In this document: positions 1 to 64,000 of the stretch, piece by piece
Numbering within the stretch: position 1 is the first letter of the stretch
How the letters are laid out: every line of letters begins with the position of its first letter
NCBI RefSeq assembly: GCF_040546685.1
Contig: NZ_JBEPOH010000001.1
Location: 3,100,001 to 3,164,000, forward strand
Direction of reading: 5' to 3'
DNA length: 64,000 bases
DNA from: Variovorax sp. OAS795
GTDB taxonomy: Bacteria > Pseudomonadota > Gammaproteobacteria > Burkholderiales > Burkholderiaceae_C
Made by a program: the position numbers and the translations under genes
The notes under the pieces: model-generated
What the model saw: the letters and a program-made list of their open reading frames with translations, nothing else
What the model was told of the DNA's origin: nothing
Database searches by the model: none

Positions 1-270
1 CTGCAGTTCAACACCACCAACCGTCTGGTGAAGAGCCCCGATTGGGAAATCGGCGTGCAGAAGACAGGCTACATCTCCGAGGCCGGCCAGTGCCTCGTGA
101 TGCAGGCCAAGGTGGCCGGCCGCAAGCTGATCATGGTGTTCCTGGATTCGGCCGGCAAGTTCAGCCGCATCGCCGACGCCGAACGCGTGCGCCGCTGGGT
201 CGAGGCCACGCATGCTTCGGGATCGCCGGCGGCCGCTTCGCGCGCTGCCAGCCTCCAGGTAGCGGGCTGA
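1..270 (+). CDS. pbpG: D-alanyl-D-alanine endopeptidase / PBP7-type (C-terminal part, cut by window start)
   Basis: Only the last 89 residues are in the window; the frame is open from base 1. The visible part carries the conserved KTG box of serine penicillin-binding proteins (K21-T22-G23 of the visible protein), followed by GYISEAG and a beta-strand region (LVMQAKVAGRKLIMVFLDS) typical of peptidase family S11. Such enzymes trim or cleave peptidoglycan cross-links in the periplasm. The SxxK and SxN motifs would lie upstream of the window. A distinction from a DacA-type carboxypeptidase is not possible from this part alone, so the symbol is tentative. Confidence 0.75.
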   Translation: MQFNTTNRLVKSPDWEIGVQKTGYISEAGQCLVMQAKVAGRKLIMVFLDSAGKFSRIADAERVRRWVEATHASGSPAAASRAASLQVAG

Positions 271-276
271 TCGAAC

Positions 277-298
277 AGCGGCCCTGAAAAGGGCCGCT
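277..298. terminator. Hairpin between convergent genes
   Basis: AGCGGCCC and GGGCCGCT form a perfect 8-bp stem around a TGAAAA loop, directly after the peptidase stop and before the end of the convergent IclR gene. There is no clear U-tract, so its termination activity is inferred from position. Confidence 0.5.
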
Positions 299-328
299 CG
301 ACTGACCGGCTGCGGCAAAGACCTCGGA

Positions 329-1165
329 TCAGGCTGCGGCCGAAGAGCCGCTGCCGTCCGACGCAGCTGCCCTTGAAGCCTCCGCGGCGGCATCCTTGTA
401 GCCGAGGGCCCCGGAAATTTCGTTGGCCGTGGCCTGCAGCTTCGGCAGCCAGCCTTCGTCGAGGCGGTCGGCGGGCGCTGAAATCGACAGCCCCGCCACC
501 AGCTTGCCCTGGTCGTCATAGATGCCGGCGGCCATGCAGCGCACCCCCAGCTCCAGCTCTTCGTTGTCGCGTGCAATGCCGTATTGGCGTGCTTTCGACA
601 ATTCGCGTTCCAGTGCGGGCAACTGCGTGATGCTGTTGCGCGTATGCCCCGCAAGGCCGGTCCGCGTCGCATAGCTGCGCACGCGCTGCGGATCGTCGGC
701 AGCCAGGAACAGCTTGCCGGTCGACGTGAGGTGCAGCGCGGCACGGCCGCCGATGGCGCGTACCACCTGCATGCCCGAGCGTTCGCTGTATGAGCGCTCG
801 ATGTAGACGATCTCGTCGCCCTGCCGCATGCTGAGGTTGACGGGCTGCTGCGTGAGCTTGTGCAGCTCCCGCATCGGTCCCAGTGCGGCATCGCGCACGT
901 TGAGGCGACCCTTGACCAGGTTGCCGAGTTCCAGCAGGCGCATGCCGAGCCGGTAGCTGCCGGCCTCGGGCCGGTCGACGAAGCGGCCGACCGCGAGATC
1001 GTTGAGGATGCGGTGCGTCGTGGAAGGGTGCAGGCCGGTCTTCTCGCTGATCTCCTTCAGCGAAATTGCCTCTTCACGAGAGGCGAGCACGTCGATCAGC
1101 GCGAACATGCGCTCGATCACCTGGATGACTGGAACGGCAGGAACGTCGGATTGGGTTTTTCTCAT
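329..1165 (-). CDS. IclR family transcriptional regulator
   Basis: The 278-residue protein has the standard IclR plan. An N-terminal winged helix (about residues 14-75, with ISLKEISEKTGLHPSTTHRILNDL as the DNA-reading helices) is followed by an effector-binding domain (about 90-255) that contains the family's GRAALHLTSTGK and ELGVRCMAAGIYD stretches. The Ala/Ser-rich tail (after about 258) is low complexity. IclR proteins usually control catabolic genes near them, but no catabolic operon is attached here, so the target is unknown. It is transcribed away from bpt-aat in the same direction, with a 30-bp gap. Confidence 0.9.
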   Translation of the reverse strand: MRKTQSDVPAVPVIQVIERMFALIDVLASREEAISLKEISEKTGLHPSTTHRILNDLAVGRFVDRPEAGSYRLGMRLLELGNLVKGRLNVRDAALGPMRELHKLTQQPVNLSMRQGDEIVYIERSYSERSGMQVVRAIGGRAALHLTSTGKLFLAADDPQRVRSYATRTGLAGHTRNSITQLPALERELSKARQYGIARDNEELELGVRCMAAGIYDDQGKLVAGLSISAPADRLDEGWLPKLQATANEISGALGYKDAAAEASRAAASDGSGSSAAA

Positions 1166-1195
1166 GGCGCGATGCGGTGTGGACCGGGCGCCATT

Positions 1196-1951
1196 TTACC
1201 TTGTGAAATCATCCGGCGCTTGCCAGCGGCCGTCGACCAGCAGTTCATGTGGGCTGAAGCGCGCCTTGTAGTTCATCTTGGCGCTGCCTTCGATCCAGTA
1301 GCCCAGGTAGACGTGCGGCAGGCCCAGCTTGCGCGCCTGTTCGATCTGCCAGAGCACGCTGTAAGTGCCATAGCCGGCCCTGCCTTCCGGCTCCGGCTCG
1401 TAGAAGGTGTAGACGGCCGAGATTCCGTCATTCAGCACATCCAGGATCGACACCATCCGCAGCGCGCCGGCGCTGCCGTCGGGCAGCGTCTCCCGGAACT
1501 CGACCAGCCTGGAATTGACGCGGCTTTGCAGCAGGAACTGCGTGTACTGGTCGATGCTGTCGTGGTCCATGCCGCCGCCGGCATGGCGGCCGTTCTGGTA
1601 GCGCAGGTAGAGTTGGTAGTGCTCGGGCACGAAGCACAGTTTGAGCACGCGCGCCTGCAGTTCCTTGTGCTGTTTCACGGCCCGGCGCTGGCTGCGGCTG
1701 GGTCGGAATCCGTTGACCAGCACCCGCAGCGGGATGCAGGCGCGGCAGCCGTCGCAATAGGGCCTGTAGGTGAACATTCCACTGCGCCGGAATCCGCTGA
1801 GCACCAGGTCGGAATACGCGTCGTTGTGGATCAGGTGGCTGGGCGTGGCCACCTGCGACCGGGCCTGGCGATCGGGCAGGTAGCTGCACGGATAGGGCGC
1901 CGTTGCGTAGAACTGCAGCGTGTGAAGCGGAAGATCCTTGAGGTGCGTCAC
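1196..1951 (-). CDS. bpt: Aspartate/glutamate leucyltransferase (Bpt)
   Basis: This 251-residue enzyme moves leucine from Leu-tRNA onto proteins that begin with Asp or Glu, marking them for ClpS/ClpAP degradation (bacterial N-degron pathway). It shows the Ate1/Bpt signatures: an N-terminal CSYLPDR segment, the cysteine group YCDGCRAC, and the C-terminal acyltransferase part ending with [18 protein letters not shown]. The start is GTG and overlaps the aat stop by two bases (GTGA), so both are translated from one message. Length is as usual for the family. Confidence 0.93.
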
Positions 1952-2703
1952 GTCGATTCAGAAGGCCGCGTGGAAAGGAGTTCTGTCCAGTATACGGGCT
2001 CGAAATGCCACTGTGGGCCCTGCTGTTCGCGTGCCTTGGCCACGTGCGCCACGAAGCTTGCGCGCGACATTTCCCGGGCTCCCAGGCTTGCCAGGTGGGA
2101 GGTGTTCTGCTGGCAGTCGATCATCCGCACCTGGGAGCGCCGGCACAGGCACACCAGCGCCGCCAGAGCGATCTTCGAGGCGTCCGGGCGGCGGGTGAAC
2201 ATCGATTCGCCGAACACCGCGCGCCCGAGTCCCACGCAGTAGAGGCCTCCCGCCAGCTGGCCGTCGACCCAGGTTTCCACGCTGTGCGCATGGCCGGCCC
2301 GATGCAGCGCCATGTAGGCGTTCACCATGTCCGGGACGATCCAGGTGCCCGACTGTCCGGTGCGCGGCGATTGCGAGCAGGCCCTGATGACGGCACCGAA
2401 GTCGTGGTCGATGCGCACTTCGCAGTTGGGGGCCTGGGCAAAGCGGGCCAGGGTCTTGCGCAGCGACCGGTGGAGCCTGAACTCGGCCACCTGGAGCACC
2501 ATGCGCGGGTCCGGGCTCCACCAGAGAATCGGCTGGTCTTCGCTGAACCACGGGAACACGCAGCGGCCGTAGGCCTGGACGAGGGTGTCGACGTCGAGCG
2601 CACCGCCGGCCGCAAGCAGGCCCGGCACGGGGTCGGCCTCCCCCCAGGCGGAGGAGGGGTCGGGCAGTGCGTCGCCGGGTTCGAGCCAGGGCAGTTGTTG
2701 CAT
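1948..2703 (-). CDS. aat: Leucyl/phenylalanyl-tRNA-protein transferase (Aat)
   Basis: The 251-residue protein adds Leu or Phe to proteins starting with Lys or Arg, the second branch of the N-degron pathway. Recognisable features are [18 protein letters not shown] near residue 50 and the conserved [18 protein letters not shown] and [16 protein letters not shown] blocks. I chose the ATG at 2701-2703 ([10 protein letters not shown]), which matches the usual N-terminus; the frame is open for 25 more codons upstream. It overlaps bpt at its 3' end. The two genes form the common aat-bpt N-degron operon. Confidence 0.93.
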
Positions 2704-2924
2704 GACCGTAGGTATACACGGCTTCGCAGCACGCTTCATCCGGCTGCGGAAAATGGCCGATCTCCGGCCGAACGGCAATCGATTTCAACCGCAGCCCGCG
2801 GGCTCCGCGCGCCAAGCGCACAAGAATGACCCAGAGCCCATATAGTGCTGCTTCCATTTGCTCTCCATGGCGACCCCCAGGCCGGCGTCGCCTGGCGGGC
2901 GAGCCAGCCCAAAGGACCACGTCG

Positions 2925-5255
2925 TTGACCACTGAATCCAACCCCACGCGCTTCGGCAGCGGACATGCGGTGCGCCGCCTCGAAGACGAAAGCCTGCTGG
3001 CCGGCAAGGGCCGCTACACGGACGACGTCACGCTGCCCGGCCAGGCGCACCTCGTGTTCGTTCGGTCTCCCTATCCGCATGCGCGCATCGTCTCGATCGA
3101 CGCTTCGGCCGCGGCCGCCATGCCCGGCGTGCTGCGCGTGATCACGGGTGCCGAACTGGCCGAGGCCGGCGTCAAGCCGCTGCCGGGCGCCGCGGGCTTC
3201 AAGCGCGCCGACGGCAGCGATTGCGCCAGTCCGCCAAGGTTTGCCCTGGCGCACGAGAGAGCCCGCTTCGTGGGCGAGGCGGTGGCGGTGGTGGTGGCCG
3301 AAACGGTCCAGCAGGCGCGCGATGCCGCCGAGGCCGTGGCGGTCGACTACGAGGAACTTCCCATGGTGGTCGATCTTGCAAGCGCAACCGCCGACGGCGC
3401 GCCGTTGCTCTGCGAAGAGGCGTCGGGCAACATTGCGGCCGAAATGCGCCACGGCAGCAGCGACGCCACGACGGCCGCCTTTGCCAAGGCCAAGCACGTG
3501 GTGGCGCTCGACGTGGTCAACCAGCGTGTCGTGGCGCTCACGATCGAGCCGCGGTCGGTGCTCGCGGCACCCGAGGCCGGGTCCGAACGCCTCACCATCC
3601 GCATGAGCACCCAGATGCCCTCGGGCGTGCGCGACTCGGTCTGCGCCGCCATCGGCCTCGCGAAGGAAAAAGTGCGCGTGGTGGTGGGCGACGTGGGCGG
3701 CGGCTTCGGCATGAAGACGGGTGCCTACCCCGAGGACATCGCCGTGGCCTACGCTGCGCTGCAAGTGAAGCGCCCTGTGAAATGGGTGGCCGACCGCAGC
3801 GAAGAGTTTCTTTCGAGTGCGCACGGACGGGACATCGAGGCCAGGGCCGAACTCGCGCTCGATGCCGGCGGAAAGATCCTCGCCCTGCGCATCAAGACAC
3901 ACGCCAACGTCGGTGCCTACGCCACCGGCACCGGCGTCGCGATCCAGCTTCTCATCGGCCCCTGGGTGCAGACCAGCGTCTACGACATCCAGACCATCGA
4001 CTTCCATTTCAAGGCGGTGCTCACCAACACCGCGCCCACCGGCGCCTACCGCGGCGCGGGCCGTCCCGAGGCGATCTTCACCATCGAGCGGCTGATGGAC
4101 GAGGCTGCGCGCCAGACCGGCATCGACCGTATCGCGCTGCGCCGCCGAAACTTCATCCGCCCCGAGCAGATGCCCTACACCAACCCGATGGCGCAGACCT
4201 ACGACACGGGCAAGTTCGAATCGGTGATGGACCAGGCGCTGGCGCTGTCCGACTGGAGCGGCTTCGAGGCGCGCGCGGCCGAATCGGCAGCCCGCGGCAA
4301 GCACCGCGGCCTGGGCATCGCCACCTTTCTCGAATGGACCGGCGGCAATGTGTTCGAGGAGCGGGTCACGGTCTCGGTGCAGGCCGACGGCGTGATCGAG
4401 GTGTTCTCCGCCGTCAACGCCATGGGGCAGGGCATTGCCACCTCGCTCGCCCAACTGGCGGTCGATGCCTTCGGCGTGCCGATCGAGAAGGTCCGCGTGG
4501 TGCTCGGCGACACCGACCGGGGCGATGGCTTCGGCAGCGCCGGCTCGCGCTCGCTGTTCACCGGCGGCTCGGCCGTGCGCATCGGCGCCGAGCGCACCAT
4601 CGACAAGGCACGCGAACTCGCGGCGCAGGAGTTCGAGGCCGCAGTCGACGACGTGACCTACACCCGGGGCGTGTTCACCGTCGCAGGCACCGACCTGGCG
4701 CTCGACCTGTTCGATCTTGCCGGCAAGCAGCCCGAGCGCGAAATCTTCGTCGACTCCACCAGCACCGTGGCCGGACCGACCTGGCCGAACGGCTGCCACA
4801 TCTGCGAGATCGAACTCGATCCGCCCACCGGCGAGATTGCCGTGGTGGCCTACAGCTCCGTCAACGACGTGGGCCGCGTTGTCAACCCGATGATCGTGCG
4901 CGGCCAGCTCGAAGGTGGCGCGGTGCAGGGCATCGGGCAGGCGCTGTACGAGCAGGTGGTGTACGACAAGGAAACAGGCCAGCCCGTCACTGGCAGCCTC
5001 ATGGACTACGCCGTGCCGCGCGCCGACATCGTCCAGTCCATGTTCCAGATGGAAATGGACGAGTCGACCCCGTGCGTGAACAATCCGCTGGGCGTGAAAG
5101 GCGTGGGCGAGCTCGGCACCATCGGGGCCACGCCGAGCATCGTCAATGCCGTCGCCGATGCCTTCGCGCGCAATGGCCTCGTCAACGGGACGCCGCGGCT
5201 GCACATGCCGCTGAGCCCGTCGCGGGTATGGCAGGCCATGCACACTGCGGACTGA
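2925..5255 (+). CDS. Xanthine dehydrogenase / CO dehydrogenase family molybdopterin-binding (large) subunit
   Basis: The 776-residue protein is the Mo-cofactor subunit of a hydroxylase of the xanthine/aldehyde oxidase family. The first domain (to about residue 140) begins RFGSGHAVRRLEDESLLAGKGRYTDD. The catalytic domain has GGGFGMKTGAYPEDI, the active-site AYRGAGRPEA (the form typical of non-CO-oxidising members; true CoxL has AYxCSFR) and the C-terminal GVKGVGELGTIGATP with the catalytic Glu. I prefer the TTG start at 2925 because AAAGGA lies 8 bases before it; an ATG at 2826 is also in frame. No FAD or 2Fe-2S subunit gene lies next to it, which is unusual. The substrate is unknown. Confidence 0.85.
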   Translation: MTTESNPTRFGSGHAVRRLEDESLLAGKGRYTDDVTLPGQAHLVFVRSPYPHARIVSIDASAAAAMPGVLRVITGAELAEAGVKPLPGAAGFKRADGSDCASPPRFALAHERARFVGEAVAVVVAETVQQARDAAEAVAVDYEELPMVVDLASATADGAPLLCEEASGNIAAEMRHGSSDATTAAFAKAKHVVALDVVNQRVVALTIEPRSVLAAPEAGSERLTIRMSTQMPSGVRDSVCAAIGLAKEKVRVVVGDVGGGFGMKTGAYPEDIAVAYAALQVKRPVKWVADRSEEFLSSAHGRDIEARAELALDAGGKILALRIKTHANVGAYATGTGVAIQLLIGPWVQTSVYDIQTIDFHFKAVLTNTAPTGAYRGAGRPEAIFTIERLMDEAARQTGIDRIALRRRNFIRPEQMPYTNPMAQTYDTGKFESVMDQALALSDWSGFEARAAESAARGKHRGLGIATFLEWTGGNVFEERVTVSVQADGVIEVFSAVNAMGQGIATSLAQLAVDAFGVPIEKVRVVLGDTDRGDGFGSAGSRSLFTGGSAVRIGAERTIDKARELAAQEFEAAVDDVTYTRGVFTVAGTDLALDLFDLAGKQPEREIFVDSTSTVAGPTWPNGCHICEIELDPPTGEIAVVAYSSVNDVGRVVNPMIVRGQLEGGAVQGIGQALYEQVVYDKETGQPVTGSLMDYAVPRADIVQSMFQMEMDESTPCVNNPLGVKGVGELGTIGATPSIVNAVADAFARNGLVNGTPRLHMPLSPSRVWQAMHTAD

Positions 5256-5387
5256 ACCCGCTCCTGGCGCAGCATCGCTTCGGTGATGCGGAATGCTCGT
5301 CATCAGCGAACGCGTCGACGAGATTTTCCAAGACCGGTTGGCAGCCCTGCGCGAAGATGAGCGCCTGACTCACTGAGGCGTACCACC

Positions 5388-7890
<2,503 letters not shown>

Positions 7891-7944
7891 CCTGAACTTC
7901 TGCGCTACCGCTGCCTCGAATCTCGACAACGGACCAAGACAACC

Positions 7945-8604
7945 ATGCGACTCCTGCTTCTCGAAGACGACGTGATGATCGGCGAAGCCGTGCTCGACCT
8001 GCTGCGTGCGGAACAATACGCCGTGGACTGGGTGAAAGACGGCGATGCGGCCGAGTCCGCCCTGCGCACCCAGCAGTACGACCTGGTGCTGCTCGACCTG
8101 GGCGTGCCGCGACGGGACGGCCTGGAGGTGCTGCGCAGCCTGCGCGCCCGCAAGCAGCGCATGCCCGTGCTGATTGCCACCGCGCGCGACTCGGTGCAGC
8201 AGCGCATCGAAGGGCTCGATGCGGGCGCCGACGACTACGTGCTCAAGCCCTACGACCTCGACGAATTGCTCGCGCGCATCCGGGCCCTGCTGCGCCGCGC
8301 GGCGGGCCGCGCCGAGCCGGTGTACGAGCACATGGGCGTGAGCATCAATCCCGCCACCCGCGAGGTGACGGTGGCCGGCCAGCCGGTGGTGCTTTCGGCC
8401 CGCGAATGGGCCGTGCTCGAGCCGTTGATCGCGCGGCCCGGCATGGTGCTGTCGCGCGCGCAGCTGGAAGAAAAGCTCTACAGCTGGAAAGACGAGATCA
8501 GCAGCAACGCCGTCGAGGTCTACGTGCACGGCCTTCGCAAGAAGCTGGGCGCGGAACTGATCCGCAACGTGCGCGGCGTGGGCTACATGGTGCCGAAGGC
8601 ATGA
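7945..8604 (+). CDS. OmpR-family response regulator (QseB/PmrA type)
   Basis: 219 residues: receiver domain with the acidic pair E7/D8/D9, phospho-acceptor D51 (in VLLDLGVPRRDG) and the KPYD lysine near 100; then an OmpR-type winged helix (about 125-218, ending RNVRGVGYMV). The close spacing to the kinase (ATGA overlap) makes them a cognate pair. A TTTAAG-N5-CTTAAG box, the known site of QseB and PmrA, lies between this pair and the HtrA gene that follows. Confidence 0.92.
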   Translation: MRLLLLEDDVMIGEAVLDLLRAEQYAVDWVKDGDAAESALRTQQYDLVLLDLGVPRRDGLEVLRSLRARKQRMPVLIATARDSVQQRIEGLDAGADDYVLKPYDLDELLARIRALLRRAAGRAEPVYEHMGVSINPATREVTVAGQPVVLSAREWAVLEPLIARPGMVLSRAQLEEKLYSWKDEISSNAVEVYVHGLRKKLGAELIRNVRGVGYMVPKA

Positions 8605-9932
8605 TCCGCGCACTGACCGGTTCGCTGCGCGCGCGCCTGCTGTGGTTCCTGCTCGCGGCCATCGTGCTGGCCGCCGGCGCGCAGGCGCTGGTGGCCTACC
8701 GCACGGTGCTCAAGGAGGCCGACGACATCTTCGACTATCACATGCAGCAGATGGCGCAATCGTTGCGCGCCGGCCTGCCGCCCAGTGCCGCGGTCGGCGG
8801 CATCGGCAGCGGCGAGCAGAACTTCGAGTTCGTGGTGCAGGTGTGGACCGCCGACGGCGTGCGCATCTTCGAGTCCGCCGAACAGGCCGCGCTGCCGCAA
8901 CTCGCGGTGCTGGGCTTTGCCGACGTGCGGGCGCGCGGCACCACCTACCGCGTGTTCTCGATACAGACGAGCGGACTGGTCATCCAGGTGGCGCAGGACA
9001 TGGCGGCACGCCGCAACATGGCCGGGGCGCTGGCCCTGCGCACCGTCGCCCCGGTGGCGCTGATGGCGCCCCTGCTCATGCTGGTGGTCTGGTGGGTGGT
9101 GAGCCGGTCTCTGGCGCCCGTGGCGCGCGTGCGCAAGCAGGTGGCGTCGCGGCAGGCCGACGATCTTTCCGCCGTGAGCGACGAAGACCTGCCCGACGAG
9201 GTGCGTCCGCTGGTGCAGGAACTCAATCTGCTGTTCGACCGGGTGCGCCACGCCTTCGACGCGCAGAAGCACTTCGTGGCCGATGCGGCGCACGAGCTGC
9301 GCTCGCCCCTTGCAGCGCTGAAACTCCAGGTGCAGGGCTTGCAGCGCGCGCCGGACGCCGCGGCCCGTGAACTCGCCGTGACCCGGCTTGTCGCTGGCAT
9401 CGACCGCGCCACGCGGCTCGTCGAGCAGATGCTGGCCCTGGCCCGGCACGAGGCGAGCATGGCCGCGGGCGCCAAGCCGCAGCCGGTCGATCTTGCCGAG
9501 GTGGCGCGCCTGGCGATCTCCGACGTGGTTGCGGCGGCGCAGGCGCGGCGCATCGACATCGGCATTGCGCACGCCGATGCGGAGGCCGTGGTCGACGGCC
9601 AGCCCGAGGCGCTGCGCATGCTGCTGCGCAACCTGATCGACAACGCCGTCAAGTACACGCCGGAAGAAGGCCGCGTCGACGTCGGGATTGCGGCGGTAGG
9701 TTCGGCCGTCGAACTCAGTGTGGAGGACAGCGGACCGGGCCTGCCCGAGGAAGAGCGCGAGCGGGTGCTCGACCGCTTCTATCGCTCGGGCGAGCCGCAG
9801 GCGCCGGGCAGCGGACTGGGCCTTGCCATCGTCAAGTCTATTGCCGACCTGCATGGCGCCACCGTGGCGCTGGCCGCCTCGGAGAGCCTGGGCGGATTGC
9901 AGGTGCTGGTGCGCTTTCCTCCCCGCGCCTGA
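8601..9932 (+). CDS. Sensor histidine kinase (QseC/PmrB type)
   Basis: 443 residues. Two membrane segments (about 13-34 and 149-169) flank a periplasmic sensor of some 115 residues. A short HAMP-like linker leads to HisKA with H231 (DAAHELRSPLAAL), then the ATPase part with N box (NLIDNAVKYTPEEG), G1 (DSGPGLP) and G2 (GSGLGLAIVKSI). The start ATG overlaps the regulator stop as ATGA. The signal it senses cannot be told from the sequence. Confidence 0.92.
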   Translation: MIRALTGSLRARLLWFLLAAIVLAAGAQALVAYRTVLKEADDIFDYHMQQMAQSLRAGLPPSAAVGGIGSGEQNFEFVVQVWTADGVRIFESAEQAALPQLAVLGFADVRARGTTYRVFSIQTSGLVIQVAQDMAARRNMAGALALRTVAPVALMAPLLMLVVWWVVSRSLAPVARVRKQVASRQADDLSAVSDEDLPDEVRPLVQELNLLFDRVRHAFDAQKHFVADAAHELRSPLAALKLQVQGLQRAPDAAARELAVTRLVAGIDRATRLVEQMLALARHEASMAAGAKPQPVDLAEVARLAISDVVAAAQARRIDIGIAHADAEAVVDGQPEALRMLLRNLIDNAVKYTPEEGRVDVGIAAVGSAVELSVEDSGPGLPEEERERVLDRFYRSGEPQAPGSGLGLAIVKSIADLHGATVALAASESLGGLQVLVRFPPRA

Positions 9933-9954
9933 GGGCCTGCGGCACTGGGCGCGG

Positions 9955-9971
9955 TTTAAGCCGCGCTTAAG
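9955..9971 (+). promoter_or_regulatory. QseB/PmrA-type response-regulator box
   Basis: TTTAAG-CCGCG-CTTAAG is a perfect tandem repeat with 5-bp spacer, the known binding pattern of PmrA and QseB regulators. It lies 61 bases before the HtrA start and just after the qseBC-like operon, so the pair likely controls the protease gene. Confidence 0.6.
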
Positions 9972-10032
9972 CCTGTGCACCGACATTCCTTTCATCGTGT
10001 TTGCGTCGAGACGCATTGAAAGGAAAGCCAGA

Positions 10033-11502
10033 ATGAACACCCGCCTCACTTCTCCCCATGCCCTGGTCGCCGCCTTGGCGACAGCCGGGGTGATCGGTGC
10101 CGTCGGCGCCGGCGCCTACACCAGTGCCCGCGCCGTGAATGCGCCCACCAATGCGGCGAGCGTGGCTCCCGCCATGGTCACGCTGCCCGACTTCTCGACC
10201 ATCACCTCGCGCGACGGCCCCGCGGTGGTCAACATCAGTGTCACGGGCACCGCGAAGGCATCCGACGCCGAAGCCGCGGCCGAGATGCAGGGCATCGATC
10301 CCGACGATCCGATGTTCCAGTTCTTCCGCCGCTTCCAGGGCCAGGCGGGCCCGCGCGCCCAGCAGCGCGACGTGCCGGTGCGCGCACAGGGCTCGGGCTT
10401 CATCGTGAGCCCCGACGGCATCATCATGACCAATGCGCACGTCGTGAAGGACGCCAAGGAGGTCACCGTCAAGCTGACCGACCGGCGCGAATACCGCGCG
10501 AAGGTGCTCGGCGCCGATGCCAAGACCGACATCGCGGTGCTCAAGATCGATGCCAGGAATTTGCCCACGCTGGCGCTCGGCAACACCAAGGACCTGAAGG
10601 TCGGCGAATGGGTGCTGGCCATCGGCTCGCCCTTCGGCTTCGAGAACACGGTCACCGCCGGCGTGGTGAGCGCCAAGGGCCGTTCGCTGCCGGACGACAG
10701 CTACGTGCCGTTCATCCAGACCGACGTGGCCGTCAATCCCGGCAACTCCGGCGGCCCGCTGCTCAACACGCGCGGCGAGGTGGTCGGCATCAACTCGCAG
10801 ATCTACAGCCGCAGCGGCGGCTACCAGGGCGTGTCGTTCGCCATTCCGATCGACGTGGCGGTGCAGGTGAAGGACCAGATCGTCGCGACCGGCAAGGCCA
10901 CGCACGCGCGGCTGGGCGTGGCGGTGCAGGAGGTGAACCAGGCGTTTGCCGACTCGTTCAAGCTGGACAAGCCCGAAGGCGCGCTGGTCTCGAACATCGA
11001 GAAGGGCGGCCCCGGCGACAAGGCCGGCCTGAAGGCGGGGGACGTGATCCGCAAGGTCGACGACCAGCCCATCGTCTCATCGGGCGACCTGCCCGCCGTG
11101 ATCGGACAGCAGGCACCCGGCAAGAAGGTGACGCTGGAAGTGTGGCGCCAGGGCGAGCGCCAGGCGCTTTCAGCCAGGCTGGGCGATGCCAGCGACAAGC
11201 CCACCCAGGTCGCAAAGAACGAAAGCGCGGCGGGGCAGGGCAAGCTCGGACTGGCGCTGCGGCCGCTGCAGCCGCAGGAAAAGCGCGAGGCGGCGATCGA
11301 GAACGGCCTGTTGATCGAAGACGTTGCGGGTCCGTCTGCCATGGCCGGGGTACAGGCCGGCGACGTGCTGCTGGCCATCAACGGCACACCGGCCAAGAGC
11401 CTGGAACAGGTGCGCGAGGTGGTGGCCAGGGCCGACAAGTCGGTGGCGCTGCTGATCCAGCGCGGCGAAGACAAGATCTTCGTGCCGGTGCGGATTGGAT
11501 GA
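10033..11502 (+). CDS. htrA: Do/HtrA family periplasmic serine protease (DegP/MucD-like)
   Basis: 489 residues. Signal-like N-terminus (hydrophobic 10-28), then a trypsin-like domain with the triad H136 (TNAHVV), D166 (KTDIAVL) and S239 (NPGNSGGPL). Two PDZ domains follow (about 285-380 and 395-485), the DegP layout. These proteases degrade or refold damaged envelope proteins. The ATG at 10033 has AAAGGAAAG upstream. Placement directly after a sensor-kinase pair and behind a QseB/PmrA-type box points to envelope-stress control. Confidence 0.93.
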   Translation: MNTRLTSPHALVAALATAGVIGAVGAGAYTSARAVNAPTNAASVAPAMVTLPDFSTITSRDGPAVVNISVTGTAKASDAEAAAEMQGIDPDDPMFQFFRRFQGQAGPRAQQRDVPVRAQGSGFIVSPDGIIMTNAHVVKDAKEVTVKLTDRREYRAKVLGADAKTDIAVLKIDARNLPTLALGNTKDLKVGEWVLAIGSPFGFENTVTAGVVSAKGRSLPDDSYVPFIQTDVAVNPGNSGGPLLNTRGEVVGINSQIYSRSGGYQGVSFAIPIDVAVQVKDQIVATGKATHARLGVAVQEVNQAFADSFKLDKPEGALVSNIEKGGPGDKAGLKAGDVIRKVDDQPIVSSGDLPAVIGQQAPGKKVTLEVWRQGERQALSARLGDASDKPTQVAKNESAAGQGKLGLALRPLQPQEKREAAIENGLLIEDVAGPSAMAGVQAGDVLLAINGTPAKSLEQVREVVARADKSVALLIQRGEDKIFVPVRIG

Positions 11503-11530
11503 GGACCGGGCCGAGGCGCCGGGACAAGAC

Positions 11531-11833
11531 ATGACACCCTCCACCGGCGGCCTTTCTGCGCACATCCTGCCCACGTCGGCCACCATGATCGGCGTGTGCA
11601 TGACGGTGATGTCGATCGGCCACCTGGGTCCGCGCGACGATCTGCGGCTCGTCATCGACCGCATGCTGGCCATCGACGCACTGATTTTCCTGGCCAGTGC
11701 GCTGCTGTCGTTCATCTCGATGCGCTCGCGCAAGTCGGGCATGCGGCTGGAGTCATGGGGCGAGGTGGTCTTCATCGCCGGGCTGGCGCTGCTGGCGCTG
11801 GGCGCCGTCACGCTGGCCTTCGCCTTGCGCTGA
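11531..11833 (+). CDS. Small membrane protein of unknown function
   Basis: 100 residues with three predicted membrane segments (about 17-33, 47-64 and 78-99) joined by a loop with several Arg residues. The start lies 28 bases after htrA and on the same strand, so it may be co-transcribed. I do not recognise the family. Confidence 0.6.
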   Translation: MTPSTGGLSAHILPTSATMIGVCMTVMSIGHLGPRDDLRLVIDRMLAIDALIFLASALLSFISMRSRKSGMRLESWGEVVFIAGLALLALGAVTLAFALR

Positions 11834-11862
11834 ACAGATGCCAGGCCGCAAACGGGTTGCGC

Positions 11863-12078
11863 TTACAGCTCGCGGCTGCTGCCTTCGTTCTCCGGAACCT
11901 GCGCGTCGAGTTCGTCCTTGATGCTCCTGTCGCCACGAACGGCGAGGTAGAGCACGGCGCCCAAGCCAAGCACCACAACGAAGATCACCGCGAAGTAACC
12001 GCTGCCCAAGATCCACCACCAAAACAGGCCGCTCGCAAGAAGAAGCAACGCAACCAAGAGTAAAGAATTCAAGTGCAT
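11863..12078 (-). CDS. Small two-helix membrane protein, hypothetical
   Basis: 71 residues; two membrane helices (about 4-20 and 26-47) with a tryptophan-rich WWW turn at 20-22, then a charged cytoplasmic tail (RGDRSIKDELDAQVPENEG). No family recognised. Convergent with the preceding membrane protein gene. Confidence 0.5.
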   Translation of the reverse strand: MHLNSLLLVALLLLASGLFWWWILGSGYFAVIFVVVLGLGAVLYLAVRGDRSIKDELDAQVPENEGSSREL

Positions 12079-12228
12079 GGACCGCGTAAATAGTACGTTG
12101 GCGGTAATGTAGCGGCGTTGGCTGCCCGAGGCCTGACTTCAGGTTCGGGACAAACCCTCTTTTTTCGGGTTTTCCCCATTTCGCTACACCTCGCCATCGA
12201 CGCCCCGGCGCGGCCCGGGGGCGCTGCC

Positions 12229-12432
12229 TCACTCGTTCCCGGCCGGCGCGGTATCGTGGGCTCGGCGCAGGCTGTCCAACCGTTCCTGCGCGATACGGAA
12301 GCACTCCATGAGCTGCTCCGGCGTCGGCTCGGGGTAGCCCGGGGGCGGCTGCAAGGCGTTGCCGAGCCGCTCCCAAGCGGCTTCCCACGCCAGCTTTGCG
12401 ACGGTCCGCGAATCCGAAGAGCTCGCCATCAT
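12229..12432 (-). CDS. Hypothetical small protein
   Basis: 67 residues, mostly helical and charged, with the proline-rich stretch PPPGYPEPTPEQ in the middle. GGAGGA lies 4 bases before the ATG codons at 12427-12432. No known domain. Confidence 0.5.
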   Translation of the reverse strand: MMASSSDSRTVAKLAWEAAWERLGNALQPPPGYPEPTPEQLMECFRIAQERLDSLRRAHDTAPAGNE

Positions 12433-12508
12433 CTTCCTCCGGTTTTTTTGATCGCATCAATGATGCGGGCGAGCCCCCCGGATTCAAGAGGCTCAGGCCG
12501 TGGGCTCG

Positions 12509-12742
12509 CTAGCTGTATTCCAGCGCGAGTTCGCTGATGCCTTCCGGGGTGATCTTCTTCACGACCGCGCACTCGTATTCACCGAAGGAGCGGCGCAGGT
12601 CCAGCGGCGGATAAATCTCCGCCTCCACGCATCCGAGCGCACAGAGCACGGCAATGGCCTGGATCACTTCCGGGTCTCGGACGTGGACCGGGAAGCTGGC
12701 GTGCTCGATCTCGAGCAGGTACTCAATCGGTGTGGCTGGCAC
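12509..12742 (-). CDS. Small hypothetical protein, DPE-V / IEAE family copy A
   Basis: 77 residues from a GTG start (12740-12742), chosen because it aligns with two relatives at 12852-13064 and 21900-22175. Shared pattern: FPV-x-V-x-DPE-V, then VLxAxGxVEAE, then V-x-x-ITPEG-x-x-EL. The frame is open to 12835 with an ATG there. The pattern suggests a compact alpha/beta or winged-helix-like fold; the function is unknown. Confidence 0.6.
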   Translation of the reverse strand: MPATPIEYLLEIEHASFPVHVRDPEVIQAIAVLCALGCVEAEIYPPLDLRRSFGEYECAVVKKITPEGISELALEYS

Positions 12743-12851
12743 GGTCCGAGGATAGTCGCAGAACCGCGCCGGAGGGAAACGCAGGCCGAGTCCGATGCCG
12801 TTGTGCGAATCGGACCCGACCGGAATGTCGGACAAACGGGATGAGCGGGCG

Positions 12852-13064
12852 CTAGGCCGACCCGAAGTAGCGAGCGGCGGCGCGGCCCAGGTTCGTGATC
12901 TCGCTCACCGTGGCGCACAGCGGCAGGGCGCTGTGCGGGGGGGAGAACGCCACCTTGATGTACCCGGCGTCGCGCAGGTCCTTGAGCCGGTCTATCTCGG
13001 AAGGCGTGCAGAACTGCACGGGCAATCGCGATGCCAGGATCTGTTTGAAAAGCGCGTACGCCAA
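12852..13064 (-). CDS. Small hypothetical protein, related copy B
   Basis: 70 residues from a TTG start with GGGAGA 8 bases upstream. It follows the copy A plan (LPVQFCTPSEID, DAGYIKVAF, ATVSEITNLGRAA), with clear drift. It lies just upstream of copy A on the same strand. The function is unknown. Confidence 0.55.
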   Translation of the reverse strand: MAYALFKQILASRLPVQFCTPSEIDRLKDLRDAGYIKVAFSPPHSALPLCATVSEITNLGRAAARYFGSA

Positions 13065-13304
13065 GTTGCATCTCCCGATTCAAGAGGAATCCGGCGGCAT
13101 GCCGCCACCCGGGGCTTGGATCCGGATCGGCGCGCGCGTTCGTTGGCGCAGCCGAACCGATCCGGAAGATACCCGGTCCGTCGCAACCTATCGATTCCTC
13201 GTCCGGCATAGGCCTTGGCATCGCCAACGGACCGGCGGAACGCGCAAAGAGGGTACTCATGAGGGATTTCATACCTGCCCGCGGAGGCCTAAGCTCTCGC
13301 GGCC

Positions 13305-13541
13305 ATGACCTCGTCCCTGATGGATTTCGATCTTCCCGAAGACTGGAGCTGCTCCGTCGAGTTCGAGCTCACGGCGGAAGGCGTCTATGCGGGACGGGCC
13401 GAACTGCGGCATGAGTTCACGCAGTGCTGCGTGCTGGTGGTGACCCAGCAGCCGACCCGCGAGGCCGCGATCGAATGCATGAAGTTCCAGGCCGCCCGCT
13501 TCGTGGCGGAATGGAATGCGAGGCTCACGCAGCCCAGCTAG
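13305..13541 (+). CDS. Hypothetical small protein
   Basis: 78 residues, acidic, with a beta-rich middle ([17 protein letters not shown]) and two adjacent cysteines (CC at 41-42). No domain recognised. It stands alone, divergent from copy B. Confidence 0.5.
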
Positions 13542-13697
13542 CGCTGCTCCAGCGCGCCGGGGCGCTGCGCCGCACTGTGGCGTGCTGCAGCGGCCGTCGC
13601 CCGGACGCTGTTCGAGCCTGTAGCAGCGCAGCGGGGAAACCCGCAGCCGGGGCACGCCGCAATGCCCCTCGCACCGCCCGCAAGACGGCACGGTGCG

Positions 13698-13712
13698 TGG
13701 CATGGACATTGC
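13698..13712 (+). promoter_or_regulatory. Sigma-54 (-24/-12) promoter of the PQQ dehydrogenase
   Basis: TGGCAT-N5-TTGC matches the sigma-54 consensus TGGCAC-N5-TTGC with one change outside the invariant GG and GC. It lies 71 bases before the dehydrogenase start. Two similar sites lie at 18316-18330 and 21429-21443. Confidence 0.6.
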
Positions 13713-13783
13713 CCTTGACTCCCGTGGAGGCATGCCCCTGTGGCACGCCCGATCCGCCATCCACACCCACGAGGAGACACCCC

Positions 13784-15577
13784 ATGCAATTGAAGCTATT
13801 GAATGCGCTCATGGCCATCGGCCTGGCCGCGGCCGGCGGCGCCAGCGCGCAAGTCACGGACAAGATGATCCAGTCCGAGGCGACGAAGAACGGCAACGTG
13901 CTGACCTGGGGTGTGAACACCCAGGGCCAGCGTTACTCGCCGCTGAAGCAGGTCAACACCGCCACCGTGTCGCGGCTGGTGCCGGCGTGGGCCTTTTCCT
14001 TCGGCGGGGAGAAGCAGCGGGGCCAGGAGTCGCAGCCCGTGATCCACAAGGGCAAGATGTTCGTCACCGCTTCCTATTCGCGCATCTACGCACTCGATGC
14101 CACCACCGGCAAGAAGCTGTGGAAGTACGAGCATCGCCTGCCCGAGGGCATCATGCCCTGCTGCGACGTGGTCAACCGCGGCGCGGCGCTGTACGACAAC
14201 CTCGTGATCTTCGCCACGCTGGACGCGCAGCTGGTGGCGCTCGACCAGGCCAGCGGCGACGTGGTCTGGAAAGAGAAGATCGACGACTACGCAGCAGGCT
14301 ACTCCGCCACCGCGGCGCCCATCATCGCCAACGGCCTGATCCTCACCGGGGTGTCGGGCGGCGAGTTCGGCGTCGTCGGCCGCGTCGAGGCGCGCGACGC
14401 CAGGACGGGCCGCATGGTCTGGTCGCGCCCCACCGTCGAAGGCCACATGGGCTACACCTACGACAAGGATGGCAACAAGCAGGAGGCCGGCGTCTCGGGC
14501 ACCGCCAACAAGAGCTGGCCGGGCGACCTCTGGAAGACCGGCGGCGCCGCCACCTGGCTGGGCGGCACCTTCGATGCCAAGACCGGCCTGGCCTACTTCG
14601 GCACCGGCAACCCGGCGCCGTGGAACAGCCACCTGCGCAAGGGCGACAACCTGTTCTCGTGCGCGACCGTGGCCATCGACGTGAAGACCGGCCAGATCAA
14701 GTGGCACTACCAGAACACGCCCAGCGACAGCTGGGACTTCGACGGCGTGAACGAGTTCGTCACCTTTGACATGGACGGCCGGCGCGTGGGCGGCAAGGCC
14801 GACCGCAATGGCTACTTCTACGTGAACGACGCGGCCACCGGGCAGTTGCTCAACGCCTTCCCCTTCGTGAAGAAGACGACCTGGGCCGACGGCATCGACC
14901 TGAAGACGGGCCGGCCGAACTTCGTGCCCGGGAACCGTCCCGGCGACCCCCTCGAAGGTGACGGCGGCAAGAAAGGCAACTCGGTCTTCGCTGCGCCGGG
15001 GTTCCTGGGTGGCAAGAACCAGATGCCGATGGCCTACAGCCCGGACACCCGGCTGTTCTACGTGCCCGCCAACGAATGGGGCATGGACATCTGGAACGAG
15101 CCGGTGGCCTACAAGAAGGGCGCGGCCTACCTCGGCTCGGGCTTCACCATCAAGCCGCTCAACGAGGACTACATCGGTGCGCTGCGCGCGGTCGATCCCA
15201 AGACCGGCAAGATCGCGTGGGAGATCAAGAACGGCGCGCCGCTGTGGGGCGGCGTGCTCACCACCGGCGGCAACCTGGTGTTCTGGGGCACGCCCGAGGG
15301 CTACCTGAAGGCGGCCGATGCCAAGACCGGCAAGGTGCTGTGGGAGTTCCAGACCGGCTCGGGCGTGGTGGCGCCGCCGGTCACCTGGCAGCAGGGCGGC
15401 GAGCAATACGTGGCTGTGGTTTCCGGCTGGGGCGGCGCGGTGCCGCTGTGGGGCGGCGAGGTGGCCAAGAAGGTCAACCTGCTGGAGCAGGGCGGCATGG
15501 TGTGGGTCTTCAAGATCCCTTCCGCCGGTGCGACGCGCACCGCCCGCGCCGGCGAAGCCGTAGTGGCATCCGACTGA
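13784..15577 (+). CDS. PQQ-dependent alcohol dehydrogenase, lanthanide-type active site
   Basis: 597 residues with a signal peptide (cleavage near ASA-QVT, residues 20-23) and the eight-bladed propeller of methanol/ethanol quinoproteins. The vicinal disulfide pair is C126-C127 (MPCCDVV). The active-site segment SWDFDGVNE gives the catalytic D318 plus a second Asp at 320; that extra Asp is the known mark of lanthanide-using XoxF and PedH/ExaF enzymes, while calcium enzymes carry Ala or Ser there. It oxidises alcohols in the periplasm and passes electrons to a cytochrome or similar carrier. ATG at 13784 has GAGGAG upstream. The next gene (11-base gap) is a HiPIP. Alcohol specificity is not visible. 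Confidence 0.93.
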
Positions 15578-15587
15578 GGAGGGCGGC

Positions 15588-15935
15588 ATGACGAATCGCA
15601 AGATCGAAGGGAGCCTTGGCGCTTCCCGTCGGGATTTCGTCGGCCGCGCGGCCGGCGGCGCCTGCTTGCTGGCGGCGCTGCCGGTGCGCGTCGCGTGGGC
15701 CGCGCCGCCGCGCGTCGAAGAGAGCGACGAGACCGCGCAGCAGCTGGGCTACAGGCACGACACGAAGACCGTCGACAAGAAGAAGCATCCACGCCATGCG
15801 GCCTCACAGGAATGCGTGAACTGCGCGCTGTGGCAGGGCACGCCGACTGAAGCCTGGGCGGGCTGCGCGATGTTCGGGCGCAAGCAGATCGCGGCCAGGG
15901 GATGGTGCCAGGCCTGGGCCGCCAAGCCCGCCTGA
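15588..15935 (+). CDS. High-potential iron-sulfur protein (HiPIP)
   Basis: 115 residues. A twin-arginine signal (SRRDFVGRAA, residues 13-22) fits export of a folded cofactor protein. Four cysteines, C76, C79, C93 and C107, show the CxxC-x13-C-x13-C spacing of HiPIPs, which hold one 4Fe-4S cluster and carry single electrons in the periplasm. The gene follows the PQQ dehydrogenase by 11 bases and is likely co-transcribed, so it may take electrons from the quinoprotein or pass them on. Confidence 0.9.
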   Translation: MTNRKIEGSLGASRRDFVGRAAGGACLLAALPVRVAWAAPPRVEESDETAQQLGYRHDTKTVDKKKHPRHAASQECVNCALWQGTPTEAWAGCAMFGRKQIAARGWCQAWAAKPA

Positions 15936-15956
15936 GCGGGCCTGGCGGCCCAGGCC
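15911..15956. terminator. Long hairpin between convergent genes
   Basis: 13-bp perfect arms (GGCCTGGGCCGCC at 15911-15923 and its complement at 15944-15956) enclose a second 6-bp hairpin (15926-15941). It spans the HiPIP stop and reaches the end of the convergent regulator gene. There is no U-tract. Confidence 0.5.
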
Positions 15957-15959
15957 GCG

Positions 15960-18092
15960 TCATTCGCCCTTGTTCCAGCGCAGCTTGCGGTAGATCGTGT
16001 TGCGGCTGATGCCCAGGCGCTTGGAGGCGACGGAGATGTTGCCGTCGGCCGCAGCCAAAGCGCTTCGGATCATGTCGATCTCGGCTTCGCCCAGCGTGCG
16101 CGGGGCTTCGGGTGCCGCAACGGGCAGGGACTCGCTGTCGCGCAAAGGAGGCATCGTGTGCTCGGGCGGCGCGGCGGCGTGGGCCGCCTGCGGCAGGGCG
16201 GCTGCCTGCGGCGCAGAGGGCGCCGGTGCCGCGGCGCCGGGCGCCGCCTGCGAAAGCACGCGCCGGGCATCCTCGAGGAAGTCGTCCGACAGGTGGTGTT
16301 CGCAGATGTGGCGTTCGCCTGCGCTCATCACGGCGGCGGTGCGCAGCACGTTGGCGAGCTGGCGCAGGTTGCCCGGCCACGCGTAGGCCTTGAAGAGCGC
16401 CAGCACCGCAGGGGCGATCTCGGGCGTGTCCTGCGGGCATTCGGCCAGCAGGATGCGCCGCGCGACCACGTCGAGGTCGCTGCGCTCGCGCAGCGGCGGC
16501 AGCTTGACCACGAGGCCATTGAGCCGGTAGTACAGGTCTTCCCGGAAGGTGCCGGCGGCGATCATCTCGCGCAGGTTGCGGTGCGTGGCGCCGATGACGG
16601 CAATGTCCACCGGGATCGACTTGAGGCTTCCCAGCGGCGTGACGTTGCGCTCCTGCAGCACGCGCAGCAGCCGCGCCTGCAGCGACAGCGGCATGTCGCC
16701 GATCTCGTCCAGGAACAGCGTGCCGCCGTGGGCCTGCACGATGCGCCCGACCGCGCCCTTGCGGCGCGCGCCCGTGAAGGCACCTTCCTCGTAGCCGAAC
16801 AGCTCGGCCTCGATCAGCGACTCGGGAATGGACGCGCAATTGACCGCCACGAAGGGCTGCCGGGCGCGGTTCGAGTCCTGGTGCACCGCGCGCGCGAGCA
16901 GCTCCTTGCCGGTGCCGGTTTCGCCCAGGACGAGCAGCGGAATGTCGCGGTTGATGACGCGCCGCACCTTCAGCAGCGTGGCGGCGATCTGCGCATCGCC
17001 GGTGTCCAGGTAGTGCAGGCCGGAGAGCGGGGCGTGCGGCGAAGGGCCGGCCTGCCGCGCCGCTGCCTCATCGCCTCGCGCCGCGGACGATGGACGCGCG
17101 TTCGGCTCCTCGGGCATCCGCGGCTCCACCGAGCTCACGGGCATGTCCAGCACCACGCTGCGCTGCGGTCCGTTGAACCGGGCGCTCACATGGAACAGCT
17201 GTCCGCTGACGGCATGCAGCATCATCGGCGCCGGCAGCGGCGAGCGGAAATGGTCGAACACGGCCGAGGCCGTGATGCCGAACAGGCTCGCGAGGCTCTG
17301 CATGCGCACGGCGGCGATGCTCATGTCGAGCTGGTCCAGCGCGCTGCGGTTCGCACCCAGGATCTTGCCGTCGGCGCCCACGACGATGATCCCTTCGAGC
17401 AGCGTGCCGATGAACTCCGCGCGGCCATGGAAGTGCAGCCGCAGGCGATTGCCGTAGTCGTCCGACAGCCACTGGTTCTCGATCATGCGCGCCGACATGC
17501 GCACCAGCCCCATGGTGTGCTGGTGATAGGAGCGCTGGTCGCCGGTGACGTCCAGCACGCCCAGCATCTCGCCGCGCGGGTCGAAGATCGGTGCGGCCGA
17601 GCAGGTGAGGAAATTGTTGGCGTGAATGAAGTGCTCGCCGCCATGCACGACCGTCGGCGTCTCCTCGACCAGCGTGGTGCCGATGGCATTGGTGCCCTTG
17701 GAATGCTCGGCCCAGCTCACGCCCGGCGTGAGCGCCACCTTGTTCGCGCGCTGCAGGAACCTGTCGTCGCCTACGGAGTGGAGGATGGTGCCGGTGGTGT
17801 CGGCCAGCACGATCATGCTGTCGGTGTTGACGATCTGCTCGAGCAGCATCTCCATCACCGGCGCTGCGTGCGTGAAGAGCCGCTGGTTGCGCTCGCGCGC
17901 CACCACCAGATCGCTGCGCCGCATCGGCTCGAAGTCCGGCCGCTCGACGCGCGAGAGGCCCAGCGCGGCGCAGCGCTGGTGCCATTGCTCGATCAGTTCG
18001 GTGCGGTCGGCCCGGGGCGGAGCCACGGCCATCGCCGACGGCGTGGTCCACCCCTGGGAAGGGCTGCCTGGGGCATGAAGAGCGTCAACCAT
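15960..18092 (-). CDS. Sigma-54-dependent transcriptional activator, AcoR type
   Basis: 710 residues. The N-terminal region (about 20-330) holds a GAF-like sensor, then a PAS-like part. The AAA+ core (about 365-600) has Walker A GETGTGKE, the sigma-54 contact loop GAFTGA and Walker [14 protein letters not shown] Pro/Ala-rich linker leads to a Fis-type helix-turn-helix ([19 protein letters not shown]). ATG at 18090-18092 with CAGGAG upstream. It lies between the dehydrogenase and cytochrome genes, each of which has a -24/-12 promoter, so it is the likely activator of this locus. The inducer may be an alcohol or aldehyde. Confidence 0.92.
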
Positions 18093-18315
18093 CTGTTGTC
18101 TCCTGTCCTGCTTCTTTGAGCCGGCCGCTTGTCTCTGGCCAGTTCGATTGCTCTCACCGGTTCGCTTCATTCTGGAACACCCCGGGTGCGAAGTGTTCGA
18201 TGCCGACGCCGCGCAGGCAAGGATGCCACAGCAGCAAGCCCTTGTGGGGCCCTGTCCCTGGCCCGGGACGCTACAAGGAAGGCAATTTGTGTACCCGCTT
18301 GCAGCAATGCGCCGT

Positions 18316-18330
18316 TGGCACAGCGATTGC
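18316..18330 (+). promoter_or_regulatory. Sigma-54 (-24/-12) promoter of the cytochrome c gene
   Basis: TGGCAC-N5-TTGC is a perfect match to the consensus, 42 bases before the cytochrome start and divergent from the sigma-54 activator gene. Confidence 0.8.
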
Positions 18331-18371
18331 GCATTCGTGAGGGTTCCCCATCAACCACAACGGAGACCTTC

Positions 18372-18890
18372 ATGACGAATCCCGATTCCCGAATCCTGCG
18401 GCCTGCGTCCCATGTGCCGAAGCTTCGGAAGACCACCCGCGCAGTGCTGTGCGCAGTGCTGGCCGCGGCTGCTTGCGGCGCTGCCTGGGCGCACGGCGAT
18501 GTCACCCCGCAGGCTGTCGACACGTCGACGCTGCCCAAGCTGGGCGACCAGTGGCGTGCCGAAAACCCGTTCCGGGGCAATGGCAGCGCCGTCCAGGTCG
18601 GCACGTCCGCCTATAACCAGAACTGCGCGCGCTGCCACGGCATCGACGCCATCTCCGGCGGCATTGCCCCAGACCTGCGCAAGCTCGACAACGATTGCGC
18701 CTCGCTCAAGGATGCGGCGCGAAAAGCAGCCTGCACGAAAGAGATCGATGACATCTTCCTCACCACCGTGCGGCGAGGCCGCACGCGCAACGGCGCCGTC
18801 TACATGCCGCCGTTCGAGGGGACGATGAACCAGGAGGCGATCTGGGCCATCAAGTCCTACCTGGAGACGCGGCGCGACAAGCCGATGTGA
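18372..18890 (+). CDS. pedF: Cytochrome c-550, PedF-like
   Basis: 172 residues with an N-terminal export signal (hydrophobic 26-40, AWA-HGD cleavage). One heme site, CARCH, and downstream MPPFEG as the likely Met ligand region. The mature start HGDVTPQAVDT and the overall plan resemble PedF, the periplasmic cytochrome that accepts electrons from PQQ alcohol dehydrogenases. It sits directly behind a perfect sigma-54 promoter and 10 bases ahead of the binding-protein gene. Confidence 0.8.
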   Translation: MTNPDSRILRPASHVPKLRKTTRAVLCAVLAAAACGAAWAHGDVTPQAVDTSTLPKLGDQWRAENPFRGNGSAVQVGTSAYNQNCARCHGIDAISGGIAPDLRKLDNDCASLKDAARKAACTKEIDDIFLTTVRRGRTRNGAVYMPPFEGTMNQEAIWAIKSYLETRRDKPM

Positions 18891-18900
18891 GGCGCCTGCC

Positions 18901-19755
18901 ATGCACTCACCTTCCTCTTCCTCGCGGCTGTCGCGCCGCGACTGCCTGCGATGGGCCGCGGCCGCCGGCGTGGCCGCGACCGCCGGCACGGTGCGCGCCG
19001 GCGCGCTCGACAAGATCCGCGCACGCGGCACGCTGAGCGTGGCCATCTACCAGGACATGCCGCCGTTCCACCTGGCTGGCCAAGGCATCGACGTGGCGCT
19101 GGCGCAAGCGCTGGCCGGTTCGCTGGACGTGAAGCTCTCGCTGCTGCCGTTCCTGGCCGACGAGAACATGGGCGACGACCTGCGCAACATGGTGTGGCGC
19201 GGCCATTACCTGGGCCATGGCCCGGCCGATGTGCTGCTGCATGTTCCCGTGGACCGCCCGCTGATGGACGCCACACCGCAGGCGCTCATCCTTGCGCCGT
19301 ACTACCGCGAGCGCGTGGTGCTGGCGCGGCGGCTCGACCGCCTGCCACAGCTCGAAACGCTCGCTGCGCTGGGCGATGCGAAGGTCGCGGTGGCTGGCAA
19401 GACGCTGGCCGGCTGGCTCATGATCGGCGCCGACCAGGGCGCCTACCGCAGCCAGCTCGACACCCAGGCGAAAGACGGCGTCGAAGCCGCACGGGCCCTG
19501 CAGCGCGGCGAGGTGGCTGCCGCCGCCGGCCTTGCCTCCGAAATGGAATCGGTGCTGCACGGCGATGCTCGCTTTGCCATTGCACCGCTGCCTTCGGTGC
19601 GCATCCAGCGCAACGGCTGGGCGGTGGGCATGTCAGTCAAGAAGGATGCGACGGACCTGGCGCAGGCGCTGCAGGCCACCGTCAATGCGCTGGCCGGGGG
19701 TGGGCGGCTCCGCATGATGTTCGAAGGAGGCAACGTCGCCTGGCAGGCGCCGTGA
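18901..19755 (+). CDS. Periplasmic solute-binding-like protein linked to quinoprotein dehydrogenase (PedG/XoxJ-like)
   Basis: 284 residues; twin-arginine signal (SRRDCLRWAAAAGVAA) and a family-3 solute-binding fold (LDKIRARGTLSVAIYQDMPPFH, later GRLRMMFEGGNV). No permease or ATPase gene lies nearby. Proteins of this type (PedG, MxaJ, XoxJ) sit beside PQQ dehydrogenase cytochromes and are thought to help activate or mature the enzyme rather than import a solute. The operon position after pedF supports that reading. Confidence 0.75.
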   Translation: MHSPSSSSRLSRRDCLRWAAAAGVAATAGTVRAGALDKIRARGTLSVAIYQDMPPFHLAGQGIDVALAQALAGSLDVKLSLLPFLADENMGDDLRNMVWRGHYLGHGPADVLLHVPVDRPLMDATPQALILAPYYRERVVLARRLDRLPQLETLAALGDAKVAVAGKTLAGWLMIGADQGAYRSQLDTQAKDGVEAARALQRGEVAAAAGLASEMESVLHGDARFAIAPLPSVRIQRNGWAVGMSVKKDATDLAQALQATVNALAGGGRLRMMFEGGNVAWQAP

Positions 19756-19805
19756 CGCGATGCGCTGCGCTGCGCTGTCCGTGGGCAGTGCAGCCAGAAA
19801 AAAGA

Positions 19806-19841
19806 AATGCCGCGGTCCGATCAATGTCGGACCGCGGCATT
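19806..19841. terminator. Bidirectional terminator
   Basis: A 15-bp perfect stem (AATGCCGCGGTCCGA and its complement) with a 6-base loop, ending in TTTT on the plus strand and flanked by A-rich sequence on the other side. It separates the convergent binding-protein and aldehyde dehydrogenase genes. Confidence 0.85.
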
Positions 19842-19857
19842 TTCACTGACGGTCAGG

Positions 19858-21378
<1,521 letters not shown>

Positions 21379-21428
21379 GGGGTGTCTCCGTTGAGGTGGA
21401 TTGATGAGGAAGGGACGCATCCCTTTCT

Positions 21429-21443
21429 GCAATCCGCGGGCCA
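21429..21443 (-). promoter_or_regulatory. Sigma-54-like promoter of the aldehyde dehydrogenase
   Basis: On the minus strand the site reads TGGCCC-N5-TTGC: invariant GG and GC with correct spacing and one mismatch to TGGCAC. It is 51 bases from the start. The rest of 21379-21624 shows no gene. Confidence 0.55.
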
Positions 21444-21624
21444 GCCGGCCGCAAGGCGCAAAGGCGCTCTCGGAGCGTCCAGATTCAAGGGTTTGTGTGG
21501 AGCTGGCAGCGCTCCGGGTGGGGCCCGCACGGGCCCTGTTGCTCCAAAGCAGCGCAATTGCTGCAGGACGGACCGACAACGTGATCCAAGGGGGCGATGA
21601 GGTGGAACCGCCCGGGGCCTTCGA

Positions 21625-21876
21625 TCAGCTGGCGCTGGCAGCCCCGTGTCGAGAGCGTTGCCGGACCCTTGCCCACTGGGCCCGGAGTGCCTGAGCCTCC
21701 TCACGCAGCAGCAATGACTCTTCGGCCAGCCGCTGCACCCGCACCTTGAGTGACTCGGCTTTGGTTGCCAGATCCGCCACCGTGCGCGACTCTCCGGACG
21801 CCGCCCGGTGCCGCCACGGCTCGGCGGAAGCCAGGGGGCTTCCTGCGACGATGATGGGATCGATCGGTTTCCACAT
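21625..21876 (-). CDS. Hypothetical protein with coiled-coil end
   Basis: 83 residues. After a short hydrophobic start (MWKPIDPIIVAG) comes a helical region (about 38-70, VADLATKAESLKVRVQRLAEESLLL) with heptad-like leucines. It follows the 91-residue gene on the same strand by 23 bases. No known family. Confidence 0.45.
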   Translation of the reverse strand: MWKPIDPIIVAGSPLASAEPWRHRAASGESRTVADLATKAESLKVRVQRLAEESLLLREEAQALRAQWARVRQRSRHGAASAS

Positions 21877-21899
21877 GCGCAGAAAAGGCCTGGCGTGAA

Positions 21900-22175
21900 T
21901 CACATCAGGCGCAAGCCGCCCGAAAATCGAATCAACGGCTTGGCGAACGAGGCCGAGGCGCCAGCCGTCGCAAGTTCGGCCAAGCCATCTTCCGTGATGC
22001 GGATCACGGTAGGTACCCGGTTCCCGTCGCGCACAGCGCGCGACCTGATGACGTTGAATTCGGCCTCGATCAGGCCAGTCGCCAGGAGCACCGATACTTT
22101 CCGGACTTCCTCCGGATCGGTCACGCGAACGGGCAGCTGCACCTTGTGCAACCGCGAGAGAAATGAGAGTGGCAT
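21900..22175 (-). CDS. Small hypothetical protein, DPE-V / IEAE family copy C
   Basis: 91 residues. ATG at 22173-22175 is preceded by GGAGGA; an upstream ATG (22193) has no such site. It shares LPVRVTDPEEV, VLLATGLIEAEF and VIRITEDGLAEL with copy A at 12509-12742 and more weakly with copy B. Its extra C-terminal 20 residues are unique. The function is unknown. Confidence 0.6.
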   Translation of the reverse strand: MPLSFLSRLHKVQLPVRVTDPEEVRKVSVLLATGLIEAEFNVIRSRAVRDGNRVPTVIRITEDGLAELATAGASASFAKPLIRFSGGLRLM

Positions 22176-22317
22176 CTGATCCTCCAAGAGCATTTTTCGG
22201 CTGTTCTGCCTGCGTTGTTTGGTTACGTTTGATGGGAATTTTTCGCATTCGAGCCAGCTGCCACGTCAGAAAAAGTCGATCGGACGTGTAGGCATGTGGA
22301 AGGACCCAAAACAACAA

Positions 22318-22345
22318 AGCCTCCAGGCTTTGGGCACTGGAGGCT
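22318..22345. repeat. Inverted repeat in a 390-bp gene-free stretch
   Basis: AGCCTCCAG and CTGGAGGCT (9 bp) flank a 10-base loop. The stretch 22176-22565 holds no convincing gene. The hairpin may be a terminator or a repeat element; no U-tract follows. Confidence 0.4.
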
Positions 22346-22565
22346 CTGAAGGGTCTTCCCGTGGACGGGGTGATCCGGCGTGCACCGCGCTGACGTGCAT
22401 CACCGTCGAGAAAACACTGGCTGTCCTGTTGGGGCAGGTGTTCTGATCTTGGCGCAAGCCCTGCCAACGTGGAAGCTCAGTGGGGTACCCAACGGCGCTC
22501 TGCGGTGGGGAAAGAAGCCGCTGTGAATGCAACGGACCTGGCGTGCGCTCGACCCCCAAAACGAA

Positions 22566-22596
22566 ATGCCCCGCTACCTTTTGAGTAGCGGGGCAT
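22566..22596 (-). terminator. Terminator downstream of tRNA-Asn site
   Basis: A perfect 12-bp stem (ATGCCCCGCTAC) with a 7-base loop. On the minus strand it is followed by TTTCGTTTT. It lies 22 bases beyond the tRNA-Asn 3' end and was probably the host tRNA terminator. Confidence 0.8.
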
Positions 22597-22618
22597 CCAG
22601 AGGCCTTGCGGCTTGTAG

Positions 22619-22667
22619 TGGCTCCTCGACCTGGGCTCGAACCAGGGACCTACGGATTAACAGTCCG
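22619..22667 (-). other. Prophage attachment site: 3' part of tRNA-Asn(GTT)
   Basis: On the minus strand this reads as tRNA-Asn from the anticodon stem (CGGACTGTTAATCCG, anticodon GTT) through the T arm (GGTTCGAGCC) to the terminal GGAGCCA. The sequence upstream of it does not continue as a D arm or 5' acceptor strand, so the tRNA is only a 49-bp 3' copy. This is the usual product of phage integration into a tRNA gene. The intact tRNA should lie at the other end of the element, beyond this window. Confidence 0.85.
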
Positions 22668-22806
22668 GGAGTGCTTCGAGGCTCCAGACCGCATGCTTGC
22701 TCGATTTTCGCCCTCGCAACGCCAAAGTATTTCGGCGGATCAGCCCCTTGGAACTGCCTAGTGTTCGTGCAAATGCAGGGGCGAAACTACTGGATATTTG
22801 GCACAT

Positions 22807-23352
22807 CTATTTCGCGCCTCCTTGATCGGCCAAGTTCGAAATGCGCAGGTCCAGCTTCATCAGCTGAGACGTCAAAAAATTGCGAACATGTCTGGCCAGA
22901 TCGATAAAGTCATAGAAGTTCGTCAGTAGTAGCGTCGGGTCGAAGGCCCAGATCTGCCGAATGCTGGACTGCCATGCGTCGTTCGTGTTCACGGCGGAGA
23001 AGCGGAACTGCCAATCCGAGTGCGCCACTACTTTCTGGCGAAGCATGAGGAACAAATCGTGCGAGGCCTCGAGATCTGGTTTCCCGTTGAACAGACCCAG
23101 CTCCGTCGTCTTCAAAAGTCGATCCGCAACGCCGTTCGACTGTGACGCTACGAAGGGGCGGCCGTAACTGACGATCGCGGCCATCCCGAGCGAAGCTTCG
23201 ATTGCTTTTCCATGGCTGGGAATGTCGGCGATGGCGGGGTTGCCTCTGAGCATCTTGAACGTCTCTGCGAACTGAAGTGCTTCCTCCACATCGTGCAGTG
23301 ACACATGGACGCGGTTTGCGAGACTCCGCAATTTTTCTAGTTCATCTGACAT
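22807..23352 (-). CDS. Unknown protein between integrase and att site
   Basis: 181 residues, largely helical, with HGKAIEASLGMAAIVSYGRPFV near residue 45 and a C-terminal helical run (FYDFIDLARHVRNFLTSQLMKL). ATG at 23350-23352 has TGGAGA upstream and lies inside the end of the integrase gene (16-base overlap). Its position next to the att site is typical of accessory (lysogenic conversion) genes. No domain recognised with confidence. Confidence 0.65.
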   Translation of the reverse strand: MSDELEKLRSLANRVHVSLHDVEEALQFAETFKMLRGNPAIADIPSHGKAIEASLGMAAIVSYGRPFVASQSNGVADRLLKTTELGLFNGKPDLEASHDLFLMLRQKVVAHSDWQFRFSAVNTNDAWQSSIRQIWAFDPTLLLTNFYDFIDLARHVRNFLTSQLMKLDLRISNLADQGGAK

Positions 23353-24467
23353 GCAATCTCCACCAGGTTCGGTTGCGCAGTTTCGCGCCAACGCTGCTTA
23401 ATGTAGACCTCGGTCGTCGACTTGTTCCGGTGCCCGCACAGCAGCTGGATCTGCTCGATCGGCACGCCGGCCAGCCACATGTCCGTGGCGCCCTTGCCCT
23501 TCAGGTCACGGAAGCCGAAGGACGCCATCGGCGCAACGCCGCGGGCCTTGCGCCGGAGGTTGGCAACCTCGATGGATTTCTTCAGGTTCGAACAGATGCC
23601 GTCGTAGGTGTAGGCGTGGCCGTCCAATCGATGCACGAGCGGCTGCTTGAGGCGCACCACATTGCCATCGGTGCCAAGCGCCTTGTCCAGCAGGGCGGTG
23701 ACGCTGGCCGGTAGCGCGATCTTGAGTTCGACCTTCGTCTTGTTCTGGATGTGGTGCAGCTTGCGCACCCCGTTTTCGACGATCAGGTTGGCCGATGTCC
23801 ACAGCACGATGTCGCTCTCGGGCCGCTGCAGGGTTCGATAAGTCAGCTCCATCATCAGGCGCTCGCTCGCTGCGGCCACCTCGTAGACCTCGCGGAACTC
23901 GTCATGCGTGACGTAGCGCGCCCGGCGCTCTTCCTTGTTGCGTTGCACGCCGCTCGCGCGCAGGCAAGGGTTGTATTCCAGGCCGGGCACCTTCCCCGTG
24001 CGCAGCAGCCAGCCGAAGCACGCCGACAGGCATGCGCGCTCACGGTTGGCCGGGGTGGGCCGGCCGAGCTCCTGCATCGTGGTGAGAAAGTCTTGCACCA
24101 TGGCCGGCGTGATGTCGTTCGGCGTGCGCGGTGGCGCGAAGAACACGCGCAGCGCTCCGCACTTGCGCTTCTCGGTGGGTGCCTCGATCGCGTGGCAGTA
24201 GTCGTCGCGCGTGCGCGCCGCCATGGTCTTTTTCAGGACGCGCTGGTCGCAGTGCAGCAGGAACTGGTCGAGCCAGTAGACCATGGTGCCGTAGTTGCTC
24301 TCAGGGTCGTTGTGGATCCGGGCTTTGCGGTTCGCCTCGTCCTTGTCGGTGCCGAGGCGCTCCCACTTCCCGCCCCGGTGAACGTAGTAATACGACCCGT
24401 GGTTGAGGTAGACGCGGGGCTCCAGCCCTGTGTCGGTTTTGCGGCGGCGGCCCATTTTGGAGGGCAT
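23337..24467 (-). CDS. int: Tyrosine-type phage integrase
   Basis: 376 residues. An N-terminal arm-binding part, a SAM-like core domain (about 60-165) and a catalytic domain with R215 (LQRPESDIVLW), K243, R320 (FRDLKGKGATD), H346 (LCGHRNKSTTEVYIK) and nucleophile Y355. The usual box II His (three residues before R320) is replaced by Phe. It integrates the prophage, here into tRNA-Asn, whose 3' copy lies 670 bases beyond the gene. Confidence 0.93.
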   Translation of the reverse strand: MPSKMGRRRKTDTGLEPRVYLNHGSYYYVHRGGKWERLGTDKDEANRKARIHNDPESNYGTMVYWLDQFLLHCDQRVLKKTMAARTRDDYCHAIEAPTEKRKCGALRVFFAPPRTPNDITPAMVQDFLTTMQELGRPTPANRERACLSACFGWLLRTGKVPGLEYNPCLRASGVQRNKEERRARYVTHDEFREVYEVAAASERLMMELTYRTLQRPESDIVLWTSANLIVENGVRKLHHIQNKTKVELKIALPASVTALLDKALGTDGNVVRLKQPLVHRLDGHAYTYDGICSNLKKSIEVANLRRKARGVAPMASFGFRDLKGKGATDMWLAGVPIEQIQLLCGHRNKSTTEVYIKQRWRETAQPNLVEIACQMN

Positions 24468-24468
24468 G

Positions 24469-24786
24469 CTAAGCGGTCTTCCTGCCGAAAAGCGCGATCA
24501 CGCCGGCGCGGTTGCCACTTATTGCGCACTGTGGGTCGTGAGTTGCCTGCGTCGAGCCCAGAGCGGCGTGGCCGCTCAGCACTGCCTCTGCGTGCGATCG
24601 CACCACAAGCGGCCGTCCGTTCGGCTTGCGGTTCACGCGCAGGCCCAGGCTCGCCAGTCGCCTGCACTTGGCGGCATGAGAGTTGGCGCCCAGGCCCTCG
24701 CAGATGCCGTCGATCTCTGCGTCGCTCAGGAACATGCCGAGGGAAGGATCGACGTCCTGGCTGCCGGATCTGCCCAAGCGCTTCAC
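24469..24786 (-). CDS. DUF4224-type small protein next to integrase
   Basis: 105 residues from a GTG start with GGAGGT 6 bases upstream, overlapping the methyltransferase stop (GTGA). FLSDAEIDGICEGLGANSHAAKCRRL resembles the DUF4224 region of small phage proteins that sit beside integrases; a role in excision or DNA binding is possible but unproven. It ends one base before the integrase start codon. Confidence 0.7.
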   Translation of the reverse strand: MKRLGRSGSQDVDPSLGMFLSDAEIDGICEGLGANSHAAKCRRLASLGLRVNRKPNGRPLVVRSHAEAVLSGHAALGSTQATHDPQCAISGNRAGVIALFGRKTA

Positions 24787-26573
24787 GCGGCACCTCCCGC
24801 CACGCTGATCGCCACCGCGACATTGCGCACCCAGATTGGCGTGCTGCCGAGCGCGAACGTCTCTCCACTCCACGCCAGCAGCAGCGTGCGCCCCATCTCT
24901 TCGGCGATGGCGGTTGCCGCGTCGGGCGGCACCGCGTTGCCGATGCGCTCGCGCCAGGCCTGGTCGCTCAGGCCTTCGAGCTCGAAGTGCTCCTCGGGCT
25001 CCACCAGTGACTGCAGCGCGGCCAGCTCGAAGGTCGTGAAGGGCCGGTGCCAGGTGCCGTCCTGAGAATGGATCCGGCAGACCAGGTGCTCGGAGGCCTT
25101 GGGCATGGCTTTGCCCGGCAGCGCGGCCTCGCACCGGGCGGCCGCCCCGCGCGGATCCGCCACGCTCCAGCGTCCGTTGTCGTGGTTGGCCGATGCGCTG
25201 ACGGTGCCGGCGTGCTCGTTCCACGGAATGACGCCGTAGTGGCCGGCGGTCAGGTAGTTGTCGCCTTTGCTGCGCTGGATGCCGCTGCGCGGATCTGCGA
25301 CTGCAAAGGCGCCCTGGCCGGTCGTGCCGCCGGCGATCACCGTGCCCGCCGGCTGGTCATACGCCGTCACCGCGTACTTCGCGAAGCTCGGTCCGTCGCG
25401 CCGCGGGTCCGCGATGCATTGGCCTGTGCCGTGCGCCCCAGTCACCGCGCCGCTGGCCTGGTGCCAGGGCACGATGCGGAATTCGTTGTTGTGCTTGGGC
25501 GGACCCGCGTGGCGCGGGTCGGCCACTGTGAACGCCCCTTGCCCCGGGGAGTTCTGGCCGGTGATGGTGCCGGTGGGCGCATTCCACCGGCGCACGCCGT
25601 AGGCCTGGCCGTCGTGCCACTTCGCCGATTGCTCGAAGCGAGGGTCGGTCACCGCAAACCGCCCGCTGGGCTGCAGCGATTCGCCCGCTACGGCCCCGCC
25701 ACACGATTCCGGCACGATGAGAAAGTCGCGCAAGCACCCGTTCTCCACCGCCAGCTTGTTGAGGCTGCGCCAGTCGCTCCCTGCCTCGACGAAGGCCAGC
25801 CGCACCCAGGTTTTCCACTGGAGGGCAGGTATGCGGTGCATCGGGCCCACGCGCAGATCTCCAGGCAGCGGCATCCGGCCGAGCACTTCGCCCACCGATC
25901 GCAGGCCGCGCTGCGGCGGCTCGTAGAGGAAGGGCGGCACCTTCTCGATGTGCCGAGCCACCAGCAGGAAGCGCTTGCGGCTCTGGCCCAGCCCGGCCAG
26001 CTGCCCGCAGTCGTGCGTCGTCTCGGCCACCGCGTACCGGTAGCTCCGCAGCATGCTGGTGATCTGGTCCAGCAGGTGCCGCCCGCGCGTGGCGATGCGC
26101 GGCACGTTCTCGAACAGCAGCAGCTCGACCGGGTCGTCCTTGTAGGCCTCGAGCAGCAGCCAGATCCCCCGCAAGGTCAGCCGGTTGAGCGCCTGGTACT
26201 TGTCCGTCTTGCTCTTGCCCTCGGCCAGCAGGCCGCTGAAGCCCTTGCATGGTGCCGACAGGAAGACGATGTGCGGATGCTCATGGTTGAACGCCGCATG
26301 CACCTCGGCCGTGCCAGCCTCGCGCCAGCCGGGCGGCGGTTCGCGATCGTTGAAGGCGATGTACTGGTCGCGGTCGAACAGGTCGAGCACCGTCCCGCGC
26401 ACGCCGGCGGCGCGCGTGAAATCCTCGATGGCCGCCGCATCGTTGTCGATGCCCCCCACACAGCGAAAGCGCGCCTCCTGGCTGCCGAGGGTCGGCCGGG
26501 CCTTGTTGAAGCCCTTGGCGCCCCCGCCAAGCCCGCAGAACAGGTGTCCGTGGCGGATCTCGGTCGCGCTCAT
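24783..26573 (-). CDS. DNA (cytosine-5) methyltransferase with internal ADPR-repeat region
   Basis: 596 residues. C5-methyltransferase motifs in order: I (FCGLGGGAKGF, 12-22), IV with the catalytic C109 (SAPCKGFS), VI (ENVP, 155-158), VIII (GQSRKRF, about 197-202) and X near the end (IGNAVPPDAA). Between VIII and X, residues 305-475 hold a repeat: five (A/T)DPR motifs spaced by 37-46 residues, each followed by YGV/VPW and AGTV-x-G-x-GTGQG-like segments. This area corresponds to the target-recognition part. It overlaps the kinase gene by four bases (ATGA). No restriction endonuclease gene is next to it. Confidence 0.88.
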   Translation of the reverse strand: MSATEIRHGHLFCGLGGGAKGFNKARPTLGSQEARFRCVGGIDNDAAAIEDFTRAAGVRGTVLDLFDRDQYIAFNDREPPPGWREAGTAEVHAAFNHEHPHIVFLSAPCKGFSGLLAEGKSKTDKYQALNRLTLRGIWLLLEAYKDDPVELLLFENVPRIATRGRHLLDQITSMLRSYRYAVAETTHDCGQLAGLGQSRKRFLLVARHIEKVPPFLYEPPQRGLRSVGEVLGRMPLPGDLRVGPMHRIPALQWKTWVRLAFVEAGSDWRSLNKLAVENGCLRDFLIVPESCGGAVAGESLQPSGRFAVTDPRFEQSAKWHDGQAYGVRRWNAPTGTITGQNSPGQGAFTVADPRHAGPPKHNNEFRIVPWHQASGAVTGAHGTGQCIADPRRDGPSFAKYAVTAYDQPAGTVIAGGTTGQGAFAVADPRSGIQRSKGDNYLTAGHYGVIPWNEHAGTVSASANHDNGRWSVADPRGAAARCEAALPGKAMPKASEHLVCRIHSQDGTWHRPFTTFELAALQSLVEPEEHFELEGLSDQAWRERIGNAVPPDAATAIAEEMGRTLLLAWSGETFALGSTPIWVRNVAVAISVAGGAA

Positions 26574-27271
26574 GCCGCGCGGCCTTCCGCGGCCGCGGCC
26601 AGGCACGCCACCGGCGGCAGGGCCAGGACGCTGTCCCGCAGCGCCTCGAAGCTCCCGTCGTTCTGCAGATCGAAGTCGGCAGCGACCTGGTGCCGCTCGC
26701 TGCTGTGCAGCGCCGTGCCGCCCGCCAGGGCAACCGCGCGGGGGCTGTGGACGCGAACCACGCAGATCTGCACGCCGAGCGCGCGCAGCGCCGCCGCTTC
26801 GACCGGGTCGCGCAGATCCGTGACCGCAATGCGGCGAAAGCCCAGCGAGGCCTGCCGGCCGATCCACCGCGTCACGATGCCGGCATAGTGGGCCGGCCTG
26901 TACCGGCGCTGGAAGTCCGCCCATTGCTGCATCGCCCAGCGCGCGCTGCGTGGCTCGTGCAGGCTTTCGCCGCCTTCGAAGCACCAGCTGATGAACGCCG
27001 GCTCGCCGCACATGCCCACGGCCAGCGCCGGAATCGCCAGTTCCTTCGTGGGCCGATGGCTGAGCATGCGTTCGTCGATGCGCCATGCCCCGGCAATCTC
27101 GCGCCTCAAGGCATCGCCGAATGCGATGGACAGGAAGGCCCGGTGGTTGACCAGCACCGCCGCGGCGCTGTCCTTCCCCGCGCCGGCCTTGCCGGTGAAT
27201 GCGATCACGGTGACGCGGCGGTGCGAGGCTGTGGCCTCACGGCTGGGCGATTCGAAGTTGCTACGGTTCAT
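26570..27271 (-). CDS. Deoxynucleoside monophosphate kinase, phage type
   Basis: 233 residues with P-loop FTGKAGAGKDSAA (25-37), then features of phage T4 gp1-like dNMP kinases (VTDLRDPVEAAALRALG and a late basic R-rich segment). It would phosphorylate dNMPs for phage DNA synthesis. Cooperation with the following methyltransferase in nucleotide or DNA modification is possible. Start ATG at 27269-27271. Confidence 0.75.
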   Translation of the reverse strand: MNRSNFESPSREATASHRRVTVIAFTGKAGAGKDSAAAVLVNHRAFLSIAFGDALRREIAGAWRIDERMLSHRPTKELAIPALAVGMCGEPAFISWCFEGGESLHEPRSARWAMQQWADFQRRYRPAHYAGIVTRWIGRQASLGFRRIAVTDLRDPVEAAALRALGVQICVVRVHSPRAVALAGGTALHSSERHQVAADFDLQNDGSFEALRDSVLALPPVACLAAAAEGRAA

Positions 27272-27297
27272 TGCCGTCTTTCCCTGTGGTTGAAAAA

Positions 27298-27573
27298 TCA
27301 GTCGTCGTCGTCGCGCTCGCCCGAAGCGGCGCGCTTGCAATCGAAAAAGGCCAGGCCGCCAAGCAGCTGCTGCGGGCGGCAGGCCGGCTGGCGCTGCACG
27401 CGCGGCGGGGCCAGCCCGGCGGCGGTGGGGTGCCTGGCCGCGATGCGCACCAGCCGGCTGCGCACCCGGTCCTGCATCACCGTCTCGAAGTCCTCCGCCC
27501 ATCGGAAGCGCGCCGCCATGCGGGCGCAGGCATCGCGCAGCAGCTGGTCGGTTGGCTCGATCGCGTGGGCCAT
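27298..27573 (-). CDS. Hypothetical phage protein
   Basis: 91 residues, with an N-terminal helical half (TDQLLRDACARMAARFRWAEDFETVMQ split over two helices), then a proline- and Arg-rich part and an acidic DDDD end. It lies 26 bases ahead of the kinase in the same direction. No family recognised. Confidence 0.5.
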   Translation of the reverse strand: MAHAIEPTDQLLRDACARMAARFRWAEDFETVMQDRVRSRLVRIAARHPTAAGLAPPRVQRQPACRPQQLLGGLAFFDCKRAASGERDDDD

Positions 27574-27627
27574 GGCCGGGCCGCCCAGGTCAGTGCCAGG
27601 CCGGCATGCCGTGCGGCCGCGTGTCCA

Positions 27628-27834
27628 TCACTTCGCGCCTCGCGCCGGCATGGGCACCACGTTGTCCAGTTCAAGGCTCTGCTGGCGCTCATCGGCCCTG
27701 CGCTGCGCCTCGCGGGCCAGCGCGCGGCGCGCCGCCTTGAACGTTTCCCGAATGTCCGTGTGCGCCGCGTCCCGGTACTTGAAGCCCGGCGTGTAGACGC
27801 TGCGCGTCGGCAGCGTCTTGCGCGGCGCGCTCAT
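27628..27834 (-). CDS. Hypothetical phage protein
   Basis: 68 residues, basic and helical in the middle (RETFKAARRALAREAQRRADERQ). The start overlaps the stop of the 48-residue gene by four bases, so the two are translated in series. Unknown function. Confidence 0.55.
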   Translation of the reverse strand: MSAPRKTLPTRSVYTPGFKYRDAAHTDIRETFKAARRALAREAQRRADERQQSLELDNVVPMPARGAK

Positions 27835-27977
27835 GCGGACCTCCGCACGCTCAGCAGCCGCAGGTCGCCGAAGCGGTCGAAGGCAAAGCCCTCGGCCGCG
27901 GCGCACGAAGTGGCCAGCTGCACGTAGCCGTGGAAGATGCCGGCCGCGTCGATGACCTTCACCAGGTAGGCGTGCAT
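27831..27977 (-). CDS. Hypothetical phage protein, 48 residues
   Basis: A very small gene supported by a strong AAAGGAGAT site 7 bases before its ATG (27975-27977) and by ATGA overlap with the next gene. HAYLVKVIDAAGIFHGYVQLATS looks like a beta hairpin. Unknown function. Confidence 0.6.
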   Translation of the reverse strand: MHAYLVKVIDAAGIFHGYVQLATSCAAAEGFAFDRFGDLRLLSVRRSA

Positions 27978-27978
27978 G

Positions 27979-28185
27979 TCAGATCTCCTTTGCAAGGTGG
28001 GTGGTTGAAAAAGAGAAGGGCGCCGGCTCCACCCGGTCGACCAGGCAGCCCAGCGCCGTCTCGGCCAGCAGGCGGGCCGCCTCGGCATCGCGTGCACGCA
28101 GCTGCACGAACAGGGCGACGGGCGCCTGGCCCGGAACGGCATGGCGGTAGTGGCAGCGGAAGGGCTGGGAGCGGGTGATGTGCAT
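27979..28185 (-). CDS. Hypothetical phage protein
   Basis: 68 residues, start ATG at 28183-28185, 20 bases after the primase stop and one base before the 48-residue gene. Sequence HITRSQPFRCHYRHAVPG followed by an alpha segment (DAEAARLLAETALGCLVDRV). Possibly of the small Icd-like class seen in P2-like phages, but I cannot support this. Confidence 0.55.
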   Translation of the reverse strand: MHITRSQPFRCHYRHAVPGQAPVALFVQLRARDAEAARLLAETALGCLVDRVEPAPFSFSTTHLAKEI

Positions 28186-28205
28186 GGGGCAGGGCGTCAG
28201 GGGTT

Positions 28206-31058
28206 TCAGGAGCCGCGGCCCGGGCGTTCGAACACCCAGCAATGCACCGTCTTCGGCACCTCGGTGCCGCCTTCGCTGCGAACGCGAATGGCGCTGTTCA
28301 CCGACTTGATGTCGATGAAGCGGCGGGTCTTGCTGGTGCGCAGCACCTTTTTCAGGTCGGCCAGCAGCGGGATCTGCTGGCGGTGCGTGTTCGCCTTCTC
28401 GACGAACTCGTTCAGGTTCAAGGCAACCTGCTCGGCATCGCGGCTGTGGTTGAGCAGCGGCCGGTCGATGTGCCCGTGCTTCACCGACTCCACGCCCAGG
28501 CTGTCGAGGTAGTCGAACGCCTCCCAGAACTCGTGCACCAGCGGGTGGTCGGCGTTGATCGACTGCTGGCGTTCGCGCGCCATCGCCACGATCTGCGCCT
28601 GCACCTGCGCAAACTGCGCGTCGTCCAGCGCCACCACGCTGCGCATGGCCGTCGCCATGGCGAGCAGCTGCGCGTGGTTCTTGGCGATCCGCGGCTTGTG
28701 GATCCCGTCCTGCGCCAGCAGGAAGCGGATGTTCGTGTCGTGGTTCGCCACCACCGTCGCCATCACCTCGGCCTCGCGCCGAAGCGCGGCCAGGATGAAG
28801 CCGCTCACCTGCTCGATCTCCACCTTCTCGAGTGCCTTGGCGCTCTCGTAGCTGGCCGACGTGAACCCCCGCGTGTCGAAGGTCATGTGGCAGATCCGCT
28901 CCATGATGGCCTGCGAGGCCTGCACCTGGTTGTTCTGGCTGATAACGATCGACGCGCGAAAAGGCGGGTCGTAGGTCTCGTTGCCCCCGGTCTTCACGCC
29001 CGTGGTGCGAATGCTGTTGCCGTTGTAGGCATCCTTGAGCTCGTCCCAGTCGAAGCTCTTCACATGCGACTGGCTGCCGCTCTTCGTCTCCCGGTCCGAC
29101 TCGATCAGCACGATCGGCAGGTTGCTCACCTGCGTGAAGGTGCGCAGCCGTCCCGCAGAGGTAGATTTCGACGGATCGAAGCCCTCGTAGTCGCGCCCGA
29201 ACAGCTTCCACAGGAACTGGATCAGCGTCGTCTTGCCAGAGCCCGGCTCGCCCACGATCTCCAGGAAGGGAAAGCTCTGCTGCTCGGCGCGCACCTGCTC
29301 GGCAAACAGGCTGCCGAACCAGTAGGCCAGCGCGATGTAGCCCTTGGCGCCGAACGCCGACCACAGGTGCTTCTGCCAGGCGCGGTCGTAGCCCTGGCGG
29401 TCCGTGTTCACGTGCAGGTGAATCGACTTCTGCAGCGTCTTGATCGACAGCTTGTCGAAGTCGAAATAGTCCTCCTTGTTGGCCTCGTGAACCGCGCCCT
29501 CGCGCACCGCCACCTTGCCGAGGATGTAGGTCTTGTGCGCCGCGCTGTAGCCGATGAAATCGACCGTCTGCACGATCTTGATGTTGTCCAGCTGCCGCTG
29601 CATCATGATCTCCAGCTGCAGGCTGGTGCCGCTGTAGATGGCGCCCGCGGCCATGTGCAGCAGCTGCTTCTTGAACTCGCTCCCGGTCGTCAGCTGCCCG
29701 GCCGTGAAGGTGCCCTTGACCTCCGGCCCGTCGTGCGGAAACGCCACGCGAAAGTAGTACCAGGCATCGCCCGTGATCTCGTTCTTCTGGTAGTACAGCG
29801 CCTCCGGCTTGCAGTTGGCAATCGGCTGCAGCACGCCCGATTCCTTGAGCGCCTGCGTGCGCAGCGCCTCGTCATCCAGCGGCTCCGTGTGGCCCTGCGC
29901 GATCGACTCCTTGATCCGGTCCTCCGCCTTGCCGTAGCGGTCCAGGTCCAGCTTGAACCAGTACAGCCGGTTGCTGTGGTCGAAGTCGAAGCTCGCCTTG
30001 CTGGTGCGGTTGTAGATCAGCAGCGCCTTGTCCTGCGGCGTTGCGGCCAGCAGCAGGGCGCCGTGGTAGCGGTAGTCCTCGAGGTGGTTCTCCTCGAGCC
30101 GGCCGCGCTGGTGCAGATCGTTCCAGTCGATCTTGCGTTTGTCCGTCTGCGGAATCTGCGCCGCGCTGCAGATCCAGCCCGCATCGCGGGCGCGCCGCAC
30201 GTACTTCAGCGTGAAATCCCGCCCGGCCTTGTCGCCGTCGAAGGCCCACACCAGGCGCGGCATGTCGACGGCGCCGTTCTGCCCGTCGACCGTCGCCTTC
30301 AGCTCGGCCAGCGCCTTCTCCGGGTAGTTGTTGCAGCTCAGGAGCGCCACCGCCGCAATGCCGTGGTGCGCCAGCGCGATCGCGTCGAAGATCCCTTCCA
30401 CCAGCCACAGCTCCGCCGGCGGCGGCAGCGCCGGCCGCGCGGGCCCGGCGGGCGAGGCCGCCTGCATCGCGCGTGCCAGCGCCGTCTCTGGCGTCGGCGC
30501 CGCCGGCGCTTCGAACGACAGCCCGGGCAGCGCCCACCAGGTGCCCGCGTAGCTGCCGCCCGTCTTGAAGTTGGCCTTCTTCTTCCCGAAGCGCTGCGGA
30601 CGGTCGAAGAACCGCTCCCACCAGGTCTGCGCCAACTGAAAACGCACGGTCCCCGTGCCCGCGCCCCGGCCCTGGTCGGCGCGCGCATCGAAGTAGCTCT
30701 CCTGTGAATACGTGCCCTTGATCAGCACAAGGTCGAACCCGCGGCCGTCCCGCAGGTAGGCGTCGGCCGCGGCGTTCGGGTTCTGCTGCTCCAGCGGCTT
30801 CCCCAGCTCGGGCTTCTGGTAGCGCTCCGTCCACGAGTTGAAGAGGTCGGGGTACAGCTCCTTCGCGTGATCCTCGTAGCCGCAGTTGTTGGTGCGCTCG
30901 CACTTCACCACCCACGGGCTCGCGGCGTAGGTCCACATCGACTTCTTGCCGCACGCCGGGCACACGCCGGCGCGCAGGTACTTGCCGTCCGGCGAGCGCT
31001 TGAAGTCGAAGTCCTGCACCAGGCTGGCGGCAATCTCCTCGAGCAGATCCCGGTTCAT
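28206..31058 (-). CDS. Phage DNA primase-helicase (zinc finger, toprim and P-loop domains)
   Basis: 950 residues. A zinc-binding module (C33, C36, C53, C59), a toprim domain with LWLVEGIFDAIAL and VWAFDGDKAG, and a helicase-like ATPase with Walker A EIVGEPGSGKTTLI near residue 600. This is the domain order of bifunctional replication proteins of phages and satellites. It replaces the rolling-circle protein A of P2, so the replication mode probably differs from P2. ATG at 31056-31058. It runs toward the small genes and the methyltransferase, likely one early operon. Confidence 0.88.
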   Translation of the reverse strand: MNRDLLEEIAASLVQDFDFKRSPDGKYLRAGVCPACGKKSMWTYAASPWVVKCERTNNCGYEDHAKELYPDLFNSWTERYQKPELGKPLEQQNPNAAADAYLRDGRGFDLVLIKGTYSQESYFDARADQGRGAGTGTVRFQLAQTWWERFFDRPQRFGKKKANFKTGGSYAGTWWALPGLSFEAPAAPTPETALARAMQAASPAGPARPALPPPAELWLVEGIFDAIALAHHGIAAVALLSCNNYPEKALAELKATVDGQNGAVDMPRLVWAFDGDKAGRDFTLKYVRRARDAGWICSAAQIPQTDKRKIDWNDLHQRGRLEENHLEDYRYHGALLLAATPQDKALLIYNRTSKASFDFDHSNRLYWFKLDLDRYGKAEDRIKESIAQGHTEPLDDEALRTQALKESGVLQPIANCKPEALYYQKNEITGDAWYYFRVAFPHDGPEVKGTFTAGQLTTGSEFKKQLLHMAAGAIYSGTSLQLEIMMQRQLDNIKIVQTVDFIGYSAAHKTYILGKVAVREGAVHEANKEDYFDFDKLSIKTLQKSIHLHVNTDRQGYDRAWQKHLWSAFGAKGYIALAYWFGSLFAEQVRAEQQSFPFLEIVGEPGSGKTTLIQFLWKLFGRDYEGFDPSKSTSAGRLRTFTQVSNLPIVLIESDRETKSGSQSHVKSFDWDELKDAYNGNSIRTTGVKTGGNETYDPPFRASIVISQNNQVQASQAIMERICHMTFDTRGFTSASYESAKALEKVEIEQVSGFILAALRREAEVMATVVANHDTNIRFLLAQDGIHKPRIAKNHAQLLAMATAMRSVVALDDAQFAQVQAQIVAMARERQQSINADHPLVHEFWEAFDYLDSLGVESVKHGHIDRPLLNHSRDAEQVALNLNEFVEKANTHRQQIPLLADLKKVLRTSKTRRFIDIKSVNSAIRVRSEGGTEVPKTVHCWVFERPGRGS

Positions 31059-31209
31059 CGGGTTCTCGCGGCCTGCAGGCAAGTTCGAAGGGCGGAGGGC
31101 GTGGTCTTCTTCATGTCAACAAATTCGGGGTGAGCACATCCCGCAGTGCCTCCGAACAGGCACCGCAGGGGGTGGGTATGGAAAAGGGAAGGAGCGCGCG
31201 CCCTGGCGG

Positions 31210-31533
31210 CTATGAGGGCCCGTCAGGGCCGCCCGGCGGGAACAGGTCGAGCGTGGTGGGATGCGTCGACTGCGGCGTGTATTCCGCCTCGGCCGCGCAG
31301 CGGATCAGGTGTGCGAGCACGGCGCGGCGCATGTGGGTCGACAGCGGCAGGGCCACCGTGGGGTCGGGCGTCGACGAGAGCGACAGCGTCATGTCGGCCA
31401 CCGTCGTGGCGCGCCAGGTGTGGCCGCATTCCTTGTTGCTGCAGATCACGTAGTGCTGCGAGACGGTCGGTGAAAGCCGCTCGGTCGAGCGGATGGTCCC
31501 GAGCTGCTTGCAATGCGGGCAGCTGATCCTCAT
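31210..31533 (-). CDS. ogr: Ogr/Delta-like zinc finger late-gene activator
   Basis: 107 residues beginning MRISCPHCKQLGTIRSTERLS and a second pair in CSNKECGHTW, the CxxC-x(n)-CxxxxC zinc pattern of P2 Ogr and P4 Delta. Those proteins activate late promoters through RNA polymerase. Two dyads that could be its targets lie before genes V and O/P (47618-47638 and 55501-55523). It is next to the primase, not beside D as in P2. Its ATG overlaps the stop of the 67-residue gene. Confidence 0.8.
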   Translation of the reverse strand: MRISCPHCKQLGTIRSTERLSPTVSQHYVICSNKECGHTWRATTVADMTLSLSSTPDPTVALPLSTHMRRAVLAHLIRCAAEAEYTPQSTHPTTLDLFPPGGPDGPS

Positions 31534-31733
31534 GCGAAGCCCTTGATGCCGGGCGCGCGATCGACCAGGTACAGCGCGCGGCCGCGCCCGGTGCTGTTGC
31601 GCGCCGCACGCCGCAGCCGCGTCTTGATGAGCCACTCGGCCGCGGCTTCCGGCGAGGGAAACCCGCGCTCCTGGCGCACGCGCTCGATCAGCGTGCGGTC
31701 TGCATCGGTCAGGTGGATGGTGTGCTCGGGCAT
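31530..31733 (-). CDS. Small phage protein, helix-rich (ribbon-helix-helix-like)
   Basis: 67 residues; TIHLTDADRTLIERV then GFPSPEAAAEWLIKTRLRR has the strand-helix-helix pattern of small DNA-binding proteins. Four-base overlap with the Ogr-like gene. Role unknown. Confidence 0.55.
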   Translation of the reverse strand: MPEHTIHLTDADRTLIERVRQERGFPSPEAAAEWLIKTRLRRAARNSTGRGRALYLVDRAPGIKGFA

Positions 31734-31788
31734 GCGTGCTGTTCGGCTGACGTTTTTGCGCTTGGTGGCGGCTCGTAGCGGCCTTCGC

Positions 31789-31983
31789 TCAGGCCGCCCG
31801 TTCGTTGACACTCAGGGCATGCGACAAAACCTGCTGAGCCTCCCGCATCACCAGATCGCGCAACAGCGTCGAGAGCTGTTCGCCCTGGTAGTTCGCCAAC
31901 GCCTGGACGAGCCCGTGCTCGTAGTCGTCGAGGCGCAAGGTGAGGCGGTTGTCGCGGATGCGCTTGGGGTCGGGATAGGTCAT
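31789..31983 (-). CDS. Ribbon-helix-helix type small protein
   Basis: 64 residues; NRLTLRLDDYEHGLVQALANYQGEQLSTLLRDLV fits a short strand and two helices as in CopG/Arc-like repressors. It sits in the immunity region. Start ATG at 31981-31983. Confidence 0.6.
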   Translation of the reverse strand: MTYPDPKRIRDNRLTLRLDDYEHGLVQALANYQGEQLSTLLRDLVMREAQQVLSHALSVNERAA

Positions 31984-32012
31984 GGTCTTGCCTGAAGAGC
32001 GAAGGTGACGGA

Positions 32013-32216
32013 TCACGCAGCGAGAGGTTGCTTCTTGCGCTCGCAATCCGCGAGGCCCCGCAAAAGGGCCAGCCGAGCGACCGACGCCAGGGAACGTTGC
32101 TCCCGCTTCGCGACGGCTCTGACCTTCTCGAGTTCATACGGCAGGAGACGAAGCGCGATCGGCTTGTTGCTCACGGCGCCGTTCGGCGTGCGCGTTGCTT
32201 TAGGGGCTGTTTTCAT
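32013..32216 (-). CDS. Ribbon-helix-helix type small protein
   Basis: 67 residues; a basic N-terminal tail, then KPIALRLLPYELEKVRAV and SLASVARLALLRGL, the CopG-like pattern. Start ATG at 32214-32216, divergent from the XRE gene at 32306, so it likely takes the Cox or Cro-type place in the lysis-lysogeny switch. Confidence 0.6.
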   Translation of the reverse strand: MKTAPKATRTPNGAVSNKPIALRLLPYELEKVRAVAKREQRSLASVARLALLRGLADCERKKQPLAA

Positions 32217-32266
32217 GGACGGTATGCTTGTGAAACAAGAAATTGCACAGTCGGGGAGCATTCTGG

Positions 32267-32280
32267 TGGTCGTTAGACCA
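32267..32280. promoter_or_regulatory. Putative operator in the immunity region
   Basis: TGGTC-GTTA-GACCA is a 5-bp dyad between divergent regulators. A related half, TGGTGGTC, occurs just left of it and again at about 32296-32303. Confidence 0.4.
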
Positions 32281-32305
32281 CAAGTCAACATATTTTGGTG
32301 GTCAA

Positions 32306-32626
32306 TTGACTAATTTGAGGGATCGGCTACGCGAAGAGCGCAAGCGCCTCGGGCTCAACCAGACGGCATTGGGAACGGCTGGCGGCGTGTCGAAGGACGC
32401 ACAGCTCAACTATGAAAACGGCAGCCGCAACCCGGACGCGACCTATCTCTCCGCCATAGCTGGGATCGGGGTGGACGTCCAGTTTCTGCTCACCGGAGTG
32501 CGTCGTATGGAAGCGCCACAGAGCGTCGATGAGCTGCAGCTGCTCGCTGACTACAAGCAGCTCGGTGCAGAAGATCAGCTAGCTATTCGGCGCGTTGTTG
32601 CGTCGCTGGCGAAGAGGAACGTGTAG
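32306..32626 (+). CDS. XRE-family repressor (candidate phage repressor)
   Basis: 106 residues; TTG start chosen because it begins the helix-turn-helix directly (LRDRLREERKRLGLNQTALGTAGGVSKDAQLNYENGSRN is residues 4-42 region). The helix-turn-helix resembles Cro/C1; the C-terminal helix bundle (QLLADYKQLGAEDQLAIRRVV) recurs in the next XRE gene. Likely the C-type immunity repressor. Confidence 0.75.
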   Translation: MTNLRDRLREERKRLGLNQTALGTAGGVSKDAQLNYENGSRNPDATYLSAIAGIGVDVQFLLTGVRRMEAPQSVDELQLLADYKQLGAEDQLAIRRVVASLAKRNV

Positions 32627-32771
32627 GCGGGAGGTCAAACCGAATTGTGTTCCCGCACACACGAGGGTGTGTTCTAACTAGAAAAAGGGAAGGTCAAAGG
32701 CGGCTGTCGCGTTATCGGAAGTTCGGTGCTGCGCAAGTGCACACCGGCGTGACGGTCCAATTTGAATAGTC

Positions 32772-33107
32772 ATGAGTAAAGAAATACGTGCAAGCGTGAG
32801 CGCACGCCTAAAAAAGGAACGGGAAAGGCTCGGGTGGTCACAAGCCGCACTCGCGGATGCGGCGAGCGCTGCTCGAAGGACAGTAGGTGCGTGGGAAAGT
32901 GGCGCTACGGTTCCAGGCGCTGATGCGCTGGCACTGCTGGCGCAGCATGGCTTCGATGCTCTCTACATCGTTACCGGTCAGCGAACGCCCTCCACGTTCG
33001 CATCGCTTACGCCTGAGCAGGCGATGTTGATCGACGACTACAAGCGAGCCGACCAGAACGGGCAGGCTGCCGCGCGACGCGTACTTTCATCGCTCGCGAA
33101 AGGGTAG
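32772..33107 (+). CDS. Second XRE-family regulator
   Basis: 111 residues, related to the previous gene in plan: helix-turn-helix in ARLKKERERLGWSQAALADAA and RTVGAWESG, then a similar tail (MLIDDYKRADQNGQAAARRVLSSLAKG). It sits 145 bases downstream of the first and upstream of the OLD-like gene. It may be a duplicated repressor or the regulator of the cargo genes. Confidence 0.75.
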   Translation: MSKEIRASVSARLKKERERLGWSQAALADAASAARRTVGAWESGATVPGADALALLAQHGFDALYIVTGQRTPSTFASLTPEQAMLIDDYKRADQNGQAAARRVLSSLAKG

Positions 33108-33210
33108 GCAAGATCTAAAGGCGCTTCACGAACAAAGGTCGAGCGAAACACGTGCGGTTCGGGTCGGCTTCAGGGCGTCGCCACAGAATACTTATAGGGA
33201 GAAGAGGGAG

Positions 33211-34983
33211 ATGGCTGCATCGACGTACTTGAGCGGAATCGCTCTAGCAAACTATCGCGGCGTTGGCGACGAAGTTGCCTATGTCGGGCCCTTTCAGCGG
33301 TTCAACTTTTTTGTCGGTCCCAACAATGTTGGCAAGTCGACAATGTTGAACTACATCGCGCGCCACCTTCGGCCATTGGTCACAGACCCCTTGCTCGATA
33401 AAAAGGGGACCATCGCTCTGGGACCGCTCGACAAGAACATCTCGAATCCAGAAGGTACCGTAATTCTGGGCATCGGAGTGCCGCTAGCTAGTGGCAACGC
33501 AACAATCGACGCGCTGCTGCCGGAGCGAAGCCCCTATGCAAAGCTCGCCCGGGACTTTCTCGCCACATATCAGCGTGACGGAATGCTCTGGTTCACGCGC
33601 TCTAACGAGCGAAACAGAATTCTCGAACCGATCAAAGCCACGTTCAAGTTGACTGAGTTTCTGAGGGCACACGATTCGCGCCTGGTGAGCGAGTTGTGGA
33701 GCCAGCTGACGAATCAACGAGGTGGGGGGCAGGAGACGTGGGTTCGCGAAATTGCAAATCGTATTTTCTCCACCATCCCGGTAAGCCTCCCTGAAATTGC
33801 GTTGATCCCTGCTATCCGCGAAGTATCGGCAAAAGGCGAAGTCTTTGCCGACTGGTCTGGACGAGGATTGATAGAGGAGCTTGCGCGGCACCAAGACCCT
33901 GACTACAACGAGCAGCACAAACGCGTCAAGTTCAACGACATCAACGCCTTCCTGAAGGCCGTGACTGACAATGCATCAGCCGAGATACGAGTTCCGCACG
34001 ATAGAGAGCACATTATTGTTCACATGGACGGGAAGCAGCTCCCACTGAGCGCTCTAGGAACCGGGATTCACGAAGTGATCATGCTTGCAGCATCGTGTAC
34101 GCTGCTGCAACAACAGATCATCTGTATCGAAGAACCTGAGATTCACCTTCACCCGCTTTTGCAGCGCCGGCTTGTGAAATATTTGGGCGAGCACACGACC
34201 AATCAGTACTTCGTTGCCACACATTCGGCGAGCGTCATCGATGCCATCGACGCCGCAGTTTTTCATGTGTCCAATCGGGAAGGTAACACGTCGATCGAAT
34301 CTGCAGTGACGTCCTCTAGCAGATTTCAAGTATGCAAAGACTTGGGCTACCGAGCTTCGGATTTGCTCCAGGCAAACGCAATCGTTTGGGTGGAAGGGCC
34401 ATCCGATCGAATCTACATCAAGCATTGGATCGGGGCGCTTGCACCAGATCTGCAAGAAGGCATCGACTTCTCCGTGATGTTCTACGGCGGGCGGCTGCTA
34501 AGCCACTTGAGCGCGAATGACGAAGAGGGAGAGAAAGATGTCGAAGCCCTGATCGCGGTGCGCCGGCTGAACCGGAACCTCTATGTTGTCCTTGACAGTG
34601 ACAAGGCTCACGTCGACGCATCGGTGAATGCTACGAAGCTACGCATTCTGTCTGAACTCGATGACGGCCGCAGCAGAGGCTGGTTGACTGAAGGCAGGGA
34701 GATCGAGAACTACGTACCGAAGGAGTTGATGACCGCAGCACTCCAACGAGTCTATGGTGATCGTTTCGCAAGCCGTTTAAAGACGGGCCAGTTTGACCAC
34801 GTCCTTCCGTTTAAACGAGCTGACGGGACGAAGCTCGATAGGGTGGACAAAGTCGCGGTGGCATCCGCAGTTTGCTTCGAACCTGCGGACCTCAACGTTT
34901 TGGACCTTCGCATTCGTATTAACGAACTCGTTACCCTGATTCGTGAGGCGGGTCACGGTCCATCATTCAGTCGCAGCGATTAA
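33211..34983 (+). CDS. OLD-family ATP-dependent endonuclease (AAA ATPase plus TOPRIM)
   Basis: 590 residues. ABC-type ATPase: Walker A GPNNVGKST (36-44), signature LSALGTGIHEV (about 279-289), Walker B with E307-E308 (IICIEEPE) and the D-loop/H region FVATHSA. TOPRIM nuclease: E395 (VWVEGPSDR) and D462-x-D464 (VVLDSDK). P2 Old, with the same architecture, kills recBC cells and blocks lambda. Lower GC than neighbours suggests separate acquisition. It forms a plus-strand cargo cluster with the protease gene 74 bases downstream. Confidence 0.88.
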   Translation: MAASTYLSGIALANYRGVGDEVAYVGPFQRFNFFVGPNNVGKSTMLNYIARHLRPLVTDPLLDKKGTIALGPLDKNISNPEGTVILGIGVPLASGNATIDALLPERSPYAKLARDFLATYQRDGMLWFTRSNERNRILEPIKATFKLTEFLRAHDSRLVSELWSQLTNQRGGGQETWVREIANRIFSTIPVSLPEIALIPAIREVSAKGEVFADWSGRGLIEELARHQDPDYNEQHKRVKFNDINAFLKAVTDNASAEIRVPHDREHIIVHMDGKQLPLSALGTGIHEVIMLAASCTLLQQQIICIEEPEIHLHPLLQRRLVKYLGEHTTNQYFVATHSASVIDAIDAAVFHVSNREGNTSIESAVTSSSRFQVCKDLGYRASDLLQANAIVWVEGPSDRIYIKHWIGALAPDLQEGIDFSVMFYGGRLLSHLSANDEEGEKDVEALIAVRRLNRNLYVVLDSDKAHVDASVNATKLRILSELDDGRSRGWLTEGREIENYVPKELMTAALQRVYGDRFASRLKTGQFDHVLPFKRADGTKLDRVDKVAVASAVCFEPADLNVLDLRIRINELVTLIREAGHGPSFSRSD

Positions 34984-35057
34984 CTGCAGCATGTGCCCTA
35001 GAAACCTTCAGCATTGCGCTGCCAGATGGCTGCAGCTAACTGCTCACGCCCGGCTCG

Positions 35058-35990
35058 ATGCATGCCCCGTCTATGAACACGTACATCCACCCTATTACTC
35101 AGCTTGTGCATAGCACGGTCCGCATCGTCTGCAGCAACGCTGCGAATGAAATGTCTTTTGGTTCAGGGTACATCTGCGCCTTTAACCGCAAGGACGACGC
35201 GGGGATTCCCTGCATCGTTACTAACAAGCATGTGGTGCGTGGGGCAGTGACCGGAGTATTTCATCTCACGAGACGCAACGCTAACGGAACACCCGATCTA
35301 GAAAATCACGAAGCTGTGACCGTAAGAAATATTGGGCAATACTGCATACCTCATCCTGATCCACGGATCGATCTGGTCGCCGTTCCCATCGGCGCTATTT
35401 TGAACAGCGCGCAGAAAGACGATAAAAACTATCATATTGTGCAGATCAGCATGGAGACTTTGGCCACTCCTGAATTGCTCGATTCACTTCCACACATGGA
35501 AGAGATTGTCATGATCGGGTATCCGAACGGGCTATGGGATGAGCGCCATAATCTTCCAATCATCCGGAAGGGAATAACAGCTACACATCCCAAGCTGCGA
35601 CTCAACGGAAAGCCGGAGTTCCTGATAGATGCAGCGTGCTTCCCCGGGTCGTCCGGATCTCCGGTTTTTCTCGCGAACATCGGGAGCTATGTCGATTCGA
35701 ATGGCGCCTTGTGCGCGGGCAGCAGAGTGGCTTTGCTCGGGACTTTATACGCCGGACCTCAACACACCACCAAAGGGGAGATAGTCGTGGTGGACGTCCC
35801 CACGGACACCAAGTCGATCGCGGTCGGCACGATCCCGAACAATCTAGGCTATGTTATTCAGGCGAGCGAACTCCGAACGCTTGAAGAAGAGGTCATCAGA
35901 ACGCTCGTGACCAGCCGGGTAGCGAGGAATTCGCCGTGCCCGTGCCAGAGCGGTAAACGATTTAAAGAATGCTGCGGCGTTCTTTCGTAG
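35058..35990 (+). CDS. Trypsin-like serine protease with C-terminal SEC-C zinc motif
   Basis: 310 residues, no signal peptide, so probably cytoplasmic. The triad is H58 (VTNKHVV), D105 (RIDLVAV) and S199 (FPGSSGSPVF). The last 20 residues hold a SEC-C zinc motif, SPCPCQSGKRFKECC (C294, C296, C305, C306), the module that links SecA and many accessory proteins to partners. The pairing of such a protease with an OLD-like nuclease in a prophage suggests a defence module in which the protease acts as effector or switch. An alternative start is ATG 35073. Confidence 0.82.
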   Translation: MHAPSMNTYIHPITQLVHSTVRIVCSNAANEMSFGSGYICAFNRKDDAGIPCIVTNKHVVRGAVTGVFHLTRRNANGTPDLENHEAVTVRNIGQYCIPHPDPRIDLVAVPIGAILNSAQKDDKNYHIVQISMETLATPELLDSLPHMEEIVMIGYPNGLWDERHNLPIIRKGITATHPKLRLNGKPEFLIDAACFPGSSGSPVFLANIGSYVDSNGALCAGSRVALLGTLYAGPQHTTKGEIVVVDVPTDTKSIAVGTIPNNLGYVIQASELRTLEEEVIRTLVTSRVARNSPCPCQSGKRFKECCGVLS

Positions 35991-36096
35991 ATCTGCAAAC
36001 TCAGTCGATGCCAGACCGCGAGCGCTTCGCTAGGCGGAGACGTAGTGCAGATCGCCCTCATGGGTCTGGTCGACGTGCGCGCCATCGTCCAGTCGC

Positions 36097-36125
36097 TTGC
36101 ACTAGTCCCAATTTGGGACTATACT
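36097..36125 (+). promoter_or_regulatory. Promoter and operator of higBA
   Basis: TTGCAC (36097-36102) and TATACT (36120-36125) are 17 bases apart, a good sigma-70 promoter. The spacer holds the 19-bp perfect palindrome TAGTCCCAATTTGGGACTA (36103-36121), the expected site of the toxin-antitoxin autorepressor. Confidence 0.75.
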
Positions 36126-36133
36126 CACTTCCA

Positions 36134-36445
36134 ATGCACGTAGTCGCAAATTCCAACCTGATCGCCTTCTACCAGGACCCGAGCTACCGTGATGCCGAAC
36201 CCGGTCTGAAGGCATGGTACGAAGAGGCGAAGAATGCGAAGTGGACGACCCCAGCCGTGGTGAAGGCCCAGTACGCCAACGCCAGCATCATTGCGAACAA
36301 CCGCGTGGTCTTCAACATCAAGGGCAACGACTACCGCCTGATCGTCGCCATCGCCTACAAGATGCAGTACGTGTTCATCAAGTTCGTCGGCACGCACGCT
36401 CAATACGATGCGATCGATGCCGCAACCGTTGACCAGTTCAGGTAA
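36134..36445 (+). CDS. higB: HigB-type mRNA interferase toxin
   Basis: 103 residues with the HigB pattern AEPGLKAWYEEAKNAKW near the start, then VFNIKGNDYRLIVAIAY and YVFIKFVGTHAQYD. It cleaves mRNA at the ribosome when free. Toxin before antitoxin is the normal hig order. The start lies 9 bases after the -10 box, so the leader is very short. Confidence 0.88.
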   Translation: MHVVANSNLIAFYQDPSYRDAEPGLKAWYEEAKNAKWTTPAVVKAQYANASIIANNRVVFNIKGNDYRLIVAIAYKMQYVFIKFVGTHAQYDAIDAATVDQFR

Positions 36446-36457
36446 AGGAGCCCGACC

Positions 36458-36841
36458 ATGGAAGTCAAAGCCATCCGCACCGATGCCGACTACCGCGCGG
36501 CGCTGCGCGAAGTGTCCGCACTGATCGACCTCGACCCCGATCGCGAGTCGCCGGAGGGCGAGCGCCTCGAGGTGATCGGCACGCTGGTGCAGGCCTACGA
36601 AGCCGAGCATCACCCCATCGACCCGCCGGACCCCATCGAGGCGATCCGTTTTCGCATGGAACAGTCGGGCATGGCGGTGCGCGACCTGGTGCCCTACATC
36701 GGGCCGTTGAACCGCGTCTACGAAGTGCTCGCGCGCAAGCGCCCGCTGACACTGCACATGATCCGCCGCTTGAACAAGGGCATGGGCATTCCCGCCGACG
36801 TGTTGATCGGCCAGGAGCAGGACGAGGCCTTGGCGGCTTGA
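36458..36841 (+). CDS. higA: HigA-type antitoxin
   Basis: 127 residues; AEHHPIDPPDPIEAIRFRMEQ marks the HigA group, followed by a helix-turn-helix (VRDLVPYIGPLNRVYEVLARKRPLTLHMIRRL). It binds HigB and the palindromic operator. 12 bases separate it from higB. It ends 25 bases before the convergent end of gene D. Confidence 0.88.
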   Translation: MEVKAIRTDADYRAALREVSALIDLDPDRESPEGERLEVIGTLVQAYEAEHHPIDPPDPIEAIRFRMEQSGMAVRDLVPYIGPLNRVYEVLARKRPLTLHMIRRLNKGMGIPADVLIGQEQDEALAA

Positions 36842-36866
36842 TGGAGTTCGTCACTTCGGCGTGCTC

Positions 36867-37925
36867 TCAGTCCGCTGTGCCGGCACTGCTTGCGTCGGCT
36901 TCCTTCGCCCCGGCCACCTCGAGCTCGACCTTGGTCGTGTAGCCCCCATCCCCGAAGGTATGGCACGCCTTGATCGCCAGCCACTCGATCTCGTCGATCT
37001 GCGGCTTGAACCCGCGCACCCGCACAGGCGTCTGCGGCCCAAGCAGCGGCTGCCCCAGCCCGAGCGCCAACTCGAACGTCGCCGCTCCGCGCTGCACGCG
37101 CCGCCACTCGGCCTCCGCCGCGGCGCGCGCATCGGCCTCCGACGCATGCCCTTCCTTCAGCCGCTTGGCGTTGCCGCTCTGGCCCACCAGCACGCTGCGC
37201 CGCTTGGCGCCTTTCGAGTCATGCCAGTAGGCCCGCACGCCGTTGTAGGCCTCGCGGTCGCTCGAGTGGTACCGGTGGCTGTCGCCGTCTGCGCGGGTGA
37301 TGGTGATGGTCGGTAGCGCTTCGCCCTTGCTGGTGGTGGTGCCCACAATGGGCAGGAACAGCAGCATGCCTTTCTTGACTGTTGCGACGGCGTCGTAGCG
37401 CTTCGCCAGGCGGGTGACAAAGTTCAGGTCGCTCTCGTGGGTCTGGTCGATGTGCGCGACGTCCTTGCCGGCGAGCTTCGCATCGACGCGTGCCTTCAGG
37501 CTGTTGCGCTGCGCAACTGCCTCGAGGATCGCGCCCAGGGTGGTCCGGTGCCAGCTCTGCTCCTTGCGCTCGCGCAGGTCCTTGCCCAGGTCGGCGCTGC
37601 GCGCGCGGATGGTGACCTGGTCCGGCGCGCCGCTGTGCTCAGCCTCGTTCACCACGAAGGTGCCCTTGTCGACGAGCGGCGAGCCGGCCCAGCCGAAGGC
37701 GAGTGAGAGCGTGACGCCCTTGCTCGGGATCTCCAGCGCGCCGTCGCAGTCGTCCAGCGTCAGGTCCAGCTGGTCGGCCTCGTCGCCGCGGCATTCGGTG
37801 AGCGTGAGGCTGATGAGGCGCGCATCGACGGTGGGCGTGATGTCGCGGTCGCCGAGCGTGATGCGGTAGCTGGGCGTGGGGTAGGGCGGGCTGCCGCCGT
37901 CTGCGGCGCCGGTGGGTTCGGCCAT
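36867..37925 (-). CDS. D: Phage late control protein D (tail hub)
   Basis: 352 residues with the gpD pattern: PSYRITLGDRDITP start, ADQLDLTLDDCDG, and the LysM-like middle (RYDAVATVKKGMLLFLP). In P2 it is a tail-spike hub at the base of the tail tube. It is the last gene of the minus-strand late operon U-T region. Confidence 0.9.
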   Translation of the reverse strand: MAEPTGAADGGSPPYPTPSYRITLGDRDITPTVDARLISLTLTECRGDEADQLDLTLDDCDGALEIPSKGVTLSLAFGWAGSPLVDKGTFVVNEAEHSGAPDQVTIRARSADLGKDLRERKEQSWHRTTLGAILEAVAQRNSLKARVDAKLAGKDVAHIDQTHESDLNFVTRLAKRYDAVATVKKGMLLFLPIVGTTTSKGEALPTITITRADGDSHRYHSSDREAYNGVRAYWHDSKGAKRRSVLVGQSGNAKRLKEGHASEADARAAAEAEWRRVQRGAATFELALGLGQPLLGPQTPVRVRGFKPQIDEIEWLAIKACHTFGDGGYTTKVELEVAGAKEADASSAGTAD

Positions 37926-37927
37926 GT

Positions 37928-38353
37928 TCAGCCTTCGTCCCCGGCCGCATCGTCGTCGCCCACGGTGTCGGTGCGATCGTCGTCGACGCGCGCCAGCTGC
38001 AGGTGGAACTCGATGCGCCGGGCCGTGCCGTCGCGAAAGAACAGCGTGCGGGTCTCGTTGAGCGATTCGATGACGAACTGTCCGTAGACGATGCCGGTGC
38101 CGTCCACCAGCGGCCAGGCCGTGCCGGCGTCGCCCATGGCGCGCAGCTCGGTCAACGAGCCGGTGTCGCCGGCCAGGCCGGGCAGCAGCAGGCCTGAAAG
38201 GTTCATGGTGTCTTCGCCCGGCCCGGTGAACTGCCGCGCCGGCCTCGCGCCCACGCGGCTGTTGGTGGGGTGCCGCCAGCTGGTCTGCCGCTGCAGGTCC
38301 TGGTAGGCCAGCGTGTCCAGGCTGAAAACGAACTGGCCGAACGCCATCATCAT
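37928..38353 (-). CDS. U: Phage tail protein U
   Basis: 141 residues; FGQFVFSLDTLAYQDLQRQTSWRHP is the gpU hallmark, and the later GQFVIESLNETRTLFFRDG is also typical. Tail terminator/baseplate gene in P2 order between T and D. Acidic tail of DDD-rich residues. Confidence 0.9.
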   Translation of the reverse strand: MMMAFGQFVFSLDTLAYQDLQRQTSWRHPTNSRVGARPARQFTGPGEDTMNLSGLLLPGLAGDTGSLTELRAMGDAGTAWPLVDGTGIVYGQFVIESLNETRTLFFRDGTARRIEFHLQLARVDDDRTDTVGDDDAAGDEG

Positions 38354-38366
38354 GGGAGTGGCCCTT

Positions 38367-41051
38367 TCAATCGAGATCCGACAGCGCGGACATCATGGTG
38401 GCGCGCCGGGCCTGCTGGCGGCGGTCCAGCTCGGCGCTGACGGCGCGGGCCAGCGCCTGCGCATCCATGCCGGGCGCGGCCTGGATCGTGATCTGGATGG
38501 AATCGCCCGCGAACGAGACGCTGCGCTGCGCCGCGGCGGCGCTGATGGGCGGGCGGCGGTCGATCATCACGCCGCCGCCATCGCTGCCCGGGCCGCCCGC
38601 GCCGGCCACCATGGGCACCGCGGCGGCTGCTGCGGCCGCCATGGCAAGCGCGGCCTGGCGCACGCGGCCTTGCTGCTCGGTGATGCCTTCGGCGGCGCCG
38701 TTGCTGATCTCGTTGCCCGCGAGCATGAACATGCGGCTGGGGCTGCGGATGCCGAGCTTCTCCTTGAACCAGCCCAGCGATGCATCGGCCGCGCCGGTGA
38801 TCGATTCGCGCACGTGGCCCAGCGCGCCGGTGATGCCGCTGGCCAGGCCCAGCATCATCTGCACGCCGAAGTCGGTGAACTTGGTCGGCAGCTCCAGCCC
38901 GAGGTAGTTCAGCACGCCCGCAAAGGCCGTGTACATGAGGCCCAGCGGCGACCAGTTCAGGATGGCCGCGGAGATGCCGCAGAGCGACGCCTGGAACAGC
39001 GTGGGCAGCTGGCCGAACCATGCCATGGCGCCGTCGAAGCTGGCCTTGATCGCCGTCCAGGCGCTGCTGCACGCGGCGGTGACGGAGGCCCACAGGCCGG
39101 TGAAGAAGGCGCTGATCGGCCCCCAGTATTTGTAGATCAGGAAAGCCGCCACGGCGATGGCCGTGATGATGAGGCCGATGGGCGTCATCAGCAGCGCCCG
39201 ACCCAGTGTCAGGAAGAGGCCGCTCACGAGCCGCAGGCCCGTGGCGAGCGGGCCCGCCAGCATGCCCGCCAGCGGGCCGAGCGGCAAGCCCATCGACGCC
39301 ATCAGGAACTTGAAGATGAACATGGGTCCCAGCACGCCCGCCAGCAGCAGCATGAGCCCGCCCACGGCCGTGTAGAGGCCCGCGACCACGGCCACCACCT
39401 TGACGATGGTTGCGGTGAGCTCCGGGTTGGCCTTGACCCACTCGCGCACCTTGCCGGAGATCTCGCCGATCCAGTTGACCAGCTCCTTCAGCTGCGGCGC
39501 GACGGTGGTGCCGATCTCGGCCAGCACGTTGGTGAAGTTGCCTTGCGCCGCCTCCATCACGTTGGAGAGCGTGCCCAGCTGCTTGTCGACGCGCTGCCGG
39601 AGGTCGGCCTGCGCCTCCATCTTGCCCAGGATCTCGGTGTAGCCCGCCTTGCCCTTGGCCATGAGCGTGTTGATCACCTGCAGCGTCTCGGCGTCGTCGC
39701 CGAACACCTGCTTGATCACGCCGGTGCGCTTCATGTCGTCCTTGATCGAGCCGATTTTCTCGATCTGGTCGAACACCTGCTCTATGCCACCGAACTTGCC
39801 CTTGCCATCGGTGAAATCGAGCGAGAAACCGGCCTTCATGCCTTTCAGCTCGGCGTTGGCCTTGCCGAGCTTCTTGGCGTCGAGCCCGGCCTGGAACACC
39901 TTGCGGATGCCGTTGCCGGCCGACTCGCCGGCCATGCCGGTCTGGTCCATCATCACCAGGAGCGGCGCCAGCGCCTTGCTGCCCTCGAGCCCTTCCTTGC
40001 GGATGAGGCCCAGCACCGGCGACATCTTGGTGAAGCCCTGCAGCATGTTCCCCGAATCCACGCCGAGGTAGTAGGTGCGCTGGATCACGTCCATCAGGCC
40101 CATCATGTCGCCCTCGGTGGTGCGGGTGGCGTCCTGCATCTTGGCGGAGAACTCGGCGGCCTGCGTGACCGGCATGCGCAGCTGCACGCCCAGGTAGGCG
40201 GCCGATTCGCCAAGGCCGCCGAGCACGGTCTTCGCGCTCATGCCCTGGCGGATGAGCATGGTCATCATTTCCTGGAAGTCGGCCGTGGTGCCGGGCAGCC
40301 GGTCGCCCAGGCGCGATGCCAGCTCGGTGATCTTCTTGAAGTCTTCCGGCACCGAACCGTCGCTGCGCATCATCGACGCGCTGAGCTGGGTGGCCGAATC
40401 TTCCTGCGGCGCATAGGCCTCGACGATGGAGCGCAGCGGGCGCGTGAGCGCGCGGCCGGCGCCCATGCCTGCCGCGCCGCCGGCGGCCAGCACGCCGGTG
40501 TACATCGTGGCCTTGGCGTGCTGCGCCTTGAGCTGCGCTGTGCGGCGCAGCTGCTCGCCCTGGCGCTTGAGCGCGGTGGTCTGGGTGTTGATGGACGCCG
40601 AAGTGGACTCGATCTCGCCGCGCAGCCTGCGCTCGTGGGTGCCCAGGTCGCGCGTGCTGATGCCGGCGGCACCGAGCTTGTCGCGCAGCTGCTGGGCGCG
40701 CTGCTGCTGTTGCTGGAACTGCGTGCCCAGCGCGGCGGCTTCCCGGCGCGCGGTATTAAAGTCGCGCGTCAGGGCCTTGGTGGGAGTGCTCGCCTGCGCC
40801 ATCTGCTGCGCGAGCGCACGCACGCGGGCCTGTGCCGCCTGCATGTCGCTCTCGGTGGCCTTGAGGCCGCTGCGCACCTCGCGGAACTGGCCTACCGCCT
40901 TCTGCTGGTCGTTGAGCTCCTTGAGCTTGCTGCGCATGTCCCTGAGCGCACGCGCGGCATCGCCGCTGGCGCCGCGAACCTGGCGCAGTGGACCTGTGGC
41001 CTTGTCGATCGCCTGCAGGATGACCTGCAGCTGCAGGTTACCGGAGGCCAC
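38367..41051 (-). CDS. T: Phage tail tape measure protein T
   Basis: 894 residues. N-terminal coiled-coil (about 20-130, with KLKELNDQQKAVGQFREV-like heptads), a TP901-type tape measure part (about 190-450) and two hydrophobic stretches (about 520-570 and 620-650). It sets the tail length and reaches the host membrane at infection. Confidence 0.92.
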   Translation of the reverse strand: MASGNLQLQVILQAIDKATGPLRQVRGASGDAARALRDMRSKLKELNDQQKAVGQFREVRSGLKATESDMQAAQARVRALAQQMAQASTPTKALTRDFNTARREAAALGTQFQQQQQRAQQLRDKLGAAGISTRDLGTHERRLRGEIESTSASINTQTTALKRQGEQLRRTAQLKAQHAKATMYTGVLAAGGAAGMGAGRALTRPLRSIVEAYAPQEDSATQLSASMMRSDGSVPEDFKKITELASRLGDRLPGTTADFQEMMTMLIRQGMSAKTVLGGLGESAAYLGVQLRMPVTQAAEFSAKMQDATRTTEGDMMGLMDVIQRTYYLGVDSGNMLQGFTKMSPVLGLIRKEGLEGSKALAPLLVMMDQTGMAGESAGNGIRKVFQAGLDAKKLGKANAELKGMKAGFSLDFTDGKGKFGGIEQVFDQIEKIGSIKDDMKRTGVIKQVFGDDAETLQVINTLMAKGKAGYTEILGKMEAQADLRQRVDKQLGTLSNVMEAAQGNFTNVLAEIGTTVAPQLKELVNWIGEISGKVREWVKANPELTATIVKVVAVVAGLYTAVGGLMLLLAGVLGPMFIFKFLMASMGLPLGPLAGMLAGPLATGLRLVSGLFLTLGRALLMTPIGLIITAIAVAAFLIYKYWGPISAFFTGLWASVTAACSSAWTAIKASFDGAMAWFGQLPTLFQASLCGISAAILNWSPLGLMYTAFAGVLNYLGLELPTKFTDFGVQMMLGLASGITGALGHVRESITGAADASLGWFKEKLGIRSPSRMFMLAGNEISNGAAEGITEQQGRVRQAALAMAAAAAAAVPMVAGAGGPGSDGGGVMIDRRPPISAAAAQRSVSFAGDSIQITIQAAPGMDAQALARAVSAELDRRQQARRATMMSALSDLD

Positions 41052-41129
41052 GGGCGCCTCGGCTGCTTGTCAGTTGCCCGCGAGAGGGCGGCGGGGAAGG
41101 GCGGTGGAGAGCACGGTGGCCCATGGTGG

Positions 41130-41246
41130 CTAATCCTGCGGTTCGGTGCGTTCTCGGGCGCGCTCGCGCCACTGCATGAGCTCCTCGAGCGAAAAGGCGT
41201 CCATGTCGGCCGGGGCCCAGTGAAAGACCACGGCCAGGTCCGCCAT
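41130..41246 (-). CDS. E': GpE' tail protein (E+E' frameshift C-terminus)
   Basis: 38 residues from ATG 41244-41246 (ADLAVVFHWAPADMD, the GpE signature). Also reached from gene E by -1 slippage at 41297-41303, giving the E+E' fusion assembly chaperone as in P2. Confidence 0.75.
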   Translation of the reverse strand: MADLAVVFHWAPADMDAFSLEELMQWRERARERTEPQD

Positions 41247-41254
41247 GGCCGCCT

Positions 41255-41566
41255 CTACGCGCTCGGGGAGACGGACGCCATCGCGGCCTTCGTCAACAAA
41301 AAAGCGGCCACCCGCGTTCCGATCTGTACCAGGTCGGCGGGATCGAGGTCGCCGGCCTCCTGCTTGAGCACCATGGGTGAGCTGATGCGCGGGAGCACCG
41401 TGCACAGCGCGTTCACGTCCATCTGCAGCAGGTCGGTGAGCGACACGCCGCGCAGCTCGCCGGACTTGGGCTTGCGCAGGGTGATCCTGTCGATGACGGT
41501 TTCCCCGCGGCGGATGGGCGTATCGAGCGTGATGGTGTTGTCGTCGGTGATGGTCGTGTCGGTCAT
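41255..41566 (-). CDS. E: Phage tail assembly protein E
   Basis: 103 residues; PIRRGETVIDRITLRKPKSGELRGVSLTDL is the typical gpE core. The late part AAFLLTKAAM crosses the frameshift site. It works with E+E' as the tape-measure assembly factor. Confidence 0.88.
   Translation of the reverse strand: MTDTTITDDNTITLDTPIRRGETVIDRITLRKPKSGELRGVSLTDLLQMDVNALCTVLPRISSPMVLKQEAGDLDPADLVQIGTRVAAFLLTKAAMASVSPSA
41297..41303 (-). promoter_or_regulatory. Programmed -1 frameshift site in gene E
   Basis: On the minus strand the heptamer T-TTT-TTG is in the E reading frame (GCT TTT TTG). A -1 slip opens the E' frame, which stays open to 41130. This is the same heptamer known from P2 E/E'. Confidence 0.8.
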
Positions 41567-41618
41567 GGTGCTGGCGGGGGGTCAGGTTGGGGGAAGGGGT
41601 GCGGTGCGCTGGCCGGGC

Positions 41619-42128
41619 CTACAGGCCGATGGCGGCGCGAATGTCGGCCATCAGGTCGGTGCCGTTCACCGTCTCGACCATGTTCACGAAGTCGATCTCG
41701 ATCACCGTGGCGCCGTCGATGCTGAGCTTGTAGTAACTGCAGGCGGTCGTCACCTTGATCTCGGTGAGCTCGCCAGCCTTGGCGGTGCCGGAGTCGATCT
41801 CGGTATGGCGGCCACGCACCACGATCTCCAGCGCGCTCACGTTGCCGGTGGTGGAGTCCTGCAGGGCGCCGGCAAAGCGCAGAAGGATCTGGTCGTGCCT
41901 GGCCGCCCCCCACTGGCCCAGCAGGTCGCGGATGTAGCCGGCGGCGGTCCATTGCAGTTCCAGCCCTTCCATGCCCAGGTCTTCGTTGATGGGGCCGTTC
42001 ATGCCGCCGGCGCGGTAATCCTCGGTCTTGCGGGTGAGCTTGGGCAGCGTCACCTCGGGCACTTCGCCGAGGTAGGCGCGGCCGTCGTTGAAGAGCGTGT
42101 AGTTCTTGAGCTTGCGGGGCAGGGACAT
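41619..42128 (-). CDS. FII: Phage major tail tube protein FII
   Basis: 169 residues; PRKLKNYTLFNDGRAYLGEV and KLTRKTEDYRAGGMNGP are typical of gpFII. Forms the inner tail tube. Operon with FI upstream. Confidence 0.92.
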   Translation of the reverse strand: MSLPRKLKNYTLFNDGRAYLGEVPEVTLPKLTRKTEDYRAGGMNGPINEDLGMEGLELQWTAAGYIRDLLGQWGAARHDQILLRFAGALQDSTTGNVSALEIVVRGRHTEIDSGTAKAGELTEIKVTTACSYYKLSIDGATVIEIDFVNMVETVNGTDLMADIRAAIGL

Positions 42129-42172
42129 GGTGTGTTCCTCGGTGAATCAGGGTGTGTTCGGCCGCGCCGCGC

Positions 42173-43351
42173 TCAGGAGGCCGCCACGCGGGCCGCAAAG
42201 TCGGCAAAGTAGCGGTCGGTGATGCGCTGGCGAAAGGCCAGGTCTTCGATCGGGGGAATGGGCGTGTAGTCGTAGTCGATCACCAGCTTGCCGCTCTTGA
42301 GCGTCTCCTTCTGGTTGATCTCCTCGTCGTACCAGGCCGAGCCGTCGAGCAGGTAGCCGCCGGCCTTGAGCTCGCGGAACTTGGCGTTCACGCCTTCGAT
42401 GATGTCTTTGACGATGCTCGGATGCATCGGCTTGTCCACGGCCCACATGTGCGCCTCCGCGATGCTGTCGGCCAGCACCTGCGCAGTGCGCGTGGCCGAC
42501 TCGAAAGCGAACAGCGGCTCGTCGCTGCAGGTGCGCGAACCCCAGAAGCGGTAGCCGTTGCTGTTGATCAGCGTGGTCACGTCGGCGGCATTCAGCACGC
42601 CGGCGTCGGTGTTCGGGTCCTGCAGGTCCCAGTAGATGTCTTTGGAGATCCCGAGCACGCCATTCACCGACACGTTCGACAGCGTCTTGTGCCAGCCGGT
42701 CTCGTTGTCGATCTTGGAGCGAAGGCCCAGGGCATAGGCCGCGGCCGGCACGGCGGTCTTCGAGTTGGACATGCTGTCCCAGCTCTGGAAGTCGGGGTAG
42801 ATCACCATCAGCTCGCGCGCGCCGAACTGGTCGCGGTATTCCGTGGCTTCCTCGATCTTTTCGCACTCCCAGCAGCTCACGTAGGCGAAGGCGCGCAGCT
42901 GCTGCGCGATGGCGGCCAGCCCAGCCGCCACGGGCTGCGTATCCAGCCCGGGCGCGCCGAGGATGCGCGGCTTGATGCCCAGCTTGGCCTGCGAGGCCAG
43001 CAGGGCCTTCATGCCCGTGTACTGGCCCTGCGCGTTCACGCCGCCCAGCACGTTGGTGGTGGTCGCGTCCTGGTCCGCACCTTGTTCGACCCGAACCACC
43101 ACCGTGATCGGGCGGGCCTGGTCGGCAATGGCCTGCAGCGTGCGAGCCAGCGTGCCACCCGTGCCGGCCTTGGCCAGGGCGCTGTACACGTTGGTGATCA
43201 GCACCGGGGTGTTGAGCGGAAAGGTGGCCGGGTCGGCGTCGGGCCCGGTCGCCACCAGTCCGATGATCGAGGTCTGGATGGTGCGGATCGGCCGCGTGCC
43301 CTCGGTGATTTCGAGGACGCGGACGCCGTGGTGGTAGTCGATGAGGGACAT
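42173..43351 (-). CDS. FI: Phage tail sheath protein FI
   Basis: 392 residues; YHHGVRVLEITEGTRPIRT, the VNALGVNAQ-like GGVNAQGQYTGM block and RTCSDEPLFAFESATRTAQVLAD fit gpFI. Forms the contractile sheath. ATG at 43349-43351. Confidence 0.93.
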   Translation of the reverse strand: MSLIDYHHGVRVLEITEGTRPIRTIQTSIIGLVATGPDADPATFPLNTPVLITNVYSALAKAGTGGTLARTLQAIADQARPITVVVRVEQGADQDATTTNVLGGVNAQGQYTGMKALLASQAKLGIKPRILGAPGLDTQPVAAGLAAIAQQLRAFAYVSCWECEKIEEATEYRDQFGARELMVIYPDFQSWDSMSNSKTAVPAAAYALGLRSKIDNETGWHKTLSNVSVNGVLGISKDIYWDLQDPNTDAGVLNAADVTTLINSNGYRFWGSRTCSDEPLFAFESATRTAQVLADSIAEAHMWAVDKPMHPSIVKDIIEGVNAKFRELKAGGYLLDGSAWYDEEINQKETLKSGKLVIDYDYTPIPPIEDLAFRQRITDRYFADFAARVAAS

Positions 43352-43376
43352 GGGGAGAGCTCCTGGAGAAATGAGT

Positions 43377-43961
43377 TCAGGTTTCGGGCGAGCCGGCGGC
43401 GGCTCCCGGATCCGGCCAGCCGGCCGAAAGGTCGTACGAGTGCGCGTCGGCCATCGTTTTCAGCGCTGCAATGGCTTCGTGGTGCTGACGTTCTGCGGTG
43501 AAGCAGCCCCGCACATGCCGGGACATGGCGCGCCGCAGTTCCTTGACGTCGGTGAGCGCGAGCGTGACCCAGCCGGATGCGGCCTTGAAGTCGACGTCCA
43601 GTTCACCTTCGGTTTCCATGTCCGAAATGACCTGGTCGACGCGGGTTCGATGCTCGACGCCTGTCTTGAACACGAGCCCGTTGGCGAGCGTGATCCCGTT
43701 CGTCTCGATCTCCCATCGTGTGGCCGTCGCTTCCGCGGTGAGCGCCTGTCTGGTGGCTTCCAGCGTCAGCGGCGCCGGGAGCGCGGCAACTGGCGCGCCG
43801 CTGGCGTCGTACGCGAGCACGAAGTTGCCGCTGTGGGTCTTCGAGAGAACCGAATCGCGCACCTCGGCAGAAACCTCCTGCGCATCGTTCGGGATGACGG
43901 GGTTGATGGCGCTGTCGTAGAACGACAGGAAGGAAGGAGAGAAAAAGATCGGCACGTTCAT
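43377..43961 (-). CDS. Tail fibre-associated protein (DUF4376-like)
   Basis: 194 residues in the P2 gene G position. The middle to C-terminal part (WEIETNGITLANGLVFKTG and GWVTLALTDVKELRRAM) looks like DUF4376, often fused to or beside tail fibre assembly proteins. The start overlaps the fibre gene by four bases. Confidence 0.7.
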   Translation of the reverse strand: MNVPIFFSPSFLSFYDSAINPVIPNDAQEVSAEVRDSVLSKTHSGNFVLAYDASGAPVAALPAPLTLEATRQALTAEATATRWEIETNGITLANGLVFKTGVEHRTRVDQVISDMETEGELDVDFKAASGWVTLALTDVKELRRAMSRHVRGCFTAERQHHEAIAALKTMADAHSYDLSAGWPDPGAAAGSPET

Positions 43962-45034
43962 TTACCCCAGGCGGTCCAGCTGACGGTGGTGGCGATCTGA
44001 GTTGCATTGGTCGACCAGCCCTGGACGTACATGCCCGTCAGCGCTGGCGGGAACGAGGTCGCAAACGCCCCGGCGCCGCTGTTGGTGATGACCGTCAGGT
44101 TGACGCCGAGCACCGCACCCGGAAACGCCACCGGAAAATTGACGGTGACGCCCGAGGAAGTCGTGGTCGCGGTACCGCCTTGCACAAGCAGCCCGCTGGG
44201 GTTCAGCTGGTACCACGATGCGCTGAGCTGCGCGCCGAAGGGGGCGGAGTACTTGAGCTGCAGCGAACCGCCGACGATGTCCCATTCGAAGCCCGTCCAC
44301 AGCAGCCGGGCCGTGTCGCCAAAGCGCATCACCGGCGTGACGGCGGGCGTGTTGCCGACGAAGTAGATCCGCTCGGCGCCGGCGGGCTGGATCGTCACCC
44401 CCAAGGTGCCGGCAAGGGCCGAGATCTCGACGACCGCACCGGGCGGCAGGCCTGCAACGGGCGGAAGGGTGACCACGACCGGATTGGCCAGGCTGCTGCA
44501 GGCCACCATCTTTCCGATGTCGGCGTGGGTCAATGCGGTCGAGACGGCGATGAGGCGGAAGCCGGCGTTGCTGCCGAGTGCGCGCTGTACGTGCGCCGCG
44601 GTTGCCGCCTGCGCCGACTGATCGAACTGGGCGGGTGCCTGCAGGAGAAGCGGCCCCTGCATCTCGTCGCCAGCGACCTTCACGTACTGGGTGTGGGGGT
44701 CTTCCTTCGCTTCATGCGCCGAGATCTCCGCGCCCATCTCACTGGCCGTGAAGCCCCAGCGTTCCCATTTGGTCGCATCGCTTCCGGGCTGCACGCCGGT
44801 GCTTGGAGCCAGGCTTCTCCACGTCTTGCCGCCGTGCGCGGCATACGCGCCCTCGGGATAGGGGAGCGCAATGTCCCACGGCGTGACGCTGCGCAGTCTT
44901 TGGTAGCGGCTGCGGCTCGCAAGCTGGCGCGGTGCCAGGTTGTCGATGCCCTGCGGGCCGCCAAGCACCGGATCGTCTTCCTCGAGCTGGTAGATGCCCG
45001 GCTCCCAGAGGTCGGTTTCATTGAGGCTGGCCAT
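43958..45034 (-). CDS. H: Phage tail fibre protein
   Basis: 358 residues in the H position. N-terminus NETDLWEPGIYQLEEDDPVLGG, then a linker with KVAGDEMQGPL (fibre repeat motif) and a beta-rich C-terminus for receptor binding. Much shorter than P2 gpH, so host range probably differs. Confidence 0.78.
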   Translation of the reverse strand: MASLNETDLWEPGIYQLEEDDPVLGGPQGIDNLAPRQLASRSRYQRLRSVTPWDIALPYPEGAYAAHGGKTWRSLAPSTGVQPGSDATKWERWGFTASEMGAEISAHEAKEDPHTQYVKVAGDEMQGPLLLQAPAQFDQSAQAATAAHVQRALGSNAGFRLIAVSTALTHADIGKMVACSSLANPVVVTLPPVAGLPPGAVVEISALAGTLGVTIQPAGAERIYFVGNTPAVTPVMRFGDTARLLWTGFEWDIVGGSLQLKYSAPFGAQLSASWYQLNPSGLLVQGGTATTTSSGVTVNFPVAFPGAVLGVNLTVITNSGAGAFATSFPPALTGMYVQGWSTNATQIATTVSWTAWGK

Positions 45035-45035
45035 G

Positions 45036-45602
45036 TCAGGCGCTTCCGTGGTTGTAGGCGCCGTCGCGTCGCGTGGCGCCGTTGTGGCTGTTGGCGACGC
45101 TGGCGTAGCGCAGGCCGACCAGGTGGCAGCGCGCGGGCGCCACGGCGGGCAGGAGCTTGCGCAGGCGCTCGGCCTGTACGTTGGTGATGGGGCGCTCCAG
45201 CACGATCTTGTAGGTGGCCCAGGTCGCTGCGAGGGAGGCGTGCGGAAACTCGCCGTTCCGGTTGATGGCGCCGTTGTGGGTGCGCCCGCCGACGCGCTCG
45301 ATGATGGTCACCTCGCCGAAGCCGATGGCGCGAATCAGCGCGCGGATGGCCCAGGGCGTGCCCTTGTGGCGATGGATGTTGATGCTGTCGAGGATCACGG
45401 CGCGGCGCGCATCGTCGCTGCGTGCGTCGCTCCAGCCTTCCACGGTCAGGGCCCACGAGAGCCACGGCAGCGCCGCCGGCAGGCACTGGCGTGCGCTCCA
45501 CAGATGGCGCAGGCCCGAGGTGTCCAGCATTAACGCGGAAACGGATGCAATGGCCGATTCGAGCGCCGTGCGGTTGGGCGGCAGCAGCCGCGCGTCACTC
45601 AT
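45036..45602 (-). CDS. I: Phage tail protein I (baseplate)
   Basis: 188 residues; LPPNRTALESAIA and LPWLSWALTVEGWSD are gpI signatures, as is HRHKGTPWAIRALIRAIG. Overlaps gene J by eight bases. Confidence 0.92.
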   Translation of the reverse strand: MSDARLLPPNRTALESAIASVSALMLDTSGLRHLWSARQCLPAALPWLSWALTVEGWSDARSDDARRAVILDSINIHRHKGTPWAIRALIRAIGFGEVTIIERVGGRTHNGAINRNGEFPHASLAATWATYKIVLERPITNVQAERLRKLLPAVAPARCHLVGLRYASVANSHNGATRRDGAYNHGSA

Positions 45603-46479
45603 TGCTCACCTCTTCGGTGATCGTGATGCTCTCGATGCGCACCCACTGCGTGCGATCGCAGAGCACGTCGGCAGGCGGTGCGATCAGCGCGACGCGGTCG
45701 ATGCCGGGCTGGTGCAGCGCGGCGTCGATGCCCGAGCGCGCCAGGCCGGCGCCGAGCCGGCGGATCTGCAGCAGCCACCTGTCAAGGGCGGTGCGGCCGG
45801 CTGCCGCGGCGACTTCTCCGGCAGGGCCGTTCCTTCGATGGAGCACGGCCACGATCGGCGACGCGAGGATCTGCGCGGACTGCACCGTGACCAGGTCGCA
45901 CAGCGGGCGGATCTTCTCCTGGTTGAGCGCGTTGCGCACCACGGAAAGCAATGCTTCGTCGGGGACGCCGGACGCGTTGTCTCCCAGGATGGACACGCGC
46001 ACCGACCCCGGCAGCGGGCTGTCGACGCCGGCATCGGCCACATGCGCGTTCGCCGTCATGGCATGGAAGCGGTAGCTCTCGATCGGGCCGGCCGTGGTCA
46101 GCCCTTCGAACGCCATCTGGGCGCGCTCGCGCAAGCGATCGTCGCTTTCCATCACTGCTGCGACCGGAGGCACCACATCGGGGTTGGCCGGCGTCACTAC
46201 CAGGCGGGTCACGCCGAGGTTGGCCGCCTGGTTGTCCAGGTCGGCGCCGACCGCATAGGCCAGCATGCATGCCTTGGCCGCGTCGTTGATGCGCTGGCGC
46301 ATGACGAGCTCCTGGTACGCGATGACCTCCAGCAGCTTCACCGCGGGGTCGGACTCGAGCGCTAGCGTGAAGTCCGGGCACGCCGCCTGGAACTCCGCCA
46401 GCTTGCGCTGGTAGATCGTCTCGTAGTCCAGCGGCTCGATCACCTGCGGCGCGGGCAGCTGCGAAATGTCGATGGTCAT
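45595..46479 (-). CDS. J: Baseplate assembly protein J
   Basis: 294 residues; start ATG 46477-46479 (overlap ATGA with W). LPAPQVIEPLDYETIYQRK and LESDPAVKLLEVIAYQELVMRQRIN match gpJ. Forms the baseplate wedge. Confidence 0.92.
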   Translation of the reverse strand: MTIDISQLPAPQVIEPLDYETIYQRKLAEFQAACPDFTLALESDPAVKLLEVIAYQELVMRQRINDAAKACMLAYAVGADLDNQAANLGVTRLVVTPANPDVVPPVAAVMESDDRLRERAQMAFEGLTTAGPIESYRFHAMTANAHVADAGVDSPLPGSVRVSILGDNASGVPDEALLSVVRNALNQEKIRPLCDLVTVQSAQILASPIVAVLHRRNGPAGEVAAAAGRTALDRWLLQIRRLGAGLARSGIDAALHQPGIDRVALIAPPADVLCDRTQWVRIESITITEEVSNE

Positions 46480-46838
46480 GCGGCGGCCCTCATCTGCACC
46501 GGCACGCGCAACGAAAGCACGCTCGCGGCCAAGCCGGGCGGCGTGTAGACGCCCGACAGATCGAGCACCACCTGGCCGGGCCGCGTGCCGCTGGAGAGCT
46601 GCACGCGCGAAAGGCGCAGGCGTGGCTCCCACTTCATCAGCGCGCCGGCAACCGCCGAGTAGGCGCGCACGCGCGTGGCGCCGTTGTCGGGCTGGTCGAT
46701 CAGCTCAGGCAACTGGCTGCCATAGGTGCGCCGCATGAGTCTGCTGCCGATCGGCGTACCAAGGATGTCGGCGATGCTCTGGCGCAGGTGTTCGATGGCG
46801 TCCAGCGGCTTGCCGGTGAGCCGGCTCATCCCGCTCAT
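46476..46838 (-). CDS. W: Baseplate protein W (gp25-like)
   Basis: 120 residues; LRQSIADILGTPIGSRLMRRTYGS is the gpW/gp25 lysozyme-like fold signature. Overlaps V and J by four bases each. Confidence 0.93.
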   Translation of the reverse strand: MSGMSRLTGKPLDAIEHLRQSIADILGTPIGSRLMRRTYGSQLPELIDQPDNGATRVRAYSAVAGALMKWEPRLRLSRVQLSSGTRPGQVVLDLSGVYTPPGLAASVLSLRVPVQMRAAA

Positions 46839-47572
46839 GGCACCGGCCCGTCGCTGGTGTCGCCGCCCTTGACCACGCCGGAGGTTCTGTGGCTCAGCAG
46901 GCTGATGTTGCCGGCAACGATGTCACCGCCATCCGTGGCCAGGCCGTGGCCGTTGACGAACTCCATGTCGCCGTCGATCTGCGCGGTCTTGCCGCCCGGC
47001 CCGGCGCCCGAGCCGGCCATGCCGGCCGTGTAGGTGAGCAGGCCCTGCACCAGCAGCTGCCCGGTGGCAATGGTCATCGGCGCATCGAGGGTGATCTGCT
47101 GCGAGTGCACCGTGGCGCTCTCGCTGGCAGTCACGTCGGCGGTCTTGCAGTGCACGGTGACCGAATCGGGCACCGTGATATCTGCGGTGCCGCCGCCCGG
47201 CAGCGTGGCCGTCAGGGCATGCGCGGCGTGGTCGTATTCGATGACCGCGCCATCGGGATACGTGGTGCGCTCCACATCGCCCGTGTCGCCATTCGCCGGG
47301 ATGGAATCGCTGAAGACGCCGACCAGCACGAAGGCCGAAGCCATGTTTCCGCCGGGCGAGAACACCACGCATTGCTCGCCGGCGGAGGGCGGCGACCAGC
47401 GCCGCACATCACCCGCGCGCATCGAGATCCACGGTAGCCAGTCGGTGTCGAGCCCGCCGGATTTGACGCGGCAGCGAGCCGCCCCATGATCCACCTGGGC
47501 GATGGTGCCCGCCCGCACGATGTTCTCGATGCAGCGAACCAATTCAGCGTTGCTGGAGCCTTGACTGACCAT
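46835..47572 (-). CDS. V: Baseplate spike protein V
   Basis: 245 residues; ATG 47570-47572. OB-fold N-terminus (GTIAQVDHGAARCRVKSGGLDTDWLPW), then a beta-helix-like repeat region rich in TV/DIT. Forms the membrane-piercing tip. It heads the V-W-J-I operon, with an Ogr-type dyad 46 bases upstream. Confidence 0.9.
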   Translation of the reverse strand: MVSQGSSNAELVRCIENIVRAGTIAQVDHGAARCRVKSGGLDTDWLPWISMRAGDVRRWSPPSAGEQCVVFSPGGNMASAFVLVGVFSDSIPANGDTGDVERTTYPDGAVIEYDHAAHALTATLPGGGTADITVPDSVTVHCKTADVTASESATVHSQQITLDAPMTIATGQLLVQGLLTYTAGMAGSGAGPGGKTAQIDGDMEFVNGHGLATDGGDIVAGNISLLSHRTSGVVKGGDTSDGPVP

Positions 47573-47617
47573 GCACCGATGGTGCCGAGGGGCCGCGCGG
47601 GCTGCACTTGATCCGCT

Positions 47618-47638
47618 TTGTAGAAGGGCGTTGTACAA
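47618..47638 (-). promoter_or_regulatory. Ogr-type dyad upstream of V
   Basis: TTGT-N13-ACAA (TTGTAGA...TTGTACAA) matches the layout of the dyad at 55501-55523. P2 late promoters carry a TGT/ACA dyad bound by Ogr. Confidence 0.5.
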
Positions 47639-47812
47639 GCGAAGTTTGGCCGACGGTGACTGCGGTATGAGAAAAGGTTGAGAGGCTGCTGCAAAGCAAA
47701 TGCCCGAGTGCAGCTACATTCAACTGGCAGCGATCGTGCCTTTCCTTCATCAAGAACACGTCCGGCACCGTGTCCCTCGCAGCGTCTAACTATCTTAGGA
47801 GCCCAGAATTTA

Positions 47813-49243
47813 ATGGCTTTGAATCGGATCGAAATCCTTGGCTATCGTGGATTCAAGGAGCGCGGAGCACTCGACTTCGCTGTACCGGATGGCCGCGCTG
47901 GGAGCGGGCTGACGCTGCTGACGGGCGCAAACAATTCTGGAAAGTCTTGCATCCTCGAATGTTTGCGAGCACGTACCGGGACTGTGCCGGTTAGCTTCAC
48001 TGCCGGAACGAGAAATGCAGATGTCCAGGCGATAGAGATCAAGTACACGGTCAAGGGACAGGAAGAGTCAATTAGGTCGATTGCAAAGGGCTCTAGCGAA
48101 TCTATCAAGGTTGGTGTCGATCAATCGTTTCAAGTTTTTGTTCTTCCTTCACGAAGAGCATTCCATCCATATTTTGGAAAGAGTGAGTGGTCGCGGGAGA
48201 CATACCTTGCGAGTACACCGTTGCCACCGCAAAGATCATCGGTTCTCACGGGATTCGAGTATCGGCTTTTCAACACTTTGAAAGACCCAGCAGCGTTCAA
48301 TTCTCTGCTCAGCGAGGCCTTGGGATTCGAACCAACCTGGACGATGGATCAATCAGACCAAGGCCAGTATTTTTTGAAGTTTTTCAATGGTGAGCGCGCG
48401 CACTCTAGTGACGGGATGGGCGAGGGAATCATTAGCGTATTTGCAATCGTTGATTCGCTCTACGATTCAAAACCAGGTGACGTAATCGGCATCGATGAAC
48501 CCGAACTTTCTCTGCATCCCAGCTTGCAAAAACGAGTGTCGGCGTTGCTGAACAGATTTTCCAAAGATAGGCAAATCGTCGTATCAACTCACTCGCCTTA
48601 CTTCATCGACCTCGGAGCGCTTCGCAATGGAGGGCACTTGGCAAGAGTCATAACGGGCGAGTCTGGAACGAAGATTTTTCAATTGACCGACGAGGCGAAA
48701 GTTTCGCTGGAAAAACTTTCCGAACGTAACCTGAACAACCCTCATGTTTTCGGCCTGGATGCCAAGGAGCTCTTCTTCCAAGAGGACCGCATCATCCTCA
48801 CCGAGGGGCAAGAGGACGTACTTTTCTATCCCATAGTTGCCGAGCAGTTGAATCAGACAATAGCGGGTAACTTTTTTGGTTGGGGTGCTGGCGGTGCTAG
48901 CAACATTGCGCACTTCTGCCGTGTGCTGAAAGCACTGGGATTCGCGAAAGTCGCGGGGTTACTCGATGGCGATAAGGTCGCGGAGGCCGAAGCCTTGCGC
49001 GTCGAGTTCCCTCTGTTCCATTTTGCATGTATCCCTGCCAAGGACATAAGGACCAAACCGGAGAGAAAGGCCGCTGAAGAAACTCCCGGTTTGCTTGATG
49101 CGAAGATGCGGTTAAAGCCGGAGTTCGAGGAGGCGATGAAGCAACTACTTTCAGAGCTTTCAATCCACATGAGCCCTCAGCAACTCGATTACGCCAAGGG
49201 TGACGTCGAGCCAACGAATGCGGAGCCGCACCCGCAAGCATGA
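47813..49243 (+). CDS. OLD-like AAA ATPase-TOPRIM nuclease (moron between V and S)
   Basis: 476 residues. Walker A GANNSGKS (38-45), SDGMGEGI signature (199-206), Walker B with D228-E229 (GIDEPELSLHP), TOPRIM E331 (ILTEGQEDVLF) and D385-x-D387 (GLLDGDK). It is on the strand opposite to the late operon and has an own TTAGGAG site. AT-richer than the late genes. It is only distantly like the 33.2 kb OLD protein. In P2 this interval carries orf30, a known cargo position. Confidence 0.88.
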   Translation: MALNRIEILGYRGFKERGALDFAVPDGRAGSGLTLLTGANNSGKSCILECLRARTGTVPVSFTAGTRNADVQAIEIKYTVKGQEESIRSIAKGSSESIKVGVDQSFQVFVLPSRRAFHPYFGKSEWSRETYLASTPLPPQRSSVLTGFEYRLFNTLKDPAAFNSLLSEALGFEPTWTMDQSDQGQYFLKFFNGERAHSSDGMGEGIISVFAIVDSLYDSKPGDVIGIDEPELSLHPSLQKRVSALLNRFSKDRQIVVSTHSPYFIDLGALRNGGHLARVITGESGTKIFQLTDEAKVSLEKLSERNLNNPHVFGLDAKELFFQEDRIILTEGQEDVLFYPIVAEQLNQTIAGNFFGWGAGGASNIAHFCRVLKALGFAKVAGLLDGDKVAEAEALRVEFPLFHFACIPAKDIRTKPERKAAEETPGLLDAKMRLKPEFEEAMKQLLSELSIHMSPQQLDYAKGDVEPTNAEPHPQA

Positions 49244-49262
49244 GACAAGCGCGGGTCAACAC

Positions 49263-49721
49263 TCAGCTGTTTAGTCTGTCCAGCAGCAGATCCTTAATGG
49301 ATGCACGTTCCGCGTCAGAGAAGCCGAGCAGTTCGCGTCGCGGGTAGCGGTACTCTGGACCGCCCGCTTCTACGCGGTCGCTCAGCCCTTCTTGGTGCAC
49401 GCGCGCAATGCGCGATGTTCGGCTCAGGAAGCCAAGGGTGACCGCATCTTCGTCGGCGTGCATCCGCATATGCCGCGCCGTCCGCATCTTCTCGAACATG
49501 GTGCGGCGAATCCGCCCCTTCTGCTGCCGCGCCTTGCTCGGCTTGCGCGCCGCATAGGCGCTGCCGTCCGGGTTCTGCTGCGCCGCGATGCGCTCCGCCT
49601 GGCTGCGCCTCAGCGCCTGGCCGACCTGGCGGGCGAGGGCGCGCCGTTCGGCCGGCGCGAGCTTGTTGAGGAGCGGCGCTACCCAGTCCTCGAGGGCGCT
49701 GAGCGGATCGCCGTGCTTCAT
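49263..49721 (-). CDS. S: Phage virion morphogenesis protein S (tail completion)
   Basis: 152 residues; LEDWVAPLLNKLAPAERRALARQVG and QQNPDGSAYAARKPSKARQQKG are standard gpS features. Overlaps R by four bases. Confidence 0.92.
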   Translation of the reverse strand: MKHGDPLSALEDWVAPLLNKLAPAERRALARQVGQALRRSQAERIAAQQNPDGSAYAARKPSKARQQKGRIRRTMFEKMRTARHMRMHADEDAVTLGFLSRTSRIARVHQEGLSDRVEAGGPEYRYPRRELLGFSDAERASIKDLLLDRLNS

Positions 49722-50230
49722 GGTTCCGTCGCCGGAAAGTCCCAGTCCGCGAGCAGCTCGCCGCGGAACCAGACCTCCCAGTGCTCGGCGGCCGTGAGCG
49801 CACCGACGCGCGCCGGCTCGGCCGGGCTGCTCACCGTGTAGCGCTTCGTCGTCTCTGGCGACGCCGGGTCGGCGCCGGCCGCCACGACGACGGGCTCGGT
49901 GAGGTCGACCTCGATCGAGATATCCGCCGTCTCTTTGTTGAGCGGCTCGACATCGAAGCGGATCGACTTCTGCCGCAGCGCCGTGTTCTCGAAGATCTCG
50001 ATCTGGTTGATGCGCAGCCAGGCGAGCAGCGGCACCATGAGGGCGTTGGCGTCGCCGGCGTAGTCGAGCAGCACCACGTTGACGGTGTAGCTGTATTCGA
50101 ACGACAGCGACTCGGCGCCAGCGGCGACGATGCGGCCTTCGCGCACGAAGATGCTGATCTTGTCCGGGTCGCGCCGCAGTTCGGGCGTGGCGGCCGTGAG
50201 GTGCGCGCGCAGGCTAGCGGGCTTGCGCAT
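49718..50230 (-). CDS. R: Phage tail completion protein R
   Basis: 170 residues; MRKPASLRAHLTAATPELRRDPDKISIF is the gpR start. Needed to finish the tail. Overlaps the end of the Rz-like gene by 17 bases. Confidence 0.9.
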   Translation of the reverse strand: MRKPASLRAHLTAATPELRRDPDKISIFVREGRIVAAGAESLSFEYSYTVNVVLLDYAGDANALMVPLLAWLRINQIEIFENTALRQKSIRFDVEPLNKETADISIEVDLTEPVVVAAGADPASPETTKRYTVSSPAEPARVGALTAAEHWEVWFRGELLADWDFPATEP

Positions 50231-50744
50231 GGCTCAGGGCGGCGGCTGCGTCTCGGACAGCGTTGTAGCGGTCGATGCAGGCGTTGAGGTCGGCAATGGC
50301 GCTGTCGCCGTCACTGGTGATTCCTGCCAGAGCTGCCGCAAACGCCGGGTCAAGTTCGGCTCGCGCTTGCTGAGGGTCGCCGGCAGGGGCGGGATCTGAA
50401 GCGATGACGGCGCGACAGGCGGCAGGCCGGGCGGGGACTGACACGCGCACAGCACCAGTGCCAAGCTGGTGCTCGAGAAGCTGCTTTTGAGACTGGACAC
50501 GTTCCAACTCCTTCTGATGCCGCGCATCGTGCGCGGCAAGGGTTTCGCCGAGGCCGCGCTCGGCGTCGAGGGTGCGCTCGAGCGCGTTGAGGACGGCGCG
50601 CGCATTGCCTGCACGCTCGGACTGCCATTGCAGGCGCACCTCATCGCCCCGGGATTCGCCGCCCAGGTGATACGCCAGCGCGGTCCATGCAAGCGCGGCA
50701 GCGACCGACAACAGGTAGGGCAGTGCCTTCAGCAGCGTGCTCAT
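50214..50744 (-). CDS. Inner-membrane spanin (Rz / LysB-like)
   Basis: 176 residues: one N-terminal membrane helix (about 5-25), then a long periplasmic coiled coil (about 40-95). With the nested lipoprotein it fuses the membranes at lysis. Overlaps the lysozyme by four bases. Confidence 0.8.
   Translation of the reverse strand: MSTLLKALPYLLSVAAALAWTALAYHLGGESRGDEVRLQWQSERAGNARAVLNALERTLDAERGLGETLAAHDARHQKELERVQSQKQLLEHQLGTGAVRVSVPARPAACRAVIASDPAPAGDPQQARAELDPAFAAALAGITSDGDSAIADLNACIDRYNAVRDAAAALSHAQAR
50234..50527 (-). CDS. Outer-membrane spanin lipoprotein (Rz1 / LysC-like), nested in Rz
   Basis: 97 residues in another frame, fully inside the Rz gene, the usual P2/lambda layout. N-terminus with signal-like LALVLCAC; the lipobox fits Cys29 (LCAC). 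A proline-rich mature part (SPPGLPPVAPSSLQIPPLP) is typical for Rz1. Confidence 0.7.
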   Translation of the reverse strand: MRGIRRSWNVSSLKSSFSSTSLALVLCACQSPPGLPPVAPSSLQIPPLPATLSKREPNLTRRLRQLWQESPVTATAPLPTSTPASTATTLSETQPPP

Positions 50745-51316
50745 GGGAACTTTGCCAATGCAGCGGCGATGGCGCTCTGCGCCTCGGCGCCGAGGAACAG
50801 CAGCCGCTCGGCTTCGCGCCGGCGCTGGAGGCCTTTCATGACCTTGCCGCGTGACTTGTTCCAGCGCGGGAACTCCGCGGCGGCGCCATCGTGGTCACCG
50901 CCGTTGAGCAGCCGTACCAGTGTCGACTTGCCCAGCGCGCTGGCCCCGCCGTTGTAGAAGATGGAAACCAGCGCATCAAACTGGCGCTGCGTCAGCGGCA
51001 CGTCGACGGCGCACCGCACGGCCGGTTCGAATTCGCTCGCCATGCGGCGGGCATAGCGCCGGTCTGCCTCGGCCTGGCCGATGACGAGGCCGGGCACGAC
51101 ACCGGGGCCAGTGTCGCCGCGGCCGATGGTCCAGGGCGCGCCGCTCAGATGCGCGAACGCCGAAGGCACCGATATGAGCGCGAAGGGATCGACGCCCGCC
51201 CTGCGCAGCGCCGCGAACAGCGGCGAGCCGGGATCCGGGTAGGCGCGCAGCTTGCAATCCTCGAAGTAGCGCGCAACGGCATGGCCGTCGGGGCCCATGC
51301 TGAGGTGTTCATTCAT
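50741..51316 (-). CDS. Endolysin, glycoside hydrolase family 24 lysozyme
   Basis: 191 residues; catalytic E19 in YFEDCKLRAYPDPG and WTIGRGDTG (62-70), then the T4-type lysozyme body. No signal or SAR helix, so it needs the holin. ATG at 51314-51316 overlaps the holin stop by eight bases. Confidence 0.88.
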   Translation of the reverse strand: MNEHLSMGPDGHAVARYFEDCKLRAYPDPGSPLFAALRRAGVDPFALISVPSAFAHLSGAPWTIGRGDTGPGVVPGLVIGQAEADRRYARRMASEFEPAVRCAVDVPLTQRQFDALVSIFYNGGASALGKSTLVRLLNGGDHDGAAAEFPRWNKSRGKVMKGLQRRREAERLLFLGAEAQSAIAAALAKFP

Positions 51317-51608
51317 GGCGAGCCTCCCTTGCGCCGCGCAGGCGGTTGTTTTCTGCGGGAAAGAGCCGGTTGATCGCGAACCCCAGCTCGGCCAGGCAGG
51401 CCAGGACCAGCGCAAGCAGCAGCCATGGGTGTTCGCGGTGGCCGAGGAAGGCCGCCCAGCCGAAGTAGCCGCACAGCAGCGACAGCGCGGCGATCTTGAT
51501 CCTGCGGGCCTTGCCGCGCAGTGGCGCATCGTGGATGTCCGGTGCGAGCTGCACGGCGAGCTGCAGCAGCGCGGCCAGGCCGAGCAGCACGGCAAGGGCC
51601 CACATCAT
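51309..51608 (-). CDS. Small phage membrane protein (holin or antiholin)
   Basis: 99 residues with three hydrophobic helices (about 3-21, 39-57 and 62-83) and a basic tail. Gene order (between endolysin and the second holin-like gene) supports a lysis role. Confidence 0.65.
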   Translation of the reverse strand: MMWALAVLLGLAALLQLAVQLAPDIHDAPLRGKARRIKIAALSLLCGYFGWAAFLGHREHPWLLLALVLACLAELGFAINRLFPAENNRLRGAREARHE

Positions 51609-52018
51609 GGTTTGCTCCCTTCGTCGGGCCGCGGCGCAAGGTCGGGGCTGGGCGGCACGCGGGCATGGTCGCGGCCGCGGACAGCGTCCAGCAGGCGCAC
51701 CGCAAAACCCAGCGGGTCGTTGCGCATCGCGCCGCCCAGCGCACGCAGGCCCATCCAGATGTCTTCGCTGATCACCGCGCAGGCGCCGACGATGGCCAGG
51801 CGCAGCGTCTCGGAGGCCACGAAGCCCTGGATGCCGAGGCCGACGATCACCGCGACGGCAACGCCGGTGAGAAGGGCGCGCACGAATCCACCCCAGCCGC
51901 CATGGCGCTTCTCGACGACGCCCTGCGCGAGGCCGGCGAACAGGCCGACCAGCGCGCTGGAAAGGATGATCCCGAAGGTGTGGGGTTCAGTGAAGAGTTT
52001 CTTGAGCCAGTCTTGCAT
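51605..52018 (-). CDS. Phage holin family protein
   Basis: 137 residues; helices about 15-33, 46-64 and 70-88 (GIILSSALVGLFAGLAQG; ALLTGVAVAVIVGLGIQG). Overlaps the next lysis gene by four bases. Forms the membrane hole that frees the endolysin. Confidence 0.7.
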   Translation of the reverse strand: MQDWLKKLFTEPHTFGIILSSALVGLFAGLAQGVVEKRHGGWGGFVRALLTGVAVAVIVGLGIQGFVASETLRLAIVGACAVISEDIWMGLRALGGAMRNDPLGFAVRLLDAVRGRDHARVPPSPDLAPRPDEGSKP

Positions 52019-52022
52019 GTGG

Positions 52023-52226
52023 TCAGTCCCAAAGGCTCACGGTCGGGCGGGTGGTAGTGGCGGCAGCCGGCGCTGCCAGGTCGACCAGCAGGCCGGTGGG
52101 CAGCACGGGCCCGTGGTCTGCCAGCCCGGGGTTGAGCAGGTAGGTGGCCTCCACGATGTCGCTGGTGCCGAGCGCGCGCCAGCACAGCAGATCGAGCGTG
52201 TCGCCCTGCATGGCGCGCGCCTTCAT
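52023..52226 (-). CDS. X: Tail protein X
   Basis: 67 residues; MQGDTLDLLCWRALG and ATYLLNPGLAD is the gpX LysM-like signature. TGATG overlap with L. Confidence 0.9.
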   Translation of the reverse strand: MKARAMQGDTLDLLCWRALGTSDIVEATYLLNPGLADHGPVLPTGLLVDLAAPAAATTTRPTVSLWD

Positions 52227-52696
52227 CAGATGAGCTCCACGGTGGTGCGGCGAATGCCGAGCAGGTCGGACACCGCCCAGCGCACATCCCGCCGCAGCTC
52301 GCCGGTGCGCAGCGCCAGTTTCTCGGCCACCTTGTCGCCAGCGCCGGTGGTGTCGAAGTCGCGGTAGTGCTCGATGAGATCGGCCTGCACGCTGCTGTAG
52401 ACGGCGCGCAGGTAGCGCGCGGTCTGCGCGCTCTGGCCGTCGATGCCGGGCGCGGGCACGGCCGCCAGGTTGGCATGGCCGAGCAACTGTTGCGCGCTCT
52501 TGTAGGCGGCCAACTCCGCATTGATGCCGAGCACCGCGGTGAGCGCGCTGTAGCGCAGCCGCTCGGGCGTCACGGTGCCGTCCAGCCGCGCCGTGGCGCG
52601 CAGCTTCGCCAGGTCGATGGCCGGAAACCAGCCGTCGTTCTCCAGCTGTTGCTCTTCGGTCGCGGTCGGCGTGGGCGGGTTGGCGAGAAAGCTCAT
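52226..52696 (-). CDS. L: Head completion/stabilization protein L
   Basis: 156 residues; start MSFLANPPTPTATEEQQLENDGWFP and DLIEHYRDFDTTG match gpL. The 111 bases upstream to M hold no gene. Confidence 0.92.
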   Translation of the reverse strand: MSFLANPPTPTATEEQQLENDGWFPAIDLAKLRATARLDGTVTPERLRYSALTAVLGINAELAAYKSAQQLLGHANLAAVPAPGIDGQSAQTARYLRAVYSSVQADLIEHYRDFDTTGAGDKVAEKLALRTGELRRDVRWAVSDLLGIRRTTVELI

Positions 52697-52807
52697 GGGG
52701 TGGGCTGGTGCGCGGAGGAATAGGTGGCGGTGATCGGGCTTCGTCCATGGAAGCCGGGGGCCTACAGGAATCAGCCCGAGCCGCCGGGGTTCCGGGGTCC
52801 GGAATCG

Positions 52808-53515
52808 TTACGGCGACGGGGGCGCGGCATTCTTCAGCCGACGCTCCAGGCGCTCGATGTCTTTTTTCACGCCGACCTGGTCGAACAGGCCGAGGGCGCG
52901 CTGCAGCTGGTCGAGGCCGGCCTTGACGGCGGGCAGCGGCACCGTGTCGTAGTCGACGTCCGCAGGGCCGGTCTTGCCGATCAGCGCGTAGCCCATGGCC
53001 TTGTGCAGCTTGGCGCGGGCCTGGTCGGGCGCGTCGAGCTCTGCGGTCTGTTCCAGCACATGCGGCAGCAGCTCGCGGGCCTCCTCGATGGTCATCTTGC
53101 CGCCCAGTGCCGCGGCGCCGAATTCATCGATCAGCACGGTGCCCAGGCTCCGGTCGTACTGGTCCGGCATCTGCAGGGCGTGCTTGATGGCATAGGGCGC
53201 CATCTGCAGCGCGCGCCGGTAGTTGCCGGCGTCGATGTGCCAGACCAGCACGGTGGTGAAGATCTGGTCCTGCGCGCCGTTGCCGGCCTCCAGCGCACCG
53301 TCGATCCATGCGTCGTAGTCGGGCAGGAACTGGCGCTTGGCTTCGATCTTCCGTTCGATGGACTGGATGTCCTTGAGGCGGCGGCGGTGCTCGGCAAGCT
53401 GCACCAGCATGAGTTCGTAGGCGCTGCCCTCGAGCTGGCCGCCCGCCGGCGCCGCGGCAACCGCGAGGACGGCGAGCTTTCGCTCGAGGTGGCGCTGGGC
53501 GGGGGTCTGGCGCAT
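52808..53515 (-). CDS. M: Terminase small (endonuclease) subunit M
   Basis: 235 residues; YELMLVQLAEHRRRLKDIQSIERKIEAKRQ and LPDYDAWIDGALEAG fit gpM. With P it cuts at cos. Confidence 0.92.
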   Translation of the reverse strand: MRQTPAQRHLERKLAVLAVAAAPAGGQLEGSAYELMLVQLAEHRRRLKDIQSIERKIEAKRQFLPDYDAWIDGALEAGNGAQDQIFTTVLVWHIDAGNYRRALQMAPYAIKHALQMPDQYDRSLGTVLIDEFGAAALGGKMTIEEARELLPHVLEQTAELDAPDQARAKLHKAMGYALIGKTGPADVDYDTVPLPAVKAGLDQLQRALGLFDQVGVKKDIERLERRLKNAAPPSP

Positions 53516-53520
53516 GGCGG

Positions 53521-54528
53521 TCAGCCGAGGACTTCGATGTTCTCGACCAGGCAGGCGAGGCCGTAGTCTTCGACCACGAACGCGTCGTTGCTCGATTCGT
53601 AGTTCTCGATGCGGTCGCGCTTGGCGTTGTCCTCGAGCTTGCGGCGCCGCGCCGACTCCTGCCAGTAGAGCGACAGGTTGTCCATGCGCGTGATCAGCAC
53701 CTTGTTCTCGGGAAAGTACGGCACGGTGACGCCCGGCAGGCCGCCGAGGCGGCGCTGGCTGCGCACGATGTCGGCGGCGAGCATTTCGGTCGGGGCGGTG
53801 GGATCGCTGACGAGCGGGAACAGCTTGTCGTGCATGAGGTTGCGTCCGACGATCGCGACCAGTGCACCGTCATTGCGGAACCACGGATCCAGCAGGGTGT
53901 TGTAGGCGTCGTAGACCAGCGCATCGAGGTTCTTGTAGTCGCCGCCTTCGCCCACAGTGACCTTGCCGTCGACGGCGCCGTCGTCCAGGACGCGCGCAGG
54001 GGCGTCTTCGCGGATGTGCTGCAGCCAGCCGATGTTGACGTCCTGCAACAGCGGGTTCAGCGCGAGGTTGGTCGTCGCGGCAGCGCTGGTGCCGTTGAAG
54101 CCAATCATGATGCGATCGAGCGCCGAGCGCTTGAGGATCAGGTCACGCACGCGGGTCTGGAAATCAGCGAACTTCGCCCAGGCATCGAGCGTGGCGTACT
54201 TGATGAAGGTGTCGTAGTTGGTCTTCTTGCACTCGTAGCCCTTCTGGTCGAGCGTCTCGACCGAACGGGGATCGCGATCGGCGACATCGGTGTTGGTCCG
54301 GCTGGCGATGGGGCCGCTCACGCCCAGCCCGAGCTTGTCGCCCTTCATCTCCTTCACGCCGATGATGTTGATCAGCTTGAGGAACTCGCTGGATTCCTGG
54401 ATCTTGGTTTCGAGCGTCTGCTGCACCGACGGCTCGACGGCGAACTGCTCGCGCGCCGAGGGCACGTTGTTGAGTTCGCCGAGTCGAATCAGCAGGTTGT
54501 TGTAGACGAGGCGGGTGGCGTTTTGCAT
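53521..54528 (-). CDS. N: Major capsid protein N
   Basis: 335 residues; SSEFLKLINIIGVKEMKGDKLGLGV and DVNIGWLQHIREDAPARVL match gpN, HK97-type coat of P2. First residues are removed by gpO protease. Confidence 0.94.
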   Translation of the reverse strand: MQNATRLVYNNLLIRLGELNNVPSAREQFAVEPSVQQTLETKIQESSEFLKLINIIGVKEMKGDKLGLGVSGPIASRTNTDVADRDPRSVETLDQKGYECKKTNYDTFIKYATLDAWAKFADFQTRVRDLILKRSALDRIMIGFNGTSAAATTNLALNPLLQDVNIGWLQHIREDAPARVLDDGAVDGKVTVGEGGDYKNLDALVYDAYNTLLDPWFRNDGALVAIVGRNLMHDKLFPLVSDPTAPTEMLAADIVRSQRRLGGLPGVTVPYFPENKVLITRMDNLSLYWQESARRRKLEDNAKRDRIENYESSNDAFVVEDYGLACLVENIEVLG

Positions 54529-54576
54529 GAGGGCTCCGGGGTGGTGCGAATGTGGGGCGTGGCTCGGCGGCGGCGA

Positions 54577-55419
54577 TCAGCAGTCCGTTTTCTGCTGCTT
54601 CGGGTCGCCACCCGTGGCGGGAGGGCGCTGGGTGTGCTGGCCGGCGTCGGTGGTGTCGATGGTTTCGAACTTCGCCTTCAGTGCCTTGTGCTCGGTTTCC
54701 AGCGTGGCGAAGCTTTTCCGCAGGTCGGCAAGGCCCTTCGCATCGGCGCCGTGGCGCTGCGCGAGCTCGCTCACTGCGCCGCCGACTTCCTCGACCACGC
54801 CGAGCAGCTCGCTCACCGTGTCGTCGGTCTTCCGGGTGAAGCCGGCGAACTTCTTCTTGAACGAATCGCCGAAGCCTTTCACGCGATCGATCAGCGTGTT
54901 GTCCTGCGCCTCGTCTTCGAATTCGAGCGCGACCTCGACCGCCTCGGAGAACAGGCTGTCGGGCGAGGTCTTGCGGCTGGCGAAGGGGTTGGCAGCCGGG
55001 TTCTTCGCGGCGAAGCTCAGCACTTCGGTGCCGAGGCTCGCGGGGCTGTCGGTCACGGCAAGGCCCACCAGGTAGGCCTCGCCGGTGTCGGCAAACTTGG
55101 GGTTCACCTCGATTGAGGTGTAGATCTTCTGCTTGTCCCGGGTGGTCATCGCGACCAGGTCGGGCAGCGGGGCGATCTCGGTGAACAGCGCGAGCTTGCC
55201 GTCTTCGACCGCACGCGCTTCGACGGAGAGCACGTCGCCATAGGCTTTGAACGAGCTGTCAGGGTAGATGCCGCGCATGTGCTCCAGCCACACACGGGCG
55301 CCGTATTTCTTCGGATCGAAGTTCCTGGCCATCTGCTCGATCCACGAGCGCTCGATGCGGCGGCCATCGGTGGTGGCGCCTTCGGTGGCGACGCGGAACA
55401 TCTTGGACTTTTTAGCCAT
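54577..55419 (-). CDS. O: Capsid scaffold and protease O
   Basis: 280 residues; ATG 55417-55419. Serine protease part with D18, H47 (VWLEHMRG) and S102 (YTSIEVNP), similar spacing to P2 gpO, then a helical scaffold tail (about 190-255). Head of the O-N-M-L minus operon; the dyad at 55501-55523 lies upstream. Confidence 0.92.
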   Translation of the reverse strand: MAKKSKMFRVATEGATTDGRRIERSWIEQMARNFDPKKYGARVWLEHMRGIYPDSSFKAYGDVLSVEARAVEDGKLALFTEIAPLPDLVAMTTRDKQKIYTSIEVNPKFADTGEAYLVGLAVTDSPASLGTEVLSFAAKNPAANPFASRKTSPDSLFSEAVEVALEFEDEAQDNTLIDRVKGFGDSFKKKFAGFTRKTDDTVSELLGVVEEVGGAVSELAQRHGADAKGLADLRKSFATLETEHKALKAKFETIDTTDAGQHTQRPPATGGDPKQQKTDC

Positions 55420-55500
55420 GGTGGTGTGCGGGTAGGTTGAGGTGCGGGATGCGTTGGGACCGATGGTCGGCCCAGCGCCCGCGCGGCTCAACGCGTTTCG

Positions 55501-55523
55501 CTTGTAGAGCTGCGGTCTACAAG
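55501..55523. promoter_or_regulatory. Ogr-type dyad between O and P
   Basis: CTTGTAGA-N7-TCTACAAG is an 8-bp perfect dyad between the divergent late operons, 82 and 55 bases from the two starts. It matches the site before V. Confidence 0.6.
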
Positions 55524-55578
55524 TGAAAGCGCCCGGCGAAGAGGCGCGCCGCAGCGCCCCCGCCCATAGCCTCGGGCC

Positions 55579-57357
55579 ATGTCTTCAAGCCATGCCGACT
55601 CAGATACGCCCGTGGCGCCGGTCGCCGAAAGGCGCCGGACTGCACGCCACCTCTATTGGCAAGGGTGGCGGATTTCGTCCATCGCGGAGTTCCTTGGAGA
55701 ACCCCGGACGACTTTGCACGGGTGGAAGGATGCCGAGCAATGGGACAAGGCGCAACCCATCGAGCGCGTCGAAGGGGCACTTGAAACCCGGCTGGTGCAG
55801 CTGATCGCGAAAGAGCCGAAGACCGGCGGCGACTTCAAGGAGATCGACCTGCTCGGCCGGCAGATCGAGCGGCTCGCACGGGTCCACAAGTACGAGAAGA
55901 CCGGCAAGGAAGCGGACCTCAATCCGAACATCGACCGGCGCAATGCCGGGCCGAAGAAGCGGCCTTCGCGCAATGACGTCAATGACGAGCAGGCGGCCCA
56001 GCTCGAGGAGGCCTTCCGCGACTCGCTTTTCGGCCACCAGAAGGTCTGGTTCCGCAACAGCCACGAGCGCACGCGCATGGTGCTCAAGAGCCGGCAGATC
56101 GGCGCTACCTGGTACTTCGCCCGCGAGGCCTTGCTGGATGCGATCAAGACGGGCCGCAACCAGATTTTCCTCAGCGCGAGCAAGGCGCAGGCGCACATCT
56201 TCAAGCAGTACATCGTGCAGTTCGCGCACGAGGCCTGCGGGGTCGACCTGGCCGGCGATCCGATCATCCTGGCAAACGGCGCGCACCTGTACTTCCTCGG
56301 CACCAATGCGCGCACGGCGCAGGGCTACCACGGCAACTTCTACTTCGACGAATTCTTCTGGACGCACCGCTTCGAGGAGCTGAACAAGGTTGCGAGCGGC
56401 ATGGCGATGCACAAGCAGTGGCGCAAGACCTACTTCAGCACGCCCAGCTCGATCCAGCATGCGGCCTTTGCCTACTGGAACGGGGACCGCTTCAACAAGC
56501 GCCGGCCGAAGGACCAGCGCGTGCTGCTGGATCTGTCGCACGACCGGCTCGCCGGCGGCTTCACGGGCGAAGACAAGGTGTGGCGCAACATCGTCACGAT
56601 CCTGGACGCGGAGGCGGGCGGCTGCGACCTGTTCGACATCGACGAGCTGCGGCTCGAGTACAACTCGGACGAGTTTGCCAACCTGCTGATGTGCGAGTTC
56701 ATCGACGACACGCAGTCGGTGTTCCCCATGTCGGAGCTGCAGGGCTGCATGGTCGATTCATGGGTGGACTGGGCCGAGTTCTACAAGCCGTTCACCGCGC
56801 GCCCGTACGGCTACCGCCCGGTGTGGGTGGGCTACGACCCTTCGCACACCGGCGACACGGCCGGCTGCGTGGTGTTGGCGCCGCCCGAGAAGCCCGGCGG
56901 CAAGTTCCGCGTGCTCGAGCGCCACCAGTGGCGCGGGCTCGACTTCGAAGCGCAGGCGGAAGCGATCCGGCAGATCACGCTTCGCTACAACGTCACGTTC
57001 ATCGGCGTGGACACGACCGGGTTGGGGCAGGGCGTCTACCAGCTCGTGACCAAGTTCTTTCCCGCGGCGAAGTCGATCAACTATTCGGTGGAAGTGAAGA
57101 CGCGCCTGGTGCTCAAGGCGAAGAACGTCATCGGCAAAGGGCGCCTCGAGTTCGACGCCGGCTGGACGGACCTGGCGCACGCCTTCCTCGCTATCCGGCG
57201 AACGCTCACGGCCAGCGGCCGGAACGTCACCTTCGACGCCGGCCGGAATGAGGAGACCGGCCACGCCGACCTCGCATGGGCCTGCATGCATGCCCTCGAC
57301 AACGAGCCTCTCGAGGGCCTCAACGCCGCCAACAGCGGCTTCATGGAGATTTCCTGA
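55579..57357 (+). CDS. P: Terminase large subunit (ATPase) P
   Basis: 592 residues. N-terminal helix-turn-helix (about 22-52, WRISSIAEFLGEPRTTLHGWK region), ATPase with SRQIGATW (171-178) and FYFDEFFW as Walker B, then an RNase H-like nuclease part (GYDPSHTGDTAG). Packages DNA from cos. Stop overlaps Q start (TGATG). Confidence 0.94.
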   Translation: MSSSHADSDTPVAPVAERRRTARHLYWQGWRISSIAEFLGEPRTTLHGWKDAEQWDKAQPIERVEGALETRLVQLIAKEPKTGGDFKEIDLLGRQIERLARVHKYEKTGKEADLNPNIDRRNAGPKKRPSRNDVNDEQAAQLEEAFRDSLFGHQKVWFRNSHERTRMVLKSRQIGATWYFAREALLDAIKTGRNQIFLSASKAQAHIFKQYIVQFAHEACGVDLAGDPIILANGAHLYFLGTNARTAQGYHGNFYFDEFFWTHRFEELNKVASGMAMHKQWRKTYFSTPSSIQHAAFAYWNGDRFNKRRPKDQRVLLDLSHDRLAGGFTGEDKVWRNIVTILDAEAGGCDLFDIDELRLEYNSDEFANLLMCEFIDDTQSVFPMSELQGCMVDSWVDWAEFYKPFTARPYGYRPVWVGYDPSHTGDTAGCVVLAPPEKPGGKFRVLERHQWRGLDFEAQAEAIRQITLRYNVTFIGVDTTGLGQGVYQLVTKFFPAAKSINYSVEVKTRLVLKAKNVIGKGRLEFDAGWTDLAHAFLAIRRTLTASGRNVTFDAGRNEETGHADLAWACMHALDNEPLEGLNAANSGFMEIS

Positions 57358-58376
57358 TGGACACGACGACTACCCCCGCCAACAACCCGGCTCGGATGGA
57401 AGCCTTCAGCTTCGGCGACCCGACGCCGGTGATGGACCGGCGCGAGCTGCTCGACTACATCGAGTGCTGGATGAACGGCCGCTGGTACGAGCCGCCGATC
57501 AGCCTGGAAGGCCTGGCGCGCTCCTTCCGCGCCAGCACGCACCACAGCAGCTCGATCTACTTCAAGCGCAACATCCTGTTGAGCACCTTCGTGCCGCACA
57601 AGTTGTTCGACCGGGCGACCTTCAGTGCCTATGCGCTGGATTTTCTGATCTTCGGCAACGCGTACCTCGAGCGGCGCGACTCGATGACGCGCCGCGCCGT
57701 GGGCCTGAAACACGCGCTCGCGAAGTACATGCGCCGCGGCGCCGACCTGGACACCTATTTCTTCGTGCGCGGGTGGAAGGACGAGCACGAGTTCAAGGCC
57801 GGCAGTGTGTTCCACATGCGTGAGGCGGACATCAACCAGGAGGTGTACGGCCTGCCGGAGTACCTAAGTGCGCTGCAGTCGGCCTGGCTGAACGAGAGCG
57901 CCACGCTGTTCCGCCGCCGCTACTACAACAACGGCAGCCACGCCGGCTTCATCCTGTACATCAGCGATCCTGCGCAACAGCAGGACGACATCGATGCCAT
58001 GCGCACCGCGCTCAAGGAGAGCAAGGGGCCAGGCAACTTCCGCAACCTGTTCCTCTACTCGCCGAACGGAAAGAAGGACGGTGTGCAGCTGATCCCGGTC
58101 AGCGAAGTGGCTGCCAAGGACGAGTTCTTCAACATCAAGAACGTGAGCCGCGACGACGTGCTCGCCGCCCATCGCGTCCCGCCGCAGCTGATGGGCATCG
58201 TGCCGAGCAACACGGGCGGCTTCGGCGCCGTGCTGCCCGCGGCTCAGGTCTTCGCGCGCAACGAGATCAAGCCGCTGCAGGACAGGTTTCGGGAGATCAA
58301 TGAGTGGATGGGGGAGGAGGTGGTGCGGTTTACGGACTACGAGGTGCCGACGGGTGAGGCGGCTGCCGCACCGTGA
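57357..58376 (+). CDS. Q: Portal protein Q
   Basis: 339 residues; FSFGDPTPVMDRRELLDYIECW and HHSSSIYFKRN are gpQ marks. Forms the capsid portal. The 58377-58562 stretch after it shows no gene. Confidence 0.94.
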   Translation: MDTTTTPANNPARMEAFSFGDPTPVMDRRELLDYIECWMNGRWYEPPISLEGLARSFRASTHHSSSIYFKRNILLSTFVPHKLFDRATFSAYALDFLIFGNAYLERRDSMTRRAVGLKHALAKYMRRGADLDTYFFVRGWKDEHEFKAGSVFHMREADINQEVYGLPEYLSALQSAWLNESATLFRRRYYNNGSHAGFILYISDPAQQQDDIDAMRTALKESKGPGNFRNLFLYSPNGKKDGVQLIPVSEVAAKDEFFNIKNVSRDDVLAAHRVPPQLMGIVPSNTGGFGAVLPAAQVFARNEIKPLQDRFREINEWMGEEVVRFTDYEVPTGEAAAAP

Positions 58377-58562
58377 GTTCATGAAAAAGATGAGCGACCT
58401 TCGCCAGCGCAAAGCGACGCTCCTGAATGACCCTTCGAGATACGCGAGACCTTCTCTAGGCTCAACTTACACCCGAGCTTTATCACCCACAGCGTGGGCG
58501 GTGCCTGACCATCGTTCCGGATCGCACGAACTGTTGATCAACATTCAAAAACTACGGCAAGC

Positions 58563-60035
58563 CTATCGCTTAGGCCGCACCCCACCCTTGCGGAGCATTT
58601 TTGCTGCAACTCGGTATATGTCCGGGATGTTGATTCGTCCGTCTGCTCGGCGCTCTGCCACTCCGATTCGAAGCAATGCCTTCAAAATTGCTGCAGGTTG
58701 ATTGCTGTCACCTTCGCTGAATTCAATAGGCTCAAGATACTGCCCTTGCGAGTGCGAAATATCTGCAATGGTGCCCGACTCCTGCCAACGTGAGTACAGA
58801 TCTTCCGCACGGCAGGGTACCTGCTGGTCGGCGAGAGGCTCAATCACGCTGTCAATCCAGTTGTATTCCTCCTTGAGCTGTCGGAGCCTGAGCTCCGAAG
58901 CGGCTTGGATTCCGGCCCGAAGCCCGGCAGGAGAAATGGCGAAGCCCGCGTCTGCGGTGGAACTTCGATAAAGGGACGCCTGCCTAACCGCTTCCAAGAA
59001 TGTTCGAGGACTTACTCTGTTGTATGCATCTGCGAGGTGTTTATGCAGCCACGTATAAGTTCGGCCTTTAGATGCGCTGGCACCCATGTACGGGCCGGCT
59101 AGTTCCACGAACACTTGAGCTTGGGCCGATTCTGAATCTTTCAAAGCAGCAGGTAGCCCGATCTGAAATACGTCGCGAATCGCAATCGAGGTAGCGCGCT
59201 CCACGAGCTTCACGAATGTGTTGCCAGCATGCACGTCGTTGGCCAGCAGCGTGTAAAGCAGACCAAACAGGTCTCGATGCTCCCACGTCAAGTCCACTCT
59301 TGCTCCAGCGCTTAAAAGCTTGGAGGCATCAGGGAATGCCGCGACGCCCGCGTCTTCAGCTTGGTCAACACGTAGAAAGATTTTTGGTTTGATGAACTTA
59401 TACGTGCGCAGGGCAAGCGTCACCAACAGCAAAGCACGCGTTCGCTCACGAATTTGTTGCCAATCTCTTCCTAGACGATCAAGTGCGTCGAACAGGACAA
59501 CGACCCTGACGCCTTCAACGCGCAGCGCTTCGTCGGCTTTCCTTAGGTACTGCTGTGCTCGGGCGGCATCCTGTTCAACCCAATGGACCAATCCTTCTGG
59601 GCCACGAAGCATAGTCGGAAGCCCCATCGGAACGAATTGGCTCACCGCTCGGAGGAACACGGCGCGCCACACCTTCTCTGGCTCATGCCCATCTGTTTCG
59701 ATAAGGTCGTCAAGCTCTTCTCGACTGGGAGCGCCGTTTGCGTCCGTATCAACACCGGCGAAGCCCAAGCCTACCTTGCATTTGTCGAGGTTGAGGCGTC
59801 GATAACTTTGCGATACGAAGGTCCGCGTGTCGTCGTTCAGAAGCGTTGCTGACCAAAAACTCTTACCAGTCCCTCGACCTCCGACCACTAGTACCCGTTC
59901 GGGATCCAACGCAGCTTCGTGACCCTCTGGAGTGTAGATCTGCTGCAATTGCGGAGGACTTACTGCATCATGGCTTGGCGCAGGCGTGAGTCGCGACAGC
60001 GCTGCTCGGAGTTCGTCGATTTCTTCAGCGATCAT
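58563..60035 (-). CDS. P-loop ATPase of unknown function (third gene of cargo operon)
   Basis: 490 residues. Walker A GGRGTGKS (52-59), a Walker B-like VRVVVLFDALDRLG (about 173-186), a long helical middle and a C-terminal winged-helix-like end (PAAILKALLRIGVAERRADGRINIPDIYRVAAK). STAND/KAP-type NTPases of this shape often act in defence. 28 bases behind the ParA-like gene, same strand. The family is not one I can name. Confidence 0.75.
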   Translation of the reverse strand: MIAEEIDELRAALSRLTPAPSHDAVSPPQLQQIYTPEGHEAALDPERVLVVGGRGTGKSFWSATLLNDDTRTFVSQSYRRLNLDKCKVGLGFAGVDTDANGAPSREELDDLIETDGHEPEKVWRAVFLRAVSQFVPMGLPTMLRGPEGLVHWVEQDAARAQQYLRKADEALRVEGVRVVVLFDALDRLGRDWQQIRERTRALLLVTLALRTYKFIKPKIFLRVDQAEDAGVAAFPDASKLLSAGARVDLTWEHRDLFGLLYTLLANDVHAGNTFVKLVERATSIAIRDVFQIGLPAALKDSESAQAQVFVELAGPYMGASASKGRTYTWLHKHLADAYNRVSPRTFLEAVRQASLYRSSTADAGFAISPAGLRAGIQAASELRLRQLKEEYNWIDSVIEPLADQQVPCRAEDLYSRWQESGTIADISHSQGQYLEPIEFSEGDSNQPAAILKALLRIGVAERRADGRINIPDIYRVAAKMLRKGGVRPKR

Positions 60036-60063
60036 GTCTTGAGGCCGTTAATATTGTCGGGAC

Positions 60064-61410
60064 TCACGCGGGGATGAGCCTATCTAGTAGCGCTGCGTAT
60101 GTCCGCTCGTAGAGTGCGGCTGAAAGTTGGGACGGAGCAGACAGCGGATCGAATTCAAAGTAGTTGGAGTCTCGAAGGATCGGCACTGCGTAGTGCGGCG
60201 CTTCAACGTCGTCCAGAGAAAATTCTGGCATCGTGACCACACCTTCTCCTGATTGATCAAGTACAGGACTGCTTGAGTCCTCTCCGAGTGGAATGTCCCG
60301 ATAAAGAAACTCTCGAAAGAGGTCGTGTGCCCGGTCGCGGAAAGCCTGCTGGCGCTCGGCCAGAGGGGAGGCTTTCGCATGAACCATCTTCAGCCGGACG
60401 AGCCAGTCGTCCTGGAAGTTGCGCGGCGAACGTGCGAGATGGGCTAACAAGTATCTGTACCCGGCAAAAGTCTGCGGCGTGTCTTCGCCAAACAGCAGGA
60501 CTTGCGCGCCCAAACCCAGCAACGCAGCAGCCGTTGATTCATTCAGACCGGCTCGCACATCGACCAGAACGGCGTCGTACTGTTTTGATCCCGCGATCGT
60601 ATCGACGAGCCATCTTGTTTGATCAGAGAAACTCGCCAAAGCTCCATCCGCTGTAGATGATTCGACATAGGCTCGCGCAAGCTTCGCCAAAACGTTGGCC
60701 GGATGCTCTTGGGCCGTTGCTCCAACGGCTGGCACTACATCGATAAGTCCCTTGCCCTTGCCGAAAGGGCTGGGTGCCATCATGTCAAAAAGGAAGCTGT
60801 CATCGAAATTGCCCAGCGAACGTTCGATATAGCCATCCAAAAGACCGTACGCCGGCAGTTCATTTGGTGGAAGCATCATTGCACCGATTCCGGGGGCCTC
60901 AAGGTCCAAATCAATCACCAAGACCTTCTTGCCGGCCTCTGCGAAGTGAGTTGCTGCAACCGCGAGCGCTGTGGTGCGACCAACTCCACCTTTGATGCTC
61001 GCGAAGGCATACCGAGGGGTCGGAAGACTGGAATTTGCCGGTGCAAGCAACCAGTCGGCGCCAACGATCCGTTGGTCGATCAGGTTGACGTAGAGAGATT
61101 GCCCTAGTACAGATACGGCTTCTCGGTAAGGGCGGCTCCGTTTTATTAGTCCACTAACGCCAGGACTTTGTGCGTCAGTGACCACGAAATCTTCGAGACA
61201 GTAGGGACCAGCCGCTGCGATCGCAGCTTCCGCTGCTCGTTTCAACAGGTCGTCTGGAAGGGGCTCCAAAGCAATGAACGTGAGGTGGCCCTCTGAGTTC
61301 CTCAGTATCCAACCTTTCTCGACCGTTTCGAGGCCAAGGATCTGAACCATGGCTTCCGCGAAAAGGGCCAGACTGGTGTCGAAGCGGGGCGTAACTTTTG
61401 GGTCGGTCAT
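60064..61410 (-). CDS. ParA/MinD-like ATPase with KGGVGR variant P-loop
   Basis: 448 residues. The ParA deviant Walker A is FASIKGGVGRTTALA (about 137-150): the signature Lys140 is kept but the P-loop Lys is Arg144. Then DLDLEAPGIG (167-176) and VDVRAGLNEST (switch II region). The N-terminal 135 residues are an extra domain not found in ParA. No centromere-like repeats or ParB gene are nearby, so plasmid-type partition is unlikely. ATG 61408-61410 overlaps the HEPN-like stop. Confidence 0.78.
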   Translation of the reverse strand: MTDPKVTPRFDTSLALFAEAMVQILGLETVEKGWILRNSEGHLTFIALEPLPDDLLKRAAEAAIAAAGPYCLEDFVVTDAQSPGVSGLIKRSRPYREAVSVLGQSLYVNLIDQRIVGADWLLAPANSSLPTPRYAFASIKGGVGRTTALAVAATHFAEAGKKVLVIDLDLEAPGIGAMMLPPNELPAYGLLDGYIERSLGNFDDSFLFDMMAPSPFGKGKGLIDVVPAVGATAQEHPANVLAKLARAYVESSTADGALASFSDQTRWLVDTIAGSKQYDAVLVDVRAGLNESTAAALLGLGAQVLLFGEDTPQTFAGYRYLLAHLARSPRNFQDDWLVRLKMVHAKASPLAERQQAFRDRAHDLFREFLYRDIPLGEDSSSPVLDQSGEGVVTMPEFSLDDVEAPHYAVPILRDSNYFEFDPLSAPSQLSAALYERTYAALLDRLIPA

Positions 61411-61787
61411 ATGAGCAGTCCTAGTGCGTCGTTGGCATCCGATCTCCATCGCTCTGCCTGGGCTTCGCTGATCGACCCGGTTTGGGCGTATCGCATCACG
61501 ATTTCCCAATACTGCATGAAACTTTCTCGTGCCAAGAGGCTTCGCGCAGCAGAGGCTTGACGTCCCTTTATGGCAATTCGTGCAAGTCCTCTCAAACTCG
61601 GCCAATGTTTCCACATTGCTTCTTCATCCTGTAATAAGCCGAACTCCGTTAGCTTTTGCTTGATCGCACACTCTGCTGACAGGCCAAAGTGGTAACCGGC
61701 GTTGTCAAAGCGCTTGTCGGTTAGGAGCTTGCATCCATCTGCGTAGTGCCTTTGCGCTGCAGCTCTCATATCTGTCGTGTACGCCAT
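61407..61787 (-). CDS. Small helical HEPN-like protein (first gene of cargo operon)
   Basis: 126 residues; ATG at 61785-61787, ATGA overlap with the next gene. MRAAAQRHYADGCKLLTDKR and YHFGLSAECAIKQKL resemble HEPN helical-bundle proteins, but the RNase motif R-x4-6-H is absent (MRYAQTG only). A regulator, substrate adaptor or toxin of the system is possible. Confidence 0.65.
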   Translation of the reverse strand: MAYTTDMRAAAQRHYADGCKLLTDKRFDNAGYHFGLSAECAIKQKLTEFGLLQDEEAMWKHWPSLRGLARIAIKGRQASAARSLLARESFMQYWEIVMRYAQTGSISEAQAERWRSDANDALGLLI

Positions 61788-61961
61788 TCTTGTCGGGAGT
61801 TGTGGGACGTGAGCACCGCCGTGCCTGGGAGCGGGCGGCTTGAAGAGTGCTTCCTCTCGTGTTGATAGTACCAACACAATCTTGGCCCTCGACATCGATC
61901 GCCGGACGTTGGTTCACTGCCGCAGCCTCGATCCGGTTTGGTTTTCCGCGCGCGGTCGAGA

Positions 61962-61973
61962 CCCCGCCCCGCC
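61962..61973 (-). other. Possible P2-type cos site
   Basis: On the minus strand GGCGGGGCGGGG differs at one base from GGCGAGGCGGGG, which I remember as the start of the P2 cohesive end, and is followed by a GCGCGC block. Read in this direction it leads to the cargo operon and Q, as cosL does in P2 and phiCTX. Confidence 0.4.
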
Positions 61974-62143
61974 CGCGCGCTAGATGTGTTGCTTTCGTCG
62001 GCACCGTCGCGCTAGTTCGGGTGCGGCGCGCATCTGCCAGGCCGAACGTGATGGCGCCCTTCCGTAGATGACGCTCATCGACGCCTCTTGCAGCGGTTTC
62101 TCTGCCGGTTCGTCCCGGGGAATGGCCGACCCTCGGAGGGGCG

Positions 62144-62467
62144 AATCCGGTTTGGGTTCGGGGAAAGCCTGATTTCCTAATCGGGGGTCCCAAACCGGCC
62201 GCGAACCCCCGTGGCGCCTGGCGCTGAGCAGGTTAGGTTTCACCCTGATCTGACCTAACCTGAAACCTAATTTTTTCCTAAGTTGTTGATCTATATAGGG
62301 ATTTGTTTTCCGGAAGATCAGAGTCGACAACCCTGATCTGGTTAGGTTCAGATTAGGAAAAAATCAGGTTTCTCAAAACAGCCGAAACCCGCATGGATAA
62401 AGGCTTTGCGGGGTGTTTGGGCATGTCGATTAGGAAGATCAGGCTTTCCCCGAACCCTTACCGGAAT
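62144..62467. repeat. 324-bp palindromic non-coding element (MITE-like)
   Basis: Terminal arms of about 38 bp: 62154-62183 pairs with 62427-62457 with one extra base as the only change, extended by ATTCCGGT-like ends. Nested inside are CAGGTTAGGT/ACCTAACCTG (62229-62262), a 19-bp pair with one mismatch (62263-62281, 62353-62371), and two ACCCTGATCTG direct repeats (62242-62252, 62330-62340). AT-rich centre (CTATATAGGG). No open frame. Rest of 61788-62603 shows no gene. Confidence 0.7.
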
Positions 62468-62603
62468 TTTGGAGCGGAGCAACTGACGGCGCGCGACCAC
62501 ATGTCCGCGCGGATTTGGCGGACAACAAACAACCAACTGAACCGGCGCGAAGACTAGGATGACGCGGGTGCTTGGAGGCAAGCAGATAGCCCCTTGTCGC
62601 TTG

Positions 62604-62999
62604 TCAGATTGGCCGCACCTCGAAGTACGCCTCATTGGTGTCGCCCAGATCTCGGAAGCCTGCGGTCCTGGCCGCGTCGAAGGCCTTGATCCATCGGCTG
62701 GCCAGCGCCACCTCGTGCTTCGCAAGGTCGCTTTCACCAGACTCGCTCGCGTTCTGAAAAGCCCGGAGCGCGAGTACCACGTCATCGCCCAGTTGCCGAT
62801 CGAGCTCGCGCCGGAAGCGCTGTTCCGCGACCTTCAGCGCGTCGACGGCCGGGTAGTCCACCAAGCGCACCCTGTAGGTCACCCGGTGCACGGGCTCGAC
62901 GTCTTCGAAGCGGAATGGTGCATCTTCCTCGTGCGTGGCTAGATCCGCAGTGATCGCCTTGACCTGCACGTTCGGGGCGAAAAGTTCAGCTTGGGTCAT
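62604..62999 (-). CDS. Hypothetical protein
   Basis: 131 residues; acidic, mixed alpha/beta (VTYRVRLVDYPAVDALKVAEQRF). Overlaps the next upstream gene by 14 bases. Third of a three-gene string. Unknown family. Confidence 0.6.
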   Translation of the reverse strand: MTQAELFAPNVQVKAITADLATHEEDAPFRFEDVEPVHRVTYRVRLVDYPAVDALKVAEQRFRRELDRQLGDDVVLALRAFQNASESGESDLAKHEVALASRWIKAFDAARTAGFRDLGDTNEAYFEVRPI

Positions 63000-63333
63000 G
63001 GTTCGAATTCACAGCGTTCTGAAGCAATTGCAGAGAAAGGGATCCAGGCAGGCTGTGAACCTCGCAGTACCAGACCTGGTAGCACCACCGTCCGCCGACT
63101 TGTTCGGTTCCCGCGAAGCTGATGGTGTCGAGTGCGCACGCGACCACCTCGGGCCGCCACAGGAGGCCGATCGGCGGCGCTACATCACCGGGCCCCGAAC
63201 TCCACAAGCCGAGTTGCATCCGTCCTTCCACCGGCCGCAGCGTCAGCATCCCGGACAGCCACGGCTGGTCCACAAACTCCCGCTTGCTCAACAAGGTGCC
63301 GCCGCGGTATCGGCGACGCATCCTGACTCTCAT
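62986..63333 (-). CDS. Hypothetical protein
   Basis: 115 residues; basic start (MRVRMRRRYRGG), then a hydrophobic beta-rich part with four Trp. ATGA overlap with the upstream gene. Unknown. Confidence 0.6.
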   Translation of the reverse strand: MRVRMRRRYRGGTLLSKREFVDQPWLSGMLTLRPVEGRMQLGLWSSGPGDVAPPIGLLWRPEVVACALDTISFAGTEQVGGRWCYQVWYCEVHSLPGSLSLQLLQNAVNSNHDPS

Positions 63334-63575
63334 AGGAGCTCACTGTCGGCCTTGGGCGGCTTGGGCAGCAGGCCCGGAATCCCGTGCATCACTGCACGGA
63401 TGTGGTCGCCCGCGTTTCGATCCACGTCGCCATACAGGTCCCCGATCCTCGCGCAGCGGCCCGACACCAGATCTGCGAAGTCGAGCAATGTCGGGCGGAG
63501 TGGCTCGCCTGCGGCAAGCTCTCCTGCTCGTCGCGCCATCTGGGCGATCTCTTCTTCGATGGGAGGCTCGGGCAT
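63330..63575 (-). CDS. Hypothetical protein, first gene downstream of the LexA box
   Basis: 81 residues; acidic N-terminus (PEPPIEEEIAQMARRAGELA). Starts 36 bases from the LexA box. Unknown family. Confidence 0.6.
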   Translation of the reverse strand: MPEPPIEEEIAQMARRAGELAAGEPLRPTLLDFADLVSGRCARIGDLYGDVDRNAGDHIRAVMHGIPGLLPKPPKADSELL

Positions 63576-63611
63576 GGGGTCTTCGGAGGTCAGGCGGCTA
63601 GCACTTTTGTG

Positions 63612-63627
63612 CTGTACAAATATACAG
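63612..63627. promoter_or_regulatory. LexA (SOS) box
   Basis: CTGT-N8-ACAG with AT-rich centre, flanked by TAT, a perfect match to the E. coli-type SOS box. It lies between divergent small genes. Confidence 0.7.
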
Positions 63628-63648
63628 TATTTTGCATGGAATGCCAGT

Positions 63649-63831
63649 ATGCAAAGCGCTCCTTCATCAACGTGGATCGCCGCCTGCGCGCAGCGTCTTC
63701 AGCAGCAGTGGCATACCGTCGATCCTCGCGACCTAGAAGATGTAGCGCGCGATCTGTGGAGCGACGAGCGGATCGACGCCGCCGGACGAAGCTGCGGTGG
63801 ATTGGCCGAGGCCAATCTCCGAGTGCCGTAA
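63649..63831 (+). CDS. Hypothetical small protein
   Basis: 60 residues; WIAACAQRLQQQWHTVDPRDLEDVARDLWSDER is helical and acidic, ATG 63649 22 bases after the LexA box, so SOS control is likely. Unknown family. Confidence 0.5.
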   Translation: MQSAPSSTWIAACAQRLQQQWHTVDPRDLEDVARDLWSDERIDAAGRSCGGLAEANLRVP

Positions 63832-63954
63832 ATCGCCCCAGCTACAAGGCTCCTCGACGTGTTTCATCATCAGAGCGCGGATGTCCGGCGCATGAGAATT
63901 TGCCGATCCCGCAGCACAGCATCAGGCCGACGAGGCCGGCGCTACATTTAGCTG

Positions 63955-64000
63955 ATGCCCGCAGAAGAATTTGTATCGCCTGTCCGCACCGCCAGCTTGA
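63955..64000 (+). CDS. Possible gene start, cut by window end
   Basis: ATG then PAEEFVSPVRTASL, open to the edge. Too short to identify. Confidence 0.25.
   Translation, partial: MPAEEFVSPVRTASL

Follow-up and report, generated by a model that had tools for sequence, protein, structure and literature searches.

What is the function of the three-gene operon that lies behind the portal gene of a prophage in Variovorax sp. OAS795, and is it, as a preliminary description of this DNA proposed, a defence system of an undescribed kind? The question was addressed in the stretch of 64,000 nucleotides that holds the operon, hereafter called the window, and in relatives from genomes, plasmids and viral contigs.

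The operon and its place in a P2-like prophage

The three genes, A (61407..61787; 126 aa), B (60064..61410; 448 aa) and C (58563..60035; 490 aa), are all on the minus strand and contain no internal stop. The first two genes share 4 bases (ATGA) and a gap of 28 bases separates B from C, so that the frame coordinates agree with the operon as initially described. The proteins match, nearly over their full length, the three models of PDC-M28 in PADLOC-DB 2.0.0, namely PDC-M28A (PDLC04558, 6.1e-27), PDC-M28B (PDLC04559, 2.7e-94) and PDC-M28C (PDLC04561, 7.9e-138), and they share with this system the adjacent A-B-C order on one strand. As PADLOC-DB holds models for exactly these three proteins, the word undescribed has to be dropped: the operon is a new member of the listed candidate family PDC-M28.

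PDC-M28, itself a candidate, presumably stems from the 2024 preprint of Payne and others. PDCs are products of a 'guilt-by-embedding' approach and validation is pending for most of them, according to the passages of PMC12988326 that deal with them, where that preprint is cited as their source. The preliminary reservation, that homologues might be known as a described system, thus holds as to the PADLOC listing and not as to experiment: among open-access PMC papers, none was found that names or tests PDC-M28 or describes its mechanism, none that contains KGGVGR or Sll1717, and none that combines three of the terms HEPN, MinD-like, anti-phage and ParA-like. What is new here relative to the listing is the predicted HEPN fold of A with its invariant site, the arginine P-loop of B, the fusions and the embedding in BREX operons.

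The host element is a P2-like prophage, with P2-type portal, terminase, scaffold and capsid genes (PHROG) and flanking direct repeats. The left copy of the 73-bp repeat, the attachment site (22596..22668), holds most of a tRNA-Asn, and its right counterpart is found just past the end of the window, at 65805-65877 on the window scale (L093:7806-7878); together they frame about 43.2 kb. IMG/VR also contains this prophage, in a viral contig 42,761 bases long (L081). The large terminase subunit gene (55579..57357, plus strand; phrog_3746, 2.8e-135) and the P2-type portal gene (57276..58376, plus strand; phrog_68, 3.9e-164) precede the operon, which does sit, as proposed, at a cargo position after the portal. 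The G+C content of the operon is about 0.55-0.56, against 0.63-0.71 over 52.0-58.0 kb, as expected for late-acquired cargo. A promoter scan returned 0 promoter-like sites, compared with 1.4 expected in shuffles.

The portal gene is the left border of the cargo slot, and its right border is an inverted-repeat element (62144..62475) made of nested repeats, with 28-bp arms that are 93% and 20-bp arms that are 95% complementary. It is followed by three small genes, r1-r3 (62604..63575, minus strand), which are partly conserved in relatives and of which r1 and r2 have no PHROG match. The element may be a cos or packaging region, as suspected earlier; a P2 cos core pattern has 0 matches in the window. 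It is kept at the DNA level in nine portal relatives (74-83% identity), 1.3-2.9 kb after the portal gene, as opposed to 3.8 kb here. Since the element is shared and the distance differs, the DNA in between is exchangeable. Among 80 portal relatives in IMG/VR, the operon is found in none except the window's own copy. Seven slot proteins of prophage relatives were scanned against PADLOC: one matches PD-T4-7 (L098, 3e-103), one PDC-S20 (L111, 5e-85, in a slot without element match) and one part of DzbB (L100, 4e-11), while the other four match nothing in PADLOC, one of them having a weak M48 peptidase match. A diverged A-B-C set (about 38-40% identity) also stands directly behind a P2-like portal (53% identity) on the viral contig L084, which indicates that the slot took up the system more than once.

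Several other genes were noticed in these slots and in the prophage. The slot gene with the weak M48 peptidase match (L096:9165-10517; 450 residues, G+C 0.53) is possibly undescribed cargo, and two further low-G+C slot genes, in L097 (0.45) and L101 (0.46), have no family match. A DNA adenine methylase-like gene (256-297 residues, assigned by eye), absent from the window, directly follows the portal in L098, L099, L100, L102, L104 and L107. The prophage also carries a second defence-like cluster (33211-36445) with an AAA_15/AAA_21 ATPase gene (P0280; PADLOC AriA, GajA and Old at 1e-20 to 7e-15), a trypsin-like SEC-C protein (P0279; PDC-S45, 2.9e-113) and a HigB-type toxin (PD-Lambda-2_A, 2.1e-34).

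Co-occurrence and neighbourhood of the three genes

A profile of C yielded 79 genome loci and 12 viral loci from IMG/VR. These 91 loci are independent or near-independent, one being the window's own copy (L081) and two near-duplicates of others (L085, L091). All three genes are detectable in 82 of them and stand in the A-B-C order on one strand in 81, more than expected by chance, and the co-occurrence that had been put forward as a check is thereby confirmed. The nine loci that miss a piece include five at contig ends (L003, L014, L026, L057, L075), two with remnants (L037, L068) and two where the missing piece has left no trace (L032, L077); another locus, L039, resembles a deletion relic. 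A sampling of 185 genomes of the class gives a similar picture, with a strong C match at six places in five genomes and a weak one only in another (G055). A KGGVGR ATPase above its cut-off adjoins C at 6/6 places, and A does so at 5/6, the sixth being a contig start. In the phylum, C is matched in 27 of 398 genomes; in the 17 of these that were taken (weak matches, G000 and G340 being left out), A and B stand beside C at 17 of 19 strong places. KGGVGR ATPases above the family cut-off are also found away from PDC-M28C, in three genomes (L193-L195 in G056, G047 and G174), and probably belong to other systems.

Within the three families, distances are correlated across 69 rows including the window (r of 0.83, 0.87 and 0.81), compared with at most 0.09 in 1000 permutations, host descent being uncontrolled in this comparison. 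The triad is present on plasmids and chromosomes of many phyla, and the tree of C mixes phyla to the point that its 52 Pseudomonadota rows need 13 changes, a pattern that would suit a mobile system while falling short of a proof of transfer. Most members of the family come from outside recognised viral contigs: only 12 of the 91 loci come from IMG/VR, and C has no match among 50,697 phage records.

Among 13 plasmid regions, three have the operon embedded in that of a BREX type 2 system: in Sphaerotilus and Candidatus Thiodictyon it stands between pglX and the gene in the brxC position, and in a Streptomyces it separates pglW from pglX. One plasmid copy adjoins a TIR-domain gene, one is near a type III restriction gene, four are next to or near an integrase, and others stand among ordinary genes. 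In one of the regions, L230, C is listed but A and B are not. As BREX-2 proteins are found in only one of the 91 loci (L038), BREX is an occasional rather than a usual neighbour.

A predicted HEPN-fold protein and two ATPases

Conservation was assessed on alignments from which L001, L081, L085 and L091 were left out, and fragments shorter than 95 (A), 380 (B) or 420 (C) residues dropped.

The guess that A is HEPN-like is upheld by its predicted structure (pLDDT 92.4), which a fold search assigns to the HEPN four-helix fold. At the sequence level, A matches neither PF05168 nor any other Pfam HEPN model, a PDB sequence search with its profile gave nothing believable, and a fold search among viral proteins gave nothing at E <= 0.001. 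The family-invariant pattern is E39-x3-K43, H61 and R99-Y100, with E39, K43 and H61 kept in 71/71 rows and R99 in 70/70. The canonical Rx4-6H motif is found at the R99 position in 7/70 rows only, being absent from the window's A and from 63/70 rows, and we therefore reject A as a canonical HEPN RNase. Some R-x4-6-H string does occur in 61/71 rows, at scattered positions, most commonly at R26 (34 rows). Judging from the alignment, A has the features of the HEPN-T/AbiV type, namely a kept arginine, a conserved histidine before it and an E-x3-K/R, and its E-x3-K, H61 and R99 appear to form an alternative site like that reported for HEPNs of the AbiV type. A difference from AbiV and the 2hsb-type HEPN-T family lies in the partners: the PDB title of AbiV designates an RNase in a two-component antiphage system, whereas A is accompanied by two ATPases.

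Another likeness is to the MAE_18760-family HEPN genes, which, in the parts of PMC3710099 that treat them, are paired with ParA/Soj ATPases and proposed to act as RNase toxin and antitoxin. Both cases have an HEPN gene in an operon with a ParA-type ATPase, but the MAE_18760 family, as presented there, keeps Rx4-6H and has no third gene corresponding to C, and A is without a Pfam HEPN match.

B is a MinD/ParA-type ATPase with KGGVGRT starting at residue 140. Its description as ParA-like, with arginine in place of the P-loop lysine and an extra N-terminal domain, stands in all respects except the size of this domain, which is about 127 residues instead of 135, the MinD-type fold being matched from residue 128-130 on in the predicted structure; the domain matches no Pfam family. 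The arginine is kept in 79/79 rows and, with the N-terminal extension, sets B apart from FleN, MinD and ParA. B is a member of NF047398, the KGGVGR-motif variant ATPases (167.8 bits for a cut-off of 90). A role as partition ATPase was considered and rejected, as B scores far below partition cut-offs (25.8 bits for the ParA partition model NF041546, which requires 180) and has an arginine P-loop.

C is a P-loop ATPase with the motifs GGRGTGKS and FDALDRLG, whose Walker A lysine K58 and Walker B aspartate D183 are invariant (89/89 rows). It is related to the Sll1717 family NF047389 without being a member by rule (59.2 bits for a cut-off of 75). Of the earlier suggestion that C is a KAP/STAND-like NTPase, the P-loop ATPase part is confirmed, and the rest corresponds to matches below threshold, to AAA_16 (22.6 bits; cut-off 32.6) and NACHT (11.7 bits; cut-off 26.7). 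The winged-helix end that had been ascribed to it was not recovered: Pfam gives nothing for the last 106 residues, and their PDB sequence matches do not go below E 0.03. A PDB sequence search with the profile of C gave nothing believable, and neither a DNA-binding nor a nuclease domain was found in B or C.

A single frame encodes both B and C in L080 (945 aa) and in L236 (930 aa), where A lies just upstream. Five C proteins, from four genomes of a single genus, extend into frames of 1337-1803 residues; A and B lie upstream of four of these, and the 16 kb of L234 contain neither. These loci, L231-L235, are an NLR-like form of PDC-M28 seen in one genus. Metallophos and NACHT domains were found above cut-off behind C in all four of these relatives that were scanned (L231, L233-L235). 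This pair of domains is shared, as a likeness of domain content only, with DS-8, presented in the relevant part of PMC13092281 (DefensePredictor) as a validated one-protein system made of a metallophosphatase and NACHT. The window's C has neither domain and is thus not of the DS-8 type, which, in the same part of that source (PMC13092281), consists of a single protein. In more diverged relatives (L237-L241, 5/5 fetched), a single frame of 875-979 residues joins a B-like (KGGVGR) to a C-like (Sll1717-like) part, and a small gene stands directly before it. Of the five small proteins, one (L239:5323-5781) passes the PF05168 HEPN model with 24.2 bits for a cut-off of 22; two are just short of it (19.7 and 21.2) and two do not match. 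When diverged small proteins are aligned to A, E39 and K43 are kept in 9/9 rows and R99-Y100 in 7/9, and the H-D/N-L of the diverged two-gene relatives falls 5 columns off H61 (MAFFT, by eye).

Proposed function and alternatives

The context of the operon suggests that it was rightly read as a defence system, and we consider it likely to be anti-phage defence in some form. Abortive infection is the usual outcome of RNases of the kind that A might be, and a mechanism can be proposed in which B and C would form one ATP-controlled switch keeping the HEPN-fold protein A idle. B and C would touch each other, since they occur as fusions, and C would receive the infection signal, since it is the part fused to the NACHT module in relatives. 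The arginine P-loop would make B a slow or locked nucleotide switch, an ATP-bound clamp coupling C to A. Infection would release A, which would cut RNA by means of E39, H61 and R99, and the infected cell would be stopped, with abortive infection as the outcome. This full mechanism, a prophage-borne PDC-M28 in which the B-C switch gates an RNA-cutting HEPN effector against other phages, is the one that we tentatively favour. The catalytic activity of A, suggested by its conserved residues, is its weakest step.

The rival of most weight is a DNA-acting anti-phage or anti-plasmid system in which the two ATPases would be loaded onto foreign DNA or track it, much as ParA-type ATPases bind DNA, with A as a catalytically dead HEPN adaptor. 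The canonical HEPN motif missing in 63/70 rows of A argues for such a machine, as do the nearest folds to B, which include DNA-bound ParA (5u1j), the fact that it is B and C that occur fused, and the presence of the operon inside BREX operons, BREX acting on phage DNA. We nevertheless regard it as unlikely, because E39, K43, H61 and R99 never vary, which an adaptor need not show, and because B and C were found to have no DNA-binding or nuclease domain.

It is more doubtful still that the operon is an addiction or toxin-antitoxin module by which the prophage is maintained, A being the toxin and B (with C) the antitoxin, and that it plays no direct part against phages. Low-G+C cargo in a prophage would fit it, and so would the toxin-antitoxin proposal made, in the relevant part of PMC3710099, for MAE_18760-family pairs. 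The BREX embedding and the DS-8-type fusion point instead to immunity, three conserved genes exceed the needs of a pair, and the family lives mostly outside recognised viral contigs. Finally, a lysogeny or segregation function of the prophage, by partition or regulation, is highly improbable: B does match the PHROG ParA-like partition family (1.2e-09), but close relatives of the prophage have unrelated genes in place of the operon, and plasmids and chromosomes of many phyla carry the same triad.

The switch-gated HEPN effector could also be viewed more broadly. There might exist a large undescribed immune superfamily of HEPN effectors gated by a KGGVGR-Sll1717-like double ATPase, comprising the three-gene PDC-M28, the B-C single chains, the diverged two-gene forms and the NLR-like forms with C, metallophosphoesterase and NACHT. 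The arginine P-loop of B would in that case be an ATP-locked clamp, a type of switch that no other immune system is known to use. Taken as a whole, we hold this to be possible and rather speculative.

PDC-M28 has so far been a name without a mechanism. The B-C and C-metallophosphoesterase-NACHT fusions point to the parts that are likely in contact and to a possible entry of the signal, while in A the unvarying residues E39, H61 and R99 bear on whether alternative-site HEPN proteins are RNases. If the proposed reading is true, prophages and BREX operons would share an immune module whose switch is a MinD-type ATPase without the P-loop lysine.
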